NCBI GenBank assembly: GCA_035533755.1 | Contig: DATLTC010000099.1 | Coordinates: 1-64,000, forward strand | DNA: 64,000 bases | Direction of reading: 5' to 3' | Source: Gemmatimonadaceae bacterium | GTDB taxonomy: Bacteria > Gemmatimonadota > Gemmatimonadetes > Gemmatimonadales > Gemmatimonadaceae | In this document: positions 1-64,000 of the stretch, one piece after another | How positions within the stretch are numbered: position 1 is the stretch's first letter | Layout: every line of letters begins with the position of its first letter | Program-made: the position numbers and the translations under genes | Notes under the pieces: generated by a model | What the model was told of the DNA's origin: nothing | The model's input: the letters and a program-made list of their open reading frames with translations, nothing else | Databases searched by the model: none

Positions 1-106
1 CGAGGAGTGGCACGGCCACCAGGGCTTCGCCGAACCCGAGCGCCGAGCGAATGAGCGTCGCCACGAGGAGCACCGCCCCGACCTGCAGGGTCATTCCGTC
101 CACCAT
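1..106 (-). CDS. TauE/SafE-type sulfite exporter family permease, N-terminus only
   Basis: Only the first 35 codons are in the window; the gene runs off the left edge. The start is ATG at 104-106 on the minus strand, with a purine-rich GGGGGAG ribosome site 7 nt upstream (complement of about 114-120). The visible N-terminus is one hydrophobic segment followed by SALGFGEALVAVPLL. This matches the first helix of the TauE/SafE (DUF81) family of anion or sulfite exporters, where a small-residue G-F-G-x-x motif is typical. Substrate cannot be inferred. The gene sits directly outside the left boundary of the 153-7295 element and was probably adjacent to the pilC terminator before insertion. Confidence 0.6.
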   Translation of the reverse strand, partial: MVDGMTLQVGAVLLVATLIRSALGFGEALVAVPLL

Positions 107-117
107 CAAGTGTCTCC

Positions 118-152
118 CCCGATGCGAAGAAAGGCCCCGGCGTTGGCCGGGG
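118..152. repeat. 35-bp direct repeat, left copy flanking the mobile element
   Basis: These 35 bases are identical to 7296-7330. They start CCCGATGCGAAG and end TTGGCCGGGG. Identity stops exactly where the element begins with TGTGG at 153. The copy contains most of a G+C-rich terminator hairpin but lacks its final CCTTT, which is present only at the right copy. It also contains part of the ribosome site of the leftward permease gene. It is either an unusually long target-site duplication or a recombination-generated repeat. Confidence 0.9.
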
Positions 153-233
153 TGTGGCTCTGCGAGTTCTCTCGTAATTGTCTGGGCGCTGTCTCGTAAC
201 CCCACTCCCTAGCCCGAGTGAGTTGTTTTGTAA
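153..233 (+). repeat. Element end L1: terminus plus three subterminal repeats
   Basis: TGT at 153-155, then repeats at 169-177 (CTCTCGTAA), 191-199 (GTCTCGTAA) and 225-233 (GTTTTGTAA). The first begins 16 nt from the terminus and the steps are 22 and 34 bp. The repeat units are the most diverged of the four ends, suggesting this is the oldest or least active one. The 22/34 spacing matches end L3 (22/33) rather than the right end. Confidence 0.7.
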
Positions 234-274
234 CTTCCTGGGGGCAGGACCGGAAGGGACAGTCCGCAGACGGC

Positions 275-455
275 GAAGTCGACCTGAGCCTCAAAACGGC
301 GATCCGCAGATACATCGAGTTCGTGCTTGCGACTGATCGCTGGCCAGCGTCCAAGTCGGGCCGCCCGCCTGCTGGGCCTGCCGTATTCGACCCTTCAGAG
401 CACCATGAAGCGGCTGGGCATCCGAGTGCGTTCCGGTCGCGACCCACCCGAGTGA
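275..455 (+). pseudogene. Frameshifted C-terminal Fis-type HTH remnant of an NtrC-like regulator
   Basis: One frame from 275 reads EVDLSLKTAIRRYIEFVLATDRW. After a one-base shift near 341-344 a second frame continues SRAARLLGLPYSTLQSTMKRLGIRV and stops at 453-455. Together these reproduce the Fis-like (HTH_8) DNA-binding tail of sigma-54 response regulators, in which a helix ending R-x-x-I-x-x-V-L is followed by A-A-x-x-L-G-L-x-x-S-T-L-x-x-x-M-K-x-L-G-I. The receiver and AAA+ domains are absent because the fragment begins just inside element end L1. It is therefore a relic, both truncated and frameshifted. A sequencing error could explain the shift but not the missing domains. Confidence 0.7.
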
Positions 456-508
456 GGCACGTGCGTGCTGGCACGCCCTCCGCCGCGGCGCGGCGGGGAT
501 GACGAGCC

Positions 509-1297
509 TCAGCGCTCGGCAGCGACCACGACGAGGGTGATCTTCGTCTGACCGCGGCGAATGCCAAGTCGCACCGACTGACCGGGCGCGATCGCGCTCC
601 ACCGCCGTCCGCCTTCGGGCGTGGTGAGCAAAATGCCGCCGATACTCTCCACGATATCCCCGGCGCGAACCCCTGCCCGCGCCGCGGGCCCATCGGCGCG
701 GACCGCGAACACGACGGGCGCCTTCCCGAACGACCAGATTTCCGCCCCGTGCTGGCTCGATTGCACCGTGCACTGGCACGACAGACCGATGCCGAGCCAC
801 CCCGGCGCGTGGGCGCGGGGCGCGCCGCCGGTTTGCACCGGCGACCCCGCCACCGCGGGCTCCGAAGCGAGTGACTTCGCCTTCGCCAACTCCCCGCCCG
901 TCGGCACGATGACGACCTCCCGGTCGCGCCCGCTACGGCGAATCGTCAAGCGGAGCGGGAGGCCCGGCCGCGCGTCGAAGAGATGCTCACTTCCCTCGCG
1001 TGTGGTGATGAGCGCACCGTCCACGGCGACCAGCATGTCGCCATCGCGCACCTGTGCCGCCGCCGGCCCGTTCGGCCGGATGTCTCGGAGTTCGAGCTCT
1101 CCCCCGAGCTGGATCCAGTCGTCGGCCGCATGCACGATCGCGTACGGCGCGATCATGCGCCCGATCCCGAGATCCGGACCGCTGCCGCCGGAGCCGCTGA
1201 ACACCGCCTGCCCCCACGCCCGTCCGGTTGAGAGCGCCAAGGCTGCCAGGACGATTACCGCCGGGATCAGGACCGTCTTGCGTCGATTCCACCGCAT
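509..1297 (-). CDS. Secreted protein with two PDZ domains
   Basis: A 262-residue protein with an N-terminal signal peptide (charged MRWNRRK, hydrophobic core to about residue 27, then AWGQ). Two PDZ-like modules follow: residues about 60-130 (RPNGPAAAQVRDGDMLVAVDG) and 195-258 (GPAARAGVRAGDIVESIGG). No protease triad is present, so it is probably a periplasmic peptide-binding or scaffold protein rather than a DegP-type protease. It is the last gene of a minus-strand operon: sigma factor, membrane protein, then this protein. An unusually complete ribosome site, GGAGGTGAT, lies immediately before the ATG. The order suggests an envelope-stress module in which the PDZ protein is the output or sensor, which is inference. 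Confidence 0.75.
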   Translation of the reverse strand: MRWNRRKTVLIPAVIVLAALALSTGRAWGQAVFSGSGGSGPDLGIGRMIAPYAIVHAADDWIQLGGELELRDIRPNGPAAAQVRDGDMLVAVDGALITTREGSEHLFDARPGLPLRLTIRRSGRDREVVIVPTGGELAKAKSLASEPAVAGSPVQTGGAPRAHAPGWLGIGLSCQCTVQSSQHGAEIWSFGKAPVVFAVRADGPAARAGVRAGDIVESIGGILLTTPEGGRRWSAIAPGQSVRLGIRRGQTKITLVVVAAER

Positions 1298-1362
1298 ATC
1301 ACCTCCGCTTCTGAGTTCGCCCCATGCGCACCGGTGTCGATCGGTTTGCTCTTCTTGGTGCC

Positions 1363-1899
1363 TCAGAACCAGTGGATCGTTGCATCGGCTCGCGTCGGCG
1401 CCGACACCTCATCGTCGCATGGGATCCGCTCCGCCCCCACCCCGGATGAGAGGCGCGGGAGCTGCACCGCCGCGGCGCACAGCGTGGTCGCTGCGGATTC
1501 GCGCCCGTCGGCCAGCCCGGGGGCGGCCGGATGGGCGCGTGCGAGCGCCGCGAATTGGACCAGCGCGCCGACATACTCTGAGCCGGCGCGCTGCACGCGC
1601 AGCTCGGCGCTGCGCAGGTTGGACACCGGGGCCGGCCACGCCCGGACCGCGTCGACTCGCTCCAGGCTAGCGCGTGCGCGGGACGCTCCGGTGATACTCC
1701 CGGCGACGAACAGCGCGAGGGCAGCGGCCACGCCGGCGGCGTATGCGGCATATCGTTGCCAGCGCGGAACCGGCAGCATCCCGCGCCGACGCAGCGCCCG
1801 CACTGCGCGGTCCTCCTCCCCAGGCGGCGGCGCGCTCTCCCACGGGAGCGACGCCAGGGCCGTCATGAGTTCCGGGGGGAGTCGATCATCGTGATCCAT
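1363..1899 (-). CDS. Single-pass membrane protein, putative anti-sigma factor
   Basis: This 178-residue protein has a charged N-terminal cytoplasmic portion of about 48 residues, one transmembrane helix at roughly 50-68 (YAAYAAGVAAALALFVAGSIT) and an extracytoplasmic region of about 110 residues. It lies 15 nt downstream of the ECF sigma gene on the same strand. Gene order and topology are those of membrane anti-sigma factors. I do not see the His-x3-Cys-x2-Cys zinc motif of the ZAS class, so the assignment rests on context. The C-terminal region has two cysteines (C-A-A-A-V and I-P-C-D-D) that could be redox-sensing or structural. Confidence 0.5.
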   Translation of the reverse strand: MDHDDRLPPELMTALASLPWESAPPPGEEDRAVRALRRRGMLPVPRWQRYAAYAAGVAAALALFVAGSITGASRARASLERVDAVRAWPAPVSNLRSAELRVQRAGSEYVGALVQFAALARAHPAAPGLADGRESAATTLCAAAVQLPRLSSGVGAERIPCDDEVSAPTRADATIHWF

Positions 1900-1914
1900 T
1901 GCGGTTCATCCTCT

Positions 1915-2436
1915 TCAGCGGAGCGCGCTCCGCATCGCGTTGCGCGCGTGAGTGAGTTGACTCTTCGACGTGCCGGGAACAATTCCCATGAGCGCGGCGA
2001 TTTCGTCGTGGGTGTATCCCTCAAGATCGTGCAGGACCATGACGGCGCGCTGCCGTGGTGGCAGCGCGTCCAGGGCCCTCGTCACGTCGAGGCCGTCGCC
2101 CGGCGGCGGGGCACCGTCGGCGACGAACTCCAGCGCCGCGTCACCGGCCCACCGCTCGTTGCGGCGCAGCACCTCGAGCGCGGCGTGCGCGCCGATGCCA
2201 CAAAGCCAGGTGGAGAGGGTCGATTCCCAACGGAAGCGGTCGAGCGCTGCGCACGCGCGCAGCCAACTCTCCTGCACCACGTCGTCCACCTCATGGGCGG
2301 TGTGGCCGAGCAATCGCAGTACCACGCCCCGCATCCGCGGCGTGTGCCGGCGATAGAGTTGCCGGAACGCGGCCTCGGATCCGTCGAGGTACTGCCGGGC
2401 GAGCGCCCGATCAGAGGCATCGGGAAGTGCCTTCAT
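1915..2436 (-). CDS. ECF-type RNA polymerase sigma factor
   Basis: A 173-residue protein of ECF size. Sigma region 2 spans about residues 20-90 (EAAFRQLYRRHTPRMR, then DDVVQESWLRACAALDRFR and STWLCGIGAHAALEVLRR). Region 4 spans about 118-170 (LPPRQRAVMVLHDLEGYTHD, then EIAALMGIVPGTSKSQLTHAR). No sigma 3 domain or C-terminal extension is present. It is the first gene of an operon with a membrane protein and a secreted PDZ protein. A perfect 6-bp-arm palindrome lies about 90 nt upstream. The ATG has no strong ribosome site. ECF factors usually recognise their own promoter and are held by a co-encoded anti-sigma factor. Confidence 0.88.
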   Translation of the reverse strand: MKALPDASDRALARQYLDGSEAAFRQLYRRHTPRMRGVVLRLLGHTAHEVDDVVQESWLRACAALDRFRWESTLSTWLCGIGAHAALEVLRRNERWAGDAALEFVADGAPPPGDGLDVTRALDALPPRQRAVMVLHDLEGYTHDEIAALMGIVPGTSKSQLTHARNAMRSALR

Positions 2437-2523
2437 GACAATGAGGGGCAGCAGACGCCTCGAAGGTTGCAGCCATCCGCGGAGCGCGCAAGCGGAGGGG
2501 TGCCGACGCCTCTCCGATGCCGT

Positions 2524-2539
2524 TCACGAAATGTCGTGA
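2524..2539. promoter_or_regulatory. Palindrome upstream of the ECF sigma operon, candidate operator
   Basis: TCACGA-aatg-TCGTGA is a perfect inverted repeat with 6-bp arms and a 4-bp spacer, about 90 nt upstream of the sigma-factor ATG and about 30 nt from internal element end L2. The size and spacing suit a dimeric regulator. No regulator can be assigned, and chance occurrence is possible in this G+C-rich DNA. Confidence 0.3.
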
Positions 2540-2567
2540 GCGGCTTCACAATGGCTTCCGCGAATTA

Positions 2568-2637
2568 TGTGAAATTGCAGAACTTGGCGTAATTCAGTTG
2601 CGCGCACTATCGTCATTTCTTGCACTCTCTATCGTCA
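2568..2637 (+). repeat. Internal element end L2 with three subterminal repeats
   Basis: TGTGAAATTGCAGAAC (2568-2583) is followed by repeats at 2584-2592 (degenerate TTGGCGTAA), 2607-2615 and 2629-2637 (both CTATCGTCA). Steps are 23 and 22 bp, the same as the right end R. The stretch 2588-2617 matches the corresponding part of the reverse-complemented right end at 28 of 30 positions by eye. It is oriented as a left end. It marks the border between the ECF sigma module and the ABC ATPase module. Confidence 0.65.
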
Positions 2638-2639
2638 GG

Positions 2640-3122
2640 CAGTCGCGTTGGACATAGAGGGTACGGTGTCCTCGCGCACGAGACGCACTGTGGCACTGCA
2701 CGAGCCAAGTCCCATGTCCCATCATACCCCAGATTACACAGTCCCGTCTATCGTATCGCGCGCTTCTGGCCACCGGGAAGCCCCGGTCCGCGTCCGGCAC
2801 GATTCAACCCTTTCTCGCCGTAGATGGGGCGATGGTAGGCGTTTCCTGACCATTGGTGACTCGGATCTGAGGCCCCCACCGACCACATTCCGGAACTCTA
2901 GTGTCCACTCATAGGTACAGAATGCTGCGTCGCCGGGACGGCCGGCGATGATGCACTAAGCGGCTGGCCGCCGGGACGTGGCGCACCCGCCAGAGTGGGT
3001 CGGTACACTGTATCAGTCCGGGCATGTCGGTGCAGAGCCGTTCGCCGGAAATCACAACCGTCCTGGCCGTCAGGTCGGGGCACGCCCTTTCGCGCCCCTC
3101 GAAACGCCATGGGAGTCGTTGC
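2640..3122. other. Non-coding stretch between element end L2 and the small membrane protein gene
   Basis: No convincing gene is present: the short open frames here have no signal peptide, domain or credible start. One isolated copy of the subterminal repeat (CTATCGTA at 2748-2755) occurs without a TGT terminus 16 nt before it. That suggests decayed element sequence. I see no RNA gene. Confidence 0.5.
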
Positions 3123-3437
3123 ATGACATGGGATCTCACTCGGATCCTACTCTTTCGGTTCACCGCTCTCTGGCTCGGGCTCCGGGGCCTGGCCGCGCTC
3201 GCCAGTCTCATGGTCGGCGTTTCCCTGGCACCCTCGGCAAGCGTGAGCTTTCGAATCGCATTACTGCTCGCGCTGGTCGCCTATATCGACATCCGGCGGC
3301 GGGGCGAGCGGATTCTGCTCGCCGATCTCACCGTCGGCACCACATCCACGGTCACCGGGGCCTTCTGCGTCGGGCTCCTCGCCGAGGGGATGCTGGGCAT
3401 AGCCTTCGCAGCATTCTCGCATGCGTTCGTGAGATGA
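3123..3437 (+). CDS. Small hydrophobic membrane protein, unknown
   Basis: The 104-residue product starts MTWDLTRILLF. The ATG at 3123 is preceded by GGGAG at 3111-3115, 7 nt away, which is why this start is preferred over longer in-frame ones. Three hydrophobic segments lie at about residues 8-35, 38-58 and 72-100, the last rich in Gly and Ala. The stop codon overlaps the start of the following ABC ATPase gene (ATGA), so the two are translationally coupled and probably form one complex. I recognise no family. It could be a minimal membrane partner or assembly factor for the ATPase. Confidence 0.55.
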   Translation: MTWDLTRILLFRFTALWLGLRGLAALASLMVGVSLAPSASVSFRIALLLALVAYIDIRRRGERILLADLTVGTTSTVTGAFCVGLLAEGMLGIAFAAFSHAFVR

Positions 3438-4204
3438 CCTTCGCGCCGCGAGAAGTCCTCCGGGCCGACAGCATCGTCGTCACATTCGGCGATCGCAGGG
3501 TCCTCACCGCGGCTACGCTGCGCGCCGAAGCCGGGGAAGTGGTGGTCCTGTTCGGGCGCAACGGGGCCGGCAAGTCCACGCTGCTCCACGTCGCCGCCGG
3601 ACTCCGACCTGCCACCAGTGGGGCCGTGCATTTCCAGGGGGAAGTCTACCTCCGTCCGTCGCTCGCACATCTCGCACGCCACGGGATGTTTCTCCTTCCC
3701 GACCGGGATCTTCTATCGGGCAACCTGACGCTTCGTCGGCACATGAGCCTCTTCGCGGCACGTTTCGATCGTCCGCTAATCGAGCAGGCCGCGGCCTTGG
3801 TGGGCCTCACAGAGCGGCTGGACCAGCGCGCCGATGCGTGCTCAGGTGGAGAACGACGTCTTGCCGAAGTCGCCCTCGCGTGGCTGCGCGGGCCGACTTG
3901 CCTGCTCGCCGACGAGCCATACCGGGATGTCGCGCCGATCGTCGGTGATACGCTGTCACGGGTCTTCCGCGAAATGGCGGATGCTGGATGCGCCGTAGTG
4001 CTCAGTGGACACGACAGCGAGACGCTGCTAGGCATCGCTGATCGCGTGGTGTGGTGCACCGCGGGGACGACCTATGAACTCGGTGACGCCGAGCACGCGC
4101 GCCGCGATCCTCGCTTTGTGGCTGATTATCTGGGGATGCGTGGCCCGCCGCTGCCCCCCGGGCGGCCCGAACCGCCAGCGGATCGGCCCCTTGAGGATTT
4201 CTGA
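3434..4204 (+). CDS. ABC transporter ATP-binding protein
   Basis: The 256-residue ATPase starts at the ATG overlapping the upstream stop codon. Walker A is GRNGAGKST at residues 41-49. The signature is degenerate, CSGGERR instead of LSGGQ. Walker B reads CLLADEP and the switch histidine is in LSGHDSE. The layout resembles LptB/LivF-type cytoplasmic ATPases. The residues after Walker B (YRDVAP) differ from the usual L-S-A-L-D-P D-loop. The partner permease is not adjacent in the standard way: upstream is only a 104-residue membrane protein, and the ADOP permease downstream is in a separate module with its own promoter region. Substrate is unknown. Confidence 0.8.
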   Translation: MTFAPREVLRADSIVVTFGDRRVLTAATLRAEAGEVVVLFGRNGAGKSTLLHVAAGLRPATSGAVHFQGEVYLRPSLAHLARHGMFLLPDRDLLSGNLTLRRHMSLFAARFDRPLIEQAAALVGLTERLDQRADACSGGERRLAEVALAWLRGPTCLLADEPYRDVAPIVGDTLSRVFREMADAGCAVVLSGHDSETLLGIADRVVWCTAGTTYELGDAEHARRDPRFVADYLGMRGPPLPPGRPEPPADRPLEDF

Positions 4205-4228
4205 TCACCGCGCCAAGACGTATCAGCG

Positions 4229-4308
4229 TGTCACTTTGCGCGCTCTATCGTAAGTCCCGCGGCGGTCTATCGGAATTGTACCCGACAAGAGGCGTTGCTC
4301 TATCGTAA
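4229..4308 (+). repeat. Internal element end L3 with three subterminal repeats
   Basis: TGTCACTTTGCGCGCT (4229-4244) precedes repeats at 4245-4253 (CTATCGTAA), 4267-4275 (CTATCGGAA) and 4300-4308 (CTATCGTAA). Steps are 22 and 33 bp, as in L1. It is the best-conserved left-type end. Together with the right end it would delimit a 3,067-bp unit (4229-7295) containing only the ADOP permease. Confidence 0.75.
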
Positions 4309-4674
4309 TTCGGCATAGGTGCCGGCGTGGCAGCCACCCACGTGATCATACGGGGGGCGCCCCAACGCGGAGGCCCCCTCCGCCAGCCGCCCTCTTCCAC
4401 ATTTCAGGGCCCTAACGACCGCCGTGATACCCGGTCGTGCTCGGCGCCTCCCGTCGCTCCTCGTAGGATCTCCCAACGGGCAGAGGAGTGGCCCGGCTGA
4501 CGCCAAGGCATGCGTCCCCTGCCTCTGCACGATTTAGTCTTTGCATATTGGCGTGTCGTGGATGTACAGTGTGGCATCGTCCTGCACCGCGGGCGTGCTT
4601 CACGGCGCGAGAGTAAGGGTGCCCTACCATTCGCCCGGGACGACCACACAGGCGCATTTTCCGGAGGTCGACGG
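4309..4674. other. Leader region of the ADOP permease gene
   Basis: This 366-nt stretch holds no supportable gene apart from an unlikely N-terminal extension of the permease frame. It contains a possible sigma-70-like promoter near 4541-4570. Its 3' end is the ribosome site GGAGG at 4663-4667. Confidence 0.4.
4541..4570 (+). promoter_or_regulatory. Possible sigma-70-type promoter for the ADOP permease
   Basis: TTGCAT (4541-4546), an 18-bp spacer and TACAGT (4565-4570) lie about 105 nt before the permease start. Both hexamers are imperfect and consensus promoters are poorly defined in this group. This is a weak call. Confidence 0.25.
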
Positions 4675-7200
4675 ATGATGACTCCGCGACAGTCTGAACA
4701 TCGAAGCGGTCTTCGCGTGGTACGATCTGGATGGATGGATGGGTTGCGCCAGGATGTCGTCTATGTGGCGCGCTCACTCGCTCGCTCGCCCGGGCTCACC
4801 GCCGCAATCGTGATAACTCTCGCGCTCGGGTTGGGGACCAACGCAGCGATCTTTTCGTTTCTCGACCAGGTGTTCCTCCAGGCGCCTGCCGGGGTTGCTT
4901 CCCCGGGGCGTGTGCATCGCCTCTGGATCGAGCAGCCCAGGGGAAACAGTCGCGTGCCATCCATCTCGCAGGCGTTGAGCTACCACGAGTACCGCGTGCT
5001 CGATGCGGCGCTCGCCGATCAGGCGCAGCTCGCCCTGTACGCGTTGCGGACGGCGGTCCCGCTCGGGCGAGGCGATGCGTCGGCGACCGCGACGGTCGCG
5101 TACACGACCGCGAACTATTTCACCGTGCTCGGCGTTCAGCCGATGATCGGACGTGCATTTGCCGATGCCGAAGCCGACGTGCACGCGCCGAGCCGGGTGG
5201 TCGTCATCAGCGACGCGTTCTGGCACCGGGAGCTTGGCGCGGCCTCGGGCGCCGTCGGCACGATGCTGACCATCGACGGTCACCAGTATGCCGTTGTCGG
5301 TATCGCGCCCGCACACTTCAGCGGCATCGACTTGCAGCACGTGGACCTCTGGCTGCCTCTGGGCACCTTCCCGACTCACAACGTGGGCCGAGCGCCCTTC
5401 TGGGAATCGAACGCGACGATTGCCTTCTCGGCGTTCGGGCGCTGGGCGCCTCACGCCGACCGCCAGGTCCTTGAGGCCCGCGCGACCGATGCATTTCGCC
5501 ACACGCCACGGACTGACTTTTCGACGAGCCCCACGGCGCAGCTGTCCTTCAGATCGATCATCGAGGCGCGGGGGCCGGGCAGCCGGCCGCAGGAGGTGAC
5601 GCTCGCCGTTCGCCTGGCGGTCGTCGCGATCATCATTCTATTCATCGCGGGCGCCAACGCCATCAACCTCCTGCTGGCCCGCGCCATGGCCCGACGTCGC
5701 GAAGTGGCCGTCAGACTGGCACTCGGCATCAGCCGCGCGCGTCTCGCGCGCTTGTTCGTTGTGGAAGGCGTGCTCCTATCGCTCGCAGCCGGAGCCGCCG
5801 CCGTGCTGTCGGCACAGACTACGGCCGCCTTGGTTCGGGGACTGCTGCTACCGGGCACGGAGTTCGCCGACGGCTCGCTCAGTTGGCACGTGATCGCGTT
5901 CACCGTTGGGCTGTCGCTCATTGCGGGAATAGTGGCCGGCCTGGTGCCCGCGCTTCAGGCGACCGAACCGGACCTGGCCCGGTCGCTCAGGGTGACTCTG
6001 CGCGAAGGAGTCCAGGGACGCGCGCTGCTGCCCAAAGCACTCGTTGGTGCGCAGGCGGCACTCTCCGTTCTGCTCCTGGTCGGCGCCGCGTTGTGTGTGC
6101 TCAGCCTCACCAATATCGAGCAGTTGCACATCGGGTTTGATGTTCCGCGCCTGGCGTACGCGTCCGTGCAGTTCCCTGCGGGTGCGCGCCCGGACACCGT
6201 CGCCTTCACGAGCGGCATGCGCGCCGCGGGGGAACGGCTGCGCGGGGCGCCGGGGGTCGAGGCGGTGGCCTTCGCGTGGGACGAGCCCATGCGGCGGTTT
6301 GGCACCGTCAAGTTCTATACGGCCACGGACTCGTCCGACTCCGGAACCGAGCCGGTGCCGACCGGCAGCTACGTCTCGGCGGACTACTTCAAGGCCATCG
6401 GGGTGCCCGTGTTGCGAGGCCGCAGCTTTGGGGACCAGGCGCAGGGCAACTCGGCAGCCGCGGTCGTCGTGAACCAGACCCTGGCACGTACCTTCTGGCC
6501 CGGGCAGGACCCGATCGGTCAGTGTATCTACCTGCAAACGCGGCAAAGTCCGTGCGCGACCATCGTCGGAGTGGTCGGTGACGCCATTCGCGAGCGGCTC
6601 ACAGAACAGCGCGCGCCGCAGCTGTACTTGCCGATCTTTCAGTCCATGCGGGGCGCACGACCGCCCCAGGTCATGGTGATTCGTGCCGATCCCAAGCGCC
6701 TGGCCGCAGTGATGGCACAGACCCGGAGTACCCTTCGCCAAGCGTTCCCCGGCGGCGAGCCCGGCGTGGTGCGCATGGCGGATCGGCTCGCGCCGCAATA
6801 TCACCCGTGGGAACTCGGGGCCAGCTTGTTCAGCGTGTTCGGTGGGCTCGCCATGGTAATCGCAGGATTGGGCATCTACAGCACCGTGTCGTACTCGGTC
6901 ACCCAACGCGTGCACGAACTTGGAGTTCGCATGGCCCTGGGCGCGGATGCTGCCGATCTGATGCGGGACGTGATTGGGCGGGGGCTCCGGCCCGTGATGA
7001 GCGGCGCGGTAGTCGGTGCCGTGCTGTCGCTCGCCGGTGGGCGGTTCGTCGCGTCGCGTCTCTACGGCACGGCCCCATGGAACCCTGCCGTCATCGCGTC
7101 CGTCGTGCTCACACTGCTTGGGGCCGGACTCGTCGCGGCGTCGATTCCGGCGTGGCGCGCGGCACACATCGATCCGGTGCGAACGCTGAATGCGGACTGA
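4675..7200 (+). CDS. ADOP family duplicated ABC-type permease (MacB/FtsX type)
   Basis: The start at 4675 has GGAGG 7 nt upstream and gives 841 residues, normal for this family. The architecture is a tandem MacB/FtsX permease. TM1 is at about 43-65 (ITLALGLGTNAAIFSF, preceded by the hallmark SLARSPGLTAA). A MacB-like periplasmic domain follows, then three helices at about 305-425. A second anchor lies at about 452-478, followed by a second periplasmic domain and a C-terminal FtsX block from about 712. The end, PAWRAAHIDPVRTL, is the conserved ADOP tail. These proteins lack their own ATPase and are expanded into many paralogues in Acidobacteriota and relatives. Substrate is unknown, with efflux or lipoprotein-type mechanotransmission possible. 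It is the sole gene of the third element module. Confidence 0.9.
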   Translation: MMTPRQSEHRSGLRVVRSGWMDGLRQDVVYVARSLARSPGLTAAIVITLALGLGTNAAIFSFLDQVFLQAPAGVASPGRVHRLWIEQPRGNSRVPSISQALSYHEYRVLDAALADQAQLALYALRTAVPLGRGDASATATVAYTTANYFTVLGVQPMIGRAFADAEADVHAPSRVVVISDAFWHRELGAASGAVGTMLTIDGHQYAVVGIAPAHFSGIDLQHVDLWLPLGTFPTHNVGRAPFWESNATIAFSAFGRWAPHADRQVLEARATDAFRHTPRTDFSTSPTAQLSFRSIIEARGPGSRPQEVTLAVRLAVVAIIILFIAGANAINLLLARAMARRREVAVRLALGISRARLARLFVVEGVLLSLAAGAAAVLSAQTTAALVRGLLLPGTEFADGSLSWHVIAFTVGLSLIAGIVAGLVPALQATEPDLARSLRVTLREGVQGRALLPKALVGAQAALSVLLLVGAALCVLSLTNIEQLHIGFDVPRLAYASVQFPAGARPDTVAFTSGMRAAGERLRGAPGVEAVAFAWDEPMRRFGTVKFYTATDSSDSGTEPVPTGSYVSADYFKAIGVPVLRGRSFGDQAQGNSAAAVVVNQTLARTFWPGQDPIGQCIYLQTRQSPCATIVGVVGDAIRERLTEQRAPQLYLPIFQSMRGARPPQVMVIRADPKRLAAVMAQTRSTLRQAFPGGEPGVVRMADRLAPQYHPWELGASLFSVFGGLAMVIAGLGIYSTVSYSVTQRVHELGVRMALGADAADLMRDVIGRGLRPVMSGAVVGAVLSLAGGRFVASRLYGTAPWNPAVIASVVLTLLGAGLVAASIPAWRAAHIDPVRTLNAD

Positions 7201-7225
7201 GGGGTGTTCTGACGCTCACAAACAA

Positions 7226-7295
7226 TTATGATAGAATCCGCAAACAATTACGATAGAGCGCGCAACTGAATTACGATAGAAAGTGCAAATCCACA
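7226..7295 (-). repeat. Element right end R with three subterminal repeats
   Basis: Read on the minus strand from 7295: TGTGGATTTGCACTTT, then CTATCGTAA (7271-7279), CTATCGTAA (7248-7256) and CTATCATAA (7226-7234), with steps of 23 and 22 bp. It is the only end in this orientation and pairs with L1, L2 or L3. The adjacent right direct repeat begins at 7296. Confidence 0.8.
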
Positions 7296-7330
7296 CCCGA
7301 TGCGAAGAAAGGCCCCGGCGTTGGCCGGGG
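7296..7330. repeat. 35-bp direct repeat, right copy flanking the mobile element
   Basis: Exact duplicate of 118-152, starting immediately after the terminal CCACA of the element. Unlike the left copy it continues into CCTTT and so completes the terminator hairpin downstream of pilC. Confidence 0.9.
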
Positions 7331-7335
7331 CCTTT
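7308..7335 (-). terminator. Intrinsic terminator of the pilB-pilT-pilC operon
   Basis: A perfect 12-bp stem (AAAGGCCCCGGC with GCCGGGGCCTTT) with a 4-nt loop lies about 40 nt beyond the pilC stop. On the minus strand it is followed by a T-rich TTTCTTC. The A/T ends of the stem could let it work in both directions. Its left part is duplicated at the far side of the mobile element. Confidence 0.75.
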
Positions 7336-7376
7336 CTCGTGATCCACAACTCCACGAGCGCGCGTTACTGCCGCGC

Positions 7377-8570
7377 CTACTGCACCGCGTTCACCATGTC
7401 GAAGATCGGCAGGTACATGGCCACCACCATGCCGCCCACGACGACGCCCAGGAACACGATCATCACCGGCTCCATCAGCGCCAGCAGGTTGCTCACCGCG
7501 GCGTCCACTTCTTCGTCATAGAAGTCGGCGATCTTGGACAGCATCTCGTCCAGGCCGCCCGTCTGCTCGCCCACGTTGATCATGCTGATCACCATCGGCG
7601 GGAAGACCTGGCTCTTCTTGAGCGGCGCGCTGATCGTCTCACCGCCGGCGATGCTCGCCCGGCTCTCCATGATCGCATCCTGGATCACGCGATTGCCCGC
7701 GGTCTTGGCCGTGATCTCGAGGCCGTCGAGAATGCTCACGCCCGACCCGATCAGGGTGCCCAGCGTGCGCGTGAACCGCGACACGGCCGACTTGCGCAGC
7801 ACGTCGCCCAGCACGGGCGCCTGCAGCGCCAACCGGTCGATGACGAGTTTTCCGTCGGGCGTGGCGTAGTACTTCTTGCCCAAGTACCCGGCCAGTCCGG
7901 CGCCGCCGAACACGGCCCACCAGTACGTCTTCAGAAAGTGCGACAGCCCGATCACGATGCGCGTGGGCAACGGCAGCGCCACGTTCACGCTCGAGAACAT
8001 GTTCTGGAAGACGGGGATCACGAAGATCAGCAGCACGGCGATGGCCGCGCCGGCCACGGTCATGATCACCGCCGGATAGATCATCGCGCCCTTCACCTTG
8101 CGCACCAGGGCGTCGTTCTTTTCCATGAACACGGCCAGACGCAGCAGGATGGTGTCCAGGATGCCGCCCGCCTCGCCGGCCGCCACCATGTTCACGTACA
8201 GCTCCGTGAACGCCTTGGGATGCTTGCGCAACGCGTCGGCCACGGTATGGCCCGATTCCACGTCGAACACGATCTGCCGAGTGGTCTCGCACAGCGCCGG
8301 GTTCTCGCTCTGCTGCGCCAGGATGTCCAGCGCCTGCACCAGCGGCAGGCCGGCATTGATCATCGTCGAGAACTGCCGGGTGAAGATCACGATGTCGCGC
8401 ATCCCGACCTTCCCCAACCGCTTCTTCTTGCCCGACCCCTCATCGACCTTGACGACGGTCAGCCGCTGCTTGCGCAGCTGCGCGATCACCTCGTCACGGT
8501 TGGCCGCATCGATGGTATCGCTCTTCAACTGTCCGTTCGCGGTGCGAGCGGTGTACGTGAAAGTGGGCAT
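7377..8570 (-). CDS. pilC: Type IV pilus inner-membrane platform protein (GspF/PilC family)
   Basis: The 397-residue protein has the full PilC/GspF layout. There is an N-terminal cytoplasmic segment starting MPTFTYTARTANGQ, then two T2SSF domains (about residues 68-190 and 270-390), each ending in hydrophobic helices. Characteristic motifs include FTRQFSTMINAGLPLVQAL and FTRTLGTLIGSGVSILDGL. It is the platform that couples the pilus motors PilB and PilT to fibre assembly in the inner membrane. It is last in the operon pilB-pilT-pilC, 21 nt after pilT, and is followed by the hairpin terminator. Length and termini look intact. Confidence 0.95.
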   Translation of the reverse strand: MPTFTYTARTANGQLKSDTIDAANRDEVIAQLRKQRLTVVKVDEGSGKKKRLGKVGMRDIVIFTRQFSTMINAGLPLVQALDILAQQSENPALCETTRQIVFDVESGHTVADALRKHPKAFTELYVNMVAAGEAGGILDTILLRLAVFMEKNDALVRKVKGAMIYPAVIMTVAGAAIAVLLIFVIPVFQNMFSSVNVALPLPTRIVIGLSHFLKTYWWAVFGGAGLAGYLGKKYYATPDGKLVIDRLALQAPVLGDVLRKSAVSRFTRTLGTLIGSGVSILDGLEITAKTAGNRVIQDAIMESRASIAGGETISAPLKKSQVFPPMVISMINVGEQTGGLDEMLSKIADFYDEEVDAAVSNLLALMEPVMIVFLGVVVGGMVVAMYLPIFDMVNAVQ

Positions 8571-8591
8571 GCCGCCAGTTGCCTCCGGTGA

Positions 8592-9743
8592 TTACCGCTT
8601 GGTTCCGGTGATGCTCGGCGTGGGGGACCCGGGCCGCTTCTCGTCCGCTCCGTCCAGCGGCACGCCGCACATGCGCGACAGCTCCGTCGGATCGTGCGAG
8701 GCCCGGACGCATTCTTCGAACGTGACCGCCCGGGTGACGTACAGATTGTACAACGCGTCGTTCATCGTCTGCATGCCGTACTTCTTGCCCGACTGCATGG
8801 TGGAATAGATCTGGTGGATCTTGTCGTCGCGAATCAACGCCCGGATGGCCGGCGTGACGACGAGGATCTCCGCCGCCATCGCCCGCCCCTTGCCGGTCGC
8901 CTTGGGCAGCAGCGTCTGCGTGATGATGCCCTCGAGCGAGAACGCCAACTGCGCCCGCACCTGCGACTGCTGGTGCGAGGGGAAGACGTCGATGATCCGG
9001 TTGATGGCCTCGGCCGCGCTGTTCGTGTGCAGCGTGGCGAACGCCAGGTGGCCGGTCTCCGCGATCGTCAGCCCGGCCTGGATGGTCTCCAGGTCGCGCA
9101 TTTCTCCAATGAGGACGACGTCGGGGTCCTGGCGCAACGCGTACTTCAGCGCCGCCCCGAAACTCTTGGTGTCCGACCCCACCTCGCGCTGGTTCACGAT
9201 GCACGCCTGGTGCTTGTGGATGAACTCGATGGGGTCCTCGATCGTGATGATGTGCCCCTTCACTTCCTTGTTGATCTTGTCGATCATCGCCGCCAGCGTG
9301 GTCGACTTGCCCGACCCCGTGGGCCCGGTCACCAGGATCAGCCCCCGCGGCTTGTCCGACAGGTCGCTGATCACCTTGGGCAGCCCCAGGTCCTGGAACG
9401 TCTTGATGTTGAAGGGGATCTGCCGGATCACCATCGACACGCAGCCCCGCTGCTTGAAGCAGTTGCCGCGGAATCGCGCCAGGTTCTGGATGCCGAACGA
9501 GAAGTCGAGCTCGTCGTCCATCTCGAACCGCTTCTTCTGATTCTCCGTGAGCACCGAATAGGCCAGCTGCATCGTGTCCTTGGGCTGCATCACCGTGTCG
9601 ACCCGCGAGTCGGTGATGTCGCCGTCGATGCGCATCTTGGGCCGCTCGCCGGCCGTGATGTGGAGGTCCGACGCGTTGCGCTCGATCACTTCCTCGAGCA
9701 GCACGCGAAGATTCAGCGAACTGGGGGTGGCGGGGCTGGTCAT
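8592..9743 (-). CDS. pilT: Type IV pilus retraction ATPase
   Basis: A 383-residue hexameric ATPase that drives pilus retraction. An N-terminal PAS-like region carries ASDLHITAGERP. Walker A is GPTGSGKS at 140-147, followed by the Asp box (TIEDPIEFIH), Walker B (DPDVVLIGEMRDLET) and the His box (GHLAFATLHTNSA). The PilT-specific C-terminal AIRALIRDDK motif distinguishes it from PilB. A Pro/Ser-rich tail extends past the usual 350 residues. It lies between pilB and pilC, consistent with one transcript. Confidence 0.95.
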   Translation of the reverse strand: MTSPATPSSLNLRVLLEEVIERNASDLHITAGERPKMRIDGDITDSRVDTVMQPKDTMQLAYSVLTENQKKRFEMDDELDFSFGIQNLARFRGNCFKQRGCVSMVIRQIPFNIKTFQDLGLPKVISDLSDKPRGLILVTGPTGSGKSTTLAAMIDKINKEVKGHIITIEDPIEFIHKHQACIVNQREVGSDTKSFGAALKYALRQDPDVVLIGEMRDLETIQAGLTIAETGHLAFATLHTNSAAEAINRIIDVFPSHQQSQVRAQLAFSLEGIITQTLLPKATGKGRAMAAEILVVTPAIRALIRDDKIHQIYSTMQSGKKYGMQTMNDALYNLYVTRAVTFEECVRASHDPTELSRMCGVPLDGADEKRPGSPTPSITGTKR

Positions 9744-9823
9744 CGATCCTGGGGTTGATCCACGTGGGGGCGCGCGGAACCACTGCGCCTACGAATACCG
9801 TCGTCCTACCGTCCTACCGGCTG

Positions 9824-11653
<1,830 letters not shown>

Positions 11654-11801
11654 GGCGGTGGTCAGGAGGGTTGTATCGGTGGTCCATCCGGCCGATCACG
11701 GGCATCCGTAATCTACAGAATGCCTCAATCGGGAAGGTGCCGATGCGTAACCTCCCTGTCAAGAACGGCTTACGACCCAGAACCGGGATCGGATTGGTGA
11801 G

Positions 11802-12344
11802 CTACCGCACACGCCCCGAAGGCTTGACGGGCCGGGGACTTACGGGCCGCGGCGTGCCGGAAAAGCTGACCAGCGAATCGAGCCGCGCCGCCGTGGCTTT
11901 GCCAATTCCCTTAACCCGCTGCAGGCCGGCCACCGACCCGAACGGCCCGTTGCTGTCCCGATCGGCCACGATCCGCGCTGCCAGGGCCGGCCCGATGCCC
12001 GGAAGCCGCTGCAGGTCCGTTTGGGTGGCCCGATCCACGTCCACGCGCTGGCGAGGGCCGGCCGGCCCCCGCTGGACGACCGTGATGCGCGGCACCACCC
12101 CCACCCCCGGCGCGCGCCCCTGGGGCCGTCGTTTGGCCGCGCTCTCGGGCTTGGCCTCGCGCGCCCGGCCGGCCGCTGCCCTCAGGCGCCGCGTGGAATC
12201 CACCGCCGAGATCTGGGCGTCGAGCGCGCGGCGCGACGCCTGCGGCGGCGGCACTTCGTGCGCGCGCATCACGCGCACGCCGGCGCCCAGGCAGACGACG
12301 GCCCCGAGAAAGAGCAGCGCTTGGCGTTCGGCGGGCGTAGGCAT
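11802..12344 (-). CDS. ComEA-like helix-hairpin-helix DNA-binding protein
   Basis: The likely start is MPTPAERQALLFLG (12344), giving 180 residues; an upstream in-frame ATG at 12410 would add 22 residues before the hydrophobic anchor. One N-terminal transmembrane segment (about 9-24) and a basic, Pro-rich linker lead to two helix-hairpin-helix motifs near 120-165: LQRLPGIGPALAARIVADR and LQRVKGIGKATAARLDSL. This is the ComEA fold, which binds incoming double-stranded DNA during natural transformation. It lies about 150 nt upstream of pilB on the same strand, fitting pilus-dependent DNA uptake. Confidence 0.75.
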   Translation of the reverse strand: MPTPAERQALLFLGAVVCLGAGVRVMRAHEVPPPQASRRALDAQISAVDSTRRLRAAAGRAREAKPESAAKRRPQGRAPGVGVVPRITVVQRGPAGPRQRVDVDRATQTDLQRLPGIGPALAARIVADRDSNGPFGSVAGLQRVKGIGKATAARLDSLVSFSGTPRPVSPRPVKPSGRVR

Positions 12345-12521
12345 GGAGCCAGTGTATCCCCTGCACCGCGCGGCGCCGTCATCGGAACGTTGCCCGGTGG
12401 TGCGGACCACCGCGCAAGGGGTGCGCCGGCCAGGTACCGGCGCAATATTGCGCGGTCCGGGCGATCGTCCCCCCTCGCCCGCATTCGGTTCTCACCCCTC
12501 CGCTTCATCGGGAGTACGACG

Positions 12522-14591
12522 ATGCACGCGAAATGGATCTTCCGCATGACCGCCGCGTTGGTGCTGAGCGCGGCCGCACGGTCCTCGGCGTGGGCGCAGC
12601 GCCCGGCCGACAGCGCGTTTCCCAAGGCGAATTTCGACACCACCTGCGCGCCGTGCACGGACTTCTACGAATACGCGAACGGCGGGTGGCTCAAGGACCA
12701 CACCATCCCGCCCGACAAGACGAGCCTGGCCAGCTTCGGCATCCTGAGCGACAAGAACCAGGACGTGGTGCACCAGATCGTGGAGGACGACGCCAGCCTG
12801 GTGCGCAGCCGTGAGACCAAGGCCGGCACCAACGACTGGAAGATCGGCACCTTCTACATGGCGTGCATGGACACGGCGGCGATCGACCGGTTGGGCATGA
12901 AGCCGCTGGCTCCCGAGCTGCGCGCGGTCGCGGCGGTGCACACCACCGAGGACGTGGTGCGGGCCTTCGGCGAGCGCGGCGCCGGAGGCGGTGGACGCGG
13001 CGGCAGCGGGTTGGCGCCGTTCTCGCTCTTTCCGGGATCCGACCCCAAGAACGCCAACGACATCATCGTCTCGGCCAACCAGGGCGGGCTCGGGATGTCG
13101 TCGCGCGAGGACTATCTCAACGACGACGCGCGCTCGGTGAAGCTGCGCGAGGAATACCTGGACCACGTGGCGCGCTCGCTGGTGCTCACGGGAGAGACCG
13201 ACGCCCAGGCCAGGGCCGACGCCGAAGCGATCGTCGGCCTCGAGACCGAACTGGCCAGGGTGCAGCTCTCGCGGGTGGCGATGCGCGACCCCAACGCGAC
13301 GTACCACAAGATGTCGCTGGCCGAGTTCCAGCAGATGACGCCGCACCTGGACTGGACGCGCTATCTGGAGCAGCAGGGCGCCAAGCACGTGACCACGGTG
13401 AACGTGCGCACGCCGGCGTTCTTCACGGCGCTCGATTCGCTGATCCCGGCCACGCCGGTGGACACGTGGAAGGCCTATCTCCGGTGGCACGCCACGAGCG
13501 GCGCCATGGGATCGCTGAGCGCGCCGTTCCGCGCGGAGGCGTTCCGGTGGGAGCAGACGCTGACCGGCATCAAGGAGCCGCCGCCGCGGTGGCGCGACTG
13601 CACGGCGACGACGAACGGCGCGCTGGGCGAGGCCGTGGGCCAGGCGTACGTCAAGCGCAACTTCTCGCCGGCCGCCAAGGCGCGCGCCGCGAAGATGGTG
13701 GACAACCTCGTGTCGGCGCTGCACGACCGCATCGACGGTCTCCCGTGGATGAGCGAGGCCACCAAGCAGCAGGCGGTGATCAAGCTCGAGGCGTATCTGC
13801 GCAAGGTGGCGTATCCGGACAAATGGCGCAGCTACGCCACGCTGAGCGTGAAGACGGACGCGTACTACGCCAACCTGCGGGCCGTGTCGGCGTGGAACAC
13901 GGCGCGCAACTGGGAGAAGGTGGGCAAGCCGCTGGACCGGAGCGAGTGGTCGATGATGCCGCCCACGGTGAACGCGTCGTACAGCCCGTCGCTCAACCAG
14001 ATCCAGTTCCCGGCCGGCATCCTGCAGCCGCCGTTCTTCGATCCCGCCGCCGACGACGCCGTGAACTACGGAGCGATCGGCGCCGTGATCGGCCACGAGA
14101 TGACGCACGGGTTCGACGATCAGGGCCGGCAGTTCGACGCCCACGGCAATCTGCGCGACTGGTGGACGCCGGAGGACGCGGCCAAGTACAAGGTGGCGGC
14201 GCAGCGCGTGGTGGATCAGTTCGACAGCTACGCCGTGCTGGACGGCACGGCGCACGTGAACGGACGGCTGACGTTGGGCGAGAACATCGCCGATCTGGGC
14301 GGACTCACCGTGGCGTACGCGGCGATGGAGAAGGCGCTGGGGAACGGCCCGCGGAAGAAGATCGACGGCTTCACGCCGGAGCAGCGATTCTTCCTGGCCT
14401 GGGCCCGGATCTGGCGCGGACTGCAGCGTCCCGAAGCCGAGTTGCAGCAGATCAAGACCAATCCGCACTCGCCGGGCAAGTGGCGCGTGGATGGGCCGCT
14501 GAGCAACATGCCGGAGTTCCGGAAGGCCTGGGGCTGCACGGACGGCGATGCGATGGTGCGTCCGGACAGTCTACGCGCCGTGATCTGGTAG
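12522..14591 (+). CDS. M13 family zinc metallopeptidase (neprilysin/PepO type), secreted
   Basis: The start at 12522 follows GGAG (12511-12514) and gives 689 residues with a signal peptide ending SAWAQ. Peptidase_M13_N covers about 40-430 and the catalytic domain about 490-689. The zinc motif HEMTH has its histidines at 525 and 529. The third ligand is Glu587 in ENIADLGGL, followed by the conserved aspartate. The C-terminal RPDSLRAVIW end is close to the family's usual C-x-x-W ending, with isoleucine before tryptophan. The enzyme cleaves oligopeptides in the periplasm or outside the cell. It is monocistronic and ends 6 nt short of the convergent M28 peptidase gene. Confidence 0.92.
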   Translation: MHAKWIFRMTAALVLSAAARSSAWAQRPADSAFPKANFDTTCAPCTDFYEYANGGWLKDHTIPPDKTSLASFGILSDKNQDVVHQIVEDDASLVRSRETKAGTNDWKIGTFYMACMDTAAIDRLGMKPLAPELRAVAAVHTTEDVVRAFGERGAGGGGRGGSGLAPFSLFPGSDPKNANDIIVSANQGGLGMSSREDYLNDDARSVKLREEYLDHVARSLVLTGETDAQARADAEAIVGLETELARVQLSRVAMRDPNATYHKMSLAEFQQMTPHLDWTRYLEQQGAKHVTTVNVRTPAFFTALDSLIPATPVDTWKAYLRWHATSGAMGSLSAPFRAEAFRWEQTLTGIKEPPPRWRDCTATTNGALGEAVGQAYVKRNFSPAAKARAAKMVDNLVSALHDRIDGLPWMSEATKQQAVIKLEAYLRKVAYPDKWRSYATLSVKTDAYYANLRAVSAWNTARNWEKVGKPLDRSEWSMMPPTVNASYSPSLNQIQFPAGILQPPFFDPAADDAVNYGAIGAVIGHEMTHGFDDQGRQFDAHGNLRDWWTPEDAAKYKVAAQRVVDQFDSYAVLDGTAHVNGRLTLGENIADLGGLTVAYAAMEKALGNGPRKKIDGFTPEQRFFLAWARIWRGLQRPEAELQQIKTNPHSPGKWRVDGPLSNMPEFRKAWGCTDGDAMVRPDSLRAVIW

Positions 14592-14596
14592 GCGCG

Positions 14597-15538
14597 CTAC
14601 TGGTGGGTGACGAGCCACACGGCCACGTCACCGACCACCTGCAGGCTGTGCGCCGACACCTTGTCGGGCGTGTCCTGCATGGTGTGGTGCCAGCCGTCCG
14701 GATACATCGCCGTCTTGGGCCCATAGTTGGCGTCGATCACGTCGATCACGTGCACGCCCTGCTTGAGGAACGGCACGTGATCGTCCCAGAACGTCTCGCC
14801 CTGTTGGGCGATGAAGTACCTGGAATAGCCCAGCTGCTTGGCGGTGTTCCAGACCAGCGACACGACCTCGGGCGCCTGGGCGAGCGAATTGCCTTCCTGA
14901 TCGATGTCGAGGTCCTTGTCGCCGATCATGTCCCAGAGCACGCCGTACAGCGGCGGGTGGGTCATGTCCATATGGCGCGCGTAATAGGTGGACCCGATGA
15001 GCACGTCGGGATTGCTGGCCGTGTCGGAATACGTGTTGAAGTCGCCGTAGTCCTCGCCGTCCACGAACAGCAGGTCCACGCCCACGGTGGGGGGCGTCTT
15101 CTTGAGCGCGGCCGCGATCTGGATGAACATCGCCACGCCTGAGGCGCCGTCGTTGGCCCCAGGAATGGGCAGCTTGCGGTTGCCGATGACCGGATCGTTG
15201 TCGGCCGTGGGGCGCGTGTCCCAGTGGGTGACGTACAGCACGCGCTGCGACAGGTCGGGCCGGATGCGGGCGATGATGTTGCGCATCGGGATCGTGTCGC
15301 CGGCGGGCGTCACGTGCTCGAACCGCTGCTCGACCACGGAGTCGCCGAGCTGCTTGAGTTGGGTCACGATCCAGTCGCCGGTCTTCTTCCAGGCGGCGGT
15401 GCCGGGCACGCGCGGGCCGAACGCGACCTGCGTCTTGACCATCGCGTAGGCCGCCTGGCCATCGAACGAAGTCTTGGGGCCGCGGAAGCGGTCGCACGAC
15501 GTGAGCGTGCACGCGGCCAGACACGCGAGAAGGAGCAT
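14597..15538 (-). CDS. M28 family metallopeptidase, probable lipoprotein (glutaminyl cyclase-like)
   Basis: Starting at 15538 the protein is about 313 residues and begins with a lipoprotein signal (LLLACLAACTLTSC). An in-frame ATG at 15577 would add 13 residues. The M28 core has the zinc ligand sets THWDTRP, GANDGASGVA and FVDGEDYGDF, with the later histidine in GWHHTMQDTPDK. The motif spacing resembles bacterial glutaminyl-peptide cyclase-like M28 members. It therefore acts either as an aminopeptidase or a pyroglutamyl-forming cyclase. It converges on the M13 gene. Its upstream region is shared divergently with the TonB receptor. Confidence 0.85.
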   Translation of the reverse strand: MLLLACLAACTLTSCDRFRGPKTSFDGQAAYAMVKTQVAFGPRVPGTAAWKKTGDWIVTQLKQLGDSVVEQRFEHVTPAGDTIPMRNIIARIRPDLSQRVLYVTHWDTRPTADNDPVIGNRKLPIPGANDGASGVAMFIQIAAALKKTPPTVGVDLLFVDGEDYGDFNTYSDTASNPDVLIGSTYYARHMDMTHPPLYGVLWDMIGDKDLDIDQEGNSLAQAPEVVSLVWNTAKQLGYSRYFIAQQGETFWDDHVPFLKQGVHVIDVIDANYGPKTAMYPDGWHHTMQDTPDKVSAHSLQVVGDVAVWLVTHQ

Positions 15539-15716
15539 TCGCACGGGGTGATCAGCGGAAGACGGGTGAAACCGCATGACGGGCTGTCCGATAGTAATAT
15601 GCGCGCTCGCGAGTGCGGCGCCACGGCCGGCCGCCGGAAGACCAACAGTTTGCGGCCATGAATCGTACGGGTAAGATGGAATCTCGGACGACAACGAATC
15701 TACCAGGAGCCCGCGC

Positions 15717-18017
15717 TTGCTGACCCGGAATCGACCCCGCACGATCGCCGACTCGCTGTACCTGGCCGCGCTGGCGCTGGCCCTTGCCGCCGCGCCCGCC
15801 GCGGCGCAGACCATCTCCGGCACCGTCCAGAGCGCGGGGCATCCGATCGTCGGCGCCATGGTGCGGCTGCTGGAGCTCGACCGCATCGAACGCACGGGGG
15901 CGCGCGGCAACTTCCAGTTCGTCGACGTCCCCGCGGGCACCTACCGGATCTTCGTGGGCGTGACCGGATACGCGTCGGCCACCGACACGGTGCGGGTGGC
16001 CGGCCGCGCCGCCTCGGCGTCGTTCGATCTCAAGCCGTCGGCCATCCCGCTGGAGGAGATCGTCGTCTCGGCGTCCCCCACGGCGCGGCCGGCCGACGAG
16101 CAGTACCAGTCCGCGGAATCCAAGGGGCGACTGGACTTCGACAACAGCGCCGGCATGAGTTTCGCCGAGAAGCTGTCCGACCTGCCCGGCGTGACCGTGC
16201 GCGGCAACGGCTCGGCGCCGTCGCGCCCGATTCTGCGCGGTCTGGGCGACAACGAGGTGCTGATTCTGGAGAACGGGCTGCGCATGGGCGACATCGCCAC
16301 CTACGATCCGGCGCACGCCACGCCGATCGACGCGATGGCCATCGCGCAGGTGGACGTGGTGCGCGGGCCGGCCACCATCCTCTACGGCCCCAACACGATC
16401 GGCGGGCTGGTGAATGTGATCACCAACCTCGTGCCCACGGCCTCGGATCATCCGATGTCGGGCACCGTGGCCATCGAGGGGAACAGCGTGAGCAATGAGT
16501 ATTCCGGTTACGTCAACAACATCTACACCAACGGCAATTCGGCGTTCCGGATCTCGGCCGGCGGGCTGCACTCGGGCGACATCGGCATCCCGGCGGGCAC
16601 GTACACCGATCCCGGCACCGGCGCCCAGTTCGCGCTCACCCGCATTCCGCAGTCGGACAATCGCAGCAGCGAGGGCGGGCTGGGCTACTCGTACCAGGGC
16701 GAGTTCGGCATGGTGGGCATCGGCGCCAACCATTACGAGATGAACTACGGCATTCCCGGCGTGCCGCCGAACGCCGACTGGCTCAACGTGCCGCCCACCA
16801 CGTCGCGCATCTCGCAGCAGCGCAACACGGTGGAGTTCCGCAGCCTGTTCAACATCGGGAGTGCGTGGTTCCAGCGCGTGAAGCTCGACGCGAGCTACAA
16901 CGACTACAACCACTCCGAGTTCCCCACGGCGCAGGATTCCACCGGCGTGTCCGATCCGCAGGCCAACCACTTCCACAAGCAGGAATTCAACGCCGTGCTG
17001 CAGTTCCAGCAGAAGCAGTACGGCAAGTTGAGCGGCACGCTGGGCCTCTGGTCGGACATCCAGAACCTGACCATCGAGGGCGACCAGCCGCTGGGGCCCA
17101 ACTCGGTGACCACGGGCCTGGCCGGCTACGCGTACGAGGAGTATCGCGCGGCGTCCAACACGCGCCTGCAGGCCGGGGTGCGATTCGACTACAACAAGAT
17201 CCAGACCAATCCCTACGCGCAGTCCACCGATACGGTGTTCCAGACGTTGAACGAATCGCGGCTCTCGAATGCCGTCACGGCCTCGGTGGGCGCGATCCAG
17301 CAGTTCACGCCGGAGATCCTGGGCTCGTTCAGCGTGGCGCGTTCGTTCCGCGCCCCCACCGTGCAGGAGCTGTTCGCCAACGGGCTCGACGCGGCCAGCG
17401 GGACGTACTCGGTGGGCACGGCGAGCCTGGGCCCGGAGAACGGGCTCGGCGTGGACGCGTCGCTCAAGGGCGACTTCGGCGGCGCCAAGTTCGAATTCAC
17501 GCCGTACGTGAATTTCATCGACCACTACATCTACGGATTCTTGCGCGGCGACACGATCCAGGACTTCCCGGTGCGCCAGTTCTCGGCCACCAATGCGCGA
17601 CTGGCGGGGTTCGAGGCGAGCATGGTGGTGCAGCCGGCGCCGTACCTGGCGCTGCGGGCGAGTTCCGACTACGTGAACGCGCAGGATACCAAGCTCGACG
17701 TGCCGCTGCCGTTCATCCCGCCGCTGCGCGGACTCCTGCGAGCCACGTACCAGGATCAGAAATACATGGGGATGGTGGAGGTGCGCGGCGCGGCCGCGCA
17801 GACCCGCCTGGGCGACGGCGACACGCCCACGGCCGGTTACACCCTCATGAACCTCGGCGTGGGCATGCGCATCGTGCACCAGGGGCTGGTGTCGGAGATC
17901 AGCCTGCACTGCGACAACGCGTTCAACACGGTGTACCGCGACAATCTGTCGGTGATCAAGGACTTCGTGCCGCAGCCCGGGCGCGGGTTCCGGATCAACT
18001 ACCAACTGTTGTACTAG
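15717..18017 (+). CDS. TonB-dependent outer-membrane receptor, ZnuD-like
   Basis: The 766-residue protein uses a TTG start at 15717 with AGGAG 7 nt upstream. A signal peptide ends AAAQ near 31. A carboxypeptidase-regulatory-like domain follows at about 33-105, then the plug at about 125-235 (GVTVRGNGSAPSRPILRGLG, then VVRGPATILYGPNTIGG) and a beta-barrel ending in GFRINYQLLY with a terminal aromatic. The plug sequence and the barrel stretch VQELFANGLDAASGTYSVG resemble the neisserial zinc receptor ZnuD. A loop contains NHFHKQ, a possible metal-binding cluster. Substrate remains uncertain, with zinc or another metal chelate the first guess. It converges with the sprA-like gene. Confidence 0.85.
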   Translation: MLTRNRPRTIADSLYLAALALALAAAPAAAQTISGTVQSAGHPIVGAMVRLLELDRIERTGARGNFQFVDVPAGTYRIFVGVTGYASATDTVRVAGRAASASFDLKPSAIPLEEIVVSASPTARPADEQYQSAESKGRLDFDNSAGMSFAEKLSDLPGVTVRGNGSAPSRPILRGLGDNEVLILENGLRMGDIATYDPAHATPIDAMAIAQVDVVRGPATILYGPNTIGGLVNVITNLVPTASDHPMSGTVAIEGNSVSNEYSGYVNNIYTNGNSAFRISAGGLHSGDIGIPAGTYTDPGTGAQFALTRIPQSDNRSSEGGLGYSYQGEFGMVGIGANHYEMNYGIPGVPPNADWLNVPPTTSRISQQRNTVEFRSLFNIGSAWFQRVKLDASYNDYNHSEFPTAQDSTGVSDPQANHFHKQEFNAVLQFQQKQYGKLSGTLGLWSDIQNLTIEGDQPLGPNSVTTGLAGYAYEEYRAASNTRLQAGVRFDYNKIQTNPYAQSTDTVFQTLNESRLSNAVTASVGAIQQFTPEILGSFSVARSFRAPTVQELFANGLDAASGTYSVGTASLGPENGLGVDASLKGDFGGAKFEFTPYVNFIDHYIYGFLRGDTIQDFPVRQFSATNARLAGFEASMVVQPAPYLALRASSDYVNAQDTKLDVPLPFIPPLRGLLRATYQDQKYMGMVEVRGAAAQTRLGDGDTPTAGYTLMNLGVGMRIVHQGLVSEISLHCDNAFNTVYRDNLSVIKDFVPQPGRGFRINYQLLY

Positions 18018-18033
18018 AACCCGGTAGTCGCCG

Positions 18034-18058
18034 GCGGGCCGCTACCGCAGCGGCCCGC
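18034..18058. terminator. Hairpin between the TonB receptor and the sprA-like gene
   Basis: GCGGGCCGCT and AGCGGCCCGC form a perfect 10-bp stem with a 5-nt loop. It lies 17 nt after the receptor stop and overlaps the last codons of the convergent sprA-like gene. There is no T-run, so a terminator role is suggested mainly by position. Confidence 0.4.
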
Positions 18059-21000
18059 TGGCAAACTGGATCTGCAGGATCGTGGACAGCACGAACTGGT
18101 TCAGCCGCCGGTTGAGGTTGTTGTCGTACGTGATGACGCGCGACAGCTGGAAGGTGAACTGCATGTTCTCCGACAGTTCGGTGTCGGCGTTGAGGTTGAT
18201 GGCCGACCGCCCGTTGTCGATGAGCCGGCTGGACTGTCCGCCGCTGTCGGCGAACACGTAGCTCAGGGTGCGGCTCTGCTGCAGGCCGAACCGCGCCCGC
18301 ACGTCGTTCTTGAGCCCCAGCCCCCACGACTTCGGGATCCGGAACGACCGCCCCACGTCCACGTTCACGTCCTCGGTGTGGCCGCGGGCGAAGCTTCCCG
18401 GCAGCGAGTCGATGCGCTGGGTGAGCGTGTAGCCGGCGCCCGTGCTCAACCCGCCGAACCCCCAGGTGACGCGTCCGCTCACGGGATAGGCGTACACCCA
18501 GGCGCGGCGGAGGTCGGGCGCCGAGGTGTCGAGTGCCGAGAGCAGCGATGCCGTGGCCAGCGACCGCGTGTAGCCCGCCGTGGCGTCCACCCCCGTCACC
18601 ATCGCCGTGAGCGGACCGGGCCGCCAGTTCCACCGCACGTTGAAGTCGGGGAACGTGGTGGTGAGGCCCTGCACCTGGGACTGCGTGTTGTCCAGCCGGA
18701 GCACCCAGTTGTTGTTGCTCGTGCGGCGGTACCGGTTGACCACGGTGACGCCCAGCGGCAGGTAGAACGCGTTGTTGGCGCTCCAGGTACCGGTGAATCC
18801 GGCGGTGGACGCCGGCGCGCCGTTCACGTAGCGGTAACCGCCCACGTTGCCGAGGCCGAGTTGGAACCCGAGCGACGGATCGAACGGCGCGCCATCCAGC
18901 GCCGAAATGAGACTTCGCGAATAGGAGACGTCGATCGGCGAGAAGTAGCGCGTGACCCACTTGACGAGCGTCGTATCGCCGGAATACGCGGCGGCGGCCT
19001 TGCCGAGGTCCACCCCGAGCCCCAGCCCCATCGTCTGCGAGGCATTGATGCGGGCCGGCAACACGTACGCGCCGCTGCTGTCGGTGGGCAGCAGGAGCGA
19101 CGTGGAGTTGGGGTCGCGCAGCATGGTGTACTGGGTGCCGAAATCGAGGCGCGGACGCAGCCAGGGCGACAGCTCGGGCGCGAACGTGATCGCGCTCTGC
19201 ATGGTGCGCTGGCGTTCCATGCCCACGTCGACGCCGAACAGCCGCCGGCGCTCGGCGGTGGCGAGAATGGCCGGGGCGTTGGTGTCGCCGTACTGGCGCA
19301 GGTCGCGGAGGGAGAGCACGTCCCAGCGGGCGGTGAGCGCGTCGGTGGGGTGGAACTCGATGGACCCGCCGTTCCGCCAGAGCTGATCGAGGGCCAGCGA
19401 CAGCGTGGCCGAATCGCCGGCGGAGCTCGAGGGCGTGAGGAACGAGAACCGGCGGTCGTCGTTGTGGGTGATGCCGCTGGTGAGACGGAACTGCGTGGGC
19501 TCCCAGCGGAAGGCGCCCTGCTCGAGCGCCGTGACCGGTCCGCCCTGCAAGAACCCCGGGAGCGCCGAGAGCGAGGCGCGCATCCATCCCGGAAGCGGCG
19601 CGCGGCGGTCGCCGCCGTCGATCAGGTAGTCGAGCCCGAAGTCGAAGTGGCTGCTCGTGCCGCTGGCGTACTCGTCGCGCGAGTCGCCGGTGGTGAGCGT
19701 GGTGGTGGCGGCGAGGTGGTCGAGCAGGGGCGCGAGGGCGGCGTTGCCCATCGGCGTGCGGCGCCGCAGGACGAGCGTGTACGTGGTCACGGCGTCGTGC
19801 GGCGTGCGCAGCCCGGCGATGCCGGCGCCGGGCAGATCGGTGCCGGCCAGGAACTGCGGCGCCGAGCTGGAGATCACGCGGCTCACGGTGAGCGGCGCGG
19901 CCAGATTCCAGCGCGACGGGAGGAGCTTCTCCATGTGGAGCGTGCCGGCGATCTCGAGCGTGCGCTCGTCCTGGAACGACGGCTGCTCGCCGAGCTGCCG
20001 GAAGTTGGGGTCGCGCCGCATGTAGTTCATGCGCAGCTCGCCCACGTCGCCGGCCGTGAGCTCGGCGCCGATCTGGCCGGCGTAGCCGGTGGCGTTCACG
20101 GCGTTGGCCAGGCGGATGTCGTCCACCCAGAGCTCGAGCGTGTCGCCGGGCACGATGGAGGTGGGGCCGCCGCCCTGCGCCACGCGCATCATGCCCACGG
20201 CCATCTCCTGCACGGCGGCGAGATTGGGCGGGGTGACGCCGGGCTCGACGGTGTACACCATGTAGCCGCCGCTGCACGCGGCGTAGCGATGGTTCACGCC
20301 GCTGAGCGGCAGGCCCGAGGCCGCGATCATCGCCGAATCGACGCCGGTGCAGGCCAGTGAATCGGCGCCGCCGTGCAGGTACGCGTTCTGGAGCTGGCGC
20401 CGCAGGGCGTAGAAGCGTTGGAAGTCCACCTGCACTTCGGGCAACCAGGCGCTCTGCCCCTGCCCCGAGTTCACGGGGGTGCGGTACATGTAGAAGTTGT
20501 TCTCGTCGCGGCCCATCTTCACGTACATCTGCAGCTCGCCGTTGGCGCCCCAGCCGTGATTGCGGCCGCGGGCCCACAGGCGGAGTTGCTGATAACCCAT
20601 GAAGTTCTGCTGGCCGGCGGGGAACCGGTAATACGCCTCGGCGCGCCCGTAGAGCGGCAGGTCGCCGGCCAGGATGCGCAGCGACTGCTCGTTGATCTGG
20701 ACGGCGGTGGGCGCGTAGGCGGCGGCGCGCGTATCGGCCTGATTGATGATGCCGGGCGGCGACTGGTAGTACAGGCCGTTCACGGAGTCGCGGTCGGCGG
20801 TGCCGATGAGCGACGTGATGACGAACCCGCCGGCGCCCTGATTGCCGGCCACGCCGGCGATGGTCTGCTGGTTGCGGGTGATCCACGGCGCGCCCACCAG
20901 TTGCAGCCCGTCGATGGGGAGCTGCACGAACTGGTCGTCGGGGGTGCCGGCGCCGGACACGAGCGTGATGCGCAGGGCTTTCATGCGGCGGCGCTGCACG

Positions 21001-24000
21001 TCGTTGAGCGAGTCGCTGGGGGAGTTGAACGGGATGCGGACGAACACCCATTCCTTGCGCACGTCGGTGACCACGCCGCCGGTGGTGTCGGGGACGAGGG
21101 CCACGTTGCCCACGCGCGCGTAGGTGGAGGGGTCGCTCAGGTCCACCACATAGCGCAGGATGCCCTCGCTCTCGCGGTGGGCGCTGTCGAAGTTGAGCAC
21201 GCCGTTCTGGTCGATGTCCTCCTCGTCCAGCCGGTTGTTGTGCACGGTGCAGTTCACGTGGGTGTCGCCGAGCGGGAGGATGGCGCGGAACACGCCCTGG
21301 CAGGTGGCGAAGTTCTTCACCTTGCTCACGCCGCCGTTCGCGTCCACCACGACCAGCGAGTCGATGACGTCGCCCGGCAGCCCGGTGTCGTTGACGTCGA
21401 CGTTGAAGGCGCGGGTGAACGGATCGCGTTCGCTGTCCAGGTGGTCGAGGCCCTGGGCGCGCTTGCCCACGTACACGCTGTCCACGCCGCCGCCGGCGCG
21501 GGGGCGCAGGTACAGCGTCTCGGGCGCGAATGTATATGAATTCTCAGATACGTCGCCGACGTCGAAGATGAGCGACGGGTTGTGGCTGCGCCCCACGACG
21601 CTGGTGTCGACCAGGGTCCAGAACTCCAGGTACTCGGTGTTGGTGAGGTCGAGCCCGGTGGGGCTGAGCACGGTGCGGATGGACCGGAAGCGCCGGCCGG
21701 GCAGCGTATTGGCCACGTGCCACTGGTACGTGTCGGTGAGGCGGCTGAAGTCGCCGCCCACGTTCAGCGGGTAGAGCGTCATCCAGAGCATCGTCTCGGG
21801 GGCGGCGAATCCGCTCCCGCCCAGCGCCACGAGGGGATCGATGTCGGTGATGCTGTACACCACCGGCTTGCCGTCGGCGCCGGTGCCGTTGTTCTGCCAG
21901 GCCATGGTGGCCATGCGCGACGGATCGAGCGTGGACGCCAGGGGGGCGGGCAACCGGTTGCCCAGCGCCGGCAGGCTCGAGAAGTACCAGAGCCCGTCGG
22001 ACAGGTTCACGTTGATGCCGCCCGACCCCTCGAACGTCTCCACGTAGGCCTGCTGGTTGGCGCTGGCCTGCGGATGGCTGGCCGCGAGTTCGCCGGTGAT
22101 GGTGAGCCGGGCCGGCAGCTTGGGGTCGGCGAACGGCAGGCGCCGGAGCGCGCTCGACAGCGCCGGCAGGTTCCAGGCGAACTGCCCGTTCACGCCGGCG
22201 ACGAGCGACGCCGCCGGCTCGAAGCCCAGTTGCGGCCGCGTGAACGCCGACTGCTGCGACTGCGAGATGGCCGTGAAGTTGAGCACGCCGTGGCTGAGCG
22301 GCAGCGCCGAGGTGAGCCCGAAGATGTTGGTGGGCGTGGGCGCGAACAGCGGGTTCTCCTCGTACCGCACGCTCACCGTGCGCCGCCGCGTGAACAGCGT
22401 GTCGGGACGGAAGAAGGTGACGCGGCCCAGGTCGTAGTCCACGCGGTAGTCGATGTCGCGCGTGAGCGGCACGCCGTCGAGCAGGATGCGCTCCGAATTG
22501 CGCCGGATCTGCACCGAGCCGAGCACGATCGTGCCGCGGTCGGTGTTGTCCTGCGTCTGGTACTGCACGCGCAGGCGGTACACCGACGCCGGATGCTGGC
22601 TGGACGACACGAGGTAGTCGTCGGGCGTGGTATAGATGGCGTCGTTGCTGGGATTGCCGGCCGCCACGAGCCCCGAGTCGCGTTGGGCGAACGGGCGCAG
22701 CGACGGCATGAACAGGAAGTAGTCGTGGATGATCTTGGTGCTGCCGGCCAGCCGGGGATCGCCGGCGCCGGCGTTGAGGTTCAGGTTGGGATCGCTGGGC
22801 CGCGGCCAGAGCCGGTTCTCGACGTCGAACGACGCGCTGTTGTTGGCCTGGGCGAGCCCGAACATCTGCAGATACGTCTGGGCGGGACCGGCGAGGGGGC
22901 GCTCCTGGGTGCCGGTGCCGGCGAACACGTGGAGCTGCACCGACTGGCGCACCAGGTCCTCGCCGCCGATGCGGTACACCGAGCGGATCTCGCGGTCGAA
23001 GGCGGGCGAGGCCGGCCCCACGCTCGGGTCCCACACCAGGTTCGCGTACTGGTCGGCCGCCCTGGCCTGCAGGTCGGGCGTGCCGCCGGTGGTGGTCCAC
23101 ACCGTGTCGCGGCCGTTGATGCGCACCTCGTAGGCCACCACCAGCCGTTCGTTGGTGGGGTTGAGCGGCCGCACGAGCGCGAACCAGAGCTGCGACGGGT
23201 CCAGGTAGTAGTCCACCCCTTCGCGCAGCAGGTCGTACGTCTGGCGCGACGGCGAGGGGTCGCCGAGCAGGCGGAACCGCGGCCCGTTGGGGTTCTGCGG
23301 CTGGGTACCGTACTGCAGTCGGTACAGGAACACGCGCACCGGGCGCAGGGTGTCGGGCAGCGCCGCCGCGGCGCGCATCAACTGCCCGCGGTCGAGCAGG
23401 TCGATGTTGGGATACTGGCCCTTGAACAGGCGCGGATCGACGGTGAAGAAGAACCGCCGCGCCTCCACCTGCCAGTCGGCGATGTCGAGCCGCCCCTTGG
23501 AGTAGGTGCTGTCGCCGATGAAGAAGTCGCGGTCCTGCACCACGTTGCCTTTCTGCTGGGCGGCGATGGCGCGGATGTCGAGCGGCCCGATGTGGGCGAT
23601 GGCCTGCAGGCCGTAGTTTCCGCTGGGGATGCCCGAGGTGATGAATCGCGACGGCGGCGCGTCGAACGACACGTTGCCCACCTGGAGCTGCTCCAGGGCC
23701 TGGCCCGGCTTGCCGCTATAAACCAGCGATATGTTGTTGGAGGCGTCGAATTCCCGCTGCGAGTCGTAGTCCACGTTCACGTGGACCCGGTTGGCCACCG
23801 TGCCCGTGCTCTTGACCGAGAACTGGAAGTCGAAGTTGGGCGCGAACGTGCCGTTGCAGGCGAGGCCCGGGTTGTAGTATTGACTGAAGTTGCACCGCTC
23901 GTTGACGTCGCGCTCCGTCTTCGCCTCGATCCGGGCCCCGAACTGGAGGTTGAGGTCGCTGCCCGGCCCGAACAGGTTGCGGGGGATGGAATCGGTGTCG

Positions 24001-24158
24001 GCGGCGGTGCGGGGCACCAGTTGGAACGAGTCGCCGCGCATGACCACGCGGGGAAACGGCGGGATGGACGCCCGAACGGCGCTCGGCTCCGGGCGCTGGG
24101 CGAGGGCCAGCGCGGGAAGCAGGAGCAAGGAAGCGGCGAGGAGGCGAGAGGCGCGCAC
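18042..24158 (-). CDS. sprA: SprA/Sov-like giant outer-membrane protein (type IX secretion translocon homologue)
   Basis: The frame encodes about 2,038 residues from a GTG at 24158 directly before a signal peptide (RASRLLAASLLLLPALALAQ). A GTG at 24188 is an alternative. The sequence is rich in alternating beta-barrel strands throughout. It carries SprA landmarks: a YVETFEGSGGINVNL segment near residue 706 and a TEYLEFWTLVD segment near 839 followed by SLIFDVGDVSEN. In Bacteroidota SprA/Sov forms the outer-membrane channel of type IX secretion and is usually about 2,400 residues. No other type IX gene is seen here. It is divergent from the lptF-lptG-mlaE-mlaD operon. Family assignment is good; function in this organism is inferred. 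Confidence 0.8.
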   Translation of the reverse strand: MRASRLLAASLLLLPALALAQRPEPSAVRASIPPFPRVVMRGDSFQLVPRTAADTDSIPRNLFGPGSDLNLQFGARIEAKTERDVNERCNFSQYYNPGLACNGTFAPNFDFQFSVKSTGTVANRVHVNVDYDSQREFDASNNISLVYSGKPGQALEQLQVGNVSFDAPPSRFITSGIPSGNYGLQAIAHIGPLDIRAIAAQQKGNVVQDRDFFIGDSTYSKGRLDIADWQVEARRFFFTVDPRLFKGQYPNIDLLDRGQLMRAAAALPDTLRPVRVFLYRLQYGTQPQNPNGPRFRLLGDPSPSRQTYDLLREGVDYYLDPSQLWFALVRPLNPTNERLVVAYEVRINGRDTVWTTTGGTPDLQARAADQYANLVWDPSVGPASPAFDREIRSVYRIGGEDLVRQSVQLHVFAGTGTQERPLAGPAQTYLQMFGLAQANNSASFDVENRLWPRPSDPNLNLNAGAGDPRLAGSTKIIHDYFLFMPSLRPFAQRDSGLVAAGNPSNDAIYTTPDDYLVSSSQHPASVYRLRVQYQTQDNTDRGTIVLGSVQIRRNSERILLDGVPLTRDIDYRVDYDLGRVTFFRPDTLFTRRRTVSVRYEENPLFAPTPTNIFGLTSALPLSHGVLNFTAISQSQQSAFTRPQLGFEPAASLVAGVNGQFAWNLPALSSALRRLPFADPKLPARLTITGELAASHPQASANQQAYVETFEGSGGINVNLSDGLWYFSSLPALGNRLPAPLASTLDPSRMATMAWQNNGTGADGKPVVYSITDIDPLVALGGSGFAAPETMLWMTLYPLNVGGDFSRLTDTYQWHVANTLPGRRFRSIRTVLSPTGLDLTNTEYLEFWTLVDTSVVGRSHNPSLIFDVGDVSENSYTFAPETLYLRPRAGGGVDSVYVGKRAQGLDHLDSERDPFTRAFNVDVNDTGLPGDVIDSLVVVDANGGVSKVKNFATCQGVFRAILPLGDTHVNCTVHNNRLDEEDIDQNGVLNFDSAHRESEGILRYVVDLSDPSTYARVGNVALVPDTTGGVVTDVRKEWVFVRIPFNSPSDSLNDVQRRRMKALRITLVSGAGTPDDQFVQLPIDGLQLVGAPWITRNQQTIAGVAGNQGAGGFVITSLIGTADRDSVNGLYYQSPPGIINQADTRAAAYAPTAVQINEQSLRILAGDLPLYGRAEAYYRFPAGQQNFMGYQQLRLWARGRNHGWGANGELQMYVKMGRDENNFYMYRTPVNSGQGQSAWLPEVQVDFQRFYALRRQLQNAYLHGGADSLACTGVDSAMIAASGLPLSGVNHRYAACSGGYMVYTVEPGVTPPNLAAVQEMAVGMMRVAQGGGPTSIVPGDTLELWVDDIRLANAVNATGYAGQIGAELTAGDVGELRMNYMRRDPNFRQLGEQPSFQDERTLEIAGTLHMEKLLPSRWNLAAPLTVSRVISSSAPQFLAGTDLPGAGIAGLRTPHDAVTTYTLVLRRRTPMGNAALAPLLDHLAATTTLTTGDSRDEYASGTSSHFDFGLDYLIDGGDRRAPLPGWMRASLSALPGFLQGGPVTALEQGAFRWEPTQFRLTSGITHNDDRRFSFLTPSSSAGDSATLSLALDQLWRNGGSIEFHPTDALTARWDVLSLRDLRQYGDTNAPAILATAERRRLFGVDVGMERQRTMQSAITFAPELSPWLRPRLDFGTQYTMLRDPNSTSLLLPTDSSGAYVLPARINASQTMGLGLGVDLGKAAAAYSGDTTLVKWVTRYFSPIDVSYSRSLISALDGAPFDPSLGFQLGLGNVGGYRYVNGAPASTAGFTGTWSANNAFYLPLGVTVVNRYRRTSNNNWVLRLDNTQSQVQGLTTTFPDFNVRWNWRPGPLTAMVTGVDATAGYTRSLATASLLSALDTSAPDLRRAWVYAYPVSGRVTWGFGGLSTGAGYTLTQRIDSLPGSFARGHTEDVNVDVGRSFRIPKSWGLGLKNDVRARFGLQQSRTLSYVFADSGGQSSRLIDNGRSAINLNADTELSENMQFTFQLSRVITYDNNLNRRLNQFVLSTILQIQFASGPLR

Positions 24159-24344
24159 CAAACCCGAGACGAGGGGGTATGACGCCACCGGCAGACCTGA
24201 GGCGCGTCGGCCGTCCTTCGGCGAGTCGGTCCCTGAGACCTTGAATTTGATAGGTCGGCGGGTGGAATATACAGCTAGTGCGACGGCCCACAACCCGGTG
24301 GGAGACTTGAAGTTCCACAGCCGCTGAGGCGCGACCAAGGAATC

Positions 24345-25955
24345 GTGAAGATTCTTACCAAGTACGTGCTTAAAGAGCACGTCGGGCCGTTTGTTTTCGC
24401 CCTCACGTCCCTCACGTCGCTGATGCTGCTGCAGTACATCGGCAAGCGGCTGGGCGAGTTGGTGGGCAAGGGTCTGCCCTGGCGCGTGCTCGCCGAGTTC
24501 TTCGTGCTCACGGTGCCGTTCACCGTGGCAATGACGCTGCCGATGGCGGTGCTCGTGGCCGTGCTCTACGCGTACAGCCGGCTGGCATCGGAGAACGAGA
24601 TCACGGCGATGCGCGCCAACGGCCTCAACATGCGGTCGCTGCTGCTGCCGACGCTGGCGGCGGGGGCCGTGGTGGCGCTGATCATGCTGGTGTTCAACGA
24701 TCAGGTCCTGTCGCGCGCCAACCACCAGCTGGCGGTGCTCTCCACCGACATCGCGCGCACCAAGCCCAGCTTCGCCCTCAAGGAACAGATCATCAATCCG
24801 GTGGTGGAGCAGAAGCTCTATTTGCGGGCGTCGCACATCGACCGCGGCTCGCAGCACATGACGGGCGTGACGATCTGGGACCTGACCGACCCGCAGCACC
24901 GCCGCACGATCTACGCCGACAGCGGCACGCTGGGCGTGGCCGAGAACCGCACCGACCTGGTCATGCACCTGTACGACGGCATGATGCTGGAGGTGCCGAC
25001 CCTGCAACCGGAACAGTTCACGCGCCTGTTCTACAAGCGCGACCTGCTGCGCGTGCGCAACGTGACCAACTCGTTCGAGGCGTCGGATGCCGACTCGGCG
25101 GCCAAGAGCGACCGCGAGATGACGGTGTGCGAGATGCAGGCGGCGTTCGCCGACGCCGACTTCCGCTGGCGGTCGGCGGCGTACGATCTGGCGTACGCGC
25201 AGGCCAAGATGCTCACCGCCAAGGGCGCCACGAACGTGAAGTACCCGGTGGCGCCGGTGCGCAACAATCCGTGGGGGCTGGGACGCCTCTACTGCGGCCT
25301 GCTCAGCCGCTTCTTCAGCGTGAAGAAGCTCCAGGCGGCGCCGGTGTCCGCGGTCGAGCTGGCGCTGTTGGCGCCGCAGGCGCAGGCCCAGGCCACGGTG
25401 CAGGCGCCGCCGCCGCGCGTGCCGCCGTCGGCGGGGGGGACGCCGGCGCCGTCGGCGGGGGCCGGACAGCCGCCGGCCATGCAGGCCCCGCCGGGGGTGA
25501 ACTACGGCGAATCGCAGGTGACGCTGCAGTCCGAGGAGGAGGCCGCCGTGTCGCGCGAGAAGATCGACCGGTACATGCGCCTCCGCTACGACATCGAGAT
25601 CCAGAAGAAGTTCTCGCTGGCGGCCGCGTGCATGATCTTCGTGCTCCTCGGCCCGCCGATCGCGCTGCGCTTTCCGCGCGGCGGCGTGGGGTTGGTGATC
25701 GGCGTGAGCTTCTCGGTGTTCGCGCTGTACTACGTGGGGCTCATCGGGGGCGAGACGCTGGCCGACAGCGAGTTCATCTCGCCCTTCTGGGCCATGTGGG
25801 GCGCCAACATCCTGCTGCTGGCCGTGGGCCTGAGCATGGTCTCGCGCATGAACAAGGTGTCGGGCGGCACGCGCGGCGGCGACTGGACCGAGGTGCGCGA
25901 GGCGTTCCGTCAGTTCGCGAGGCGGGTGACGCGCCGCCCCCGGGGGCGCGCCTGA
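24345..25955 (+). CDS. lptF: LptF-type LPS export permease with a long Pro/Ala-rich insert
   Basis: A 536-residue YjgP/YjgQ permease with a GTG start preceded by AAGG. An N-terminal pair of helices (about 10-80) and a third near 100-120 lead to the periplasmic jellyroll domain. C-terminal helices occupy about 425-510. With LptG and the ATPase LptB, the family extracts lipopolysaccharide from the inner membrane. It is well above the usual 360-400 residues because of an insert at about 280-420. That insert contains a low-complexity stretch (about 345-390) rich in Pro, Ala and Gln. The stop overlaps the lptG start (TGATG). lptB is not in the window. Confidence 0.88.
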   Translation: MKILTKYVLKEHVGPFVFALTSLTSLMLLQYIGKRLGELVGKGLPWRVLAEFFVLTVPFTVAMTLPMAVLVAVLYAYSRLASENEITAMRANGLNMRSLLLPTLAAGAVVALIMLVFNDQVLSRANHQLAVLSTDIARTKPSFALKEQIINPVVEQKLYLRASHIDRGSQHMTGVTIWDLTDPQHRRTIYADSGTLGVAENRTDLVMHLYDGMMLEVPTLQPEQFTRLFYKRDLLRVRNVTNSFEASDADSAAKSDREMTVCEMQAAFADADFRWRSAAYDLAYAQAKMLTAKGATNVKYPVAPVRNNPWGLGRLYCGLLSRFFSVKKLQAAPVSAVELALLAPQAQAQATVQAPPPRVPPSAGGTPAPSAGAGQPPAMQAPPGVNYGESQVTLQSEEEAAVSREKIDRYMRLRYDIEIQKKFSLAAACMIFVLLGPPIALRFPRGGVGLVIGVSFSVFALYYVGLIGGETLADSEFISPFWAMWGANILLLAVGLSMVSRMNKVSGGTRGGDWTEVREAFRQFARRVTRRPRGRA

Positions 25956-27037
25956 TGCGGAATCCGATCAAGCCCCTCGACCGCTACGTGTTCGCGGAGT
26001 TCTGGAAGATCTTCGTGGTCACCGCGCTGGGCTTTCCCGTGATCACGATCGTGATCGACCTCACCGACCATCTCGACCAGTACCTGGCCCGCCATCTCAC
26101 GCCGCAGAACATCGCGTTGAGCTACGTGTACTGGGTGCCCCAGTCGATGTTCATGGTGTTGCCGGCCGCGGTGCTCTTCGCCACGGTGTTCGCCGTCTCG
26201 GCGTTCACGCGCCATTCGGAGATCACGGCGGCCAAGGCGTCGGGCATGAGCTTCTACCGGTTCATCCTGCCGATCATGCTCGGGGCCGCGCTGGCCACGG
26301 GGATGGACCTGGTGATCTCGGAGCTGATGCCGGCCGCCAACCGCGCCCACAACCAGCTCCTGGAGGAGGACAAGTTCCGGGGGCTCAACCAGCGGTACAA
26401 CTTCGCGTTCGCGGGCGATCTGGGGCGCGTGTACAAGATCGGCGTGCTCAATCGCGCCCTCGGCACGGCGCAGTCGGTGCAGGTGGAGCGGCGCGGCACG
26501 GGGGCCGACTATCCCTCGTACGTGGTGGCGGCGGACAACGCCACGTGGCGCAACGGCCACTGGGACCTGGGACGCGGCACGATGCACCTGGTCACCGACT
26601 CCGGCCCCGGGTTCGCCGTGTCGTTCGTCTCGATGCGGGACAACGAGTTCAAGGAACAGCCCTCGGAGATGATGTCGCGGACGCACCTGCCCGACGAGAT
26701 GCGGTACGAGGAGCTGTCGCGGTTCATCAAGGCCATGGAGCGCTCGGGCACCGACGTGAACGAGTGGAAGGTGGAGCGGGCGTTGAAGATCGCCATCCCG
26801 ATCACCTGCATCATCATCGCCCTGTTCGGGGCGCCGCTGGCCACCACCAATCAGCGCGGCGGGGCCGCGTTCGGCATCGCCATCTCGCTGGCCACCACGG
26901 TGACGTTCCTGATGGCGGTGCAGGTGACCAAGGCCGTGGGCGGCACCGGCATGATGCCGCCGGACCTTGCGGCGTGGGTGCCGAACGCGCTGTTTGCCTT
27001 GATCGGAATTTTCCTGCTCGGCCGCGTCCGCACCTGA
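25955..27037 (+). CDS. lptG: LptG-type LPS export permease
   Basis: The ATG at 25955 shares bases with the lptF stop and gives 360 residues, the normal size. Topology is the family standard: helices near 15-40, 55-85 and 100-120, a periplasmic jellyroll domain, and three C-terminal helices from about 265. The conserved cytoplasmic coupling region EITAAKASGMSFYRFILP corresponds to the LptB-contacting segment. It forms a heterodimer with LptF and is translationally coupled to it. The mlaE gene begins only 2 nt after its stop, so LPS export and phospholipid transport parts share a transcript. Confidence 0.9.
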   Translation: MRNPIKPLDRYVFAEFWKIFVVTALGFPVITIVIDLTDHLDQYLARHLTPQNIALSYVYWVPQSMFMVLPAAVLFATVFAVSAFTRHSEITAAKASGMSFYRFILPIMLGAALATGMDLVISELMPAANRAHNQLLEEDKFRGLNQRYNFAFAGDLGRVYKIGVLNRALGTAQSVQVERRGTGADYPSYVVAADNATWRNGHWDLGRGTMHLVTDSGPGFAVSFVSMRDNEFKEQPSEMMSRTHLPDEMRYEELSRFIKAMERSGTDVNEWKVERALKIAIPITCIIIALFGAPLATTNQRGGAAFGIAISLATTVTFLMAVQVTKAVGGTGMMPPDLAAWVPNALFALIGIFLLGRVRT

Positions 27038-27039
27038 CC

Positions 27040-27891
27040 GTGACCCATTTTCCGCACCACCCCGTCGCCCGTCCCACGGAGACGTTCCCCATCGTGCAGC
27101 GCTCCGGCATCCGCTTCTTCCGGCGGATGTCGCGGGGGCTGGTGGGCTCGTTCCGGAAGGTGGGCGCCTGGACCTACTTCTTGCGCGACATCGTGCGGGC
27201 GCTGGGCGCGCCGGCCACGTACGCGCCCGAAACGATCCGCCAGATGAAGAACATCGGCGTCGATTCGGTGCCGCTCACCGTGATCGTCGCCGGCTTCATC
27301 GGCAGCGTCATCGCCCTGCAGACGCGCTACCAGTTGTTTCCGGGCGTCCAGCAGTCGCTCGTCGGCCTGGCCACGCGCCAGATGGTGATCCTGGAGCTGG
27401 GCCCGCTGCTCACCGGGCTCGTGCTCACGGGGCGCGTGGGAGCGCGCATGGCCGCCGAGATCGGCACGATGCGGGTGACGGAGCAGATCGACGCGCTCGA
27501 GACGCTGGCCTACGACCCGGTGGCGTTCCTGATCGTGCCCCGGCTGCTGGCCGCGATCATCATGCTTCCCGTATTGACGGTGCTGGCCGACGCGGTGGGC
27601 GTGTCCAGCGGCTACGCGATGGGGGTGTTCGCCACCGGCATCAGCCCCTCGGACTTCAAGGACGGGCTGCGGCTGGGGTTCGGGACCTTCCAGGTGATCT
27701 ACAGCCTGCTCAAGGCGACGATGTTCGGGGGGGCCATCTCCTTCTTCTCGTCGTTCGAAGGCTACATTGCAGAAGCCGGCGCCGAGGGCGTGGGACGGTC
27801 CACGGCCAAGGCGGTGGTCGTCACCTCGGTAGCCATCCTCGTGCTGGATGCATTGACCGCGGTCCTCCTCGCTCCGTACCTACAGTCATGA
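27040..27891 (+). CDS. mlaE: MlaE-type ABC transporter permease
   Basis: From the GTG at 27040 the product is 283 residues. An internal ATG at 27127 would give the more usual 254. The MlaE/PF02405 domain occupies nearly the whole protein. It contains ELGPLLTGLVLTGRVGARM and the conserved EIGTMRVTEQIDALETLAYD coupling region. The family moves phospholipids or other lipids between membranes as part of the MlaFEDB complex. It overlaps mlaD by 4 nt (ATGA). The cognate ATPase gene mlaF, commonly adjacent, is absent here. Confidence 0.9.
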   Translation: MTHFPHHPVARPTETFPIVQRSGIRFFRRMSRGLVGSFRKVGAWTYFLRDIVRALGAPATYAPETIRQMKNIGVDSVPLTVIVAGFIGSVIALQTRYQLFPGVQQSLVGLATRQMVILELGPLLTGLVLTGRVGARMAAEIGTMRVTEQIDALETLAYDPVAFLIVPRLLAAIIMLPVLTVLADAVGVSSGYAMGVFATGISPSDFKDGLRLGFGTFQVIYSLLKATMFGGAISFFSSFEGYIAEAGAEGVGRSTAKAVVVTSVAILVLDALTAVLLAPYLQS

Positions 27892-28775
27892 AACGACGCG
27901 ACGAAGTCTCGGTGGGCATTCTGATCACCATCGCCGTGGCCGTCCTTCTCGTGGGCGTGCTCTGGCTGGCCCGTGGCGGCCTGTCGTCCGGGTATCCGCT
28001 GTACACCCGGTTTGCCTGGGGGCAGAACCTCAAGCAGGGGCAGCCGGTGTTGCTGGCCGGGGTCAACATCGGGTACGTGGACGAGGTCGATCTGCGCCCC
28101 GAGGGCTACCTCGACGTCCTGCTGCGGATCAACGACCGGTACAAGGTGCCCAAGAGCTCCAAGGCCACGGTGCGCGCCGTGGGGTTTTTCGGCGATGTGG
28201 CGGTGGCGCTCACTCCCAAGCTCGGGGGCGACCTGTCGGGGGCGTACGCGCCGGGCGACACGGTCCCCGCCGGAACCGCCGAGGCCAGCGTCCAGGAGAT
28301 CATGACGCAGGCCGATTCCATCGGCGCCGCGCTGGGGGCCATCACCCACGCCCTCCAGGTGCAGATGGTGGACGCGGGCGGGCTCCGCGACCTGCGGCAG
28401 ACGATCGCGTCCACGTCGGCGCTGGCCGCCCAGCTCCAGAACATCGCCGCCGAGCAGAACGCGCACGTCACGCAGACGCTCAAGGCCTACGAGCGCGTGG
28501 CCAACTCCATCGACTCCAGCGTCGTGGATTCCACGGTGCGCAATCTGCGCGCGTCCAGCCAGAGCGTGTCCGAGGCGGCCGTGAAGCTGAACACGAGCGC
28601 CGGGCAGCTCAGCGACATCCTGGGCAAGCTCAACGCCGGCCAGGGCACGGCCGGCAAGCTGCTCACCGACACCCTGCTCTACCGCAACATGCGGAACACG
28701 ATGGCGACGATGGATTCGCTGCTCGCCGACATCAAGAAGCATCCGAGCCGGTACATCAACGTCCGGATCTTCTAA
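27888..28775 (+). CDS. mlaD: MlaD-type MCE domain lipid-binding protein
   Basis: A 295-residue protein with one N-terminal membrane anchor (about 9-28, ITIAVAVLLVGVLWLA). A single MCE domain follows (about 38-115, VLLAGVNIGYVDEVDLRPEG). A long helical C-terminal tail runs from about 150 to 290, probably coiled coil. It is the hexameric periplasmic lipid-binding subunit that works with MlaE. The extended tail is longer than in E. coli MlaD and resembles single-MCE proteins that build needle-like structures. Its stop codon interleaves with the stop of the convergent ABC ATPase gene. Confidence 0.88.
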   Translation: MKRRDEVSVGILITIAVAVLLVGVLWLARGGLSSGYPLYTRFAWGQNLKQGQPVLLAGVNIGYVDEVDLRPEGYLDVLLRINDRYKVPKSSKATVRAVGFFGDVAVALTPKLGGDLSGAYAPGDTVPAGTAEASVQEIMTQADSIGAALGAITHALQVQMVDAGGLRDLRQTIASTSALAAQLQNIAAEQNAHVTQTLKAYERVANSIDSSVVDSTVRNLRASSQSVSEAAVKLNTSAGQLSDILGKLNAGQGTAGKLLTDTLLYRNMRNTMATMDSLLADIKKHPSRYINVRIF

Positions 28776-30163
28776 GGGGCGTCGTCGCCGGCCTCCGCGC
28801 CGCCGTCGGTGGCCCGGTGTTCCTCGTCCAGCCGTAGCTCGCCGGCCGTGGTGTCGTAGCTGAACAGCTCCGTGTAACGCCCCCAGTCCACGACGGTCTC
28901 GAACTGGCGCCGGGCCTCCTCGCCGCCGAAGGCCTTCTGGAGTTCCTCCTCCAGCCGCTCGGCCTCGAGCGTGTGGGCGGGCGCGTCGTCCAGCAGCCGC
29001 ACCACGAACCGCATGATCGGCGCGTGCTCGAGCACGCCGGTGCGGAGCAGCGCCTTCTCGCCGTCCAGATCGACGCCCGCGAACTGCTCGCCCAGCGGCG
29101 TGAGCAGCACGTTGCGCTCCGCCACCTCGGCGAATCCGAGCAGGTCGGCGGTCTCGACCAGCGCCAGCAGGTCGTCGTTGCGCATTTGCAGGTCGCGGGA
29201 CAGGTCGTGCAGGTTGGCGCGCCCGCCGATGCTCGACACGAACTGCACGAACCCCGCCAGATCGTCCAGCCCCACGTCGGGGAGCGCCGGGTAGCGCGGC
29301 TTGGCCGGCCGTCGCGCGGCGCGGCGCTTGGGACGTTCCAGGAATGCCGACGGGTCTTCGTCGGGGTTGGTCATGATGCGGTAGATGGTCTCCACCAGGC
29401 GCATCTGCGCCTGGCCGCGGCTCTTGCGCTGATCCACCGGCACGCCCGGCAGCTCCACGCGGATGTGCCCCGGGTTGGCGCCGAACACCACCACGCGATC
29501 GGCGAGCGTCACCGCCTCGTCGATGTTGTGCGTGACCATGAGCACCGCCTTGGTGGGCAGCGACCGGTCCATCCACAGCTGCTTGAGTTCGGTGCGCAGG
29601 TGCTCGGCGGTGAGCACGTCGAGCGCCGAGAAGGGTTCGTCCAGGAACAGCACCTCGGGCTGCACGACGAGCGCGCGGGCCACGCCCACGCGCTGCTTCA
29701 TCCCGCCCGAAAGCTCCTTGGGGAACGCTTCCTCGAAGCCGTCGAGGCCGATGAGATCGATGGCCTTGAGGGCGCGCGTCCGGCGCTCCGCCGGCGCGAG
29801 GTCCACCGCCAGCAGCCCCAGCTCCACGTTCTGCAGCACGGTGAGCCAGGGAAAGAGCGCGAAGCTCTGGAAGACGATGGCCACCTGCGGATTGGGTCCC
29901 GACCACGGCTCGCCGTGCACCAGCAGGTCGCCGTCCGACGGCGCGATGAGCCCGGCGAGGATGCGCAGCAGGGTGGACTTGCCCGAGCCCGACGGGCCGA
30001 GCAGGGCCACGAACTCGCCGGCCCGCAGTTCGAGATTCACGTGTTCGAGCGCCGGCGCCCGGTCGTCGCCGTAGTACTTGCGCACGTCGCGCACCGCGAG
30101 GAGCGCGGGGCCGCCGCCGAGTGGCGTGGGCGGAGTGGATGCGGGCGAGGCGGGGGAACTCAT
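28772..30163 (-). CDS. ABC importer ATPase with C-terminal AAA-associated domain (nitrate/sulfonate type)
   Basis: The chosen ATG at 30163 lies 4 nt after the permease stop and gives 463 residues. An in-frame ATG at 30202 would overlap the permease gene. The N-terminal ATPase has Walker A GPSGSGKS near 56-63, signature LSGGMKQRVGVARAL, Walker B VLFLDEPFSALD and H-loop MVTHN. The second part (about 290-440) is the AAA_assoc_C type regulatory domain, seen in a subset of nitrate/sulfonate/taurine-type importers together with fused permeases. The substrate is unknown and no periplasmic binding protein is nearby. Confidence 0.82.
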   Translation of the reverse strand: MSSPASPASTPPTPLGGGPALLAVRDVRKYYGDDRAPALEHVNLELRAGEFVALLGPSGSGKSTLLRILAGLIAPSDGDLLVHGEPWSGPNPQVAIVFQSFALFPWLTVLQNVELGLLAVDLAPAERRTRALKAIDLIGLDGFEEAFPKELSGGMKQRVGVARALVVQPEVLFLDEPFSALDVLTAEHLRTELKQLWMDRSLPTKAVLMVTHNIDEAVTLADRVVVFGANPGHIRVELPGVPVDQRKSRGQAQMRLVETIYRIMTNPDEDPSAFLERPKRRAARRPAKPRYPALPDVGLDDLAGFVQFVSSIGGRANLHDLSRDLQMRNDDLLALVETADLLGFAEVAERNVLLTPLGEQFAGVDLDGEKALLRTGVLEHAPIMRFVVRLLDDAPAHTLEAERLEEELQKAFGGEEARRQFETVVDWGRYTELFSYDTTAGELRLDEEHRATDGGAEAGDDAP

Positions 30164-30167
30164 GGCG

Positions 30168-31913
30168 TCAGGCGAGCTGGTAGCGGGATTCGGCGAGCCC
30201 ATACAGGCGGCGCCAGACGAGTCGGTTGATGGTGATCACGATCGCCGACATCACGAACGTGGCCGCGAGCAGGATCGGGAACTGCCCATGATTGGCGGCC
30301 GACGCGATCACCGCCCCCAGCCCCGTGGTCATGCGCGTCGTGCCGCCGAACGTCACGTATTCGGCCACGATGCTGGCGTTCCACGCCCCACCGGTGGCCG
30401 TGATCATGCCGGTGACGACGTACGGAAAGATCGCCGGAAGGATGAGCGTCTTCCAGCGGCGCCACCCCGTGATGCGGTAGGTGACCGCCACTTCCTTGAG
30501 ATCCGACGGGATCGACATCGCACCGGCGATCACGTTGAACAGCACGTACCACTGCGTGCCGAGCAGCATCAGCGCCACGGCGGCGATGTTGAGGCCGCCG
30601 GGCAGGGCGAGCAGCGCCAGGAGGAGGGCCGGGAAGAGCGCCGTGGCCGGAATCGACGCCACGATCTGCACGACCGGCTGCAGCCGCCGCGACCACACCG
30701 GGTCGAGCCCGATGCGCACGCCGAGCGGGATCGTCCACGCGGCGCCGATGAGCAGCGCCACCGTGGTCCGCGCGAGCGTGGCCGCCGACGCCAGGAGGAT
30801 GCGGCCCCATGTGGCGGCGTCGAGCGTGGCGAGCGCGCGCGCCGACGCCAGCGCCCCCCACGCCACCACGCCCAGCAGCACGAGCGCGGCGCCGGTGCGG
30901 ATCGCCGCCCCGAGCGGCGAACGGCGGCGCGGCGCCTCGGGCACGACGGGCGCGCCGAGCGGCGTGGGCGGCGGGCTCAACCGGCGGTCCAGCCGGCGCG
31001 TCATCGGGCGCAGGACGCGATCGCCGATCCACGCCATGAGCTCCGAGTCGCGCAGCGCGTCGAGCACGCGCGACGACGAGGCCGCCTGGCCGCCGGCCTG
31101 CTCGAGCTTGAATCGGTCGGACCATGCCACCAGCGGGCGCCAGAGCAGCTGATCGAGCAGCACGATCACGAACACCAGCATGAGCAGGCCCAGGCAGAGC
31201 GCCAGGACGTCGCCCCGTTCCGCCGCGGCGGCGAGATACGAGCCCAGGCCCGGCAGGCGGTAGCTGTCCTTGCCCAGCGTGAACTGCTCCGACGCCATGA
31301 GAAAGAACCAGCCGCCGGCCCAACTCATCATGCTGTTGGCCACCAGCGAGATCACGCCCGATGGCAGTTCCAGGCGCGTGAATCGCCGCCACCGGCCCAG
31401 CCGGTACACGGTGGACGCTTCGCTGAGCTCGGTGGGAATGGAGTGCAGCGCCTGATGGAATCCGAAGGCGAGGTTCCACGCCTGGCTGGTGAAGATGAGA
31501 AGCACCGCGGCCAGCTCGAGCCCGATCACGCGCCCACGGAACAGCGCCGCCAGCCCGAGCACCACGCCGGGCATGAACGACAGGATGGGCACGCTCTGCA
31601 GGATGTCGAGCAGGGGGATGAGGAACCGTTCGGCCACGCGGCTGTTGGCCGCGGCGCGGGCGTAGGCCACGCTGAACGCCAGCGACAGCACGTACGCCAC
31701 CGCCATGCGCATGGTGGAGAGCGCGGCGTACCAGGGAAGATTCCACGGCGACGTGCCCACGTGCACGTTGCTGGCGATGGGCGTGCCCCAGCCCACGCCG
31801 GCGTGCATGACCACGTAGCCGATGGCCACCAGCAGGCACAGCATGGCGAGGTCCACCCACTTGGGAGCGGGTGGCCGGACAACCGCGGTGGGCCAGGACC
31901 GGAGGAACGCCAT
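30168..31913 (-). CDS. ABC importer permease with two fused BPD_transp_1 domains
   Basis: A 581-residue protein with two tandem permease halves. The first occupies about 60-280, with the EAA-type loop ELSEASTVYRLGRWRRFTRLELP. The second is at about 375-575, with SDLKEVAVTYRITGWRRWKTLILP. A charged cytoplasmic linker lies between them. One polypeptide therefore supplies both transmembrane domains. The cognate ATPase follows 4 nt downstream. This permease-plus-ATPase arrangement belongs to the nitrate/sulfonate/bicarbonate importer group, but no binding protein is seen, so the ligand cannot be inferred. Confidence 0.85.
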   Translation of the reverse strand: MAFLRSWPTAVVRPPAPKWVDLAMLCLLVAIGYVVMHAGVGWGTPIASNVHVGTSPWNLPWYAALSTMRMAVAYVLSLAFSVAYARAAANSRVAERFLIPLLDILQSVPILSFMPGVVLGLAALFRGRVIGLELAAVLLIFTSQAWNLAFGFHQALHSIPTELSEASTVYRLGRWRRFTRLELPSGVISLVANSMMSWAGGWFFLMASEQFTLGKDSYRLPGLGSYLAAAAERGDVLALCLGLLMLVFVIVLLDQLLWRPLVAWSDRFKLEQAGGQAASSSRVLDALRDSELMAWIGDRVLRPMTRRLDRRLSPPPTPLGAPVVPEAPRRRSPLGAAIRTGAALVLLGVVAWGALASARALATLDAATWGRILLASAATLARTTVALLIGAAWTIPLGVRIGLDPVWSRRLQPVVQIVASIPATALFPALLLALLALPGGLNIAAVALMLLGTQWYVLFNVIAGAMSIPSDLKEVAVTYRITGWRRWKTLILPAIFPYVVTGMITATGGAWNASIVAEYVTFGGTTRMTTGLGAVIASAANHGQFPILLAATFVMSAIVITINRLVWRRLYGLAESRYQLA

Positions 31914-32028
31914 GCAGCAAACCTAGACGGTAGACGCAAGGGCGGCGCGCCCGGAAATCACGGTTGACCCGCCCCCCCACACGGGCGAGGTTTCCTAAGC
32001 CGTTTGCCGTTCTTCGAGACGATCATTC

Positions 32029-32313
32029 ATGCGCATTGCCCTTGGCGAAGCGATCTTCTGGGTCGCCGCCGTGTGTTGTCTGGTGGCCCAGGTGGCCATC
32101 CTCCGGTCGGTCCTGCTTCCGCACGCGCCCACCGCGGGCGCTGATCGGGTGCCGCGCCCCCGCACGGGGGCCGAGATCGCCTGGGCCCTGCTGCCCGCGC
32201 TGGCCCTGATCGGGGTGTTCGCGCTCACGTGGCGGGCCATGCACGCGCCGGCCACCCCCGCGTCCGTGCGCGTGTCCGCCGCGGCGCCGGCCCTCCGCAC
32301 GCCGGCGCCGTGA
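32029..32313 (+). CDS. Small two-helix membrane protein upstream of ctaA
   Basis: A 94-residue protein with hydrophobic helices at about 7-28 and 46-67. The second, GAEIAWALLPALALIGVFAL, recalls the second helix of cytochrome oxidase subunit II. No copper ligands follow, so it is not a complete subunit. The stop overlaps the ctaA GTG (GTGA), making it the first gene of a coupled operon with haem A synthesis genes. A role in oxidase assembly is a context-based guess. Confidence 0.55.
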   Translation: MRIALGEAIFWVAAVCCLVAQVAILRSVLLPHAPTAGADRVPRPRTGAEIAWALLPALALIGVFALTWRAMHAPATPASVRVSAAAPALRTPAP

Positions 32314-33239
32314 AGACGCTCCGCCGTTACGCGTATCTGGCGCTCGCCGTCGTCTGCCTGCACCTGGTATTCGGCGCCATCGTGCGCATCAGCGGATCGG
32401 GCATGGGCTGCGGAGACAACTGGCCCAAGTGCTTCGGCTACTGGTTCCCGCCGCTCAGCCGCCCCGATCTGATCATCGAGGTGTCGCACCGCTACCTGGC
32501 GTCCATCGTCACCCTCACGATCCTGGCGCTGTTCGTGGCCGCGTGGCGGCGGCGGCGCGAGCCCGGCGTGGGCGGACCGGGGGGCGTCCTGCGCATGGCC
32601 GGCGCCGCGGTGGTGACGGTGTTCTGCGTGGCCATCCTGGGCGGGGTCACGGTCAAGCTCGGCAATGCCCCGTGGGCGACGGTGGCCCACTGGACGCTCG
32701 CGATGACCCTTCTCGCCATGCTGGCCACGGCGACCATCCGCACCGGGGCCATGGGCGGCGCCGGCGCCCGCGCGCAGACGGCGCCCCGCGGCCTGGTGCG
32801 CAGCGGATACGCGGCGGCGAGCATCGCCTTCCTGGCCGTGGCCATGGGCGGACTCACCGCCAACTACCCGTTCGGGGCGGTGGGATGCACGACCTTCCCG
32901 TTCTGCGGGCCCAATCCCGCGGCCCCCGAAGCCGCCGTGCACATCCAGCTCATGCACCGTACGCTGGCCCTGCTGCTGGGCCTGCTCGCCGTCGGCATGG
33001 CACTGCGCGCGCGCCGTGACGACGTGGGCCCGGTGGTGCGCCGCGCCGCCGATGTGGTGTTGGCGTTCGTGATCCTGCAGGTGGCCATCGCCGCGGCGAT
33101 GGTGCTGCTGCACCTGCCGCCGGTGCTGCGGTCGCTGCACGAAGCGGCCGGCGTGGGCGTGTGGCTGTCGGCGTACACGATGGCGTACCTGGCGCGGATC
33201 GCGGCGCGGCCGCGGGCCGCGCCCGGAGCGGGCGCGTGA
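32310..33239 (+). CDS. ctaA: Haem A synthase (COX15/CtaA family)
   Basis: A 309-residue, eight-helix membrane protein starting with GTG overlapping the upstream stop. Family signatures are visible: RISGSGMGCGDNWPKCFGYW near the first periplasmic loop, EVSHRYLA, AHWTLAMTLLAM, CTTFPFCGPN and QLMHRTLALLLG. These include the histidines that hold haem and the paired cysteines of the loops. It oxidises the C8 methyl of haem O to make haem A for cytochrome oxidase. It is coupled to ctaB by a GTGA overlap. Confidence 0.9.
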   Translation: MKTLRRYAYLALAVVCLHLVFGAIVRISGSGMGCGDNWPKCFGYWFPPLSRPDLIIEVSHRYLASIVTLTILALFVAAWRRRREPGVGGPGGVLRMAGAAVVTVFCVAILGGVTVKLGNAPWATVAHWTLAMTLLAMLATATIRTGAMGGAGARAQTAPRGLVRSGYAAASIAFLAVAMGGLTANYPFGAVGCTTFPFCGPNPAAPEAAVHIQLMHRTLALLLGLLAVGMALRARRDDVGPVVRRAADVVLAFVILQVAIAAAMVLLHLPPVLRSLHEAAGVGVWLSAYTMAYLARIAARPRAAPGAGA

Positions 33240-34125
33240 GCGACCTCGCGGCCACCCCCACGGGCGCGCGCGGCGTGACTCGCGATTTCGTGGCGCTCAC
33301 CAAGCCGCGGATCATCTCGCTGCTGCTGGTGACGACCGTGGCGCCGATGTACGTGGCCGGCCACCCGAGTCTCACGCTGGTGCTCGTCATGCTCGTGGGC
33401 GGGTACCTGATGGCCGGCGGCGCCAACGCCGTGAACATGTATCTCGACAGCGACATCGACGACCGCATGTCGCGCACGCGGCTGCGTCCGATCCCGAGCG
33501 GACGGATGAGTCCGCGCGAGGTGCTGGTGTTCGGCCTGCTGCTGGCCACCACGTCCACGTATCTGCTGGCGCGGTTCGCCAACCTGCTCACGGCGGCGCT
33601 GGCGCTGCTCGGGTTCTACGCCTACATCCTGCTCTACACGCGGTGGCTCAAGCGCAGCACGCCGCAGAACATCGTGATCGGCGGCGCGGCCGGCGCCATC
33701 CCGCCGCTGGTGGGCTGGGCGGCGATGACGAACGGGCTCGATCTCATGGCCCTATACCTGTTCCTGATCATCTTCTACTGGACCCCGCCCCATTTCTGGG
33801 CCCTCGCGCTCAACAAGCAGAAGGACTACGGCCTCGCCGGCGTGCCGATGGCGCCGCTGGTGTGGGGCGAGCGCGAGACCAAGCGACAGATGCTCTGGTA
33901 CACGATCATCCTGGTCTGCCTCACGCTCCTGCCGGTGGCGTTCGGCGCCCTCGGCCTTCCGTACTTCATCATGGCCGCGGCGCTCGACGCCTGGCTGCTC
34001 ATAGGAATCGTCCGCGTGATGCGCGCCGAAAATTTCACCAAGCCCGCGTGGAGCGTCTACAAGTACTCGCTCCTCTACCTCGCCCTGCTGTTCGCCGCGA
34101 TGGTGATCGATCGCGGCCTCGTCGC

Positions 34126-34129
<4 letters not shown>
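33236..34129 (+). CDS. ctaB: Protohaem IX farnesyltransferase (haem O synthase)
   Basis: A 297-residue UbiA-superfamily prenyltransferase with a GTG start. The first Asp-rich motif is NMYLDSDIDDRMSRTRLRP. The second region includes YWTPPHFWALAL and NKQKDYGLAGVPMAP. It adds a farnesyl group to protohaem, giving haem O for CtaA. Its stop overlaps the ATG of an ABC exporter (ATGA). The presence of CtaA and CtaB implies an aa3-type oxidase and aerobic respiration. Confidence 0.92.
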
Positions 34130-35955
<1,826 letters not shown>

Positions 35956-35967
35956 CCGCCCCGGCGT

Positions 35968-36810
35968 CTACTGCAGTTGCAGTTCCACGTCCAGATCCGC
36001 CGCCTGGCCGGGCTTCACCGTCACCACATGGTCCACCGGCGCCGGCGCGCGCTCGTGCCAGATGCGCACGTCGTAGGTGCCCGGTGCGAGGCCGCGGATG
36101 GCGAACCGCCCGAACCGATCGGTGACCGCGAAGTACGGATTATCGAACACCGCCACGTACCCGCGGGCGAACGGATGATCGGTGCCGCGTACGCGCACCA
36201 GCCCCGGCTCGGCGGCGATCGCCGCGCTCGGCACCACCGACCAACGGTCCACGGTGGAGATGCGCGCGATCAGCGCGCCCTCGGACTCGCTGTAGAACCG
36301 GGCGTGGTGCGCCGTGGCATCCAAGCTCTGCAGGTTCACCGTCGTGCCCGTCACCAACGCCAGCACCCGGGGCACGAACCGGCAGCGCTCGATGGCGAGG
36401 TCCGCCCGCCGGTCGCGCGGCAGCGCGCGTCCCGCGTGCACGTCGCTCACCCACACCAGCGCGTCGGCCAGCCGGTGCCCGCGGGCCTGCACCGACTCAT
36501 CCGGCACCTCGCCGCCGCAGACCGACGCGTCGTCGCCGGAGAGCGCCGTGGGACGGAGCAGCGGCGCGCCGCCCAGCGAGATCACGCCGCGGATCTCGCC
36601 CGGCCGCGCCACGCGCACCACGCGGTACGGCCCGTCGGGGGCGATGGCCCGCGCCACGGCACGCAACGGATCGGGCACGCGGGCCACCGTGGAAGACGCC
36701 GGATCGCCCCTGGCGTCGCGCGCGCACGCCGTGGGCAGGCCGAGCGCCGCCACCAGCAGCGGCCAGAGCCGCGCGATGCCGCCCGCCCCCGACGACGAAC
36801 GCCCCGCCAT
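35968..36810 (-). CDS. Secreted protein with C-terminal carboxypeptidase-regulatory-like domain
   Basis: A 280-residue protein with an N-terminal hydrophobic segment ending LPTAC, a possible lipobox. A middle region (about 65-190) looks like a cupredoxin-type beta fold (RGVISLGGAP...LVWVSDV...NLQSLDATAHHARF). The C-terminal Ig-like domain (about 205-275) contains RFGRFAIRGLAPGTYDVRIWH, typical of carboxypeptidase regulatory-like (PF13620-type) modules. Its ATG overlaps the stop of the upstream M24 peptidase gene by one base. It could be a periplasmic metal- or surface-binding protein. No enzymatic motif is visible. Confidence 0.6.
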   Translation of the reverse strand: MAGRSSSGAGGIARLWPLLVAALGLPTACARDARGDPASSTVARVPDPLRAVARAIAPDGPYRVVRVARPGEIRGVISLGGAPLLRPTALSGDDASVCGGEVPDESVQARGHRLADALVWVSDVHAGRALPRDRRADLAIERCRFVPRVLALVTGTTVNLQSLDATAHHARFYSESEGALIARISTVDRWSVVPSAAIAAEPGLVRVRGTDHPFARGYVAVFDNPYFAVTDRFGRFAIRGLAPGTYDVRIWHERAPAPVDHVVTVKPGQAADLDVELQLQ

Positions 36811-37991
36811 CAGACGACCAGCATCTCGCGCTGGAGCTCCGACGGCGTCACCACGGCACGACCGGCCTGCAGGTAGACGTTCACCTCGCTGCGCACGCCG
36901 ATCTCGCCGGGCACGTAGATGCCGGGCTCGATGGAGAACGCCACGCCGGGAAGCAGCTGGCGATCCTCGTGCGTCTCGAGGTTGTCCATGTTGGGCCCGG
37001 AGCCGTGCAGCTCCCGCGGATCGATCGAGTGGCCGGTGCGGTGCGTGAAGTACTGGCCGAACCCGGCGCTGGTGATCACGGCGCGCGCCGCGTCATCCAC
37101 CTCGGCGCCGAGGATCGGTTGGCCCGCCGCCACGCGCGACTGCACCAGCGCGATCGCCGCGTCGCGCGCGTCGCGCACCGCCACCCACACGCTCTGGGCC
37201 CGGGCGGACGGCGCGCCCACGGTGGCCATCCACGTCTGATCGGCCCACACGCCGCCGTCGGGCTCGTGCGCCCACAGATCCACCAGCAGGACGTCGCCCT
37301 CGCGGATGGGCTTGGAGCTGGCCGCGGTTGGTTCGTAGTGCGGATTGGCGGCGTTGGCCCCGACCGAGGCGTTGGGCCCGTGGTCCGTCTCGACGCCGGC
37401 GTCCTTGAAGCGCGCCAGGATCCACTGCATGAGTTCGTACTCGGTCATCGGCGACGGCGTGCGGGCGCGCTGGCCGGCGAGCTTCATGCCGTCCTGCGCG
37501 ATCCCGGCGATGAGCTTGGCCGAACGCTCGTGCGACGCCACATGCTGCGCGTTCCACGCCGCGTAGAATCGCGTCACCAGCGGCGCCGACGAGACCACCT
37601 CGGCGCCCGCGGCGCGCACCATCTCGAGCACGCCGGCCGGCACGCGGTCGAGGTACGGGACGGCGTCGCCCGGCGAATACTCCATGGCCACGCGCTTGCC
37701 CTTCACCAGGGTGGCCAGGTGCTCGTCCAGCGAGCGCCACGACGCGTACACCTCGCGCTTCCATTGCTTGGGCCACTGGGCCCACGGCCCCTGCTCGATG
37801 GCGTGGGTGATGGCCACCGGCGTGCCCTCGCGCGGGATCAGCGCGAACACGCGGCGCGACACCAGCCCCGTGAGCCGCAGCAAGCCGCCGGCGATCGGAT
37901 TGGCGCCGTGAAAGTCGAACAGCAGCCAGCCGTCGAGATCGGCCTCGGCGAGGGCCCGCTGTAGATCGGGAAGGGTTTCGGGAGTGAGCAT
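36810..37991 (-). CDS. M24 family Xaa-Pro-type aminopeptidase
   Basis: From the ATG at 37991 the product is 393 residues. The creatinase-like N-domain spans about 1-140 and the pita-bread peptidase domain about 150-390. Metal-ligand regions are visible: LLVDLWAHEPDGGVWADQTW, FTHRTGHSIDPRELHGSG, SIEPGIYVPGEIGVRSEVNV. The first set reads D-L-W-A-H rather than the common D-x-G, so the first ligand environment is slightly unusual. It would remove N-terminal residues before proline in the cytosol. It sits 5 nt after the V4R-like gene, with a coupled secreted protein downstream. Confidence 0.8.
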   Translation of the reverse strand: MLTPETLPDLQRALAEADLDGWLLFDFHGANPIAGGLLRLTGLVSRRVFALIPREGTPVAITHAIEQGPWAQWPKQWKREVYASWRSLDEHLATLVKGKRVAMEYSPGDAVPYLDRVPAGVLEMVRAAGAEVVSSAPLVTRFYAAWNAQHVASHERSAKLIAGIAQDGMKLAGQRARTPSPMTEYELMQWILARFKDAGVETDHGPNASVGANAANPHYEPTAASSKPIREGDVLLVDLWAHEPDGGVWADQTWMATVGAPSARAQSVWVAVRDARDAAIALVQSRVAAGQPILGAEVDDAARAVITSAGFGQYFTHRTGHSIDPRELHGSGPNMDNLETHEDRQLLPGVAFSIEPGIYVPGEIGVRSEVNVYLQAGRAVVTPSELQREMLVV

Positions 37992-37996
37992 GATGG

Positions 37997-38629
37997 TCAG
38001 GCGGCGGCGGATCGGTCCACGGAGCGCCAGTCGGCGCGCCATTCACAGGTTCCCTCGCCACGGCCGCCGCAACGCACGTGGTCCACGGAACCGATGCTGC
38101 CAATGAGGAGACGGAGCAGCTCGCGCAGCGCCGACTCGTAGAACGCGCATCCGATGCTGCCCGGCGCCGAGCCCAGCGTCACCGATCGCGGCACTTCGAG
38201 GAGCACGTACCCCCCCACGCGCCGCGCGGTTCCGTTGAGATACCGCGACGCGATGCGCCGCGCGCGCCGCAGCGCCCACGGCCGCGCGATGATCGACGGC
38301 AGGAGCCGCAGCAGGCGGCGCGTCACCGGCGAGATGGTCATGTAGGCTTCGCGCGCCAGGTACCGTCCGGCGGCGCGGAACACCGCTTCGGCGTCGGGAC
38401 GGCGGCCGATCAGACGCGCCAGCGCCACCGCCTCTTCCTGCGCGGTGCGATGGCGCCGCCGCGCGGCTTCGGTGTAGCGCTTGATCTGCGAGTAGACGGT
38501 ATCGCTGAGCCCGAGGCGCTTGTTGCGCAGTTCGTCGACAAATTCGGCGTCCAGATCGCCGGGCGTGTCCACGTCGCGGACCGCCTCGAGCAGACTCAGC
38601 GGAAGTAGGGCGTCAACGGTTGCGAGCAT
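37997..38629 (-). CDS. V4R-like / DUF2378-like small-molecule-binding protein
   Basis: A 210-residue soluble protein. The N-terminal half is helical and charged. The C-terminal half (about 80-200) resembles V4R or haem-NO-binding-like folds, with a segment YESALRELLRLLIGSIGS followed by VRCGGRGEGTCEWRADW. The C-x-G-x-G-x-G-x-C-E-W ending corresponds to the terminal C-G-D-x-x-C-x-F strand of such proteins. These domains bind small hydrophobic molecules or metals in signalling. The family call is tentative. It precedes the M24 peptidase gene by 5 nt and is probably co-transcribed. Confidence 0.45.
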   Translation of the reverse strand: MLATVDALLPLSLLEAVRDVDTPGDLDAEFVDELRNKRLGLSDTVYSQIKRYTEAARRRHRTAQEEAVALARLIGRRPDAEAVFRAAGRYLAREAYMTISPVTRRLLRLLPSIIARPWALRRARRIASRYLNGTARRVGGYVLLEVPRSVTLGSAPGSIGCAFYESALRELLRLLIGSIGSVDHVRCGGRGEGTCEWRADWRSVDRSAAA

Positions 38630-38803
38630 GCGGTGGGAAAGGGGCAGCGGGCGAAGCTAACGGCGGCGTGGTGGCGCAACAAGCCAGGGAACGCCGGCGC
38701 GTGACGCGCGCTTCCTAATCTACCCGCTTGCCCCCCGCCCCGCGCCACTCGCAGATTGCGGTTCGCGCGGCGCGCCGTCCTCCACCGTCTTCCGCCCCCG
38801 AGC

Positions 38804-39598
38804 ATGCCGAATGTCACGCGCCTGTTGAGTGGGCTTGCCGTCGCGGCGCTGATCGCCGGCGCGGCGCGCCGCACGCGCGCCCTGTCGCCGTCGGGCGCCG
38901 TGGCCGCCGTCGTCGTGGGCACGGCGGCCGTTGCGGCGGGGTGGGACTGGGGCGCGCTGCTCGTGGCCTTCTTCCTGGCGTCCACGCTGCTCTCCCGCGT
39001 GCGGCGCTCCCAGAAGGCGTCGGCCGCGGCCGCCATCGTCGCCAAGGGCGACGAACGCGACGCCGTCCAGGTGCTGGCCAACGGCGCCCTGTTCGCCCTG
39101 GCCGCGGTGGCCGCGATCGCCGCGCCCGGCGGTCCCTGGCGCGCCGCCGGCGCCGGAGCGCTCGCCGCCGCCACGTCCGATACCTGGTCCACGGAGATCG
39201 GGATGCTGTCGCTCCGCGCGCCGCGGTCGATCGTCACCTGGCGCCCCATGCCGCCCGGCACGTCGGGCGGCGTGACGCTGCTCGGCCTGTTCGGCGCCGT
39301 GCTCGGGGCGGCGTTCATCGAGATGGTCACCCTCGGCGTCCACTGGTCCGGCCAGACCGCGGCGGCGGCGCTGGCCGGTGGCATCGCCGGCTCGCTGGCC
39401 GACTCCGTGCTCGGCGCCACCGTGCAGCAGCGGCGGTGGTGCGACCGCTGCCGGCAGGCCACGGAACGCGCCGAGCACGCGTGCGGCGCGCCCACGCGCC
39501 TGGCCGGGGGACTGGCCTGGCTGGACAACGACGGCGTCAACGTCGCCTGCACGCTCGTCGGGGCCGCCGTGGCGTGCGCCATCGCGTGGCGGCCGTGA
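38804..39598 (+). CDS. DUF92 / TMEM19 family membrane protein (VTE6-like)
   Basis: A 264-residue multi-helix protein starting at MPNVTRLLSG; an upstream in-frame ATG at 38756 seems too long. The family core is present: LSPSGAVAAVVVGTAA, a long helix pair, ATSDTWSTEIGML, and LAGGIAGSLADSVLGATVQ followed by a Cys-rich loop (CDRCRQATERAEHAC). The plant relative VTE6 phosphorylates phytyl-phosphate. Bacterial members may act on isoprenoid phosphates. It opens a six-gene coupled operon, and its stop overlaps the GTG of a geranylgeranyl-reductase-like flavoprotein, which supports an isoprenoid or lipid role. Confidence 0.75.
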   Translation: MPNVTRLLSGLAVAALIAGAARRTRALSPSGAVAAVVVGTAAVAAGWDWGALLVAFFLASTLLSRVRRSQKASAAAAIVAKGDERDAVQVLANGALFALAAVAAIAAPGGPWRAAGAGALAAATSDTWSTEIGMLSLRAPRSIVTWRPMPPGTSGGVTLLGLFGAVLGAAFIEMVTLGVHWSGQTAAAALAGGIAGSLADSVLGATVQQRRWCDRCRQATERAEHACGAPTRLAGGLAWLDNDGVNVACTLVGAAVACAIAWRP

Positions 39599-40854
39599 CC
39601 GGCGCCGACGTGATCGTCGTGGGCGGCGGTCCGGCCGGCGCCTCCACGGCGTTCGGCCTGGCCCGCACGGGCGCTCGCGTGATGCTGCTCGAGCGGGCGC
39701 ACTTTCCGCGTCCCAAGCCGTGCGCCGAGTGCCTCAGCCCTCAGGCGTCGCGCATTCTCGCCGACATGGGGGCGCTCGACGCCGTGGAGCGCGCCGGTGC
39801 GGTGCGGCTCGCGGGCATGATCGTGCGCGCGCCCGATGGCGCCCGCATCCACGGACGCTTCGCCGCCGCGCACGGCTATCGCGCGTTCAACGATCACGGG
39901 CTGGCGCTGCGCCGCGAGTTGCTCGATCCCATTCTCGTGGATTGCGCGCGCCGCGCCGGCGTCGAGGTGTACGAGGGCGTGCGCGTGGTGGACCTGGATC
40001 GGGACGCGGCCGGTCGCGTGACCGGCGTCGTGACGCTGTCGCCCGACGGCGCGCGCGCCGTGCGATCGGCGCGGGTGGTCGTGGGCGCCGACGGCCTGCA
40101 TTCGGTGGTGGCGCAGCGGCTGGGCGTGGCGCGCCGGCGGCCATGGCCGCGGCGCATCGCCCTCACCGCGCACTTCCGCGGCGTGGACGGCATGGGCGCG
40201 TTCGGCGAGATGCACGTGGCCCGCGACGGCTACGTGGGACTGGCGTCCGTGGACGGCGGCCTCGTGAACGTGTCGGCGGTGTTCCCGCACCGCGCCGCCG
40301 CCGCCATCGCCCGCGACCGCGCGGCGTTTCTCGACGACTGGCTGTCGCGCCAGCCGCAGCTGGCGCCGCGGTTCGCTCACGCCCAGCGCGCGGACGATGT
40401 GCGGGCCGTGGGGCCGTTCGCGTCGCACGCGCGGCGGGCCTGGGCGCCGGGCGCGCTCCTCGTGGGCGACGCCGCCGACTTCTTCGATCCGTTCACCGGC
40501 GAGGGGATCTACTCCGCGCTCCGCGGCGGCGAGCTGGCGGCGATCTACGCGCGCGCCGCGCTCGCGGCCACGTCGCCGGCCGAAGCCGACACCGCGCTCG
40601 CGGCGTATGATCGCGCCCGGCGCCGCGAGTTCGGCGGCAAGTGGATCGTCGAGCGCGTGATCGGCGCCGTGATCGCCTGGGCGCCGCTGATCAACCGCGT
40701 GGCCCGCGCCTGCGAGGCGCACGGCGAACTGGCCGACCTCCTGGTGGGGGTGGCCGGCGACTTCGTGCCGCCGCGCGAGGTGATGCGCCCATCGATTCTG
40801 TTTACCTTGTTCGCACGTCCTCTTCCCGCCGCCCGCGCGGCGCCCCGCGCATGA
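39595..40854 (+). CDS. FAD-dependent oxidoreductase, geranylgeranyl reductase family
   Basis: A 419-residue flavoprotein. The N-terminal FAD-binding motif is VIVVGGGPAGASTA at about 6-19. The family motif PKPCAECLSPQASRIL follows near 42, VVVGADGLHSVVAQ near 160, and the second FAD motif is VGDAADFFDPFTGEGIYSAL near 288. The group includes geranylgeranyl reductases and tailoring monooxygenases or dehydrogenases of polyketide-type pathways. It is coupled on both sides (GTGA upstream, ATGA downstream). The neighbouring flavin reductase could supply reduced flavin. Confidence 0.82.
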   Translation: MTGADVIVVGGGPAGASTAFGLARTGARVMLLERAHFPRPKPCAECLSPQASRILADMGALDAVERAGAVRLAGMIVRAPDGARIHGRFAAAHGYRAFNDHGLALRRELLDPILVDCARRAGVEVYEGVRVVDLDRDAAGRVTGVVTLSPDGARAVRSARVVVGADGLHSVVAQRLGVARRRPWPRRIALTAHFRGVDGMGAFGEMHVARDGYVGLASVDGGLVNVSAVFPHRAAAAIARDRAAFLDDWLSRQPQLAPRFAHAQRADDVRAVGPFASHARRAWAPGALLVGDAADFFDPFTGEGIYSALRGGELAAIYARAALAATSPAEADTALAAYDRARRREFGGKWIVERVIGAVIAWAPLINRVARACEAHGELADLLVGVAGDFVPPREVMRPSILFTLFARPLPAARAAPRA

Positions 40855-41327
40855 CCCTAGATCCCGATGCCTTCCGCGCCGTGCTCGGCCGCTTCGCGTC
40901 CGGCGTCACCATCCTCACCACCCGCGATGCCGCCGGCCGCGACCACGGGATGACCGTGAGCGCGTTCTGCTCGGTGAGCCTCGAGCCGCCGCTCGTACTC
41001 GCCTGCGTGGATCACACCGCCGACATGCACGACCTGCTGATGACCCTCGACGACGTGGGCGTCAGCATTCTGGCGTCGGGCCAGGAGGCGCTGTCGCGCC
41101 GGTTCGCAGAACTCGAGTCGGATCGGTTCGACGGCATCGGCTACACGCGCGGCGAGCGCGGCGTGGTGCTGTTCGACGAGGCGCTCGCTCATCTCGAGTG
41201 CCGCGTGCGCCACCGGCATGCGGCCGGCGATCACACCGTCTTCGTGTGCGAGGTGGAGCGCGCCACGGTGCGCCAGGAGCGGCCGCTGCTCTATTACCGC
41301 GGCGGCTACGCCCAGCTCGAACGCTGA
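40851..41327 (+). CDS. Flavin reductase-like FMN-binding protein
   Basis: A 158-residue protein of the flavin reductase-like split-barrel family. It starts with FRAVLGRFASGVTILTTRD and has HGMTVSAFCSVSLEPPLVL, the standard FMN-binding strand pair, then VSILASGQEALSRRFA. The end, RPLLYYRGGYAQL, is the typical C-terminal motif. It reduces FMN or FAD with NAD(P)H, usually for a partner monooxygenase. Overlaps with the FAD oxidoreductase upstream and the methyltransferase downstream (TGATG) imply a shared pathway. Confidence 0.88.
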   Translation: MTLDPDAFRAVLGRFASGVTILTTRDAAGRDHGMTVSAFCSVSLEPPLVLACVDHTADMHDLLMTLDDVGVSILASGQEALSRRFAELESDRFDGIGYTRGERGVVLFDEALAHLECRVRHRHAAGDHTVFVCEVERATVRQERPLLYYRGGYAQLER

Positions 41328-42019
41328 TGGGGTGGCTCACCCCCGCGCGCCGCCGGGGGGTCGAGATCCTCGACGACCCCGCCACCCCGGGCCCGCTGCG
41401 CGAGCGGTCGCAACGCGACGTCGTGCGCTCCAACACCGTGCTCGGCGGCACCCGCGCCGTGCTGCGCGAGCTGCGCGCGGCGCTGCCGCTGGCGGGGCCG
41501 GCCCCCACCCTGCTCGACGTGGGCACCGGACTGGCCGACATCCCGGCGCGCGCGTCGCGCCGCGCCGGCGCGCTCACCACCGTCGGATACGACGTGGCCG
41601 AGCCCCTGCTCGCCGCCGCCCGCGGGCGGATGACGTACGCCGTGTGCGGCGATGCCCTTGCGCTTCCCTTTGCCACCGCCAGTGTTGACGTGGTGATCTG
41701 TTCGCAATTGCTGCATCACTTCGTTCGCGACGACGCCGTGCGCCTGGTGCGCGAGCTGCACCGCGTGGCGCGGCACGCCGTGATCGTGAGCGACCTCCGA
41801 CGGAGCTGGCTGGCGGCCGCCGGATTCTGGCTCGCGAGCTTCCCGCTCCGATTCCATGCCGTCACGCGCCACGACGGCGTGGTGTCGGTGTTGCGCGGAT
41901 TCACCGCCGGCGAACTGGCGGCGTTGGTGCGCGACGCCACCGGCGCCACGCCGCGCGTGCGGCGGCGGCTGGGCTATCGGCTCACCGCCGTCTGGAGTGC
42001 GCGGGTGGCCGGCCGGTGA
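41327..42019 (+). CDS. SAM-dependent class I methyltransferase
   Basis: A 230-residue Rossmann methyltransferase. Motif I is TLLDVGTGLADIPARA near 62-77. The acidic residue after strand 2 is in VGYDVAEPLLAAAR, and motif IV is VDVVICSQLLHHFVRDDAVR. The C-terminal part (HAVIVSDLRRSWLAAAGFWL, then HAVTRHDGVVSVLRGFT) resembles methyltransferases found beside type III PKS and GGR-like flavoproteins. It probably methylates a phenolic or lipid oxygen in this pathway. It is coupled to both neighbours. Confidence 0.82.
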   Translation: MGWLTPARRRGVEILDDPATPGPLRERSQRDVVRSNTVLGGTRAVLRELRAALPLAGPAPTLLDVGTGLADIPARASRRAGALTTVGYDVAEPLLAAARGRMTYAVCGDALALPFATASVDVVICSQLLHHFVRDDAVRLVRELHRVARHAVIVSDLRRSWLAAAGFWLASFPLRFHAVTRHDGVVSVLRGFTAGELAALVRDATGATPRVRRRLGYRLTAVWSARVAGR

Positions 42020-42543
42020 GCGCCGCCAGCGGCGCCCCGTTCGCGCTCGGCAACATGCCGCCGTCGGCGCGCATGATCACGCTCGACCAGCAGCTGGTGG
42101 CGGCTCCCCTGGGCGTGATCTTCGCGCTCGCCCGCGACGTCGAGCACTGGCCGGCGCTGCTGCCGCACTACCGCCGCGTGCGGTTCCTGGAGCGCACCTC
42201 AGACGGCGGCGGCGTGGTGACGATGGCGGCCGTGCGCCCGTTCGGCCTCGTCGCCTGGCCCACGTGGTGGACGTCGGAGATGCAGGTGGCCGACGGCGCC
42301 GGCGGCGCCCCGTGGATCCGCTACCGCCACATCCGCGGCGTCACCCGGCACATGGAAGTGCTGTGGGCGTTCCGGCAGGACGCCGCCGGCACGACGGTCA
42401 AGATCCTGCACATGTGGAACGGGCCGCCGTGGCCGCTGATTGGTGATCTGGCGGCCCGGCGCGTGATCGGTCCGCTCTTCGTGCACGGCATCGCGTCGCG
42501 CACCCTGGCCGGCCTGGCCCGCGTCGCCGAACAGTCGGCGTGA
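42016..42543 (+). CDS. SRPBCC (START-like) protein, polyketide cyclase type
   Basis: A 175-residue protein with a GTG start overlapping the methyltransferase stop. The helix-grip fold is suggested by LVAAPLGVIFALARDVEHWP, then LPHYRRVRFLER, and a long C-terminal amphipathic helix (LFVHGIASRTLAGLARVAEQ). Relatives include aromatase/cyclases of the TcmN kind as well as general ligand-binding proteins. Beside a ketoacyl synthase and a methyltransferase a cyclase role is plausible. The catalytic residues of TcmN are not identifiable by eye. Confidence 0.7.
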   Translation: MSAASGAPFALGNMPPSARMITLDQQLVAAPLGVIFALARDVEHWPALLPHYRRVRFLERTSDGGGVVTMAAVRPFGLVAWPTWWTSEMQVADGAGGAPWIRYRHIRGVTRHMEVLWAFRQDAAGTTVKILHMWNGPPWPLIGDLAARRVIGPLFVHGIASRTLAGLARVAEQSA

Positions 42544-42563
42544 TCTCACTCCTGGAGCAGCGC

Positions 42564-43808
42564 ATGACCGGTCGCAGGCGAGTCGTCATCACGGGCATCG
42601 GCCCGATCACCCCCATCGGCACCACGCGGGACGGGCTGTGGGACGGATTGCGCCGGGAGCGCAGCGCGGTGCGCACGCTCACGCGCTTCGATCCGGCCAT
42701 GTTCCGCAGCCGCAATGCCGCCGAGATCGCCGACTTCCGCCCCGACGATTTCCTGGAGCGCAAGCGCGCCAAGCGGCTCGATCGCTTCGGGCAGCTCGCG
42801 GTGGCGGCGGCCCGTCTCGCGGTGGACGACGCGCGCCTGGACCTGGCAGTCGAGAACCGCGAGCGCGTGGGCGCGATGATGGGCTCGGCGCTGGGCGGCG
42901 TGGCGTTCGCCGAAACGCAGGTCGGCGTGGCGCTGCGCGACGGGTTCAAGGCGGTGGACCCGTCGCTCGCGCTCACCGTGTTCGCCGGCGCCGCGAGCTG
43001 CAACATCGCCATCGAGTTCGGCGTGCAGGGCCCCAACAGCACCAACGCGATGAGCTGCGCGTCGGGGACGATCGCCGTCGGCCAGGCGTTCCGCGCCATC
43101 CGCGACGGCGACGCCGACGTGATGCTGGCCGGCGCCGCCGAGGCGCCGCTGGCCCCGCTCTGCTTCGGCGCGTTCGCGATCATCCGCGCGATGTCCACGC
43201 GCAACGACGATCCGGCGCGGGCGTCGCGCCCCTTCGATCGCGACCGCGACGGCTTCGTCATGGGCGAGGGCGCCTGCGTCCTCGTGCTCGAGGAGCGGAC
43301 GCGCGCGCTGGCGCGCGGCGCGCACGTGTACGCCGAGATCGTCGGGTTCGGATACTCCAACGACGCCCACCACATGACCGCGCCCCGCCCCGACGGCTCG
43401 CAGGCCGCGCGGTCCATGCAGCTGGCGCTCGACGACGGGCACGTGGCCGCGCACGAGGTGGGCTACGTGAACGCGCACGGCAGCTCCACGCCCCTCAACG
43501 ATTCCACCGAGACCTCGGCGCTCAAACGCGTGTTCGGCGCGTCCGCGGCGCCGCCGCCGGTGAGCAGCACCAAGGCGTACTACGGCCACGCACTGGGCGC
43601 CTCGGGCGCGTTCGAGCTCGCGATCACGGCGCTGGCCGTGGAGCGCGAATGGCTGCCGCCCACGCTCAACCTCGAGACGCCCGGCCCGGGGTGCGACCTG
43701 GACTACATCGCCAACGCCGGCCGCGCCGCGCGAGTGGACTACGCGCTGAGCAACTCGTTCGGATTCGGCGGGATCAACGCCGCCGTGGTGCTGCGCCGCG
43801 CCGAGTGA
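42564..43808 (+). CDS. Beta-ketoacyl-ACP synthase (KAS II/FabF type)
   Basis: The ATG at 42564 has GGAG 6 nt upstream and starts at the family's usual MTGRRRVVITG. A GTG at 42540 overlapping the previous stop is an alternative. The protein has 414 residues with a complete Cys-His-His site: Cys165 (AMSCASGT), His305 (NAHGSSTPLND), Lys337 and His342 (STKAYYGHALGASG). It would condense acyl and malonyl units on an acyl carrier protein. It is the last gene of the operon. No chain-length factor or ACP is adjacent. It is probably dedicated to this pathway rather than housekeeping fatty-acid synthesis. Confidence 0.88.
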   Translation: MTGRRRVVITGIGPITPIGTTRDGLWDGLRRERSAVRTLTRFDPAMFRSRNAAEIADFRPDDFLERKRAKRLDRFGQLAVAAARLAVDDARLDLAVENRERVGAMMGSALGGVAFAETQVGVALRDGFKAVDPSLALTVFAGAASCNIAIEFGVQGPNSTNAMSCASGTIAVGQAFRAIRDGDADVMLAGAAEAPLAPLCFGAFAIIRAMSTRNDDPARASRPFDRDRDGFVMGEGACVLVLEERTRALARGAHVYAEIVGFGYSNDAHHMTAPRPDGSQAARSMQLALDDGHVAAHEVGYVNAHGSSTPLNDSTETSALKRVFGASAAPPPVSSTKAYYGHALGASGAFELAITALAVEREWLPPTLNLETPGPGCDLDYIANAGRAARVDYALSNSFGFGGINAAVVLRRAE

Positions 43809-43819
43809 CGGGGCAGGCC

Positions 43820-43844
43820 CCGGCCGCCCGTCGCCGGCGGCCGG
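43820..43844 (+). terminator. Hairpin after the biosynthetic operon
   Basis: CCGGCCGCC and GGCGGCCGG form a 9-bp stem with a 7-nt loop, 12 nt beyond the ketoacyl synthase stop. No T-run follows. Position before the separate aquaporin gene supports termination. Confidence 0.4.
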
Positions 43845-43927
43845 TGATCACTGGACCTCACCCGCTACCGCGCGTAGCGTTGTGAGCAGCAGGCGAGTCC
43901 CAATTCCCCACCCCGGAGCCTCACCGC

Positions 43928-44617
43928 ATGCAAGACCTCAAGCGGCCGATCGTCGCTGAATTCGTCGGCACCTTCGCGCTCGTGTTCATCGGGGGGGCGA
44001 CGATCCTGAACGGCTACGTGGCCAGCGCCGCCGTGCCGCTCATCGACATCGCCATCGCGCAGGGGGTGATCATGGCGGTGCTCGTCACGGCCACGATGCG
44101 CGTGTCGGGCCACCTCAACCCCGCCGTCACGATCGGCATGGCCGTCGCGGGGCGCCTCCGCCCCAGCGCCGCGCTGTTCTACGTGGTGGCCCAGTGCGCC
44201 GGCGCCGTGGTCGCCGCGCTCGTCCTCCGGGCGCTCTTCCCCGCGGCCACCGGCGCCGCGGGCCGCCTGGGCGGGCAGTGGGTGGCCAGCAACGTGTCCA
44301 CCATGCACGCCATCGGGCTCGAAGCGATCGCCACCTTCTTCCTCGTGTTCGCGTTCTTCGGCACGGTCGTGGATCCCAAGGGGCCCAAAGTTGGAGGGTT
44401 CGCCATCGGCCTCACGATCGTCGCCGACGTCCTCGCCATCGGACCGTCCACGGGCGCGTCGATGAATCCGGCCCGTTCGTTCGGCCCGGCGCTCGTGAGC
44501 GGCGTGTTCGAGGGCCACTTCATCTACTGGATCGGCCCGATCATCGGCGGCATCGTGGCGGCGCTGGTGTACGAGTGGACGTTCCTGCGCCACGGGCCCG
44601 CCGACGCGGCGGCCTGA
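43928..44617 (+). CDS. MIP family aquaporin / glycerol channel
   Basis: A 229-residue six-helix channel with two inverted repeats. Both NPA boxes are intact: GHLNPAVTIG near residues 60-69 and ASMNPARSFGP near 178-188. It starts MQDLKRPIVAEFVGTFALVF, the normal N-terminus. The position before the second NPA box is rich in small residues. Water or small neutral solutes are likely substrates. The short length and helix 5 region (GFAIGLTIVADVLAIGPSTG) fit AqpZ-like or AQP-related bacterial channels. It is 12 nt upstream of the DUF1707-type protein. Confidence 0.9.
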   Translation: MQDLKRPIVAEFVGTFALVFIGGATILNGYVASAAVPLIDIAIAQGVIMAVLVTATMRVSGHLNPAVTIGMAVAGRLRPSAALFYVVAQCAGAVVAALVLRALFPAATGAAGRLGGQWVASNVSTMHAIGLEAIATFFLVFAFFGTVVDPKGPKVGGFAIGLTIVADVLAIGPSTGASMNPARSFGPALVSGVFEGHFIYWIGPIIGGIVAALVYEWTFLRHGPADAAA

Positions 44618-44629
44618 CCCGGCGGCGCC

Positions 44630-45226
44630 ATGACATCGCCGGGACAGCCGCCGTCGCTCCAGGCGTTGGAGCAGGAGCGCGAGCGCGTCATCACGCTCCT
44701 GTCCCGGCATTTCGCCAACGACAACCTGTCGATCGAAGAGCTCGAGACGCGACTCGAGATGGTGTACCGCGCCGCGTCGGTGGCCGAGATCCGCGCCCTG
44801 GCGTCTGACCTGCCCGCCATCGAGGGGGCGCCTGCGACGCCCGCCACCCGGCCGGCACCGGCCCCCTCGCAGATCGTTCACTCGCGCATGGTGTCGGTGC
44901 TGAGCAGCCGGGTGCGGCGCGGCGCCTGGATCCCGCCGCAACGGCTCGATGTGGTGGCCGTGCTGTCCGACACGCACCTGGACCTGCGCGAGGCGCAGCT
45001 CTCCGACGGCGTCACGGAGATCCATGTGAAGGCCACCTGGGCTTCGGTGCGGATCACGGTCCCGTCGCACGTGCACGTGGTCACCGACGCCATGCCGCTG
45101 CTCGCGTCGGTGTCCGATCGCTCGGTGGCCAGCCGCTCGTTGCGGCACGGCGCGCCCGTGGTGCGGATCACCGGCTGGGCGCTGATGTCCGACCTGTCGG
45201 TGCGGACGCGCGATCCCGAGGACTAG
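44630..45226 (+). CDS. DUF1707 plus LiaF-C-like domain protein
   Basis: A 198-residue soluble protein. The N-terminal DUF1707/SHOCT-like helical hairpin (about 10-62) reads ERVITLLSRHFANDNLSIEE followed by LETRLEMVYRAASVAEIRAL. A Pro/Ala linker follows. The C-terminal beta-rich part (about 88-195: LDVVAVLSDTHLDLREAQL, then VTEIHVKATWASVRITVPSH) resembles the C-terminal domain of LiaF/YvqF regulators. There are no transmembrane helices. Related proteins are implicated in envelope-stress signalling. It is likely co-transcribed with the aquaporin gene. Confidence 0.7.
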   Translation: MTSPGQPPSLQALEQERERVITLLSRHFANDNLSIEELETRLEMVYRAASVAEIRALASDLPAIEGAPATPATRPAPAPSQIVHSRMVSVLSSRVRRGAWIPPQRLDVVAVLSDTHLDLREAQLSDGVTEIHVKATWASVRITVPSHVHVVTDAMPLLASVSDRSVASRSLRHGAPVVRITGWALMSDLSVRTRDPED

Positions 45227-45241
45227 CCGCGGCGACCGCGC

Positions 45242-45637
45242 TCAGCTCCGCGCGTGACGCACTCCGGCGCGCAACGCGAGGCCGGTGATCGATCCGGCGA
45301 CGGCCGGAATCAACTGCACGAAGCTGGACAGGACCTGCGGCGCCGCGTACGGCAGCGGGATGCCGGCCAGGCGGGCATACAGGTGCGCCAGCGGGACGCC
45401 GAAGCCCACGAGAATCCCGCCCAGCCAACCGCCGGGCGCGAACAGCGCGGAGACGGCGAACGACGAGACGGCCACCACCTGGATCGTGCCCTGCACGTCG
45501 CCGTTGTGCAGATCGAGCCATCCCGCCATCGCGGCGCATCCCACCGTCATCACCACGAACGCCGTGAGCCAGGCGATCCGGCGCGCGCGGCTGGGCGGCG
45601 GCGGTTTACGGTTGGACGACGGGGGAGTGCGCGGCAT
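45242..45637 (-). CDS. Hypothetical four-helix membrane protein
   Basis: Start MPRTPPSSNRK at 45637 gives 131 residues. A longer in-frame start at 45715 is less likely. A basic cytoplasmic N-terminus precedes four hydrophobic segments (about 22-40, 48-72, 75-95 and 103-125). I recognise no family. It converges with the DUF1707 gene and stands alone. Confidence 0.5.
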   Translation of the reverse strand: MPRTPPSSNRKPPPPSRARRIAWLTAFVVMTVGCAAMAGWLDLHNGDVQGTIQVVAVSSFAVSALFAPGGWLGGILVGFGVPLAHLYARLAGIPLPYAAPQVLSSFVQLIPAVAGSITGLALRAGVRHARS

Positions 45638-45738
45638 GGACTCAGACGAAGTCGGGCATGGGGCCGGGGAGATGCTCCGTGGCTGCAAGGTACAGGCGGG
45701 CCCCGACAGTGGCAAGTACTTTGCGTTGTAAAGCAGAT

Positions 45739-45772
45739 CCCCTGGCGGCGCGCCGGTTCACCCGGTCAGGGG
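45739..45772 (-). terminator. Possible terminator of the hem-ppa operon
   Basis: On the minus strand, CCCCTG begins inside the ppa stop codon region and pairs with CAGGGG at the other end of a 34-nt palindromic stretch. An internal CCGG/CCGG pairing strengthens the stem. A loose T-containing tail follows (ATCTGCTTT). Confidence 0.35.
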
Positions 45773-46308
45773 CCCGGCGTCAGATATGCCCGGTCGTACT
45801 GCGCGATGGACTGGGTGATGAGCGCCATCGCCTCGCCGCTCTTTCCCCATCCCACGATCTCCACCTTCTTCCCTTCCAGCTCCTTGTAGCTCACGAAGAA
45901 CTGCGCCACCTCCCGGAGCAGATGCTGCGGGATATCGGCGATGTCGAAGTACTCCTGCGAGTAGGGATCGTGCGTGGGCACGGCGAGGATCTTGTCGTCC
46001 GGCTCGCCGCGGTCGAGCATATGCAGCACGCCGATCGGGCGGGCGTCGATCATGCACCCCGGGAAGGTCTCTTCCTTGAGCAGCACGAGCACGTCCATCG
46101 GGTCGCCGTCGTCGTGCAGCGTACGCGGAATGAAGCCGTAGTCCGCCGGGTAGTGGACGGCCGAATACAGCACGCGGTCGAGCTTGATGAGCCCCGACGG
46201 CTTGTCGAGTTCGTACTTGTTGCGGCTCCCCTGGGGAATCTCGATCACCGCCGTGATCACCTCGGGGGGATTCGCGCCCGGCGCCAGATCGCGCCACAGA
46301 TTGAGCAC
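45766..46308 (-). CDS. ppa: Inorganic pyrophosphatase (family I)
   Basis: A 180-residue soluble PPase. Active-site sequences are complete: EIPQGSRNKYELDK, YPADYGFIPRTLHDDGDPMD (the D-x-D-x-x-D metal site), DDKILAVPTHDPY and HLLREVAQFFVSYKELEGKK. It hydrolyses pyrophosphate, pulling biosynthetic reactions forward. It lies 3 nt downstream of hemB on the same strand, the last gene of hemD-hemC-hemB-ppa. Confidence 0.95.
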   Translation of the reverse strand: MLNLWRDLAPGANPPEVITAVIEIPQGSRNKYELDKPSGLIKLDRVLYSAVHYPADYGFIPRTLHDDGDPMDVLVLLKEETFPGCMIDARPIGVLHMLDRGEPDDKILAVPTHDPYSQEYFDIADIPQHLLREVAQFFVSYKELEGKKVEIVGWGKSGEAMALITQSIAQYDRAYLTPGP

Positions 46309-46311
46309 GGC

Positions 46312-47298
46312 TCAGCGCTCCCCGCGGCCGATCACCGCGGCCGCTTCGGCGGCGAAGTAGGTGATGACCACGTCGGCGCCGGCCCGCCGGATGCCGAGCA
46401 GCGACTCCATCATCACGCGCTCGCCGTCGATCCATCCCCGCTCCGCCGCCGCCTTGATCATGCTGAACTCGCCGCTCACCTGATACGCGGCCAGCGGGTA
46501 GCCGGTGGCGTCCTTCACGCGGCGGATCACATCCAGGAACGGCCCCGCCGGCTTGACCATCAGCATGTCGGCTCCTTCCGCGATATCCAACTCCACCTCG
46601 CGCAGCGCCTCGTCGGCGTTGGCCGAATCCATCTGATAGCTGCGGCGGTCGCCGAACTGCGGCGTGGACTCGGCGGCGTCGCGGAACGGCCCGTAGAACG
46701 GACCGGCGAACTTGGCGGCGTAGCTCAGAATGGGCGTGTGCGCGAACCCCGCGTCGTCGAGCGCGCCGCGGATGGCCCCCACGCGGCCGTCCATCATGTC
46801 GCTCGGCGCCACGATGTCGGCGCCCGCCGCGGCATGCGACACGGCCTCACGGGCCAGCAGATCGAGCGTGGCGTCGTTGTCCACGTCGCCGTCCTTGAGC
46901 ACGCCGCAATGTCCGTGGTCGGTGTACTCGCACAGGCAGACGTCGGTGATCACCACGAGGTCGGGCACCTCGCGCTTGAGCGCGCGCACCGCCTGCTGCA
47001 CCGGCCCCTGGTCGTCCCACGCGCTGGTGCCGATGGCATCCTTGTGCTCCGGGATGCCGAACAGCAGCACGCCGCCCACGCCGGCCGCGGCGGCCGCGGC
47101 GGCCTCGCGCACGAGCTCATCCACGGAGAGTTGCGCCACGCCGGGCATCGAGTCCACAGGCACGCGCACCCGGTGGCCGGGGCGCACGAACATCGGGAGC
47201 ACGAGCTGCGACGCCGACAGGTGCGTCTCGCGCACCAGACGCCTCAGGGGCGCGGTGCGACGCAGGCGCCGCGGACGGTACTCGGGAAACATGGCCAT
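46312..47298 (-). CDS. hemB: Porphobilinogen synthase (delta-aminolevulinic acid dehydratase)
   Basis: A 328-residue TIM-barrel enzyme condensing two aminolevulinates to porphobilinogen. It has the Cys-rich metal site [13 protein letters not shown], indicating a zinc-type enzyme. The two catalytic lysines lie in [19 protein letters not shown] and [14 protein letters not shown] second start two codons in is possible (MAM). The gene is 57 nt downstream of hemC and directly upstream of ppa. Confidence 0.95.
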
Positions 47299-47355
47299 GC
47301 GATCATCCTGCGTTCTGGGGACGCGATCGCCGGTGGCGCCGCGCCCGCCTGGGAA

Positions 47356-48318
47356 TCACTCCGGTTGCGGCGACGGCAGATGCTGCGCCCGCCGCAGCCC
47401 CTCCAGAATCTCCGTCGCCCCTTCGCCGCGCAGCTGATTGGCCAGCCGCACGCCACACAGCTCGGGGTCGGCCTCGTCGAGCACGATCTCGCCGCGCACC
47501 ACGCGGCGGCCGTCGAGGTCGGCGATCAGGCCGTGCAGCACGAACCCGCCGCCGCGCGGCATCACCAACGCGCCGATCGGCACCTGGCACCCGCCCTCGA
47601 GCGCGCCCAGGAACGCGCGTTCGGCGCGCACGTCGGTCATCGTGCGGGCGTCGTTGAGCGCGCCCGCGAGCTCGCGCAGGCGCGCGTCGTCGCCGCGGAT
47701 CTGGATCGCGATCGCGCCCTGCCCCGGCGCCGGCAGCCAGTCGGGCGCGTCGAGCACCGCGGTGATGCGCTGCGCGACGCCCAGACGGTGCAGGCCGGCG
47801 GCGGCGAGAATGGCCGCGTGCACGCTGCCCGCGTCCACCTTCTTGATCCGCGTGGGAACGTTGCCCCGCAGCTCGACGATATCGAGATCGCGGCGCCGCG
47901 CCGCGAGTTGTGCCCGCCGCCGCAGGCTCGACGTGCCCACCCGCGAGCCGCGCGGCAACTCGTCCAGCGACTCGGCCTGGATCACGTCGCCGATCACCAG
48001 CACGTCGCGCGGGTCCTCGCGCCGGAGCACGGCGCCGATCGCCAGCCCGTCGGGCGATTCGGTGGGCAGATCCTTGAGCGAGTGCACGCAGCAGTCCACC
48101 TTGCCCTTGCCGAGCGCGTGCTCGAGTTCCATGGTGAACAGGCCCTTGGCGCCGATGGCGCTGAGCGGCTCGTCGAGTTTCTTGTCGCCCACCGTCTTGA
48201 ACGTCACCAGCTCGGCGGCCACGCCGCGTCCCTCGAGCAGCCCCTTCACCAGGTTGGCCTGGTAGAGGGCCAGATCGGAGGACCGTGTGGCGATGCGAAT
48301 CGGGGTCTGAGTGGCCAT
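47356..48318 (-). CDS. hemC: Hydroxymethylbilane synthase (porphobilinogen deaminase)
   Basis: Starts MATQTPIRIATRSSDLAL at 48318, 320 residues. Landmarks: CVHSLKDLPTE with the catalytic aspartate region, GTSSLRRRAQL, ELRGNVPTRIKKVD and the dipyrromethane cofactor cysteine in LEGGCQVPIGA. It polymerises four porphobilinogens. It lies between hemD and hemB, 44 nt after hemD. Confidence 0.95.
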   Translation of the reverse strand: MATQTPIRIATRSSDLALYQANLVKGLLEGRGVAAELVTFKTVGDKKLDEPLSAIGAKGLFTMELEHALGKGKVDCCVHSLKDLPTESPDGLAIGAVLRREDPRDVLVIGDVIQAESLDELPRGSRVGTSSLRRRAQLAARRRDLDIVELRGNVPTRIKKVDAGSVHAAILAAAGLHRLGVAQRITAVLDAPDWLPAPGQGAIAIQIRGDDARLRELAGALNDARTMTDVRAERAFLGALEGGCQVPIGALVMPRGGGFVLHGLIADLDGRRVVRGEIVLDEADPELCGVRLANQLRGEGATEILEGLRRAQHLPSPQPE

Positions 48319-48362
48319 TGGGGAATGGACGGGGAGTCGCGCGTTCTGAAATGTAGCCGCGC

Positions 48363-49163
48363 TCAGCGCCGGGAGGCGACCACGGCCGTCACCAGCCCGT
48401 CCAGCGTGGACGGATCGGCCTCCGAGCGCACCGTGAGCCCCAGCGCGCGCACCACGGCCGACGTGGCGGGGCCGATCGTGGCGATTCCCGCGCGCGCCGC
48501 CGCGTCGGCCCCCACCGCGTCCACGAACGCGCGCACCGACGACCCGGCCGTGAACGTGACCACGTCGATCTCGCCGCGCAGCAGCCGCTCGCGCATCGCC
48601 GCGGCGCCCTCGACATTGGGGGCGGATCGGTAGAGCGCGATCACGTCCACCGTCGCGCCCAGCGTCCGCAGCCCCTCGGGAAGCACATCGCGCGCGCCCG
48701 CCGCCGCGAGGTAGAGCACGCGGCGGCCCCGGACGTCGTCCCGCGCCCCGAGCGTCTCCAACAGCCCCTCGGCCACGAACCGGGGCGGGACCACGTCCAC
48801 CGCGATGCCCAACGCCTGGAGCGCGCCCGCCGTGGCGGGGCCCACCACCGCCACGCGCCGGCCCGCCATGGGCCGCGCATCGCGCCCCGCGTCGTGCAGC
48901 GCCTTCCAGAACATCTGCACGGCGTTCTGGCTGGTGAACAGCACCCAGTCGTACCGGGCGAGATCCGCGATCGCGGCCCGCACCGGCGCCGCATCCAGCG
49001 GCTCGATGCGCGTGGCCGGCATCTCGACCACGTCGGCCCCGAGCGCGGTCAGCGCGGTCGTGAACGACGAGGCCGCCTGCGCGGCGCGCGTGACCACCAC
49101 GCGGACGCCGGACAGGGACGCCGCGCCGCGTGCCTCGGGATGATCGCTGCCGGGCCTGGTCAT
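48363..49163 (-). CDS. hemD: Uroporphyrinogen-III synthase
   Basis: The chosen ATG (49163) gives 266 residues. The low-conservation HemD fold is recognisable: GVRVVVTRAAQAASSFTTAL at the N-terminus, YDWVLFTSQNAVQMFW, AVVGPATAGALQALG, VTFTAGSSVRAFVDAVG and ATIGPATSAVVRALGL. It closes and inverts ring D of hydroxymethylbilane. It is the first gene of the hem operon and is divergent from acs. Confidence 0.9.
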   Translation of the reverse strand: MTRPGSDHPEARGAASLSGVRVVVTRAAQAASSFTTALTALGADVVEMPATRIEPLDAAPVRAAIADLARYDWVLFTSQNAVQMFWKALHDAGRDARPMAGRRVAVVGPATAGALQALGIAVDVVPPRFVAEGLLETLGARDDVRGRRVLYLAAAGARDVLPEGLRTLGATVDVIALYRSAPNVEGAAAMRERLLRGEIDVVTFTAGSSVRAFVDAVGADAAARAGIATIGPATSAVVRALGLTVRSEADPSTLDGLVTAVVASRR

Positions 49164-49333
49164 GCGCCGATCGAGACTCGTGCGAGGGGATCGGATGAAG
49201 ATACCCCACGGGCGCGACCATGCGACACTCGCGTCCGCACCTTGCCTCGCCCCCCGCCAATCCGCAGTATCAACTGCCCCTCCGGATCCCCGTCGATCGT
49301 GCCCGCGTCGTCCCGTCTCACCGGCCATTCTCC

Positions 49334-51298
49334 ATGACTGATATCTCCGTCCTCCTCCAGGAGAACCGCAAGTTCCCGCCGCCGCGATCCTTCGCCGCCA
49401 CGGCCGTCGTCTCCGACCCCGCGGTCTACGAGCGCGCGGCCCGCGACATCCCGGCCTACTGGGCCGACCAGGCGCGCGCGGTGGAGTGGATGGAGCCCTA
49501 TCGGACGGTGCTCGAGTGGACGCCGCCCCACGCCCAGTGGTTCCTGGGCGGCAAGCTCAACGCGTCGGTGAACTGCGTGGACCGCCACGTGCGCGGGGAG
49601 CGCCGCAACAAGGCGGCCCTCATCTGGGAAGGCGAGCCCGGGGACCGCCGCACGCTCACGTACTGGGATCTGTACGTCGAGGTCAACAAGTTCGCCAACG
49701 TGCTCAAGTCGCTGGGCGTCGCGCGCGGCGACCGCGTGGCGATCTATCTGCCGATGATTCCCGAAGCCGTGATCGCGATGCTCGCCTGCGCGCGCATCGG
49801 CGCGCCGCATTCGGTGGTGTTCGGCGGGTTCTCGCCGGAGTCGCTGCGCGACCGCATCAACGACGCCGAGTGCAAGCTGCTCATCACGGCCGACGGCGGC
49901 TACCGTCGCGGCGGGATCGTGCCGCTCAAGCGCAACTGCGACAAGGCGCTCGAGGAGACGCCGTCCATCCAGAACGTGGTCGTGGTGCAGCGCCGCCCCG
50001 GCGCCGGCGGCGACGAAGCGTTCGCCGACATGAAGGAAGGGCGCGATCACTGGTGGCACCGCCTCATGCGCACGGCCAGCCAGTGGTGCGAGCCCGAGGC
50101 GATGGACGCCGAGGACGTGCTGTACATCCTGTACACGTCGGGCACCACGGGGAAGCCCAAGGGCATCGTGCACACCACCGGCGGCTACCTGGTGGGATGC
50201 ACCACCACGACCAAGGAAGTGTTCGATCTCAAGGAAGCGGACGTCTTCTGGTGCACCGCCGACGTGGGCTGGGTGACCGGGCACTCGTATCTCACCTACG
50301 GCCCGCTCTCCAACGGCGCCACCTGCGTGATGTACGAAGGCGCCCCGGACTGGCCCGAGAAGGACCGCTTCTGGGAGATCTGCGAGAAGTACGGCGTGAC
50401 CATCCTGTACACCGCGCCCACTGCCATCCGCGCGTTCATGAAATGGGGCGCGCAGCATCCCGCCGGGCACGACCTGTCGCAGTTGCGGCTGCTGGGCTCG
50501 GTGGGCGAGCCGATCAATCCCGAAGCGTGGATGTGGTACCACAAGCACATCGGCCACGAGCGGTGTCCGATCGTCGATACGTGGTGGCAGACCGAGACGG
50601 GGGCGATCGTCATCTCGCCGCTCCCCGGCCTCACCGAAACCAAGCCCGGCAGCGCCACGCAGCCGCTGCCGGGCTACGCCGCGGCGCTGCTCGACGCGGA
50701 GGGCCGGCCCATTCCCGTGGGCGGCGGCCTGCTGGCGCTCACGCATCCGTGGCCGTCCATGCTCCGCACCATCTGGGGCGACGACGACCGATACGTGAGC
50801 ACGTACTTCACCAAGTGGCCGGGCCGCCCCGATCTGTATTTCCCGGGCGACGGCGTGAAGCGCGATGCCGAGGGCTACTACGTGATCCTCGGCCGCGTGG
50901 ACGACGTGCTCAACGTGGCCGGCCACCGCATCGGCACCATGGAAGTGGAATCGGCGCTCGTGGAACACCCCGCGGTGGCCGAGGCCGCCGTGGTCGGCAA
51001 GACGCACGAACTCAAGGGGCAGGCCCTGGCGGCCTTCGTCACCCTGCGCGAAGGCTTCAAGCCCTCAGCGGCGCTGCACGACGAGTTGCGCGAATTCGTG
51101 GCCGAGAAGATCGGCGCCATCGCTAAACCCGACGACGTGCTGTTCTCAGCCGATCTGCCCAAGACACGGTCGGGCAAGATCATGCGGCGGCTGCTGCGCG
51201 ACATCGCCGAGGGCCGCGCGCTCGGCGACACGACGACGCTGGCCGATCCCGGCGTGGTGGCGAAGTTGAAGGAGCAGTACGAGTCGATCGAGAGCTAG
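49334..51298 (+). CDS. acs: Acetyl-CoA synthetase (AMP-forming)
   Basis: The ATG at 49334 gives 654 residues, the family norm. The ACAS N-terminal domain starts after about 30 residues ([20 protein letters not shown]). The adenylation P-loop is [20 protein letters not shown]. The acetate-pocket region includes [14 protein letters not shown] with the conserved tryptophan. The acetylation-regulated catalytic lysine is in [13 protein letters not shown] near the C-terminus. It activates acetate to acetyl-CoA. Regulation by lysine acetylation is known in the family but not shown here. Confidence 0.95.
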
Positions 51299-51310
51299 CA
51301 CGGCCCCGCG

Positions 51311-51748
51311 CTACTCGCCGATCACGGGGCGCGGCTGGTCGCGAAAGTCGAGCACGGAGAGCACGAACAACACGGCGACGATGCTGGCCGACCCCACGCA
51401 CCAACGGCAGATGGCGTGGATGCGGAAGAGCTCGAGGTAGGTGAGCCACCCGCTGAAGATCACGCCCCAGCCGGTGAGCCCCACGAGCGCCAGCGACAGG
51501 CGGCGGTCGGCGGCGAACTGCTCCTGGGCGGCGGCCATCGCGACCACGAAGATGAGCGCGTAGTAGGCCACCCCCCACACCGCCACGTGCACGCCGAACA
51601 GCATGGACCACCGGCTGGTCTGCACGATCTCGCAATCACCGCTGCCGCAAGCCAGCGTGCCGATGATGCCCATGTCGTGCAGGGTGAGGTAGGCCGCCAG
51701 CAGGGTGCCGAGCAGGGCCAGCACCGCCAACGTCATGCGTTTTGTCAT
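51311..51748 (-). CDS. Vitamin K epoxide reductase (VKOR) family protein
   Basis: A 145-residue four-helix membrane protein. The active-site CxxC is in ICRWCVGS near residue 113-118. The loop cysteine pair is CGSGDCE near 34-40, and a conserved Ser/Trp-containing stretch (SRWSMLFGVHVAVWG) follows. VKOR uses quinone to reoxidise periplasmic thiol oxidases. It overlaps the upstream DsbA-like gene by 4 nt (ATGA), so the two form a disulfide-generating pair equivalent to DsbA/DsbB. Confidence 0.9.
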   Translation of the reverse strand: MTKRMTLAVLALLGTLLAAYLTLHDMGIIGTLACGSGDCEIVQTSRWSMLFGVHVAVWGVAYYALIFVVAMAAAQEQFAADRRLSLALVGLTGWGVIFSGWLTYLELFRIHAICRWCVGSASIVAVLFVLSVLDFRDQPRPVIGE

Positions 51749-52500
51749 TTCTTTGCGGCGGCCTTGGCGGCGGCGGCCTTGGCGGCGATCGCCTCTTCGA
51801 CGTTGGCCCGGAATTGATCGAACGTCTCATAGCCGCCGATCACCTTGCTCCCGAACACGAAGGTGGGCGTCTGATCCACCTGGCGGTTCTGCGCCTCGGT
51901 GGCGTTCGCCTGGATCTGGGCCTGGTACTTCTTGGCGGCGATGCATGCCGCGTACTGATCCATGTTCAGGCCCACGCCCTTGGCGATGCCCGAGAGCACC
52001 TTGTTGGGATCGTTGGTGGCCTCGGTGTTCCAGCTGTCCTGATAGTTGTAGATCGCGTCGTGCATGGGCCAGAACTTGCCCTGGTCCGCGGCGCACCAGG
52101 CGGCCCGATGGGCATACCACGTGTTGGCGTGCATCGGCAGCGGGAAGTCCATGAACCGGATGGCCACCACGCCCGAGTCGATCAGGTGGGTGCGCACGTC
52201 TGGCTCGGTGAGCGTGGCGAACTGCCCGCACGCCGGGCACTCGAAATCGGCGAACTCGATGACCTCGAGCTTGGCGCTGTCGCTTCCTTCGAGGTGCCCC
52301 ATGGCGGTGAGCTTGGGCAGCGTGCTGTCCCACTCCGCCGCCGCCTGCTTGGGCCTGGCCGAAAGGTAGGAAAGGGCGCCGATGCCGACCACGGCGATGA
52401 CGCCGATCAGGATGTAGAATCCGCGCATCGCCGGGCTGGTCTTGGCGGCCTTCACCGCGCCGGCGCGCTTGCGTCCTGGGTTCGCTTGCTTCTTGGCCAT
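51745..52500 (-). CDS. DsbA-family thiol:disulfide oxidoreductase, membrane-anchored
   Basis: A 251-residue protein with a basic N-terminus, one membrane anchor (about 28-47) and a thioredoxin-fold domain with an inserted helical domain. The active site is ECPACGQF near 88-95. The cis-proline is in QTPTFVFGSKVIGGY. A lysine/alanine-rich C-terminal helix closes the protein. It introduces disulfides into exported proteins and is reoxidised by the VKOR protein encoded next. Confidence 0.9.
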   Translation of the reverse strand: MAKKQANPGRKRAGAVKAAKTSPAMRGFYILIGVIAVVGIGALSYLSARPKQAAAEWDSTLPKLTAMGHLEGSDSAKLEVIEFADFECPACGQFATLTEPDVRTHLIDSGVVAIRFMDFPLPMHANTWYAHRAAWCAADQGKFWPMHDAIYNYQDSWNTEATNDPNKVLSGIAKGVGLNMDQYAACIAAKKYQAQIQANATEAQNRQVDQTPTFVFGSKVIGGYETFDQFRANVEEAIAAKAAAAKAAAKK

Positions 52501-52758
52501 GTGATATTGGGGTTCCTCGGCTTGGGCCGCCGGTAGGCAGGGCGCCGCGCCCGCGGTGCCGTTGCGTCAAAGCTAGACCTGGCCCGTTGGGCCACGCAAG
52601 CAATTCGGCCCCCTCGGGACCTGGCGATTCTCGCCTTCCGGCGGCCCTGCAAACACTTGCCGCCAGCGATCCGTATACAAATTGACGGCCGCGGTACACG
52701 GAGGCTCGTCATTCATTAGATTACGGGTGCACCATTTCTTTCACTTTTACCTGGATAA

Positions 52759-53049
52759 ATGGCCAAGACCAAGCAACGGCGGGGCGCGCTTTCATCGCCC
52801 AATACGCCGAGTCCATTCGAGGAAGCTCGCGACGAACTGTTCCAACACATCATGCGGTGTGACGTGAGCGGCTCCGAGCCGGAGCACCAGCAGGAATGGT
52901 TTGACGACACCATGAAGTACATGGTCGAGCGGTACCCGGAGCTGGCCGAAGGGGATTTCGAGGAGTTGAAGAAGCTCGGGCTGCGATTTGCCCAGCCGCC
53001 GAAATCCAATACGCCCGCCGATGAAGCTGGAGCCGCGAACGCGGCGTGA
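52759..53049 (+). CDS. Small acidic hypothetical protein
   Basis: The 96-residue product begins MAKTKQRRGALSSPNTPSPFEEAR and is predicted helical, with charged segments (EARDELFQHIMRCDV, EHQQEWFDDTMKYMVERYPEL, FEELKKLGLRFAQPP). There is no signal peptide or helix long enough for a membrane span. The pattern is that of a small conserved cytosolic protein, but I do not recognise the family. It is followed by a strong hairpin terminator. Confidence 0.6.
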   Translation: MAKTKQRRGALSSPNTPSPFEEARDELFQHIMRCDVSGSEPEHQQEWFDDTMKYMVERYPELAEGDFEELKKLGLRFAQPPKSNTPADEAGAANAA

Positions 53050-53090
53050 CCGCGCAGTGAGCGGTTGGCGGTACGCGGTACTCAGTCGCA

Positions 53091-53126
53091 GCCATCAGTT
53101 GGGCGTGCCCCACGCCAGCTGATGGC
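53091..53126. terminator. Strong hairpin between convergent genes
   Basis: GCCATCAG and CTGATGGC form the outer 8-bp stem. It extends inward by about 8 further pairs with one G bulge and a 3-nt loop. It lies 42 nt after the 96-residue protein gene and is followed by TTTC. It may also serve the convergent gene ending at 53197. Confidence 0.6.
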
Positions 53127-53196
53127 TTTCAGGTGTCCGCGGCGCACCGACTGCCGCAGGCGGCGGCGTTCACCCGTTGCCCGCTGGTTCCCGATC

Positions 53197-53679
53197 TCAT
53201 CGCCACAAGCTGTCTGACCGGCGCAGGACGATGCCCAGCCGGAGGCCGCCGCCCAGCCCGAGTTGGTACGCCACGCGCGTGCCGTGCGTGAGCGGCCCCT
53301 CGAAGTCGAGCGCCCCCACGAGGTAGGGCCGCACCTTGTCGCCGGCCTCGTACCGCGCGCTCACCCCACCGGCCAGCGACAGCCCCCAGCGCTCGCGCCC
53401 GAACGGATCGAGCAGCACGCGCATGAGCGCATCCACGCGGCCGGCGCCCACCAGCGCGTGGTTGCGGTCCACCGCGCCGGCCCCGGCGTCGAGTTCCAGC
53501 CGCTGATAGTAGCCGGCGCCGAGATTCACCCCCGCGCCCAGTTGGACGGAATACGGGCCGGGGCCCAGCACGTCGGCGCGGAATTCCGGGCGCGGCGCGA
53601 TGCGCTGGGCGCCGGCGGGCGCGGTCCACACCGTGGCGAGCGCCACGAGCGCCACGAGCGCCGCCGCGACACGGCTCAT
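53197..53679 (-). CDS. Secreted outer-membrane beta-barrel-like protein
   Basis: A 160-residue protein with a signal peptide ending PAGAQ near 25. Alternating strands follow (YSVQLGAGVNLGAGYYQRLE, WGLSLAGGVSARYEAG, VRPYLVGALDFEGPL, VAYQLGLGGGLRLGIVLRR). The pattern is that of a small eight-strand outer-membrane barrel, although it ends SDSLWR rather than a terminal Phe. It overlaps the upstream phosphatidyltransferase gene by 4 nt. Function is unknown. Confidence 0.6.
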   Translation of the reverse strand: MSRVAAALVALVALATVWTAPAGAQRIAPRPEFRADVLGPGPYSVQLGAGVNLGAGYYQRLELDAGAGAVDRNHALVGAGRVDALMRVLLDPFGRERWGLSLAGGVSARYEAGDKVRPYLVGALDFEGPLTHGTRVAYQLGLGGGLRLGIVLRRSDSLWR

Positions 53680-54203
53680 CGCACCCTGCCGCGCCACAGC
53701 GCGAACGTGTAGTCGGCGACGGCCCACAGGGACGTCGCGAGCACGGCGGCGAGCAGCGCGCGCACCCAGCCCGGCCGCACCATGATCGCCACGAAGGTGA
53801 GGAGTTGCAGCGAGGTCACGATCTTGCCCAGCCACCGGGCGCGGAACTCCACCGGCCGCAACCACGGGATGATGCGCGCCACGAGGAATCCCACGGCGGT
53901 CATCAGGTCGCGGAAGATGATGATGAAGTAGCCCGCGGTGCCGATCGCTCCGGTGAACAGAAACGTGGAGATGGCCACGAGCACGAACACGCGGTCGGCG
54001 AATGCGTCGAGGAGGGCCCCCCACGAGCTGGTGACCTGCGCGCGGCGCGCGATGTACCCGTCGAGGAAATCGGTGACGGCGGCCAGGCCGATCAGCGCGA
54101 TGCGGGTCTCCGTCGCATCGCTGCCCACGAAGGCCCCGGCCATGAGAAGCCGCGAGAACGAGATCCAATTGGGGAGGTGGTTGAGCCCCCGCCGAGCGTG
54201 CAT
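53676..54203 (-). CDS. CDP-alcohol phosphatidyltransferase
   Basis: From ATG 54203 the product is 175 residues with about six helices. The signature D-x2-D-G-x2-A-R-x8-G-x3-D-x3-D is complete in TDFLDGYIARRAQVTSSW followed by GALLDAFADR. N-terminal LNHLPNWISFSRLL is typical of PgsA-type enzymes. It would transfer a phosphatidyl group to glycerol-3-phosphate or another alcohol in phospholipid synthesis. Substrate within the family is not certain. An upstream in-frame ATG at 54248 is less likely. Confidence 0.85.
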   Translation of the reverse strand: MHARRGLNHLPNWISFSRLLMAGAFVGSDATETRIALIGLAAVTDFLDGYIARRAQVTSSWGALLDAFADRVFVLVAISTFLFTGAIGTAGYFIIIFRDLMTAVGFLVARIIPWLRPVEFRARWLGKIVTSLQLLTFVAIMVRPGWVRALLAAVLATSLWAVADYTFALWRGRVR

Positions 54204-54292
54204 GGCCCAAAAGCTACCGCCCGCCCCCCGTGCTTGCCACCGCTCCATGCGCGACCTAGCTTGCCACTTCCGCCCAGTTTCCCGAGGTCCGG

Positions 54293-54757
54293 ATGTCGGA
54301 AGTCATCGAGCTCTTGCGCCACGTGACGATCTTCAAGGGGCTCGACGACGAGGAGCTCCGGGCGGTGGCCGAGTTGTGCAAGGAGGAGAAGTTCGTCTCC
54401 GGGGAGTACATCTTCCACGAAGGCGAATCCGGCAACCGCCTGTACCTGATCACCGACGGCGAAGTGCGCATCAGCCGCGACGTGCCCGGCAGCGGCGAGG
54501 AGGCTCTGGCCATCCTCAAACCGGGCGCGCTGTTCGGCGAGATGGCCGTCTTCGACCGCAGCGAGCGCTCCACGCACGCCATCTCCAACGGCGGCACGAC
54601 GGCGCTCACGATCACCCGTCCGGACTTCGAGATGCTGCTGGACTTCGACCGCGAGCTGGCGTACAAGGTGCTGTGGGCCGTGGTGCGGCTGCTCTCCACG
54701 CGACTGCGCCAGACCAACGATTCGCTCCGGTCGTTCCTCGCCATGTCCATGTTCTGA
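54293..54757 (+). CDS. Stand-alone cyclic nucleotide-binding domain protein
   Basis: A 154-residue protein consisting of one cNMP-binding domain. LRHVTIFKGLDDEELRAVAE starts the domain. The hairpin GEYIFHEGESGNRLYLITDG and the phosphate-binding cassette LFGEMAVFDRSERSTHA follow, with a C-terminal helix. There is no helix-turn-helix, so it is not a CRP-type activator. The PBC has E-M in place and S-T after the arginine, compatible with ligand binding. It could be a regulatory subunit for another protein. Confidence 0.85.
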   Translation: MSEVIELLRHVTIFKGLDDEELRAVAELCKEEKFVSGEYIFHEGESGNRLYLITDGEVRISRDVPGSGEEALAILKPGALFGEMAVFDRSERSTHAISNGGTTALTITRPDFEMLLDFDRELAYKVLWAVVRLLSTRLRQTNDSLRSFLAMSMF

Positions 54758-54797
54758 CCGCCGCGAACGCTCACGGGTCGCGGCCCAACCGAGTGCC

Positions 54798-56210
54798 ATG
54801 ACACGCCTACCGCTCCGCCTCGCCCTCCCCCCCCTCGCCCTCTTCGTTCTTCTCGCCGCTCCTCGCCCGCTCGCCGCCCAGACCACCGCGTCCACGCCCC
54901 TCGGTCCCACGCAGGGACTGGTGCGCGACGCCACCGTCACCGCGGTCCTCCACGACATCTCGCCCTCGAGACTCCGCGCCACCGACTCGGCGCTCGTCTC
55001 GTTCGGCACCCGGAACACGCTGTCCGACACGCTGTCGTCCACGCGCGGCATCGGCGCGGCGCGGCGCTGGCTGCACGCGCAGATGGAAGCGATCAGCAAG
55101 GACTGCGGCGGATGCCTGCGCGTGGAATACGACCCGGCGATGGTGGAGGTCATGCGCGATCCCGCGCGCCCCACGGTGAACGTGGTCAACGTCCTCGGCT
55201 GGCTGCCGGGCCGCGACACCACGCACGTGATCGTGATCGGCGGACACTACGACTCCTGCGTCTGCAGCCTCCCGGGCGGCGGGTACGACACCACCACCAC
55301 GGCCCCGGGCGCCGATGACGACGGCTCGGGCAGTTCGGCGGTGCTCGAACTCGCGCGCACGTTCGCCAAGCGCTACCCGCACGGCCTGAACGCCACGATC
55401 GTGTTCGCGATCTACGCCGGCGAGGAGCAGGGACTGCTCGGCTCCACCCATCTCGCCAAGCGGCTCAAGGACGGCGGGTACACGGTGCTCGCCGGGATGA
55501 CCGACGACATCGCGGGCGACGTCCAGGCCGAAGACGGGACCGTGGACTCCACGCACGTGCGGATCTTCGCCGCCGACCCCGACAACTCGCCGAGCCGCGA
55601 GCTGGGCCGGTACGTGTGGGCGCTCGGGCACCTCTACCTGCACGGCTTCACCGTGAATCCGATCTGGCGCATCGACCGCATCCAGCGCGGCGGCGACCAC
55701 ATGCCGTACGTGGAGAGCGGATGGGCGGGCCTGCGGTTCAGCGAACCGCTCGAGAACTACAACCACCAGCACCTGCCCACCGACCAGTTCCAGTTCGTGA
55801 ACTTCGGCTATCTGGCCAACGTGGCGCGGGCCAACGCGATGACGGTGGCGTCCATCGCCGCGGCGCCGATCACGCCGCAGGACGCGCGCGCCGTGCGCGA
55901 GGCGCACGGCGCGTCGGGCGGGCAGGCGTGGGCGCTGTCGTGGCAGCCGTCGCCCGGCGCAGTGAAGTACGAGGTGCTCATCCGCCGCACCATCTCGCCG
56001 CAGTACGAGCGCGTGGTGGACGTGGGCAACGTCACCAACTACGTGCTGCACACCCAGCTCGACGACGAATGGGCGGGCGTGCGCGCCGTGGATGCCAACG
56101 GCCACCGCTCGATGACGGCGCCGTTGCCCTCGCCGCCGCCGCTGCGTTCGTTCAACCGCGCCCCGGAACCGGGGCGCGGCGCGCGCGGCGGATCGGGCCC
56201 CACCCCATAA
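54798..56210 (+). CDS. Secreted M28 family metallopeptidase with fibronectin-like tail
   Basis: A 470-residue protein with a signal peptide ending LAAQ near 28. The M28 catalytic domain (about 120-350) shows the zinc ligands in IVIGGHYDS, GADDDGSGSS and IYAGEEQGLLGS. The later acidic ligand is near DIAGDV and the histidine near YNHQHLPTDQFQ. A C-terminal beta module (about 375-445, QAWALSWQPSPGAVKYEVLI) looks like an Fn3-type repeat. A Pro/Gly-rich end follows. It probably degrades peptides outside the inner membrane. It is separate from the lipoprotein M28 gene at 14597. Confidence 0.88.
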   Translation: MTRLPLRLALPPLALFVLLAAPRPLAAQTTASTPLGPTQGLVRDATVTAVLHDISPSRLRATDSALVSFGTRNTLSDTLSSTRGIGAARRWLHAQMEAISKDCGGCLRVEYDPAMVEVMRDPARPTVNVVNVLGWLPGRDTTHVIVIGGHYDSCVCSLPGGGYDTTTTAPGADDDGSGSSAVLELARTFAKRYPHGLNATIVFAIYAGEEQGLLGSTHLAKRLKDGGYTVLAGMTDDIAGDVQAEDGTVDSTHVRIFAADPDNSPSRELGRYVWALGHLYLHGFTVNPIWRIDRIQRGGDHMPYVESGWAGLRFSEPLENYNHQHLPTDQFQFVNFGYLANVARANAMTVASIAAAPITPQDARAVREAHGASGGQAWALSWQPSPGAVKYEVLIRRTISPQYERVVDVGNVTNYVLHTQLDDEWAGVRAVDANGHRSMTAPLPSPPPLRSFNRAPEPGRGARGGSGPTP

Positions 56211-56211
56211 C

Positions 56212-56553
56212 GTGTCCGCGGCCTTCACCCATCTCACGGCCGATCTGTCGGGCGTGCGCGACGAGCAGCTCCGCGATCTGCCGCTGATCACGGGACTGCT
56301 CATCGCGGCGGTGGGTGGGGCCGGGCTGTCGTCGCTCGCCCCGCCGGCGCTGCACGAGCGGCCGCGCGGCGGGATGACCGCCGTGCTGCTGCTCGAGCCC
56401 GGCCATCTGATCGTGCACGCGCTCCCCGACCGCGGCCGGTTGATCCTGGACATGCTCACGCTATCCACCCAGGAGCCGCTCAAGGCCCTGGAGGTGTTCA
56501 CGCGCCGGCTCGCGCCGCGCGACGTGCGCACCGAGATGCGCGCCATCGGGTAG
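56212..56553 (+). CDS. AdoMet decarboxylase (SpeD)-like protein lacking the pyruvoyl-forming serine
   Basis: A 113-residue protein with a GTG start 1 nt after the preceding stop. Length and pattern match bacterial SpeD: an N-terminal HLTADLSGVRDEQL, a middle GMTAVLLLEPGHLIVHALPD and then RGRLILDMLTLSTQEPLKAL. In active SpeD the E-S-H self-cleavage site supplies the pyruvoyl group. Here the serine position is Gly64 (PGHLIVH). The conserved cysteine in the D-x-F-T-C-G motif is also replaced (DMLTLST, position 84). His69 is kept. The protein is probably not a pyruvoyl decarboxylase. Its role is unknown. Confidence 0.6.
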   Translation: MSAAFTHLTADLSGVRDEQLRDLPLITGLLIAAVGGAGLSSLAPPALHERPRGGMTAVLLLEPGHLIVHALPDRGRLILDMLTLSTQEPLKALEVFTRRLAPRDVRTEMRAIG

Positions 56554-56647
56554 CCGGCGGCGCTCCCGTTGCCCCGGAGCGCCGCGCGCAGCAACTTGCC
56601 CGCCGTCCCCACGCGCCCCGCGAACGCCAGCCGAGGAACGTCATCGC

Positions 56648-56992
56648 ATGTCGCCCGTCTTCCAAACCGTCGGCCTGCTCATCCTGTCGAACACGTTCAT
56701 GACCTTCGCGTGGTACGCGCACCTGCGGAATCTCGCCGACCGCAAATGGTACGTCGCCGCGATCGTGAGTTGGTCCATCGCATTCTTCGAATACATGTTC
56801 CAGGTGCCCGCCAACCGCATCGGCTACCAGGTGATGACGCTGGGCCAGCTCAAGATGATCCAGGAGATCGTCACGCTGTCGGTGTTCGTCCCGTTCGCGG
56901 TGTTCTACATGAAGCAGCCGCCGCGGCTGGACTTCCTGTGGGCCGGCCTGTGCATGATGGGCGCGGCGTACTTCATGTTCCGGGCGGCGTGA
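56648..56992 (+). CDS. DUF486 / DMT-type small membrane protein
   Basis: A 114-residue, four-helix membrane protein. Family markers include LLILSNTFMTFAWYAHL at the start, FFEYMFQVPANRIGY, and TLGQLKMIQEIVTLSVFVPF, typical of DUF486. Members resemble small multidrug-resistance/DMT proteins but have no known function. It has its own leader and is not coupled to neighbours. Confidence 0.8.
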   Translation: MSPVFQTVGLLILSNTFMTFAWYAHLRNLADRKWYVAAIVSWSIAFFEYMFQVPANRIGYQVMTLGQLKMIQEIVTLSVFVPFAVFYMKQPPRLDFLWAGLCMMGAAYFMFRAA

Positions 56993-57004
56993 CGGGCCCG
57001 GCCC

Positions 57005-59626
57005 TCACACCGCCTTGCCCACACCCCGCACGATGCCTTCCACGCGCCGCTCGGGATCGAAGTAGCGCCGCGCCAGGGCGAGGATCTGGTCGCGGGTCAC
57101 GGCGCGCACGCGGGCCTCGAACTCGCCCAACTCCTCCAGCCGACCGTTGAGCCAGGCGCCGATGGCGTCGCTCAACACCGCGCCGCCACGCTGCAGCCGA
57201 ATGGCGTGCACGCCGAGCGCGTACGTCTGCACGTGCGCCAGCTCCTCGGCGGTCACCGGCCCGTCGCACAGCTTGGCGAACTCCGCCAGGAGTCCGCGGC
57301 GCGCCACCTCCTCGCGGTCGGGCGACATCGCGATGTAGGCGCCGAACGTTCCCGCCAACCGGCGCTCCGACGCGAAGGCGTGCACGGTGTACGCCAACGA
57401 CTGCTTCTCGCGCAGCTCGTCAAAGAACCGGCCGCCGAGCCCGCTCGCGATCCCGGCCACCAGGCCCGCCGCGTAGCGGTCGTCGTCCACGCGCGAGGGT
57501 CCGGGAAAGAGCATCAGCAGCGCCGTCTGCGCCTTGTCGCGCGACTCCGCCGACGTCGCCACCCGTCGGGGCCATTCCGGCGCCGGCACCGCCGGCGGCT
57601 CGGCGTACGCGAGGTCGGCGAACGCCCGCGCCGCCTCGTCGGCCAGTGCGTCGGGATCGGCATCGCCCACGATGCCAACCACCGACGCCGACCGCAGCAC
57701 GCGCGACGCGTGCCAGCCGCGCGCCGCGTCGGCCGTGATCGCCCCGAGCGACGCCTCGGTGCCCTCGGTGGGCGTGCCGTAGGGATGCGACGGGAACGCC
57801 GCGGCGAGCGCCAGCAGCATCGGGTACCGGTACATGTCGTCGCGCCCCGAGATCACCTCGGAGATCGCGGTCGCCCGCTCGGTCTCCAGCGCGTCGTCGG
57901 AGATCGTCGCGTGCTGCGCCACGTCGGCCAGCAGGTCCACGGCGTCGGCGAACCCGCGCGCGGGCACCGAGATCGACCACCCGAAGCTCTCTCCCCCCAC
58001 GGCCGCGTTCACGCTGCCGCCCAGCATCTCGCCCGCCTCGGCGATCTCCGCCGCCGTGCGCCGCGCCGTGCCCTTGAGCGCCGCGTGGGCCATCAGCGCC
58101 GTGAGCCCCGCCGTCGCCCCGGTCTCCTCGGTGGCTCCGCCCTGCACGAACACGCCCACGTGCGTCATCGGCGAACCGTGCTTGCGCCGCACCAGCACCG
58201 GCACGCCGCGCGCCGTGCGGTACACGCGCACGCCCCACGCCTCGCGCTCGAACGCCGCGCCGGGCACCACCGCCCGGCGCCCCGGGGCGGCGCGGCGGGG
58301 CGCATGCGGCGCCGGAGCGGGCGTGACCGCACCGAGCAGGGCGTGCATGGCGGCCGTGTCGCCCGCCACGACCGGCGCCGACGCCGGCCGGTACACCAGG
58401 GCGCTGGCCTGCTCCGGGTCGAGATACCGCCGGGCCGCTTCGGTCACCTCCTGCGCCGTGCACGACAGCAGCCGGTCGTGGAACGCGTCGGCCATCTGCC
58501 AACCGCCCAGCGCCTCCCACGCGGCCAGGTGATTGGCCTGCCCCTCCATGTCCTCGAGCCGCCGGATCATGCGCGCGTCGAGGATGCGTTGCGCGCGGTC
58601 CACCTCGGCGGGGCCCACGCCGTGTTCGCGCACGCTCAGGATCTCCGCCCACGCCGCGCGCGCCGCGTCGGCCAGCGTGCCGGGCTGGCCCTCGGCCTGC
58701 ACCACGAACACGCCCAACTCGGTGGGCGTGTAGTCATACGCCGTCACCGACGACGCCAACGTCCGCTCGCGCACGGCGCGGTAGAGGCGCGACGCGCGTC
58801 CCGTGCCGAGCACGGTGCCCAGCAATTCCAGCGCCGGCGTGTGGGGATGCAGCGTCGAGACCGTGCGCCAGCCGAACGCCAGCTGCGCCTGGGTGATGTC
58901 GCCGCTCAACTCGCGATAGCGGAATCCCGGCAGTCCCTCCTCCGAGGCTCCGGGCGCGCGGCGCGGCGCGCCGGCGGGCGCGTCGCCGTAGCGCGTCTCG
59001 ATCTGCCGCATCGCGTCGTCCACGTCCACGTCGCCGACCACGGTGAGGATGGTGGTGCTCGGCCGGTAGAAGTTGCGATAGAACCCCGCGACGTCGTAGC
59101 GCGTGAGCCGCCGCAGCCCGTCTTCGCGGCCGATGCGCCAGCGGCGCATGCGGTGTCGATCGAACAGCAGCTCGTGCAGGGTCTCCGTGGCCACGGCGTT
59201 CGGGTTGTCGGCCTTGCGCTTGGCTTCCTGGATGATGACCTCCAGTTCGCGCCCCAACTCGCCCGCGTCGATGAGCGAATTGCCATAGGCGTCGGCCTGG
59301 ATGTCGAGCGCCTCCGCGAACCCCGACGACGGCACCACGGTGTAGTACACGGTGTGGTCGTAGATCGTGCCGGCGTTGAGATAGCCGCCCACCGCCTTGG
59401 TCTGCTTGGCGATCTCGCCCACGCCGCGCCGCGCCGTGCCCTTGAAGTACATGTGCTCGAGCACGTGCGCGATGCCCACGACGTCGTCCGTCTCATCGAA
59501 GTAGCCGGCCTTCACGTGGGTGACGATCGCCACCACGGGCGCCGAGTCGTCGCGGCGGACGAGCACGGTGAGGCCGTTGGGCAGCACGCGGCGGTGGACC
59601 GTGCGCGGGTCGAGGAGTTGGGTCAT
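57005..59626 (-). CDS. M16 family zinc peptidase, two fused inverzincin modules
   Basis: From ATG 59626 the product is 873 residues. The first M16 module (1-430) has the inverted zinc motif HVLEH near residues 52-56 and the distal glutamate in ELEVIIQEAKRKADN. The second module (about 455-870) has lost the motif (ALMAHAALKGT instead of H-x-x-E-H), as is normal for the non-catalytic half of pitrilysin-type enzymes. No signal peptide is obvious at this start. It probably degrades medium-size peptides. Two TPR protein genes lie upstream on the same strand, 44 nt away. Confidence 0.9.
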   Translation of the reverse strand: MTQLLDPRTVHRRVLPNGLTVLVRRDDSAPVVAIVTHVKAGYFDETDDVVGIAHVLEHMYFKGTARRGVGEIAKQTKAVGGYLNAGTIYDHTVYYTVVPSSGFAEALDIQADAYGNSLIDAGELGRELEVIIQEAKRKADNPNAVATETLHELLFDRHRMRRWRIGREDGLRRLTRYDVAGFYRNFYRPSTTILTVVGDVDVDDAMRQIETRYGDAPAGAPRRAPGASEEGLPGFRYRELSGDITQAQLAFGWRTVSTLHPHTPALELLGTVLGTGRASRLYRAVRERTLASSVTAYDYTPTELGVFVVQAEGQPGTLADAARAAWAEILSVREHGVGPAEVDRAQRILDARMIRRLEDMEGQANHLAAWEALGGWQMADAFHDRLLSCTAQEVTEAARRYLDPEQASALVYRPASAPVVAGDTAAMHALLGAVTPAPAPHAPRRAAPGRRAVVPGAAFEREAWGVRVYRTARGVPVLVRRKHGSPMTHVGVFVQGGATEETGATAGLTALMAHAALKGTARRTAAEIAEAGEMLGGSVNAAVGGESFGWSISVPARGFADAVDLLADVAQHATISDDALETERATAISEVISGRDDMYRYPMLLALAAAFPSHPYGTPTEGTEASLGAITADAARGWHASRVLRSASVVGIVGDADPDALADEAARAFADLAYAEPPAVPAPEWPRRVATSAESRDKAQTALLMLFPGPSRVDDDRYAAGLVAGIASGLGGRFFDELREKQSLAYTVHAFASERRLAGTFGAYIAMSPDREEVARRGLLAEFAKLCDGPVTAEELAHVQTYALGVHAIRLQRGGAVLSDAIGAWLNGRLEELGEFEARVRAVTRDQILALARRYFDPERRVEGIVRGVGKAV

Positions 59627-59670
59627 GATGGGGAATGATACGCGGGCGTCCGAGGACGCGCGCCGGCGGG

Positions 59671-60657
59671 TCAGGGCGCCGGGTCGGGCGGGGTGGAGCC
59701 GGTCACGCAGGCCGTCCAGCGCCCGGGGCCGGCGCGCGTGATCCACCGTTCGCCCTCGTCCACGCGCCCCAGCTTGATCAGCGTGCACCCCAGATCGCCC
59801 TGGGCCACGAGGTCTTCGGGGTTGGCCGCCACGGCGCGCACGTAGAACTTGCGGGCCAGCTCGTAGTTGTGCGACGTGAACAGGTACGCGCCCATCTCGC
59901 GCAGCGCGAGGGCGTTGGTCGGGTCGGCGGTGATCGCGAGCTGCAGCTCCTCGTCGGCGAGCGGCAGGTTGCCCACGTCGCGCGCCATCCGCGCCAGGTA
60001 CACGTGCGGCAGCGCGTACGAGGGATCGATGAGCAGGGCGCGGCGAAAGTCGTGCGCCGCGGCCGCGGTGTCGCCACGATCGAACTCGGTGATCGCCAGA
60101 TTCATCACCGCGGCGCGACGCGGGCCGCCGAACCAGTAGTAGGCGGCCGCGCCGACGCCGGCCACGACGAGGGCCACGAGAATCGTGCGCCAGCCCACCC
60201 GGCGCGCGCGGGGTTCGTCGGGCGGCGTGGTGATCGAGGGCATGGCGGGCGGTGGCGCGGGGTGGGCCGCGGCCGGAGGCTGGAGCGGTGGCGCGGCAGC
60301 GGGCGGTGGAGCGAGCGAGCCGTCGAGCGCGGCGATCGCCGCGCGCGCCGCCGCGAGGTCGGCGGCGTCGGGCCGGTAGCCCGCGTCGCGCAGCCGTTCG
60401 CGGGCGGCGTGGAACGCCGCGAGCGCGTTGGCCTGTTCGAAGGTGAGCAACTGCCGCTGGCGCGCGTCACGCACCAAGTCGGTGCCGGTGGCGGCGCTGC
60501 CGCCGATCAGCTTGCGCAGCGCGTCCTCCACCGACACCCACGCGGCGATCAGGTCGGCGGTCAGCTCTTCAGGACGGCGGGATGGATCGAGCCGACCGAT
60601 CATCGTCCGGGCGGCGCCAAGCGCGGCCAGCGCCGCCCGGGTCTCGGTGGAACTCAC
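59671..60657 (-). CDS. Membrane-anchored TPR protein
   Basis: A 328-residue protein. The helical N-terminal cytoplasmic part (1-110) is followed by a Pro/Ala-rich linker at about 112-148, one transmembrane helix (about 155-173) and four to five TPR units from about 180 to 310 (ITEFDRGDTAAAAHDFRRAL, PHVYLARMARDVGNLPLADE, LREMGAYLFTSHNYELARKF). The C-terminal tail carries one cysteine. Its start overlaps the stop of the upstream TPR gene by 4 nt. It probably acts as a protein-assembly scaffold. Partners are unknown. Confidence 0.7.
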   Translation of the reverse strand: MSSTETRAALAALGAARTMIGRLDPSRRPEELTADLIAAWVSVEDALRKLIGGSAATGTDLVRDARQRQLLTFEQANALAAFHAARERLRDAGYRPDAADLAAARAAIAALDGSLAPPPAAAPPLQPPAAAHPAPPPAMPSITTPPDEPRARRVGWRTILVALVVAGVGAAAYYWFGGPRRAAVMNLAITEFDRGDTAAAAHDFRRALLIDPSYALPHVYLARMARDVGNLPLADEELQLAITADPTNALALREMGAYLFTSHNYELARKFYVRAVAANPEDLVAQGDLGCTLIKLGRVDEGERWITRAGPGRWTACVTGSTPPDPAP

Positions 60658-61793
60658 CGGACGATGCGCAGCAGGCCAGCGCTCGCGCTCGCCCGCAGAA
60701 AGCTCTCCGCATCGTGGCTGGGAAGCTGCACGCCCATCTGCGTGAACGCATGATGGGCCTTGCCCTTCATGTATTCCTCGATCGTCGCCGCCGCCTCGCG
60801 ATCATCGCGGTCGCGCATGCGGGTCACGATCTCCTCCCACGAACCTTCGTAGTTGGCGCCGTCGCCGCCCACCACCTGGTGCCCGTCGGCCGGCTCCGCG
60901 CCGCCACGGTCGGCCAGCCCGGTGAGCAGGGTGCCGAACATCTCGAGTTGGTCGCGCGACGCCGCGCCCTCCTCGTCCTCCTCCCCCGTGTCCAGCTCCA
61001 TGAGCAGCTCGTCCACCTCATCGAGATCCTCGGTGAGTTCGGTGAGCCGCGCGCTCCACGGCGTGAGCTCGCCGTCGTTCTCGTCGAGCTTGTAGATCGA
61101 CCGCTTGAGCTCGATCAGCCGCCAGATGCCCAGCTCATCCCAGTGGTCCTCGGGCCGCGTGCGCTCGAAGTGGTACAGCGCGCCCTCGTACTCGGCGCGG
61201 TCGTACAGGATGTTGGCCAGGTAGATGCGCGCCTCGGCATGATCCGAATCGAGCTGCAGCGCGCTGCGCAACGACTGGATGGCCGCCGTATCGTCGCCCA
61301 CGCGGTGCTGCGCGTAGCCCACGCAGGCCACGGCCTCCGCCATCTCCGGCGCCTGCTCCACCGCCTGGTGGAAGAATTCCAGCGACAGCTCGAACAGCAG
61401 CGGCCGCTCCCGGTGCGACGCCTCGCGGAACAGCGCGCGCCCCGCCTGGAGCATGAGATCGAGATCGTCGCTGTACCCCAGCTCGAAGATGCGCCGGAAG
61501 CAGCGCACGGCGGCGTCCTCCTGCCCGAACTTGAGCAGCGTCTCGCCCAGGCCGGCCAGCGCGTCTTCGTGCTCGGGTTCGAGCACCAACGCCTCCTCGA
61601 AACTCCGCCGGGCCCACGGGAATTCCTCCCTGGCCAACCGCGCGTAACCCACGCCGATGTGCAGCTCCACCGAGTTCGGATAGAGCGTCAAGCCCTCACG
61701 CAGCACATCCAACGCTTCGTCGTACAACCCCTCGTTGTAGAGTTGATGGGCACGCTCGTCGTACTCCTCGGAACTCAGGAACGGGGTTGGCAT
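60654..61793 (-). CDS. Cytoplasmic TPR repeat protein
   Basis: A 379-residue soluble protein. About six TPR units fill residues 8-230 (YDERAHQLYNEGLYDEALDV, LHIGVGYARLAREEFPWARR, ALAGLGETLLKFGQEDAAVR). An acidic linker follows (LDEVDELLMELDTGEEDEEG). The C-terminal region ends with a conserved-looking segment near GSWEEIVTRMRD. A GGAGG ribosome site and a good promoter precede it. It is coupled to the membrane-anchored TPR protein, so both probably form one complex. Confidence 0.75.
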   Translation of the reverse strand: MPTPFLSSEEYDERAHQLYNEGLYDEALDVLREGLTLYPNSVELHIGVGYARLAREEFPWARRSFEEALVLEPEHEDALAGLGETLLKFGQEDAAVRCFRRIFELGYSDDLDLMLQAGRALFREASHRERPLLFELSLEFFHQAVEQAPEMAEAVACVGYAQHRVGDDTAAIQSLRSALQLDSDHAEARIYLANILYDRAEYEGALYHFERTRPEDHWDELGIWRLIELKRSIYKLDENDGELTPWSARLTELTEDLDEVDELLMELDTGEEDEEGAASRDQLEMFGTLLTGLADRGGAEPADGHQVVGGDGANYEGSWEEIVTRMRDRDDREAAATIEEYMKGKAHHAFTQMGVQLPSHDAESFLRASASAGLLRIVR

Positions 61794-61828
61794 GGGGATG
61801 TAGACCTCCGGTTCGAGAGGACACGCCT

Positions 61829-61858
61829 ATAGTACAGTCACCGAGCGGCGAAGTTCAA
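61829..61858 (-). promoter_or_regulatory. Sigma-70-like promoter of the TPR gene pair
   Basis: On the minus strand, TTGAAC (complement of 61853-61858), an 18-bp spacer and TACTAT (complement of 61829-61834) stand about 36 nt before the TPR gene start. The ribosome site GGAGG lies between. Both hexamers are close to the sigma-70 consensus. Confidence 0.5.
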
Positions 61859-61896
61859 CGGTGATTTTTGCGCCGCCCCGACGCATTTTGGTGGTG

Positions 61897-62796
61897 CTAC
61901 GGCCTGGCGACGAGGGCCGCCGCGATCTCCGCGGCCAGCCCGGCATTCTGCTCCAGGAGCGCGAGGTTCACTGTGAGGGACCGCCCCTTCGTGACCTCCG
62001 TCACCGCCGCCAGCAGGTACGGCGAGACCGCGGCGCCCCGCACGCCCGCGGCGCGCGCCCGCGCCACGGCGCGACCCACGGCGTCCTCCACCTCAACCCG
62101 CGAAAGCGCAACTTGAGCCGGAGGCGGTTGCACGACGAGCAGCGCCTGCCGGCGCCCCAGGGCCCGGTGCGCGGTAAACATCCGCGCAACCTCGGCCGCC
62201 GATTCCGTGCGCGACGACAGCGCGATGCCCGTGTCCGCGGTGTAGAATCCGGGGAGGTCGGACGTGCGGTAGCCCACCACCGGCACGCCCAGCGTCTCCA
62301 GACGCTCGGCCGTGGCCGCCAGGTCGAGAATCGCCTTGGCGCCGGCGCACACCACCACCATCGGCGTGCGCGACAGCTCCACCAGATCTGCCGATTCGTC
62401 GAACGCCGGCTCGCGATGCACGCCGCCGATGCCGCCCGTGGCGAACACCCGCAGCCCGGCCAGGTGCGCCAGCGCCAGCGACCCTGCCACGGTGGTCGCG
62501 CCGTCGGCCTGCTGCGCCACCGCTGCCGCGAGGTCGCGCGCCGAGACCTTGCGCACGCCGGCGCCGGCCAGGAAGCGTTCCAGTTCGTCGGGCTCGAGTC
62601 CCAACGTGGGCACGCCGTGGGCCACGGCGGTGATCGCCGCGTGCGCGCCCCCGGCGCGCACCGCCGCCGTCATCCGCTGCACGCACTCGCGGTTGGCGGG
62701 CGCCGGCAGCCCCTGCGCGAACACCGAACTCTCGAGTGCGACCACCGGCTCGCCGGCGTCGATGGCGCGGCGCAGCTCGGGCAGGATGCGGATCAC
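61897..62796 (-). CDS. psuG: Pseudouridine-5'-phosphate glycosidase
   Basis: A 299-residue enzyme of the PsuG/IndA family. Landmarks: VVALESSVFAQGLPAPANRE near the start, GVPTLGLEPDELERFL, KVSARDLAAAVAQQADGATT, VFATGGIGGVHRE and LVVCAGAKAILDL-type strands, then PVVGYRTSDLPGFYTADTG. The catalytic lysine of the family lies in the KVSARDL segment. It reversibly splits pseudouridine-5'-phosphate into uracil and ribose-5-phosphate. The usual partner kinase gene psuK is not adjacent here. It overlaps the upstream small gene by 4 nt. Confidence 0.93.
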   Translation of the reverse strand: MIRILPELRRAIDAGEPVVALESSVFAQGLPAPANRECVQRMTAAVRAGGAHAAITAVAHGVPTLGLEPDELERFLAGAGVRKVSARDLAAAVAQQADGATTVAGSLALAHLAGLRVFATGGIGGVHREPAFDESADLVELSRTPMVVVCAGAKAILDLAATAERLETLGVPVVGYRTSDLPGFYTADTGIALSSRTESAAEVARMFTAHRALGRRQALLVVQPPPAQVALSRVEVEDAVGRAVARARAAGVRGAAVSPYLLAAVTEVTKGRSLTVNLALLEQNAGLAAEIAAALVARP

Positions 62797-63023
62797 GCGG
62801 GATCGAAGGCCTCGGCCCGGCGCGAGTCCAGCACCTGGCGTTCGGCGGACGTCGGATCGTAGATCGCGATGACCTTGATCGTCTCGCCGGCGTAGGCGTC
62901 GAAGGCCTTGCCCTGCCCCTTCGTCACGCGGATCTCGTGCCCATCCTCGAACCGCAGCAGCACGAGCGGATGCTCGAGGTTGACGTACCGGCGGCGCAGG
63001 CGGTGGGCCGTGGGTTTCTTCAT
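62793..63023 (-). CDS. Small basic hypothetical protein between the kynureninase-like gene and psuG
   Basis: A 76-residue protein with a basic start (MKKPTAHRLRRRYVNLEHPL), then beta-like strands (VLLRFEDGHEIRVTKGQGKA, ETIKVIAIYDPTSAERQVLD). There is no membrane helix. It starts 11 nt after the kynureninase-like gene and overlaps psuG by 4 nt, so all three are co-transcribed. I do not recognise the family. Confidence 0.6.
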   Translation of the reverse strand: MKKPTAHRLRRRYVNLEHPLVLLRFEDGHEIRVTKGQGKAFDAYAGETIKVIAIYDPTSAERQVLDSRRAEAFDPA

Positions 63024-63034
63024 GGCACGGTGGC

Positions 63035-64000
63035 TCAGGTGGCGGCGGCGCCGGGCGTCTCGAACTCGCGCCAGCGGCCCGTGGCCAGCGCGTCGTCGAT
63101 CATCGCCACGGCGGCGTCGAGTTCGTCGTCGTCCGTATAGAAGTGCGGCGCCACGCGGATGCCGGCATTGGGGCGGAAATCCACGAGCACGTCGCGCGAC
63201 AGGAGATACTGCGAGACCTCGTAGGCGTGTGGCACGTCGAACGCCACCGTGCCGCCGCGCCGCGCCGCGTCGCGCGGCGTGTTCACGCGGTATCCGCGCG
63301 CGTCGGCCAGCGCGAGCAGGCGCGTGGTCTGGCGCACGCTCTTGGCGCGGATCGCCTCCACACCGGCGCGCCGCACGATGCGCGGCCCCTCGATGGCCGC
63401 ATACAGCGCCGGGATGGCCGGCGTGCCGTTGAGCCAGCGATAGATCCCGCCGGTGTACGCCATCTCGGTGTCGAAGGCGAACGGATCGGCGTGGGCCTGC
63501 CACCCGGTGAGCGCCGGCTCGAGCGAGGCCTGCACCGCCGGCGCCACGTACAGGAAGCCGCCGCCCGGTCCGCCGCACAACCACTTGAGCACGCCGCCGG
63601 TGAGGAAGTCCACGCCCAGCGCCTTCACGTCCACCGGCAGCACGCCCACGGCATGGAACGCGTCCAGCGACACCAGCGCGCCCATCTCGTGCGCGCGCCG
63701 CGCGATCGGCGCCACGTCCATCACGAACGCCGACCGGAACAGCACGTGCGAGATGCACACGAGGCGGGTGCGCTCGTCGATCGCCGCCGCCACCGCGGCG
63801 GCATCCACGCTGATCCCGTCGGCGTTGGCCGGCACGACCACGATCTCGGCGCCCAGCCGCCGCGCCAGCCGGTCGTACACGTAGCGCACCGACGGAAAAT
63901 CCAGCGCCGTCATCACGATGCGATTCCGTTCCGGCGGATACTCGAGGGCCGACAGCACCGTGGCCTGGCCCAGCGTCACGTTGCCCACCATCACCACCTC
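63035..64000 (-). CDS. Kynureninase-like class V aminotransferase, C-terminal part
   Basis: The frame is open through the right edge, so the N-terminus is missing. About 321 residues are visible. The PLP core has NVTLGQATVLSALEYPPERN, ALVSLDAFHAVGVLPVDVKA with the aspartate that pairs with the PLP ring nitrogen, and the Schiff-base lysine in FLTGGVLKWLCGGPGGGFLYV. The G-G-P-G after the lysine is typical of kynureninase and relatives. Kynureninase itself or a cysteine desulfurase/lyase-like homologue are the options. No other tryptophan-catabolic gene is in view. It heads the operon with the 76-residue protein and psuG. Confidence 0.78.
   Translation of the reverse strand, partial: EVVMVGNVTLGQATVLSALEYPPERNRIVMTALDFPSVRYVYDRLARRLGAEIVVVPANADGISVDAAAVAAAIDERTRLVCISHVLFRSAFVMDVAPIARRAHEMGALVSLDAFHAVGVLPVDVKALGVDFLTGGVLKWLCGGPGGGFLYVAPAVQASLEPALTGWQAHADPFAFDTEMAYTGGIYRWLNGTPAIPALYAAIEGPRIVRRAGVEAIRAKSVRQTTRLLALADARGYRVNTPRDAARRGGTVAFDVPHAYEVSQYLLSRDVLVDFRPNAGIRVAPHFYTDDDELDAAVAMIDDALATGRWREFETPGAAAT

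Follow-up and report, generated by a model that had tools for sequence, protein, structure and literature searches.

A Putative Trans-Mobilised Cargo Element with Multi-Site TGT/ACA Ends at the 3' Region of pilC in a Gemmatimonadaceae Bacterium

The segment at positions 153-7295 of the 64,000-nucleotide stretch of Gemmatimonadaceae DNA analysed here (the window) is most probably (about two chances in three, 0.68) a non-autonomous cargo transposon mobilised in trans, and belongs to a family whose ends recurrently enter the 3' region of pilC. As expected of a passenger element, two inverted ends surround a unit in different genomic contexts (in genomes G206, G260, and G146), and no transposase is found inside.

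Boundaries and Direct Repeats

The element is abutted by the two copies of an exact 35-bp direct repeat (positions 118-152 and 7296-7330, identical at 35/35 positions, blastn-short E value 2e-15), with TGTGG starting at 153 and CCACA running up to 7295. An earlier note on this DNA had stated that the boundaries coincide with a 35-bp direct repeat, and they do so exactly. The insertion site is the 3' region of a pilC/gspF-type type IV pilus platform gene (7377-8570, minus strand), and most of the intrinsic terminator hairpin of this gene (7306-7337, minus strand) falls within the repeat. The repeat is read as a target-site duplication. The 13-bp hairpin is complete at the pilC-proximal copy (7296-7330) and incomplete at the distal copy (118-152), where the loop and one arm are kept and the other arm is truncated.

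The first base of the window is also the start of its contig. Another contig of the same genome (C97, 3,686 bp) overlaps at its end with bases 1-141 of the window, and carries the continuation of the left-flank gene as well as a cupin gene, which in the congener G206 is syntenic and lies after the element. The left junction is therefore real, and an assembly artefact at the contig start is ruled out. The contig break itself (141/142, with a 141-base overlap with C97) falls within the 35-bp repeat, in its terminator hairpin.

A 35-bp duplication was also found at L079, an element of about 1.9 kb located just beyond pilC in a soda-lake Gemmatimonadetes genome from another family of the class. 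Its copies, GCGCCGCGTTCTATCAGAAGTTTCGACAACCCCCA directly before the pilC-side end and TCGCCGCGTTCTATCAGAAGTCTCGATAACCCCCA directly after the far end, agree at 32/35 positions and abut both ends. The repeat detected by BLAST runs six bases into the end, and the length of 35 bp depends on the spacing-based placing of a degenerate far terminus (CGT...). The repeats of the window and L079 have the same length and unrelated sequences, and each takes in a portion of the terminator hairpin of pilC. The 35-bp duplication is restricted to these two insertions, none being seen around the end pairs of G260, G146, and G206; so in these three cases it was lost by decay or deletion, or the target cut varies.

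Terminal Arrays and Cargo

The termini are of the TGT...ACA type and carry iterated sites of about 22 bp, about three per end and two helical turns apart. The first CTMTCGTAAT site is found at nucleotide 17 from either terminus, and further sites follow at a spacing of 22-34 bp, which bears out the common layout that the earlier note had described for both termini. The left end (153-233, plus strand) opens with TGTGG and contains the sites CTCTCGTAATT, GTCTCGTAA, and TTTTGTAA; its homologue in G206 is located at L009:7530, with a homology break at the terminus. The right end (7226-7295, minus strand; homologue at G206 L009:9924-9996) contains three CTATCRTAATT sites in steps of 22-23 bp, and terminates in CCACA. 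Two left-type ends are internal: one with three sites at 2568-2637 (plus strand), which probably results from nested or successive insertion, and another at 4229-4310 (plus strand), upstream of the permease gene. The layout is thereby completed to three left-type ends (153, 2568, and 4229) and one right-type end, together with a flanking repeat that covers part of the pilC terminator hairpin.

An end profile to which other genera contributed 14 ends, and the window and its genus none, scored 32.3 bits at 7295, 27.6 at 4229, 21.2 at 153, and 18.7 at 2588-2637, the last match covering only the site part of the internal end at 2568. Position 1 of the profile falls to the base on 153, 4229, and 7295. 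The top score in a shuffled-window control (1.28 Mb) was 9.0 bits, and the window outside 153-7295 gave no match above 5 bits. End matches in the element's own genome (G000) are confined to this unit; a random scatter of the repeats across the genome, which had been named in advance as counting against a mobile unit, was not seen.

The cargo begins with a frame-broken remnant (290-455, plus strand; also present in G206) that by eye resembles the C-terminal Fis-type HTH of an NtrC-like regulator. It is followed on the minus strand by genes for a probably secreted two-PDZ protein (509-1297; Pfam PDZ_6 and PDZ_2), a probable membrane or anti-sigma-type protein that has no family match and is assigned by its position (1363-1899), and an ECF sigma factor (1915-2436; Sigma70_r2/r4). 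On the plus strand are found a small hydrophobic protein without family match (3024-3437), an ABC transporter ATPase (3434-4204; ABC_tran), and an ADOP-family duplicated permease of the MacB/FtsX type (4675-7200; TIGR03434 above cut-off, and Pfam MacB_PCD/FtsX). The Pfam/TIGR profile search of 153-7295 detected no transposase-like gene, and it agrees with the earlier description of the cargo as regulatory and ABC-type.

Comparison with a Congener

In the congener G206, the L009 segment 7529-9925 corresponds to window positions 152-2548 (90.8% identity over 2.4 kb), and the match runs on directly into window positions 7223-7294 (L009 up to 9995). The 2.47-kb unit of G206 is missing the 4.67-kb segment at 2549-7222 (hydrophobic protein, ABC ATPase, and ADOP permease), and its orientation relative to pilC is opposite to that in the window. 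The core unit (sigma factor/PDZ) is, thus, found beside pilC in two congeners in opposite orientations. Homology ends at 152/153 and 7294/7295, with different flanks; a relative showing the same gene order with no boundary at 152/153 and 7295/7296, which would have spoken against the element, is not what G206 offers. Of the evidence envisaged at the outset, empty sites did not materialise for the window insertion in a congener (G204 has a different gene there), and it is G206 that shows the boundaries.

G206 contains six ends within 3.8 kb beside pilC (L009 7472-11295), which make up three or more end pairs, nested or abutting. This array results from nested and abutting insertions, and consists of the sigma unit, an adjoining unit of 1.2 kb, and outer ends.

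Related Elements Downstream of pilC

At least six further genomes have related ends with unrelated cargo a short way downstream of pilC. For example, G260 contains a 10.7-kb element with oxidoreductase cargo about 29 bp past the pilC stop, whose ends are near-perfect inverted copies (TGTACGCTCCGACGCTCTATCGACA), and G146 contains a 1.2-kb element with inverted ends 10 bp past pilC. Besides L079, single ends are located at pilC in G257, G191, and G190. The elements lie at variable distances (10 to about 130 bp) from the pilC stop, and both orientations occur.

L079 was the sole true match in a two-site pattern scan of 84,980 genomes, the five other matches appearing to be due to chance. A search of 287 genomes, using an end model built partly from ends found at pilC and making no use of location, added G191 and G190 at pilC, together with further sites, in G110, G192, G228, G123, G191 (second site), and G109, for which a position at pilC is not known. 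Five of about 11 loci issued from location-blind searches (G206, L079, G146, G191, and G190) are located in the pilC 3' region; a random intergenic site would, by our own estimate, be expected there in roughly one case in a few thousand. Repeat arrays were also enriched within 200 bp of pilC (5 observed versus 0.36 expected, P = 4e-5), but as the background is mostly coding sequence, this enrichment could by itself reflect tolerance for intergenic insertions, and the test is weak alone. The pilC 3' region, on which the earlier note was silent, is the most informative feature of the family.

Weak end matches in G337 and G142 lie inside genes and are due to chance; another weak match occurs in G304. 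A plasmid collection was uninformative for both the window end and the G123 end, and viral contigs gave AT-rich chance matches only.

Several other arrays were observed in the course of these searches. At L131 (G144:C6), a different end motif, TGTTGCACCTGAAAACYGATTTACTGATTTGCC, is found beside pilC (about +22) and recurs 7-8 kb away, once in direct and once in inverted orientation (about +7020 and +8206). At L043 (G116:C1:774324-775028), two further array motifs, CATATCGTTCGC and AACAAAGTCCAG, lie within 700 bp downstream of pilC, and no other strong AT-rich arrays occur in 57 kb. At L182 (G110:C171), two tandem ends (4663-4776) adjoin a HipA-like gene, and no pilC was seen near them in the stretch read.

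Search for the Transposase

No match to PF09299 (Mu-transpos_C; TnsB/TniA/MuA-type), NF033546, NF033594, or the L232 transposase models was obtained in G000 and G206; by model, neither genome contains an IS21, Mu-C, ISNCY/IS1202, or L232-type transposase. The enzyme is, therefore, either of another subtype or at present absent from these genomes. The earlier proposal of a trans-mobilised passenger was, thus, strengthened as regards the passenger unit, whose true ends are established by G206 and the relatives; the enzyme was not found, and mobilisation in trans is the best inference.

The element L232 (G261:C24, 867-4142) is autonomous, 3.3 kb in length, and encodes a DDE transposase (rve, HTH_32, and Mu-transpos_C, related to IS481/Mu-C models) and an AAA ATPase (AAA_22, PEP-CTERM/ExeA-like). 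Related transposases were detected in 4 of 286 genomes and are rare in the order. Alignment of its left end to the G146 end gave a score of 44, which was equalled by one of 5000 background 48-mers starting with TGT, probably G146's own copy in the pool. L232 ends gave no match to the window ends, and the element shows no long duplication and is not known to be at pilC. The search for autonomous relatives with common ends, which the earlier note had recommended, was therefore productive for G146 only: the phylum sample contained no autonomous element with window-type ends.

Other candidate sources were rejected. The TnsB/TniB-like set of G116, located 28 kb from pilC and made up of a TnsB-like transposase, an ATPase, and a third large gene (L042, G116:C1:743144-748806), has no matching ends; the ISNCY/IS1202-type elements L193-L198 have other motifs and no visible long duplication; and IS21, despite many copies in the family, has arrays of other motifs.

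Proposed Mechanism and Alternative Explanations

In the mechanism that we propose, a DDE transposase of the TnsB/MuA/IstA class, probably assisted by an AAA ATPase and supplied in trans by another element, would bind the site arrays, pair the ends, and join them to the two target strands at positions 35 bp apart, after which gap repair would produce the direct repeat and leave pilC with a complete terminator. Later insertions of further units into the element would account for the ABC/ADOP genes and for the two internal ends (2568 and 4229).

The most serious alternative is that of a decayed autonomous transposon, whose ancestor lost its transposase and whose survivors are now immobile, fixed genomic islands. 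This would account for the missing transposase in every unit read, for the lack of candidate transposases in G000 and G206, and for several degenerate ends (CGT in place of TGT in L079 and G206). Nevertheless, the window repeat is still identical at 35/35 positions, which speaks for a fairly recent event, and independent transposase loss in several units of 1.2 to 10.7 kb with unrelated cargo is improbable; this explanation is, on balance, unlikely, though it deserves some weight.

Far less credit is given to a site-specific island or CIME, for whose integration a tyrosine recombinase would have used the pilC terminator as a 35-bp attachment site. Islands of this type typically have long direct repeats at the 3' ends of genes, and this explanation would cover both the long repeat and the rebuilt gene end, with the arrays near the ends acting as arm-type sites. 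However, the repeat exactly abuts inverted TGT/ACA termini, its sequence is wholly different in G000 and L079 despite common ends, and it is missing from three other cases; no copy is found at the internal junctions 2568 and 4229, and the unit (153-7295) contains no integrase gene. Finally, arrays adjoining pilC in several genera, with other array motifs also at pilC (G116, G144, and G198), might suggest regulatory or structural repeats of the pilC 3' end combined with ordinary gene turnover, but this is contradicted by the exact homology break at the termini and the inversion of the unit between G206 and G000, by inverted pairs kilobases apart in G260, G146, and G206, and by the same ends at sites not known at pilC (G110, G192, and G228), and is the least credible of all.

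With the trans-mobilised cargo transposon retained as the preferred reading, a broader one can be put forward tentatively: Gemmatimonadota may harbour an undescribed system with a fixed 35-bp staggered insertion, which homes to the pilC terminator and stacks transposase-less cargo there, nested or in tandem, so that pilC serves as a docking site. If true, this system would be cassette-like, and neither an integron nor Tn7; signalling, transport, and metabolic genes on the chromosomes of this understudied phylum would move as transposase-less packets with common ends and a common docking site. The two cases of 35-bp duplication exceed the 16-28 bp of the IS1202 group, and the enzyme would offer a test of transposome geometry versus stagger length. 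The pilC 3' regions constitute a simple genomic place to look for an active system.

Comparison with Known Systems

Transposases of the TnsB/MuA/IstA type typically act on TGT ends that contain several sites at a spacing of 22-23 bp, and the target duplication of Tn7, Mu, and Tn5053 is 5 bp. The element resembles these three systems in its several subterminal binding sites, as well as Tn7 in its TGT-type ends and its insertion beside the 3' end of a conserved gene (glmS for Tn7). Nevertheless, it contains no tns or tni genes, its duplication is 35 bp, not 5 bp, and its family shows a variable distance to pilC and both orientations, unlike the one fixed attachment of Tn7.

For IS21, a target duplication of 5 bp was measured, and IstA requires two repeats per end (PMC10122671). 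The likeness lies in the multiple terminal direct repeats (L1/L2 and R1/R2 in IS21) and the TGT ends, and IS21 copies of the same bacterial family do have terminal arrays of 22-25 bp, but with other motifs than those of the window. In addition, IS21 encodes istA/istB and duplicates 5 bp, whereas the window element lacks these genes and is flanked by 35 bp. The duplication length speaks against membership in IS21, Tn7, Mu, or Tn5053, and the kinship with them that the earlier note had suggested is unsupported in this sense; the element may still work like them.

The IS1202 family combines TGT/ACA ends, extra internal transposase sites, and a TnsB-like transposase; it includes one subgroup with long duplications of 16-28 bp and no known target, and another that is site-directed, to dif (PMC10132070). 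The ends, the extra internal sites, and the unusually long duplications of one subgroup are all reminiscent of the window element. However, every IS1202 member has its own transposase, the duplications are 16-28 bp versus 35 bp, and no ISNCY-type match occurs in G000 or G206.

Transposase-less ends mobilised in trans are known from the TIMEs and TIME-COMPs of Tn3, which may carry passenger genes (PMC4133298, PMC13367494), and from MITEs, which are non-autonomous elements mobilised in trans (PMC10969869). The window element likewise consists of ends without a transposase and carries passenger genes, but its multi-site TGT ends are not of the Tn3 type, its chromosomal cargo is much larger, and it has the 35-bp duplication and the pilC site. 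Within the phylum, L232 is a two-protein machine of the expected class, with a left end resembling those of the G146 relative, but it differs from the window element in its ends and in having no long duplication. Overall, the closest known kinds are the passenger or miniature non-autonomous elements, together with the long-duplication IS1202 group.

Follow-up and report, generated by a model that had tools for sequence, protein, structure and literature searches.

The window analysed here, a 64,000-nucleotide stretch of DNA from a Gemmatimonadaceae bacterium, encodes a homologue of the AdoMet decarboxylase (AdoMetDC) SpeD in which both the serine that forms the pyruvoyl cofactor and the catalytic cysteine have been replaced. 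The loss of the serine is ancient and happened once, and it is common to a clade that extends over two families of one order, within which the gene is under purifying selection and keeps a conserved place in the genome. Canonical SpeD and SpeE are absent from most of the carriers. We tentatively favour the reading that this is a non-catalytic protein of SpeD fold, which left polyamine synthesis before the two families split and which binds another protein as a small cytosolic dimer.

A SpeD homologue without serine and cysteine

The open reading frame, which starts 1 nt past the stop of the preceding M28 peptidase gene (Table 1), is a SpeD homologue. Residues 7-108 match nearly the full Pfam AdoMet_dc profile (PF02675; 54.9 bits, E 1.3e-14, cut-off 25), and the score falls short of the NCBIfam equivalog for working AdoMetDC, TIGR03330 (44.4 vs 75.65 bits). 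A profile search of the PDB with the window protein and 22 relatives led to the SpeD proteins of T. maritima and A. aeolicus. The AlphaFold model, for which the same window protein and 22 relatives were the input, is of high confidence (pLDDT 95.6, pTM 0.86) and superposes on T. maritima SpeD (1vr7_B) with a TM of 0.94 and a Z of 19.9 (1.4 A over 112 residues, 24% identity). Every one of its top structure matches in the PDB is a SpeD (1vr7, 1tlu, 1tmi and 2iii), and 1tmi is the S63A mutant that does not process itself. The likeness to SpeD along the whole length, which the first-pass annotation had seen by eye, is thus borne out by both the Pfam match and the superposition, and the predicted structure is the SpeD fold rather than another.

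Table 1. Positions and strands of the features discussed, numbered from the first letter of the window
Feature	Positions	Strand	Remarks
SpeD-fold protein without catalytic serine and cysteine	56212..56553	+	113 aa, GTG start
Helix 1, model residues 23-36	56278..56319	+	AlphaFold model
Gly64 codon GGC, at the place of the pyruvoyl serine (Ser63 of T. maritima)	56401..56403	+	alignment
Codons of His65 to His69 (H64 to H68 of T. maritima)	56404..56418	+	alignment
Leu84 codon, aligned with the catalytic Cys83 of T. maritima	56461..56463	+	alignment
M28 peptidase gene, directly upstream	54798..56210	+	at 21/79 loci read
Stand-alone cyclic-nucleotide-binding-domain (cNMP) protein	54293..54757	+	48/79 family, 14/20 sister-family loci
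DMT_6 (DUF486) membrane protein	56648..56992	+	Pfam
M16 peptidase, conserved flank	57005..59788	-	matched at 68/79 loci
CDP-alcohol phosphatidyltransferase, conserved flank	53676..54248	-	62/79 loci
Small conserved protein X96, no Pfam match	52759..53049	+	96 aa, 70/79 loci

Alignment with T. maritima SpeD confirms what had been claimed for the active site, namely that Gly64 stands where the pyruvoyl serine should be and that the conserved cysteine is gone, its place being taken by Leu84. Pro63 replaces Glu62, the residue before the serine in SpeD. The claim that the histidine is kept holds in full for His65, which is invariant in 99/99 relatives, and only in part for His69, which is also retained in the window protein and is found in 93/99. 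These two correspond to His64 and His68 of T. maritima.

Serine loss, pocket residues and selection

Across 179 family genomes, which represent 35 genera, SpeD-type matches turned up in 93 genomes and 22 genera. Among the 106 matches listed, 79 are of the window kind (one per genome, E 1.4e-15 or lower), and all 79 were read. The other 27 are weak matches, and the 23 of these that were read (all but G062, G069, G070 and the second match of G076) are canonical without exception (ESHL..H, FCC). A search of 395 Gemmatimonadota genomes added 32 matches of the window kind, at E 7e-17 or lower, from a sister family that belongs to the same order. We read 20 of these, along with a subset of the weak phylum matches outside the family. 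The named relatives of the window protein are MAGs of Gemmatimonadaceae or of Gemmatimonadetes/Gemmatimonadota.

The substitutions seen in the window are common to its relatives: the serine is absent from 99/99 and the cysteine from 98/99 (78/79 in the family, where G131 is the exception, and 20/20 in the sister family). Both residues are present in all canonical controls (23/23 in the family and 10/10 elsewhere in the phylum), and six relatives in family f9 of the same class retain them as well (6/6). The tree, which has 139 rows, groups the 99 dead proteins into a single clade (support 99/99) that is divided into the two families, and the canonical SpeD proteins and the six serine-bearing relatives lie outside this clade. 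The fine placement in this tree is unsure, because it is built on few columns (108), is rooted at the midpoint and has some long branches, including that of the window row (end branch 0.82). On the tree, the loss of the serine is a single change. No relative within the clade has the serine, and, because its loss is common to the whole clade, a recent mutation or a sequencing error is ruled out.

The six f9 relatives (L161-L166) have a distinctive RESHFAIHTYPE motif beside their intact serine and cysteine. The tree places them apart from the canonical group, and they may represent a further neofunctionalised branch.

At the serine site the 99 relatives have Gly in 60, Cys in 37, Ala in 2 and Ser in none. 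The sister family is uniform (Gly in 20/20), and the 79 family sequences divide into Gly 40, Cys 37 and Ala 2. Cysteine is the sole state in 15 of the 21 genera read, and the residue that follows is histidine in 79/79 family sequences. The combination of an invariant histidine with a cysteine at this site could mean catalysis, by a new, pyruvoyl-free enzyme that uses the histidine pair and the serine-site cysteine. Counter to this, the site is not a cysteine in most of the clade, the window protein included, and the Gly/Cys/Ala state changes six times on the tree inside the clade. The histidine pair is also broken in places: the H68 site, which is His in 20/20 of the sister family, is His in 73/79 of the family, Gln in 1 and Arg in 5, the last being all five members of one genus. 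We regard a new enzyme as quite improbable.

The columns of F49, S55, E62, H68, E72 and C83 are those that we take to form the substrate pocket and active site of T. maritima SpeD. Among the 99 dead sequences F49 is retained in none, C83 in 1, E62 in 6 (one family sequence and five from the sister family) and E72 in 24, whereas P71 is retained in 93, D79 in 96 and H64 in all 99. Judged by these columns, the substrate pocket is eroded across the clade, and the protein probably does not process itself and would be catalytically inactive.

Alternatively, a dead pocket may still bind a small molecule, whether AdoMet, a polyamine or a new ligand, and report its presence to a partner. Such a ligand sensor would account for the invariant His65, the nearly invariant His69 and the retention of P71 and D79, and a stand-alone cyclic-nucleotide-binding protein lies upstream at many of the loci. 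However, F49 and E72, presumably the contacts of adenine and ribose in T. maritima SpeD, are not conserved, and active SpeD also conserves H64 and P71, whose role may be no more than to hold the fold. We consider a sensor unlikely.

Selection was estimated from within-genus pairs with saturated pairs dropped (n=295). The ratio w is below 0.5 in 295/295 of them, with a median of 0.166; in the 58 pairs of more than 85% identity the median is 0.095 and the maximum 0.207. In other words, the gene is under purifying selection within genera. A cross-genus run of dN/dS on all 2631 pairs below a dS of 1.5 had a median w of 0.468 and included values above 1, among them 1.117 for G023-G156 and 1.034 for G002-G023; we judged its dS values to be distorted by saturation at GC-rich third positions. 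Within-genus pairs were used alone because, in our judgement, this extreme third-position GC would make cross-genus dS unreliable. The w values come from pairs of relatives, and the selection on the window copy itself is not measurable because no congener has a copy.

These results bear on whether the protein is a decaying relic without function. Arguing for decay, the gene has been cleanly deleted in two congeners of the window genome (L219 and L220, those of three that are resolved at the locus), where DUF486 comes straight after the cNMP gene and the pair of M28 and SpeD-like genes is cleanly absent. Several genera likewise keep the locus without the gene, as seen in three genomes of other genera that were picked as gene-less. 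The window copy itself lacks the glycosidase-like neighbour described below, has Ile in place of the near-invariant Arg112 and sits on a long end branch. Arguing against decay, w does not exceed its maximum of 0.207 in the closest pairs, none of the 79 family matches contains an internal stop and the fold is predicted with high confidence. A relic is, on our assessment, very unlikely. The suggestion in the first-pass annotation of a pseudoenzyme or a protein of new function gains support from the ancient loss of the serine (99/99) together with the purifying selection.

Polyamine genes in the carriers

The window genome (3.25 Mb, 98% complete) has a single AdoMet_dc match, which is the SpeD-like frame itself; a second one, as a candidate for an active SpeD, is absent. 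Canonical SpeE was not found in it by a search with the Spermine_synth profile. It does encode SpeA, an arginine decarboxylase that scores 868 bits (cut-off 369), together with a protein of homospermidine biosynthesis at 561 bits (cut-off 450), and no match to the arginase/agmatinase family is present. According to PMC10407285, the deoxyhypusine-synthase homologue SpeY provides a homospermidine route that needs no SpeD. We infer that the host uses a route of this SpeY type.

The Spermine_synth profile also matches, at 64-78 bits, open frames of 844-1251 aa in the window genome (G000:C59 and G000:C64) that are unlike ordinary SpeE.

Looking across the family, canonical SpeD is present in 38 of the 179 genomes, the dead kind in 79 and both in 16; therefore 63 of the 79 carriers are without canonical SpeD. 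The two kinds were told apart by score, canonical copies (of which 23 were read) having at least 71 bits and dead ones at most 67. SpeE-type matches to Spermine_synth (at least 111 bits) occur in 39 genomes, namely each of the 38 that have canonical SpeD, plus G067; such a match occurs in 0 of the 63 carriers without canonical SpeD.

This distribution weighs heavily on the analogy, drawn in the first-pass annotation, with the trypanosomatid prozyme, in which the SpeD-like protein would form a heterodimer with an active SpeD and activate it. For T. brucei it is established that a dead paralogue activates its partner in this way (PMC5201418), and the 16 family carriers of both kinds could in principle accommodate it. 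The other 63, the window genome among them, have no canonical SpeD to activate and no SpeE-type match, and none of the 23 canonical family copies read lies at the locus of the dead gene. The prozyme reading is already refuted for the SpeD-less carriers, unless an unrelated AdoMet decarboxylase is present there, and for the clade as a whole we hold it to be extremely improbable. Because the SpeD-like protein passes the Pfam cut-off for AdoMetDC, polyamine pathways in these bacteria may be misread.

The locus, candidate partners and known systems

The gene occupies a conserved locus in both families, in the order X96, CDP-alcohol phosphatidyltransferase, often the cNMP protein, the SpeD-like gene and then M16 or TPR, with no polyamine gene seen among them. 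In 61/79 family loci a gene for a glycosidase-like membrane protein lies directly downstream of the SpeD-like gene. This protein (e.g. L036:7642-9174 and L046:6091-7611) is about 500 aa long and matches nothing in Pfam or, by sequence, in the PDB; in its model (pLDDT 84.2) a long-helical N-terminal part, which we read as membrane helices, precedes a TIM barrel like that of glycoside hydrolases (Z about 25). The distance from the SpeD-like stop to its start is -4 to +40 nt in 53 of the 59 cases measured, 23 of which are overlaps of 4 nt. In the sister family it is a DoxX gene that overlaps the SpeD-like stop by 4 nt, in 12/20 loci, and this gene is absent in the other 8. Short gene overlaps are frequent in compact bacterial operons.

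No neighbour is a universal partner, since the cNMP, M28 and DoxX genes come and go among loci. At 18/79 loci, the window included, the glycosidase-like gene is missing or was not seen (2 of these loci lie near contig ends), and it is present in 72/100 genomes without a SpeD-like gene; thus neither of the two genes needs the other. Co-occurrence as proof of a partnership was accordingly rejected (61/79 carriers vs 72/100 non-carriers). The cNMP protein was rejected as a fixed partner, being found at only 48/79 family and 14/20 sister-family loci, some of these counts being affected by contig ends.

Two further observations concern these neighbours. The stand-alone cNMP protein has no effector domain and is 67-90% identical in relatives of both families. 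The glycosidase-like protein is present in 133/179 family genomes and was not found in that of the window.

At the window locus, DMT_6 (DUF486) occupies the place that the glycosidase-like membrane gene has in most relatives. Because that neighbour is missing, the window copy either works by itself, has a different partner or is being lost. A contaminating contig was ruled out, since the contig fits the genus: the M16 gene next door shares 78% and 73% identity with its counterparts in two congeners, and the flanking DNA aligns at 81-83% identity.

The helix 1 stretch (T. maritima 24-38) is free of charge in 89/99 relatives, whereas the mean number of charged residues is 2.65 across the 23 rows of canonical family SpeD, 2.67 across the six serine-bearing relatives and 3.3 across the 10 rows of other canonical SpeD. 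The charges of helix 2 are retained in the dead proteins. We take the helices to lie on the outside of the SpeD dimer, and an uncharged helix 1 is compatible with a new apolar contact.

On our favoured reading, the gene would have been inherited vertically in Gemmatimonadaceae and the sister family, and its exit from polyamine synthesis would predate the split of the two. The SpeD fold would persist as the scaffold of a small cytosolic dimer that binds another protein, with the uncharged helix 1 as the putative docking face. The likely partners would be the membrane proteins encoded by genes that overlap the SpeD-like stop or begin just behind it, and the role may be regulatory or structural, that of an adaptor or regulator outside polyamine synthesis. 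In its most specific form, this reading has the order domesticating a dead SpeD as a free-standing subunit that docks to or regulates the glycosidase-like membrane protein in one family and DoxX in the other. We offer that form as a possibility on the doubtful side. If true, one cytosolic module has been hooked by start-stop overlap to different membrane proteins in two families.

Dead relatives of AdoMetDC are known from trypanosomes and as the fused domain of animal spermine synthase, in both cases within polyamine synthesis. The present case is a dead SpeD that is bacterial and free-standing, old, widespread in two families, under selection and mostly found in SpeD-less genomes. Our literature searches, which took in only a minority of the subscription journals, turned up no earlier description of a free-standing, serine-less SpeD from a bacterium. 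The protein apparently works outside polyamine synthesis, and the strong selection on it points to a novel role of an old fold, one that is not enzymatic. It thus provides a small system for asking what a fold does after its catalysis is lost.

Compared with class 1b SpeD (T. maritima 1tlu/1vr7, A. aeolicus 2iii), the SpeD-like protein keeps the full-length fold, the residues corresponding to His64, His68 and Pro71 and an R-x-R-G-like C-terminal end. It differs in having neither the pyruvoyl serine nor the catalytic cysteine, in its apparently eroded pocket and uncharged helix 1, and in residing mostly in SpeE-less genomes. The 1tmi S63A mutant has Ala at the serine site, as do 2/99 relatives. 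Other SpeD relatives in SpeE-less genomes are the arginine and ornithine decarboxylases SpeDA and SpeDC, which PMC10407285 describes as pyruvoyl-dependent, whereas the window protein is without the serine for that cofactor. The trypanosomatid prozyme (5tvm) is a catalytically dead AdoMetDC relative kept in the genome (PMC5201418), as the window protein probably is too; the prozyme is, however, the paralogue and partner of an active enzyme in the same cell, which most of the SpeD-like carriers do not have. The N-terminal domain of animal spermine synthase (3c6k) matches the window model with a Z of 12.0. According to PMC12803844, this domain has the SpeD fold, has lost the AdoMetDC function and has a structural role in dimer formation. 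It is fused to an aminopropyltransferase and remains within polyamine synthesis, whereas the window protein stands alone, unfused, at 113 aa. The use of the SpeD fold as a scaffold, on our favoured reading, would parallel that of this dead AdoMetDC domain.
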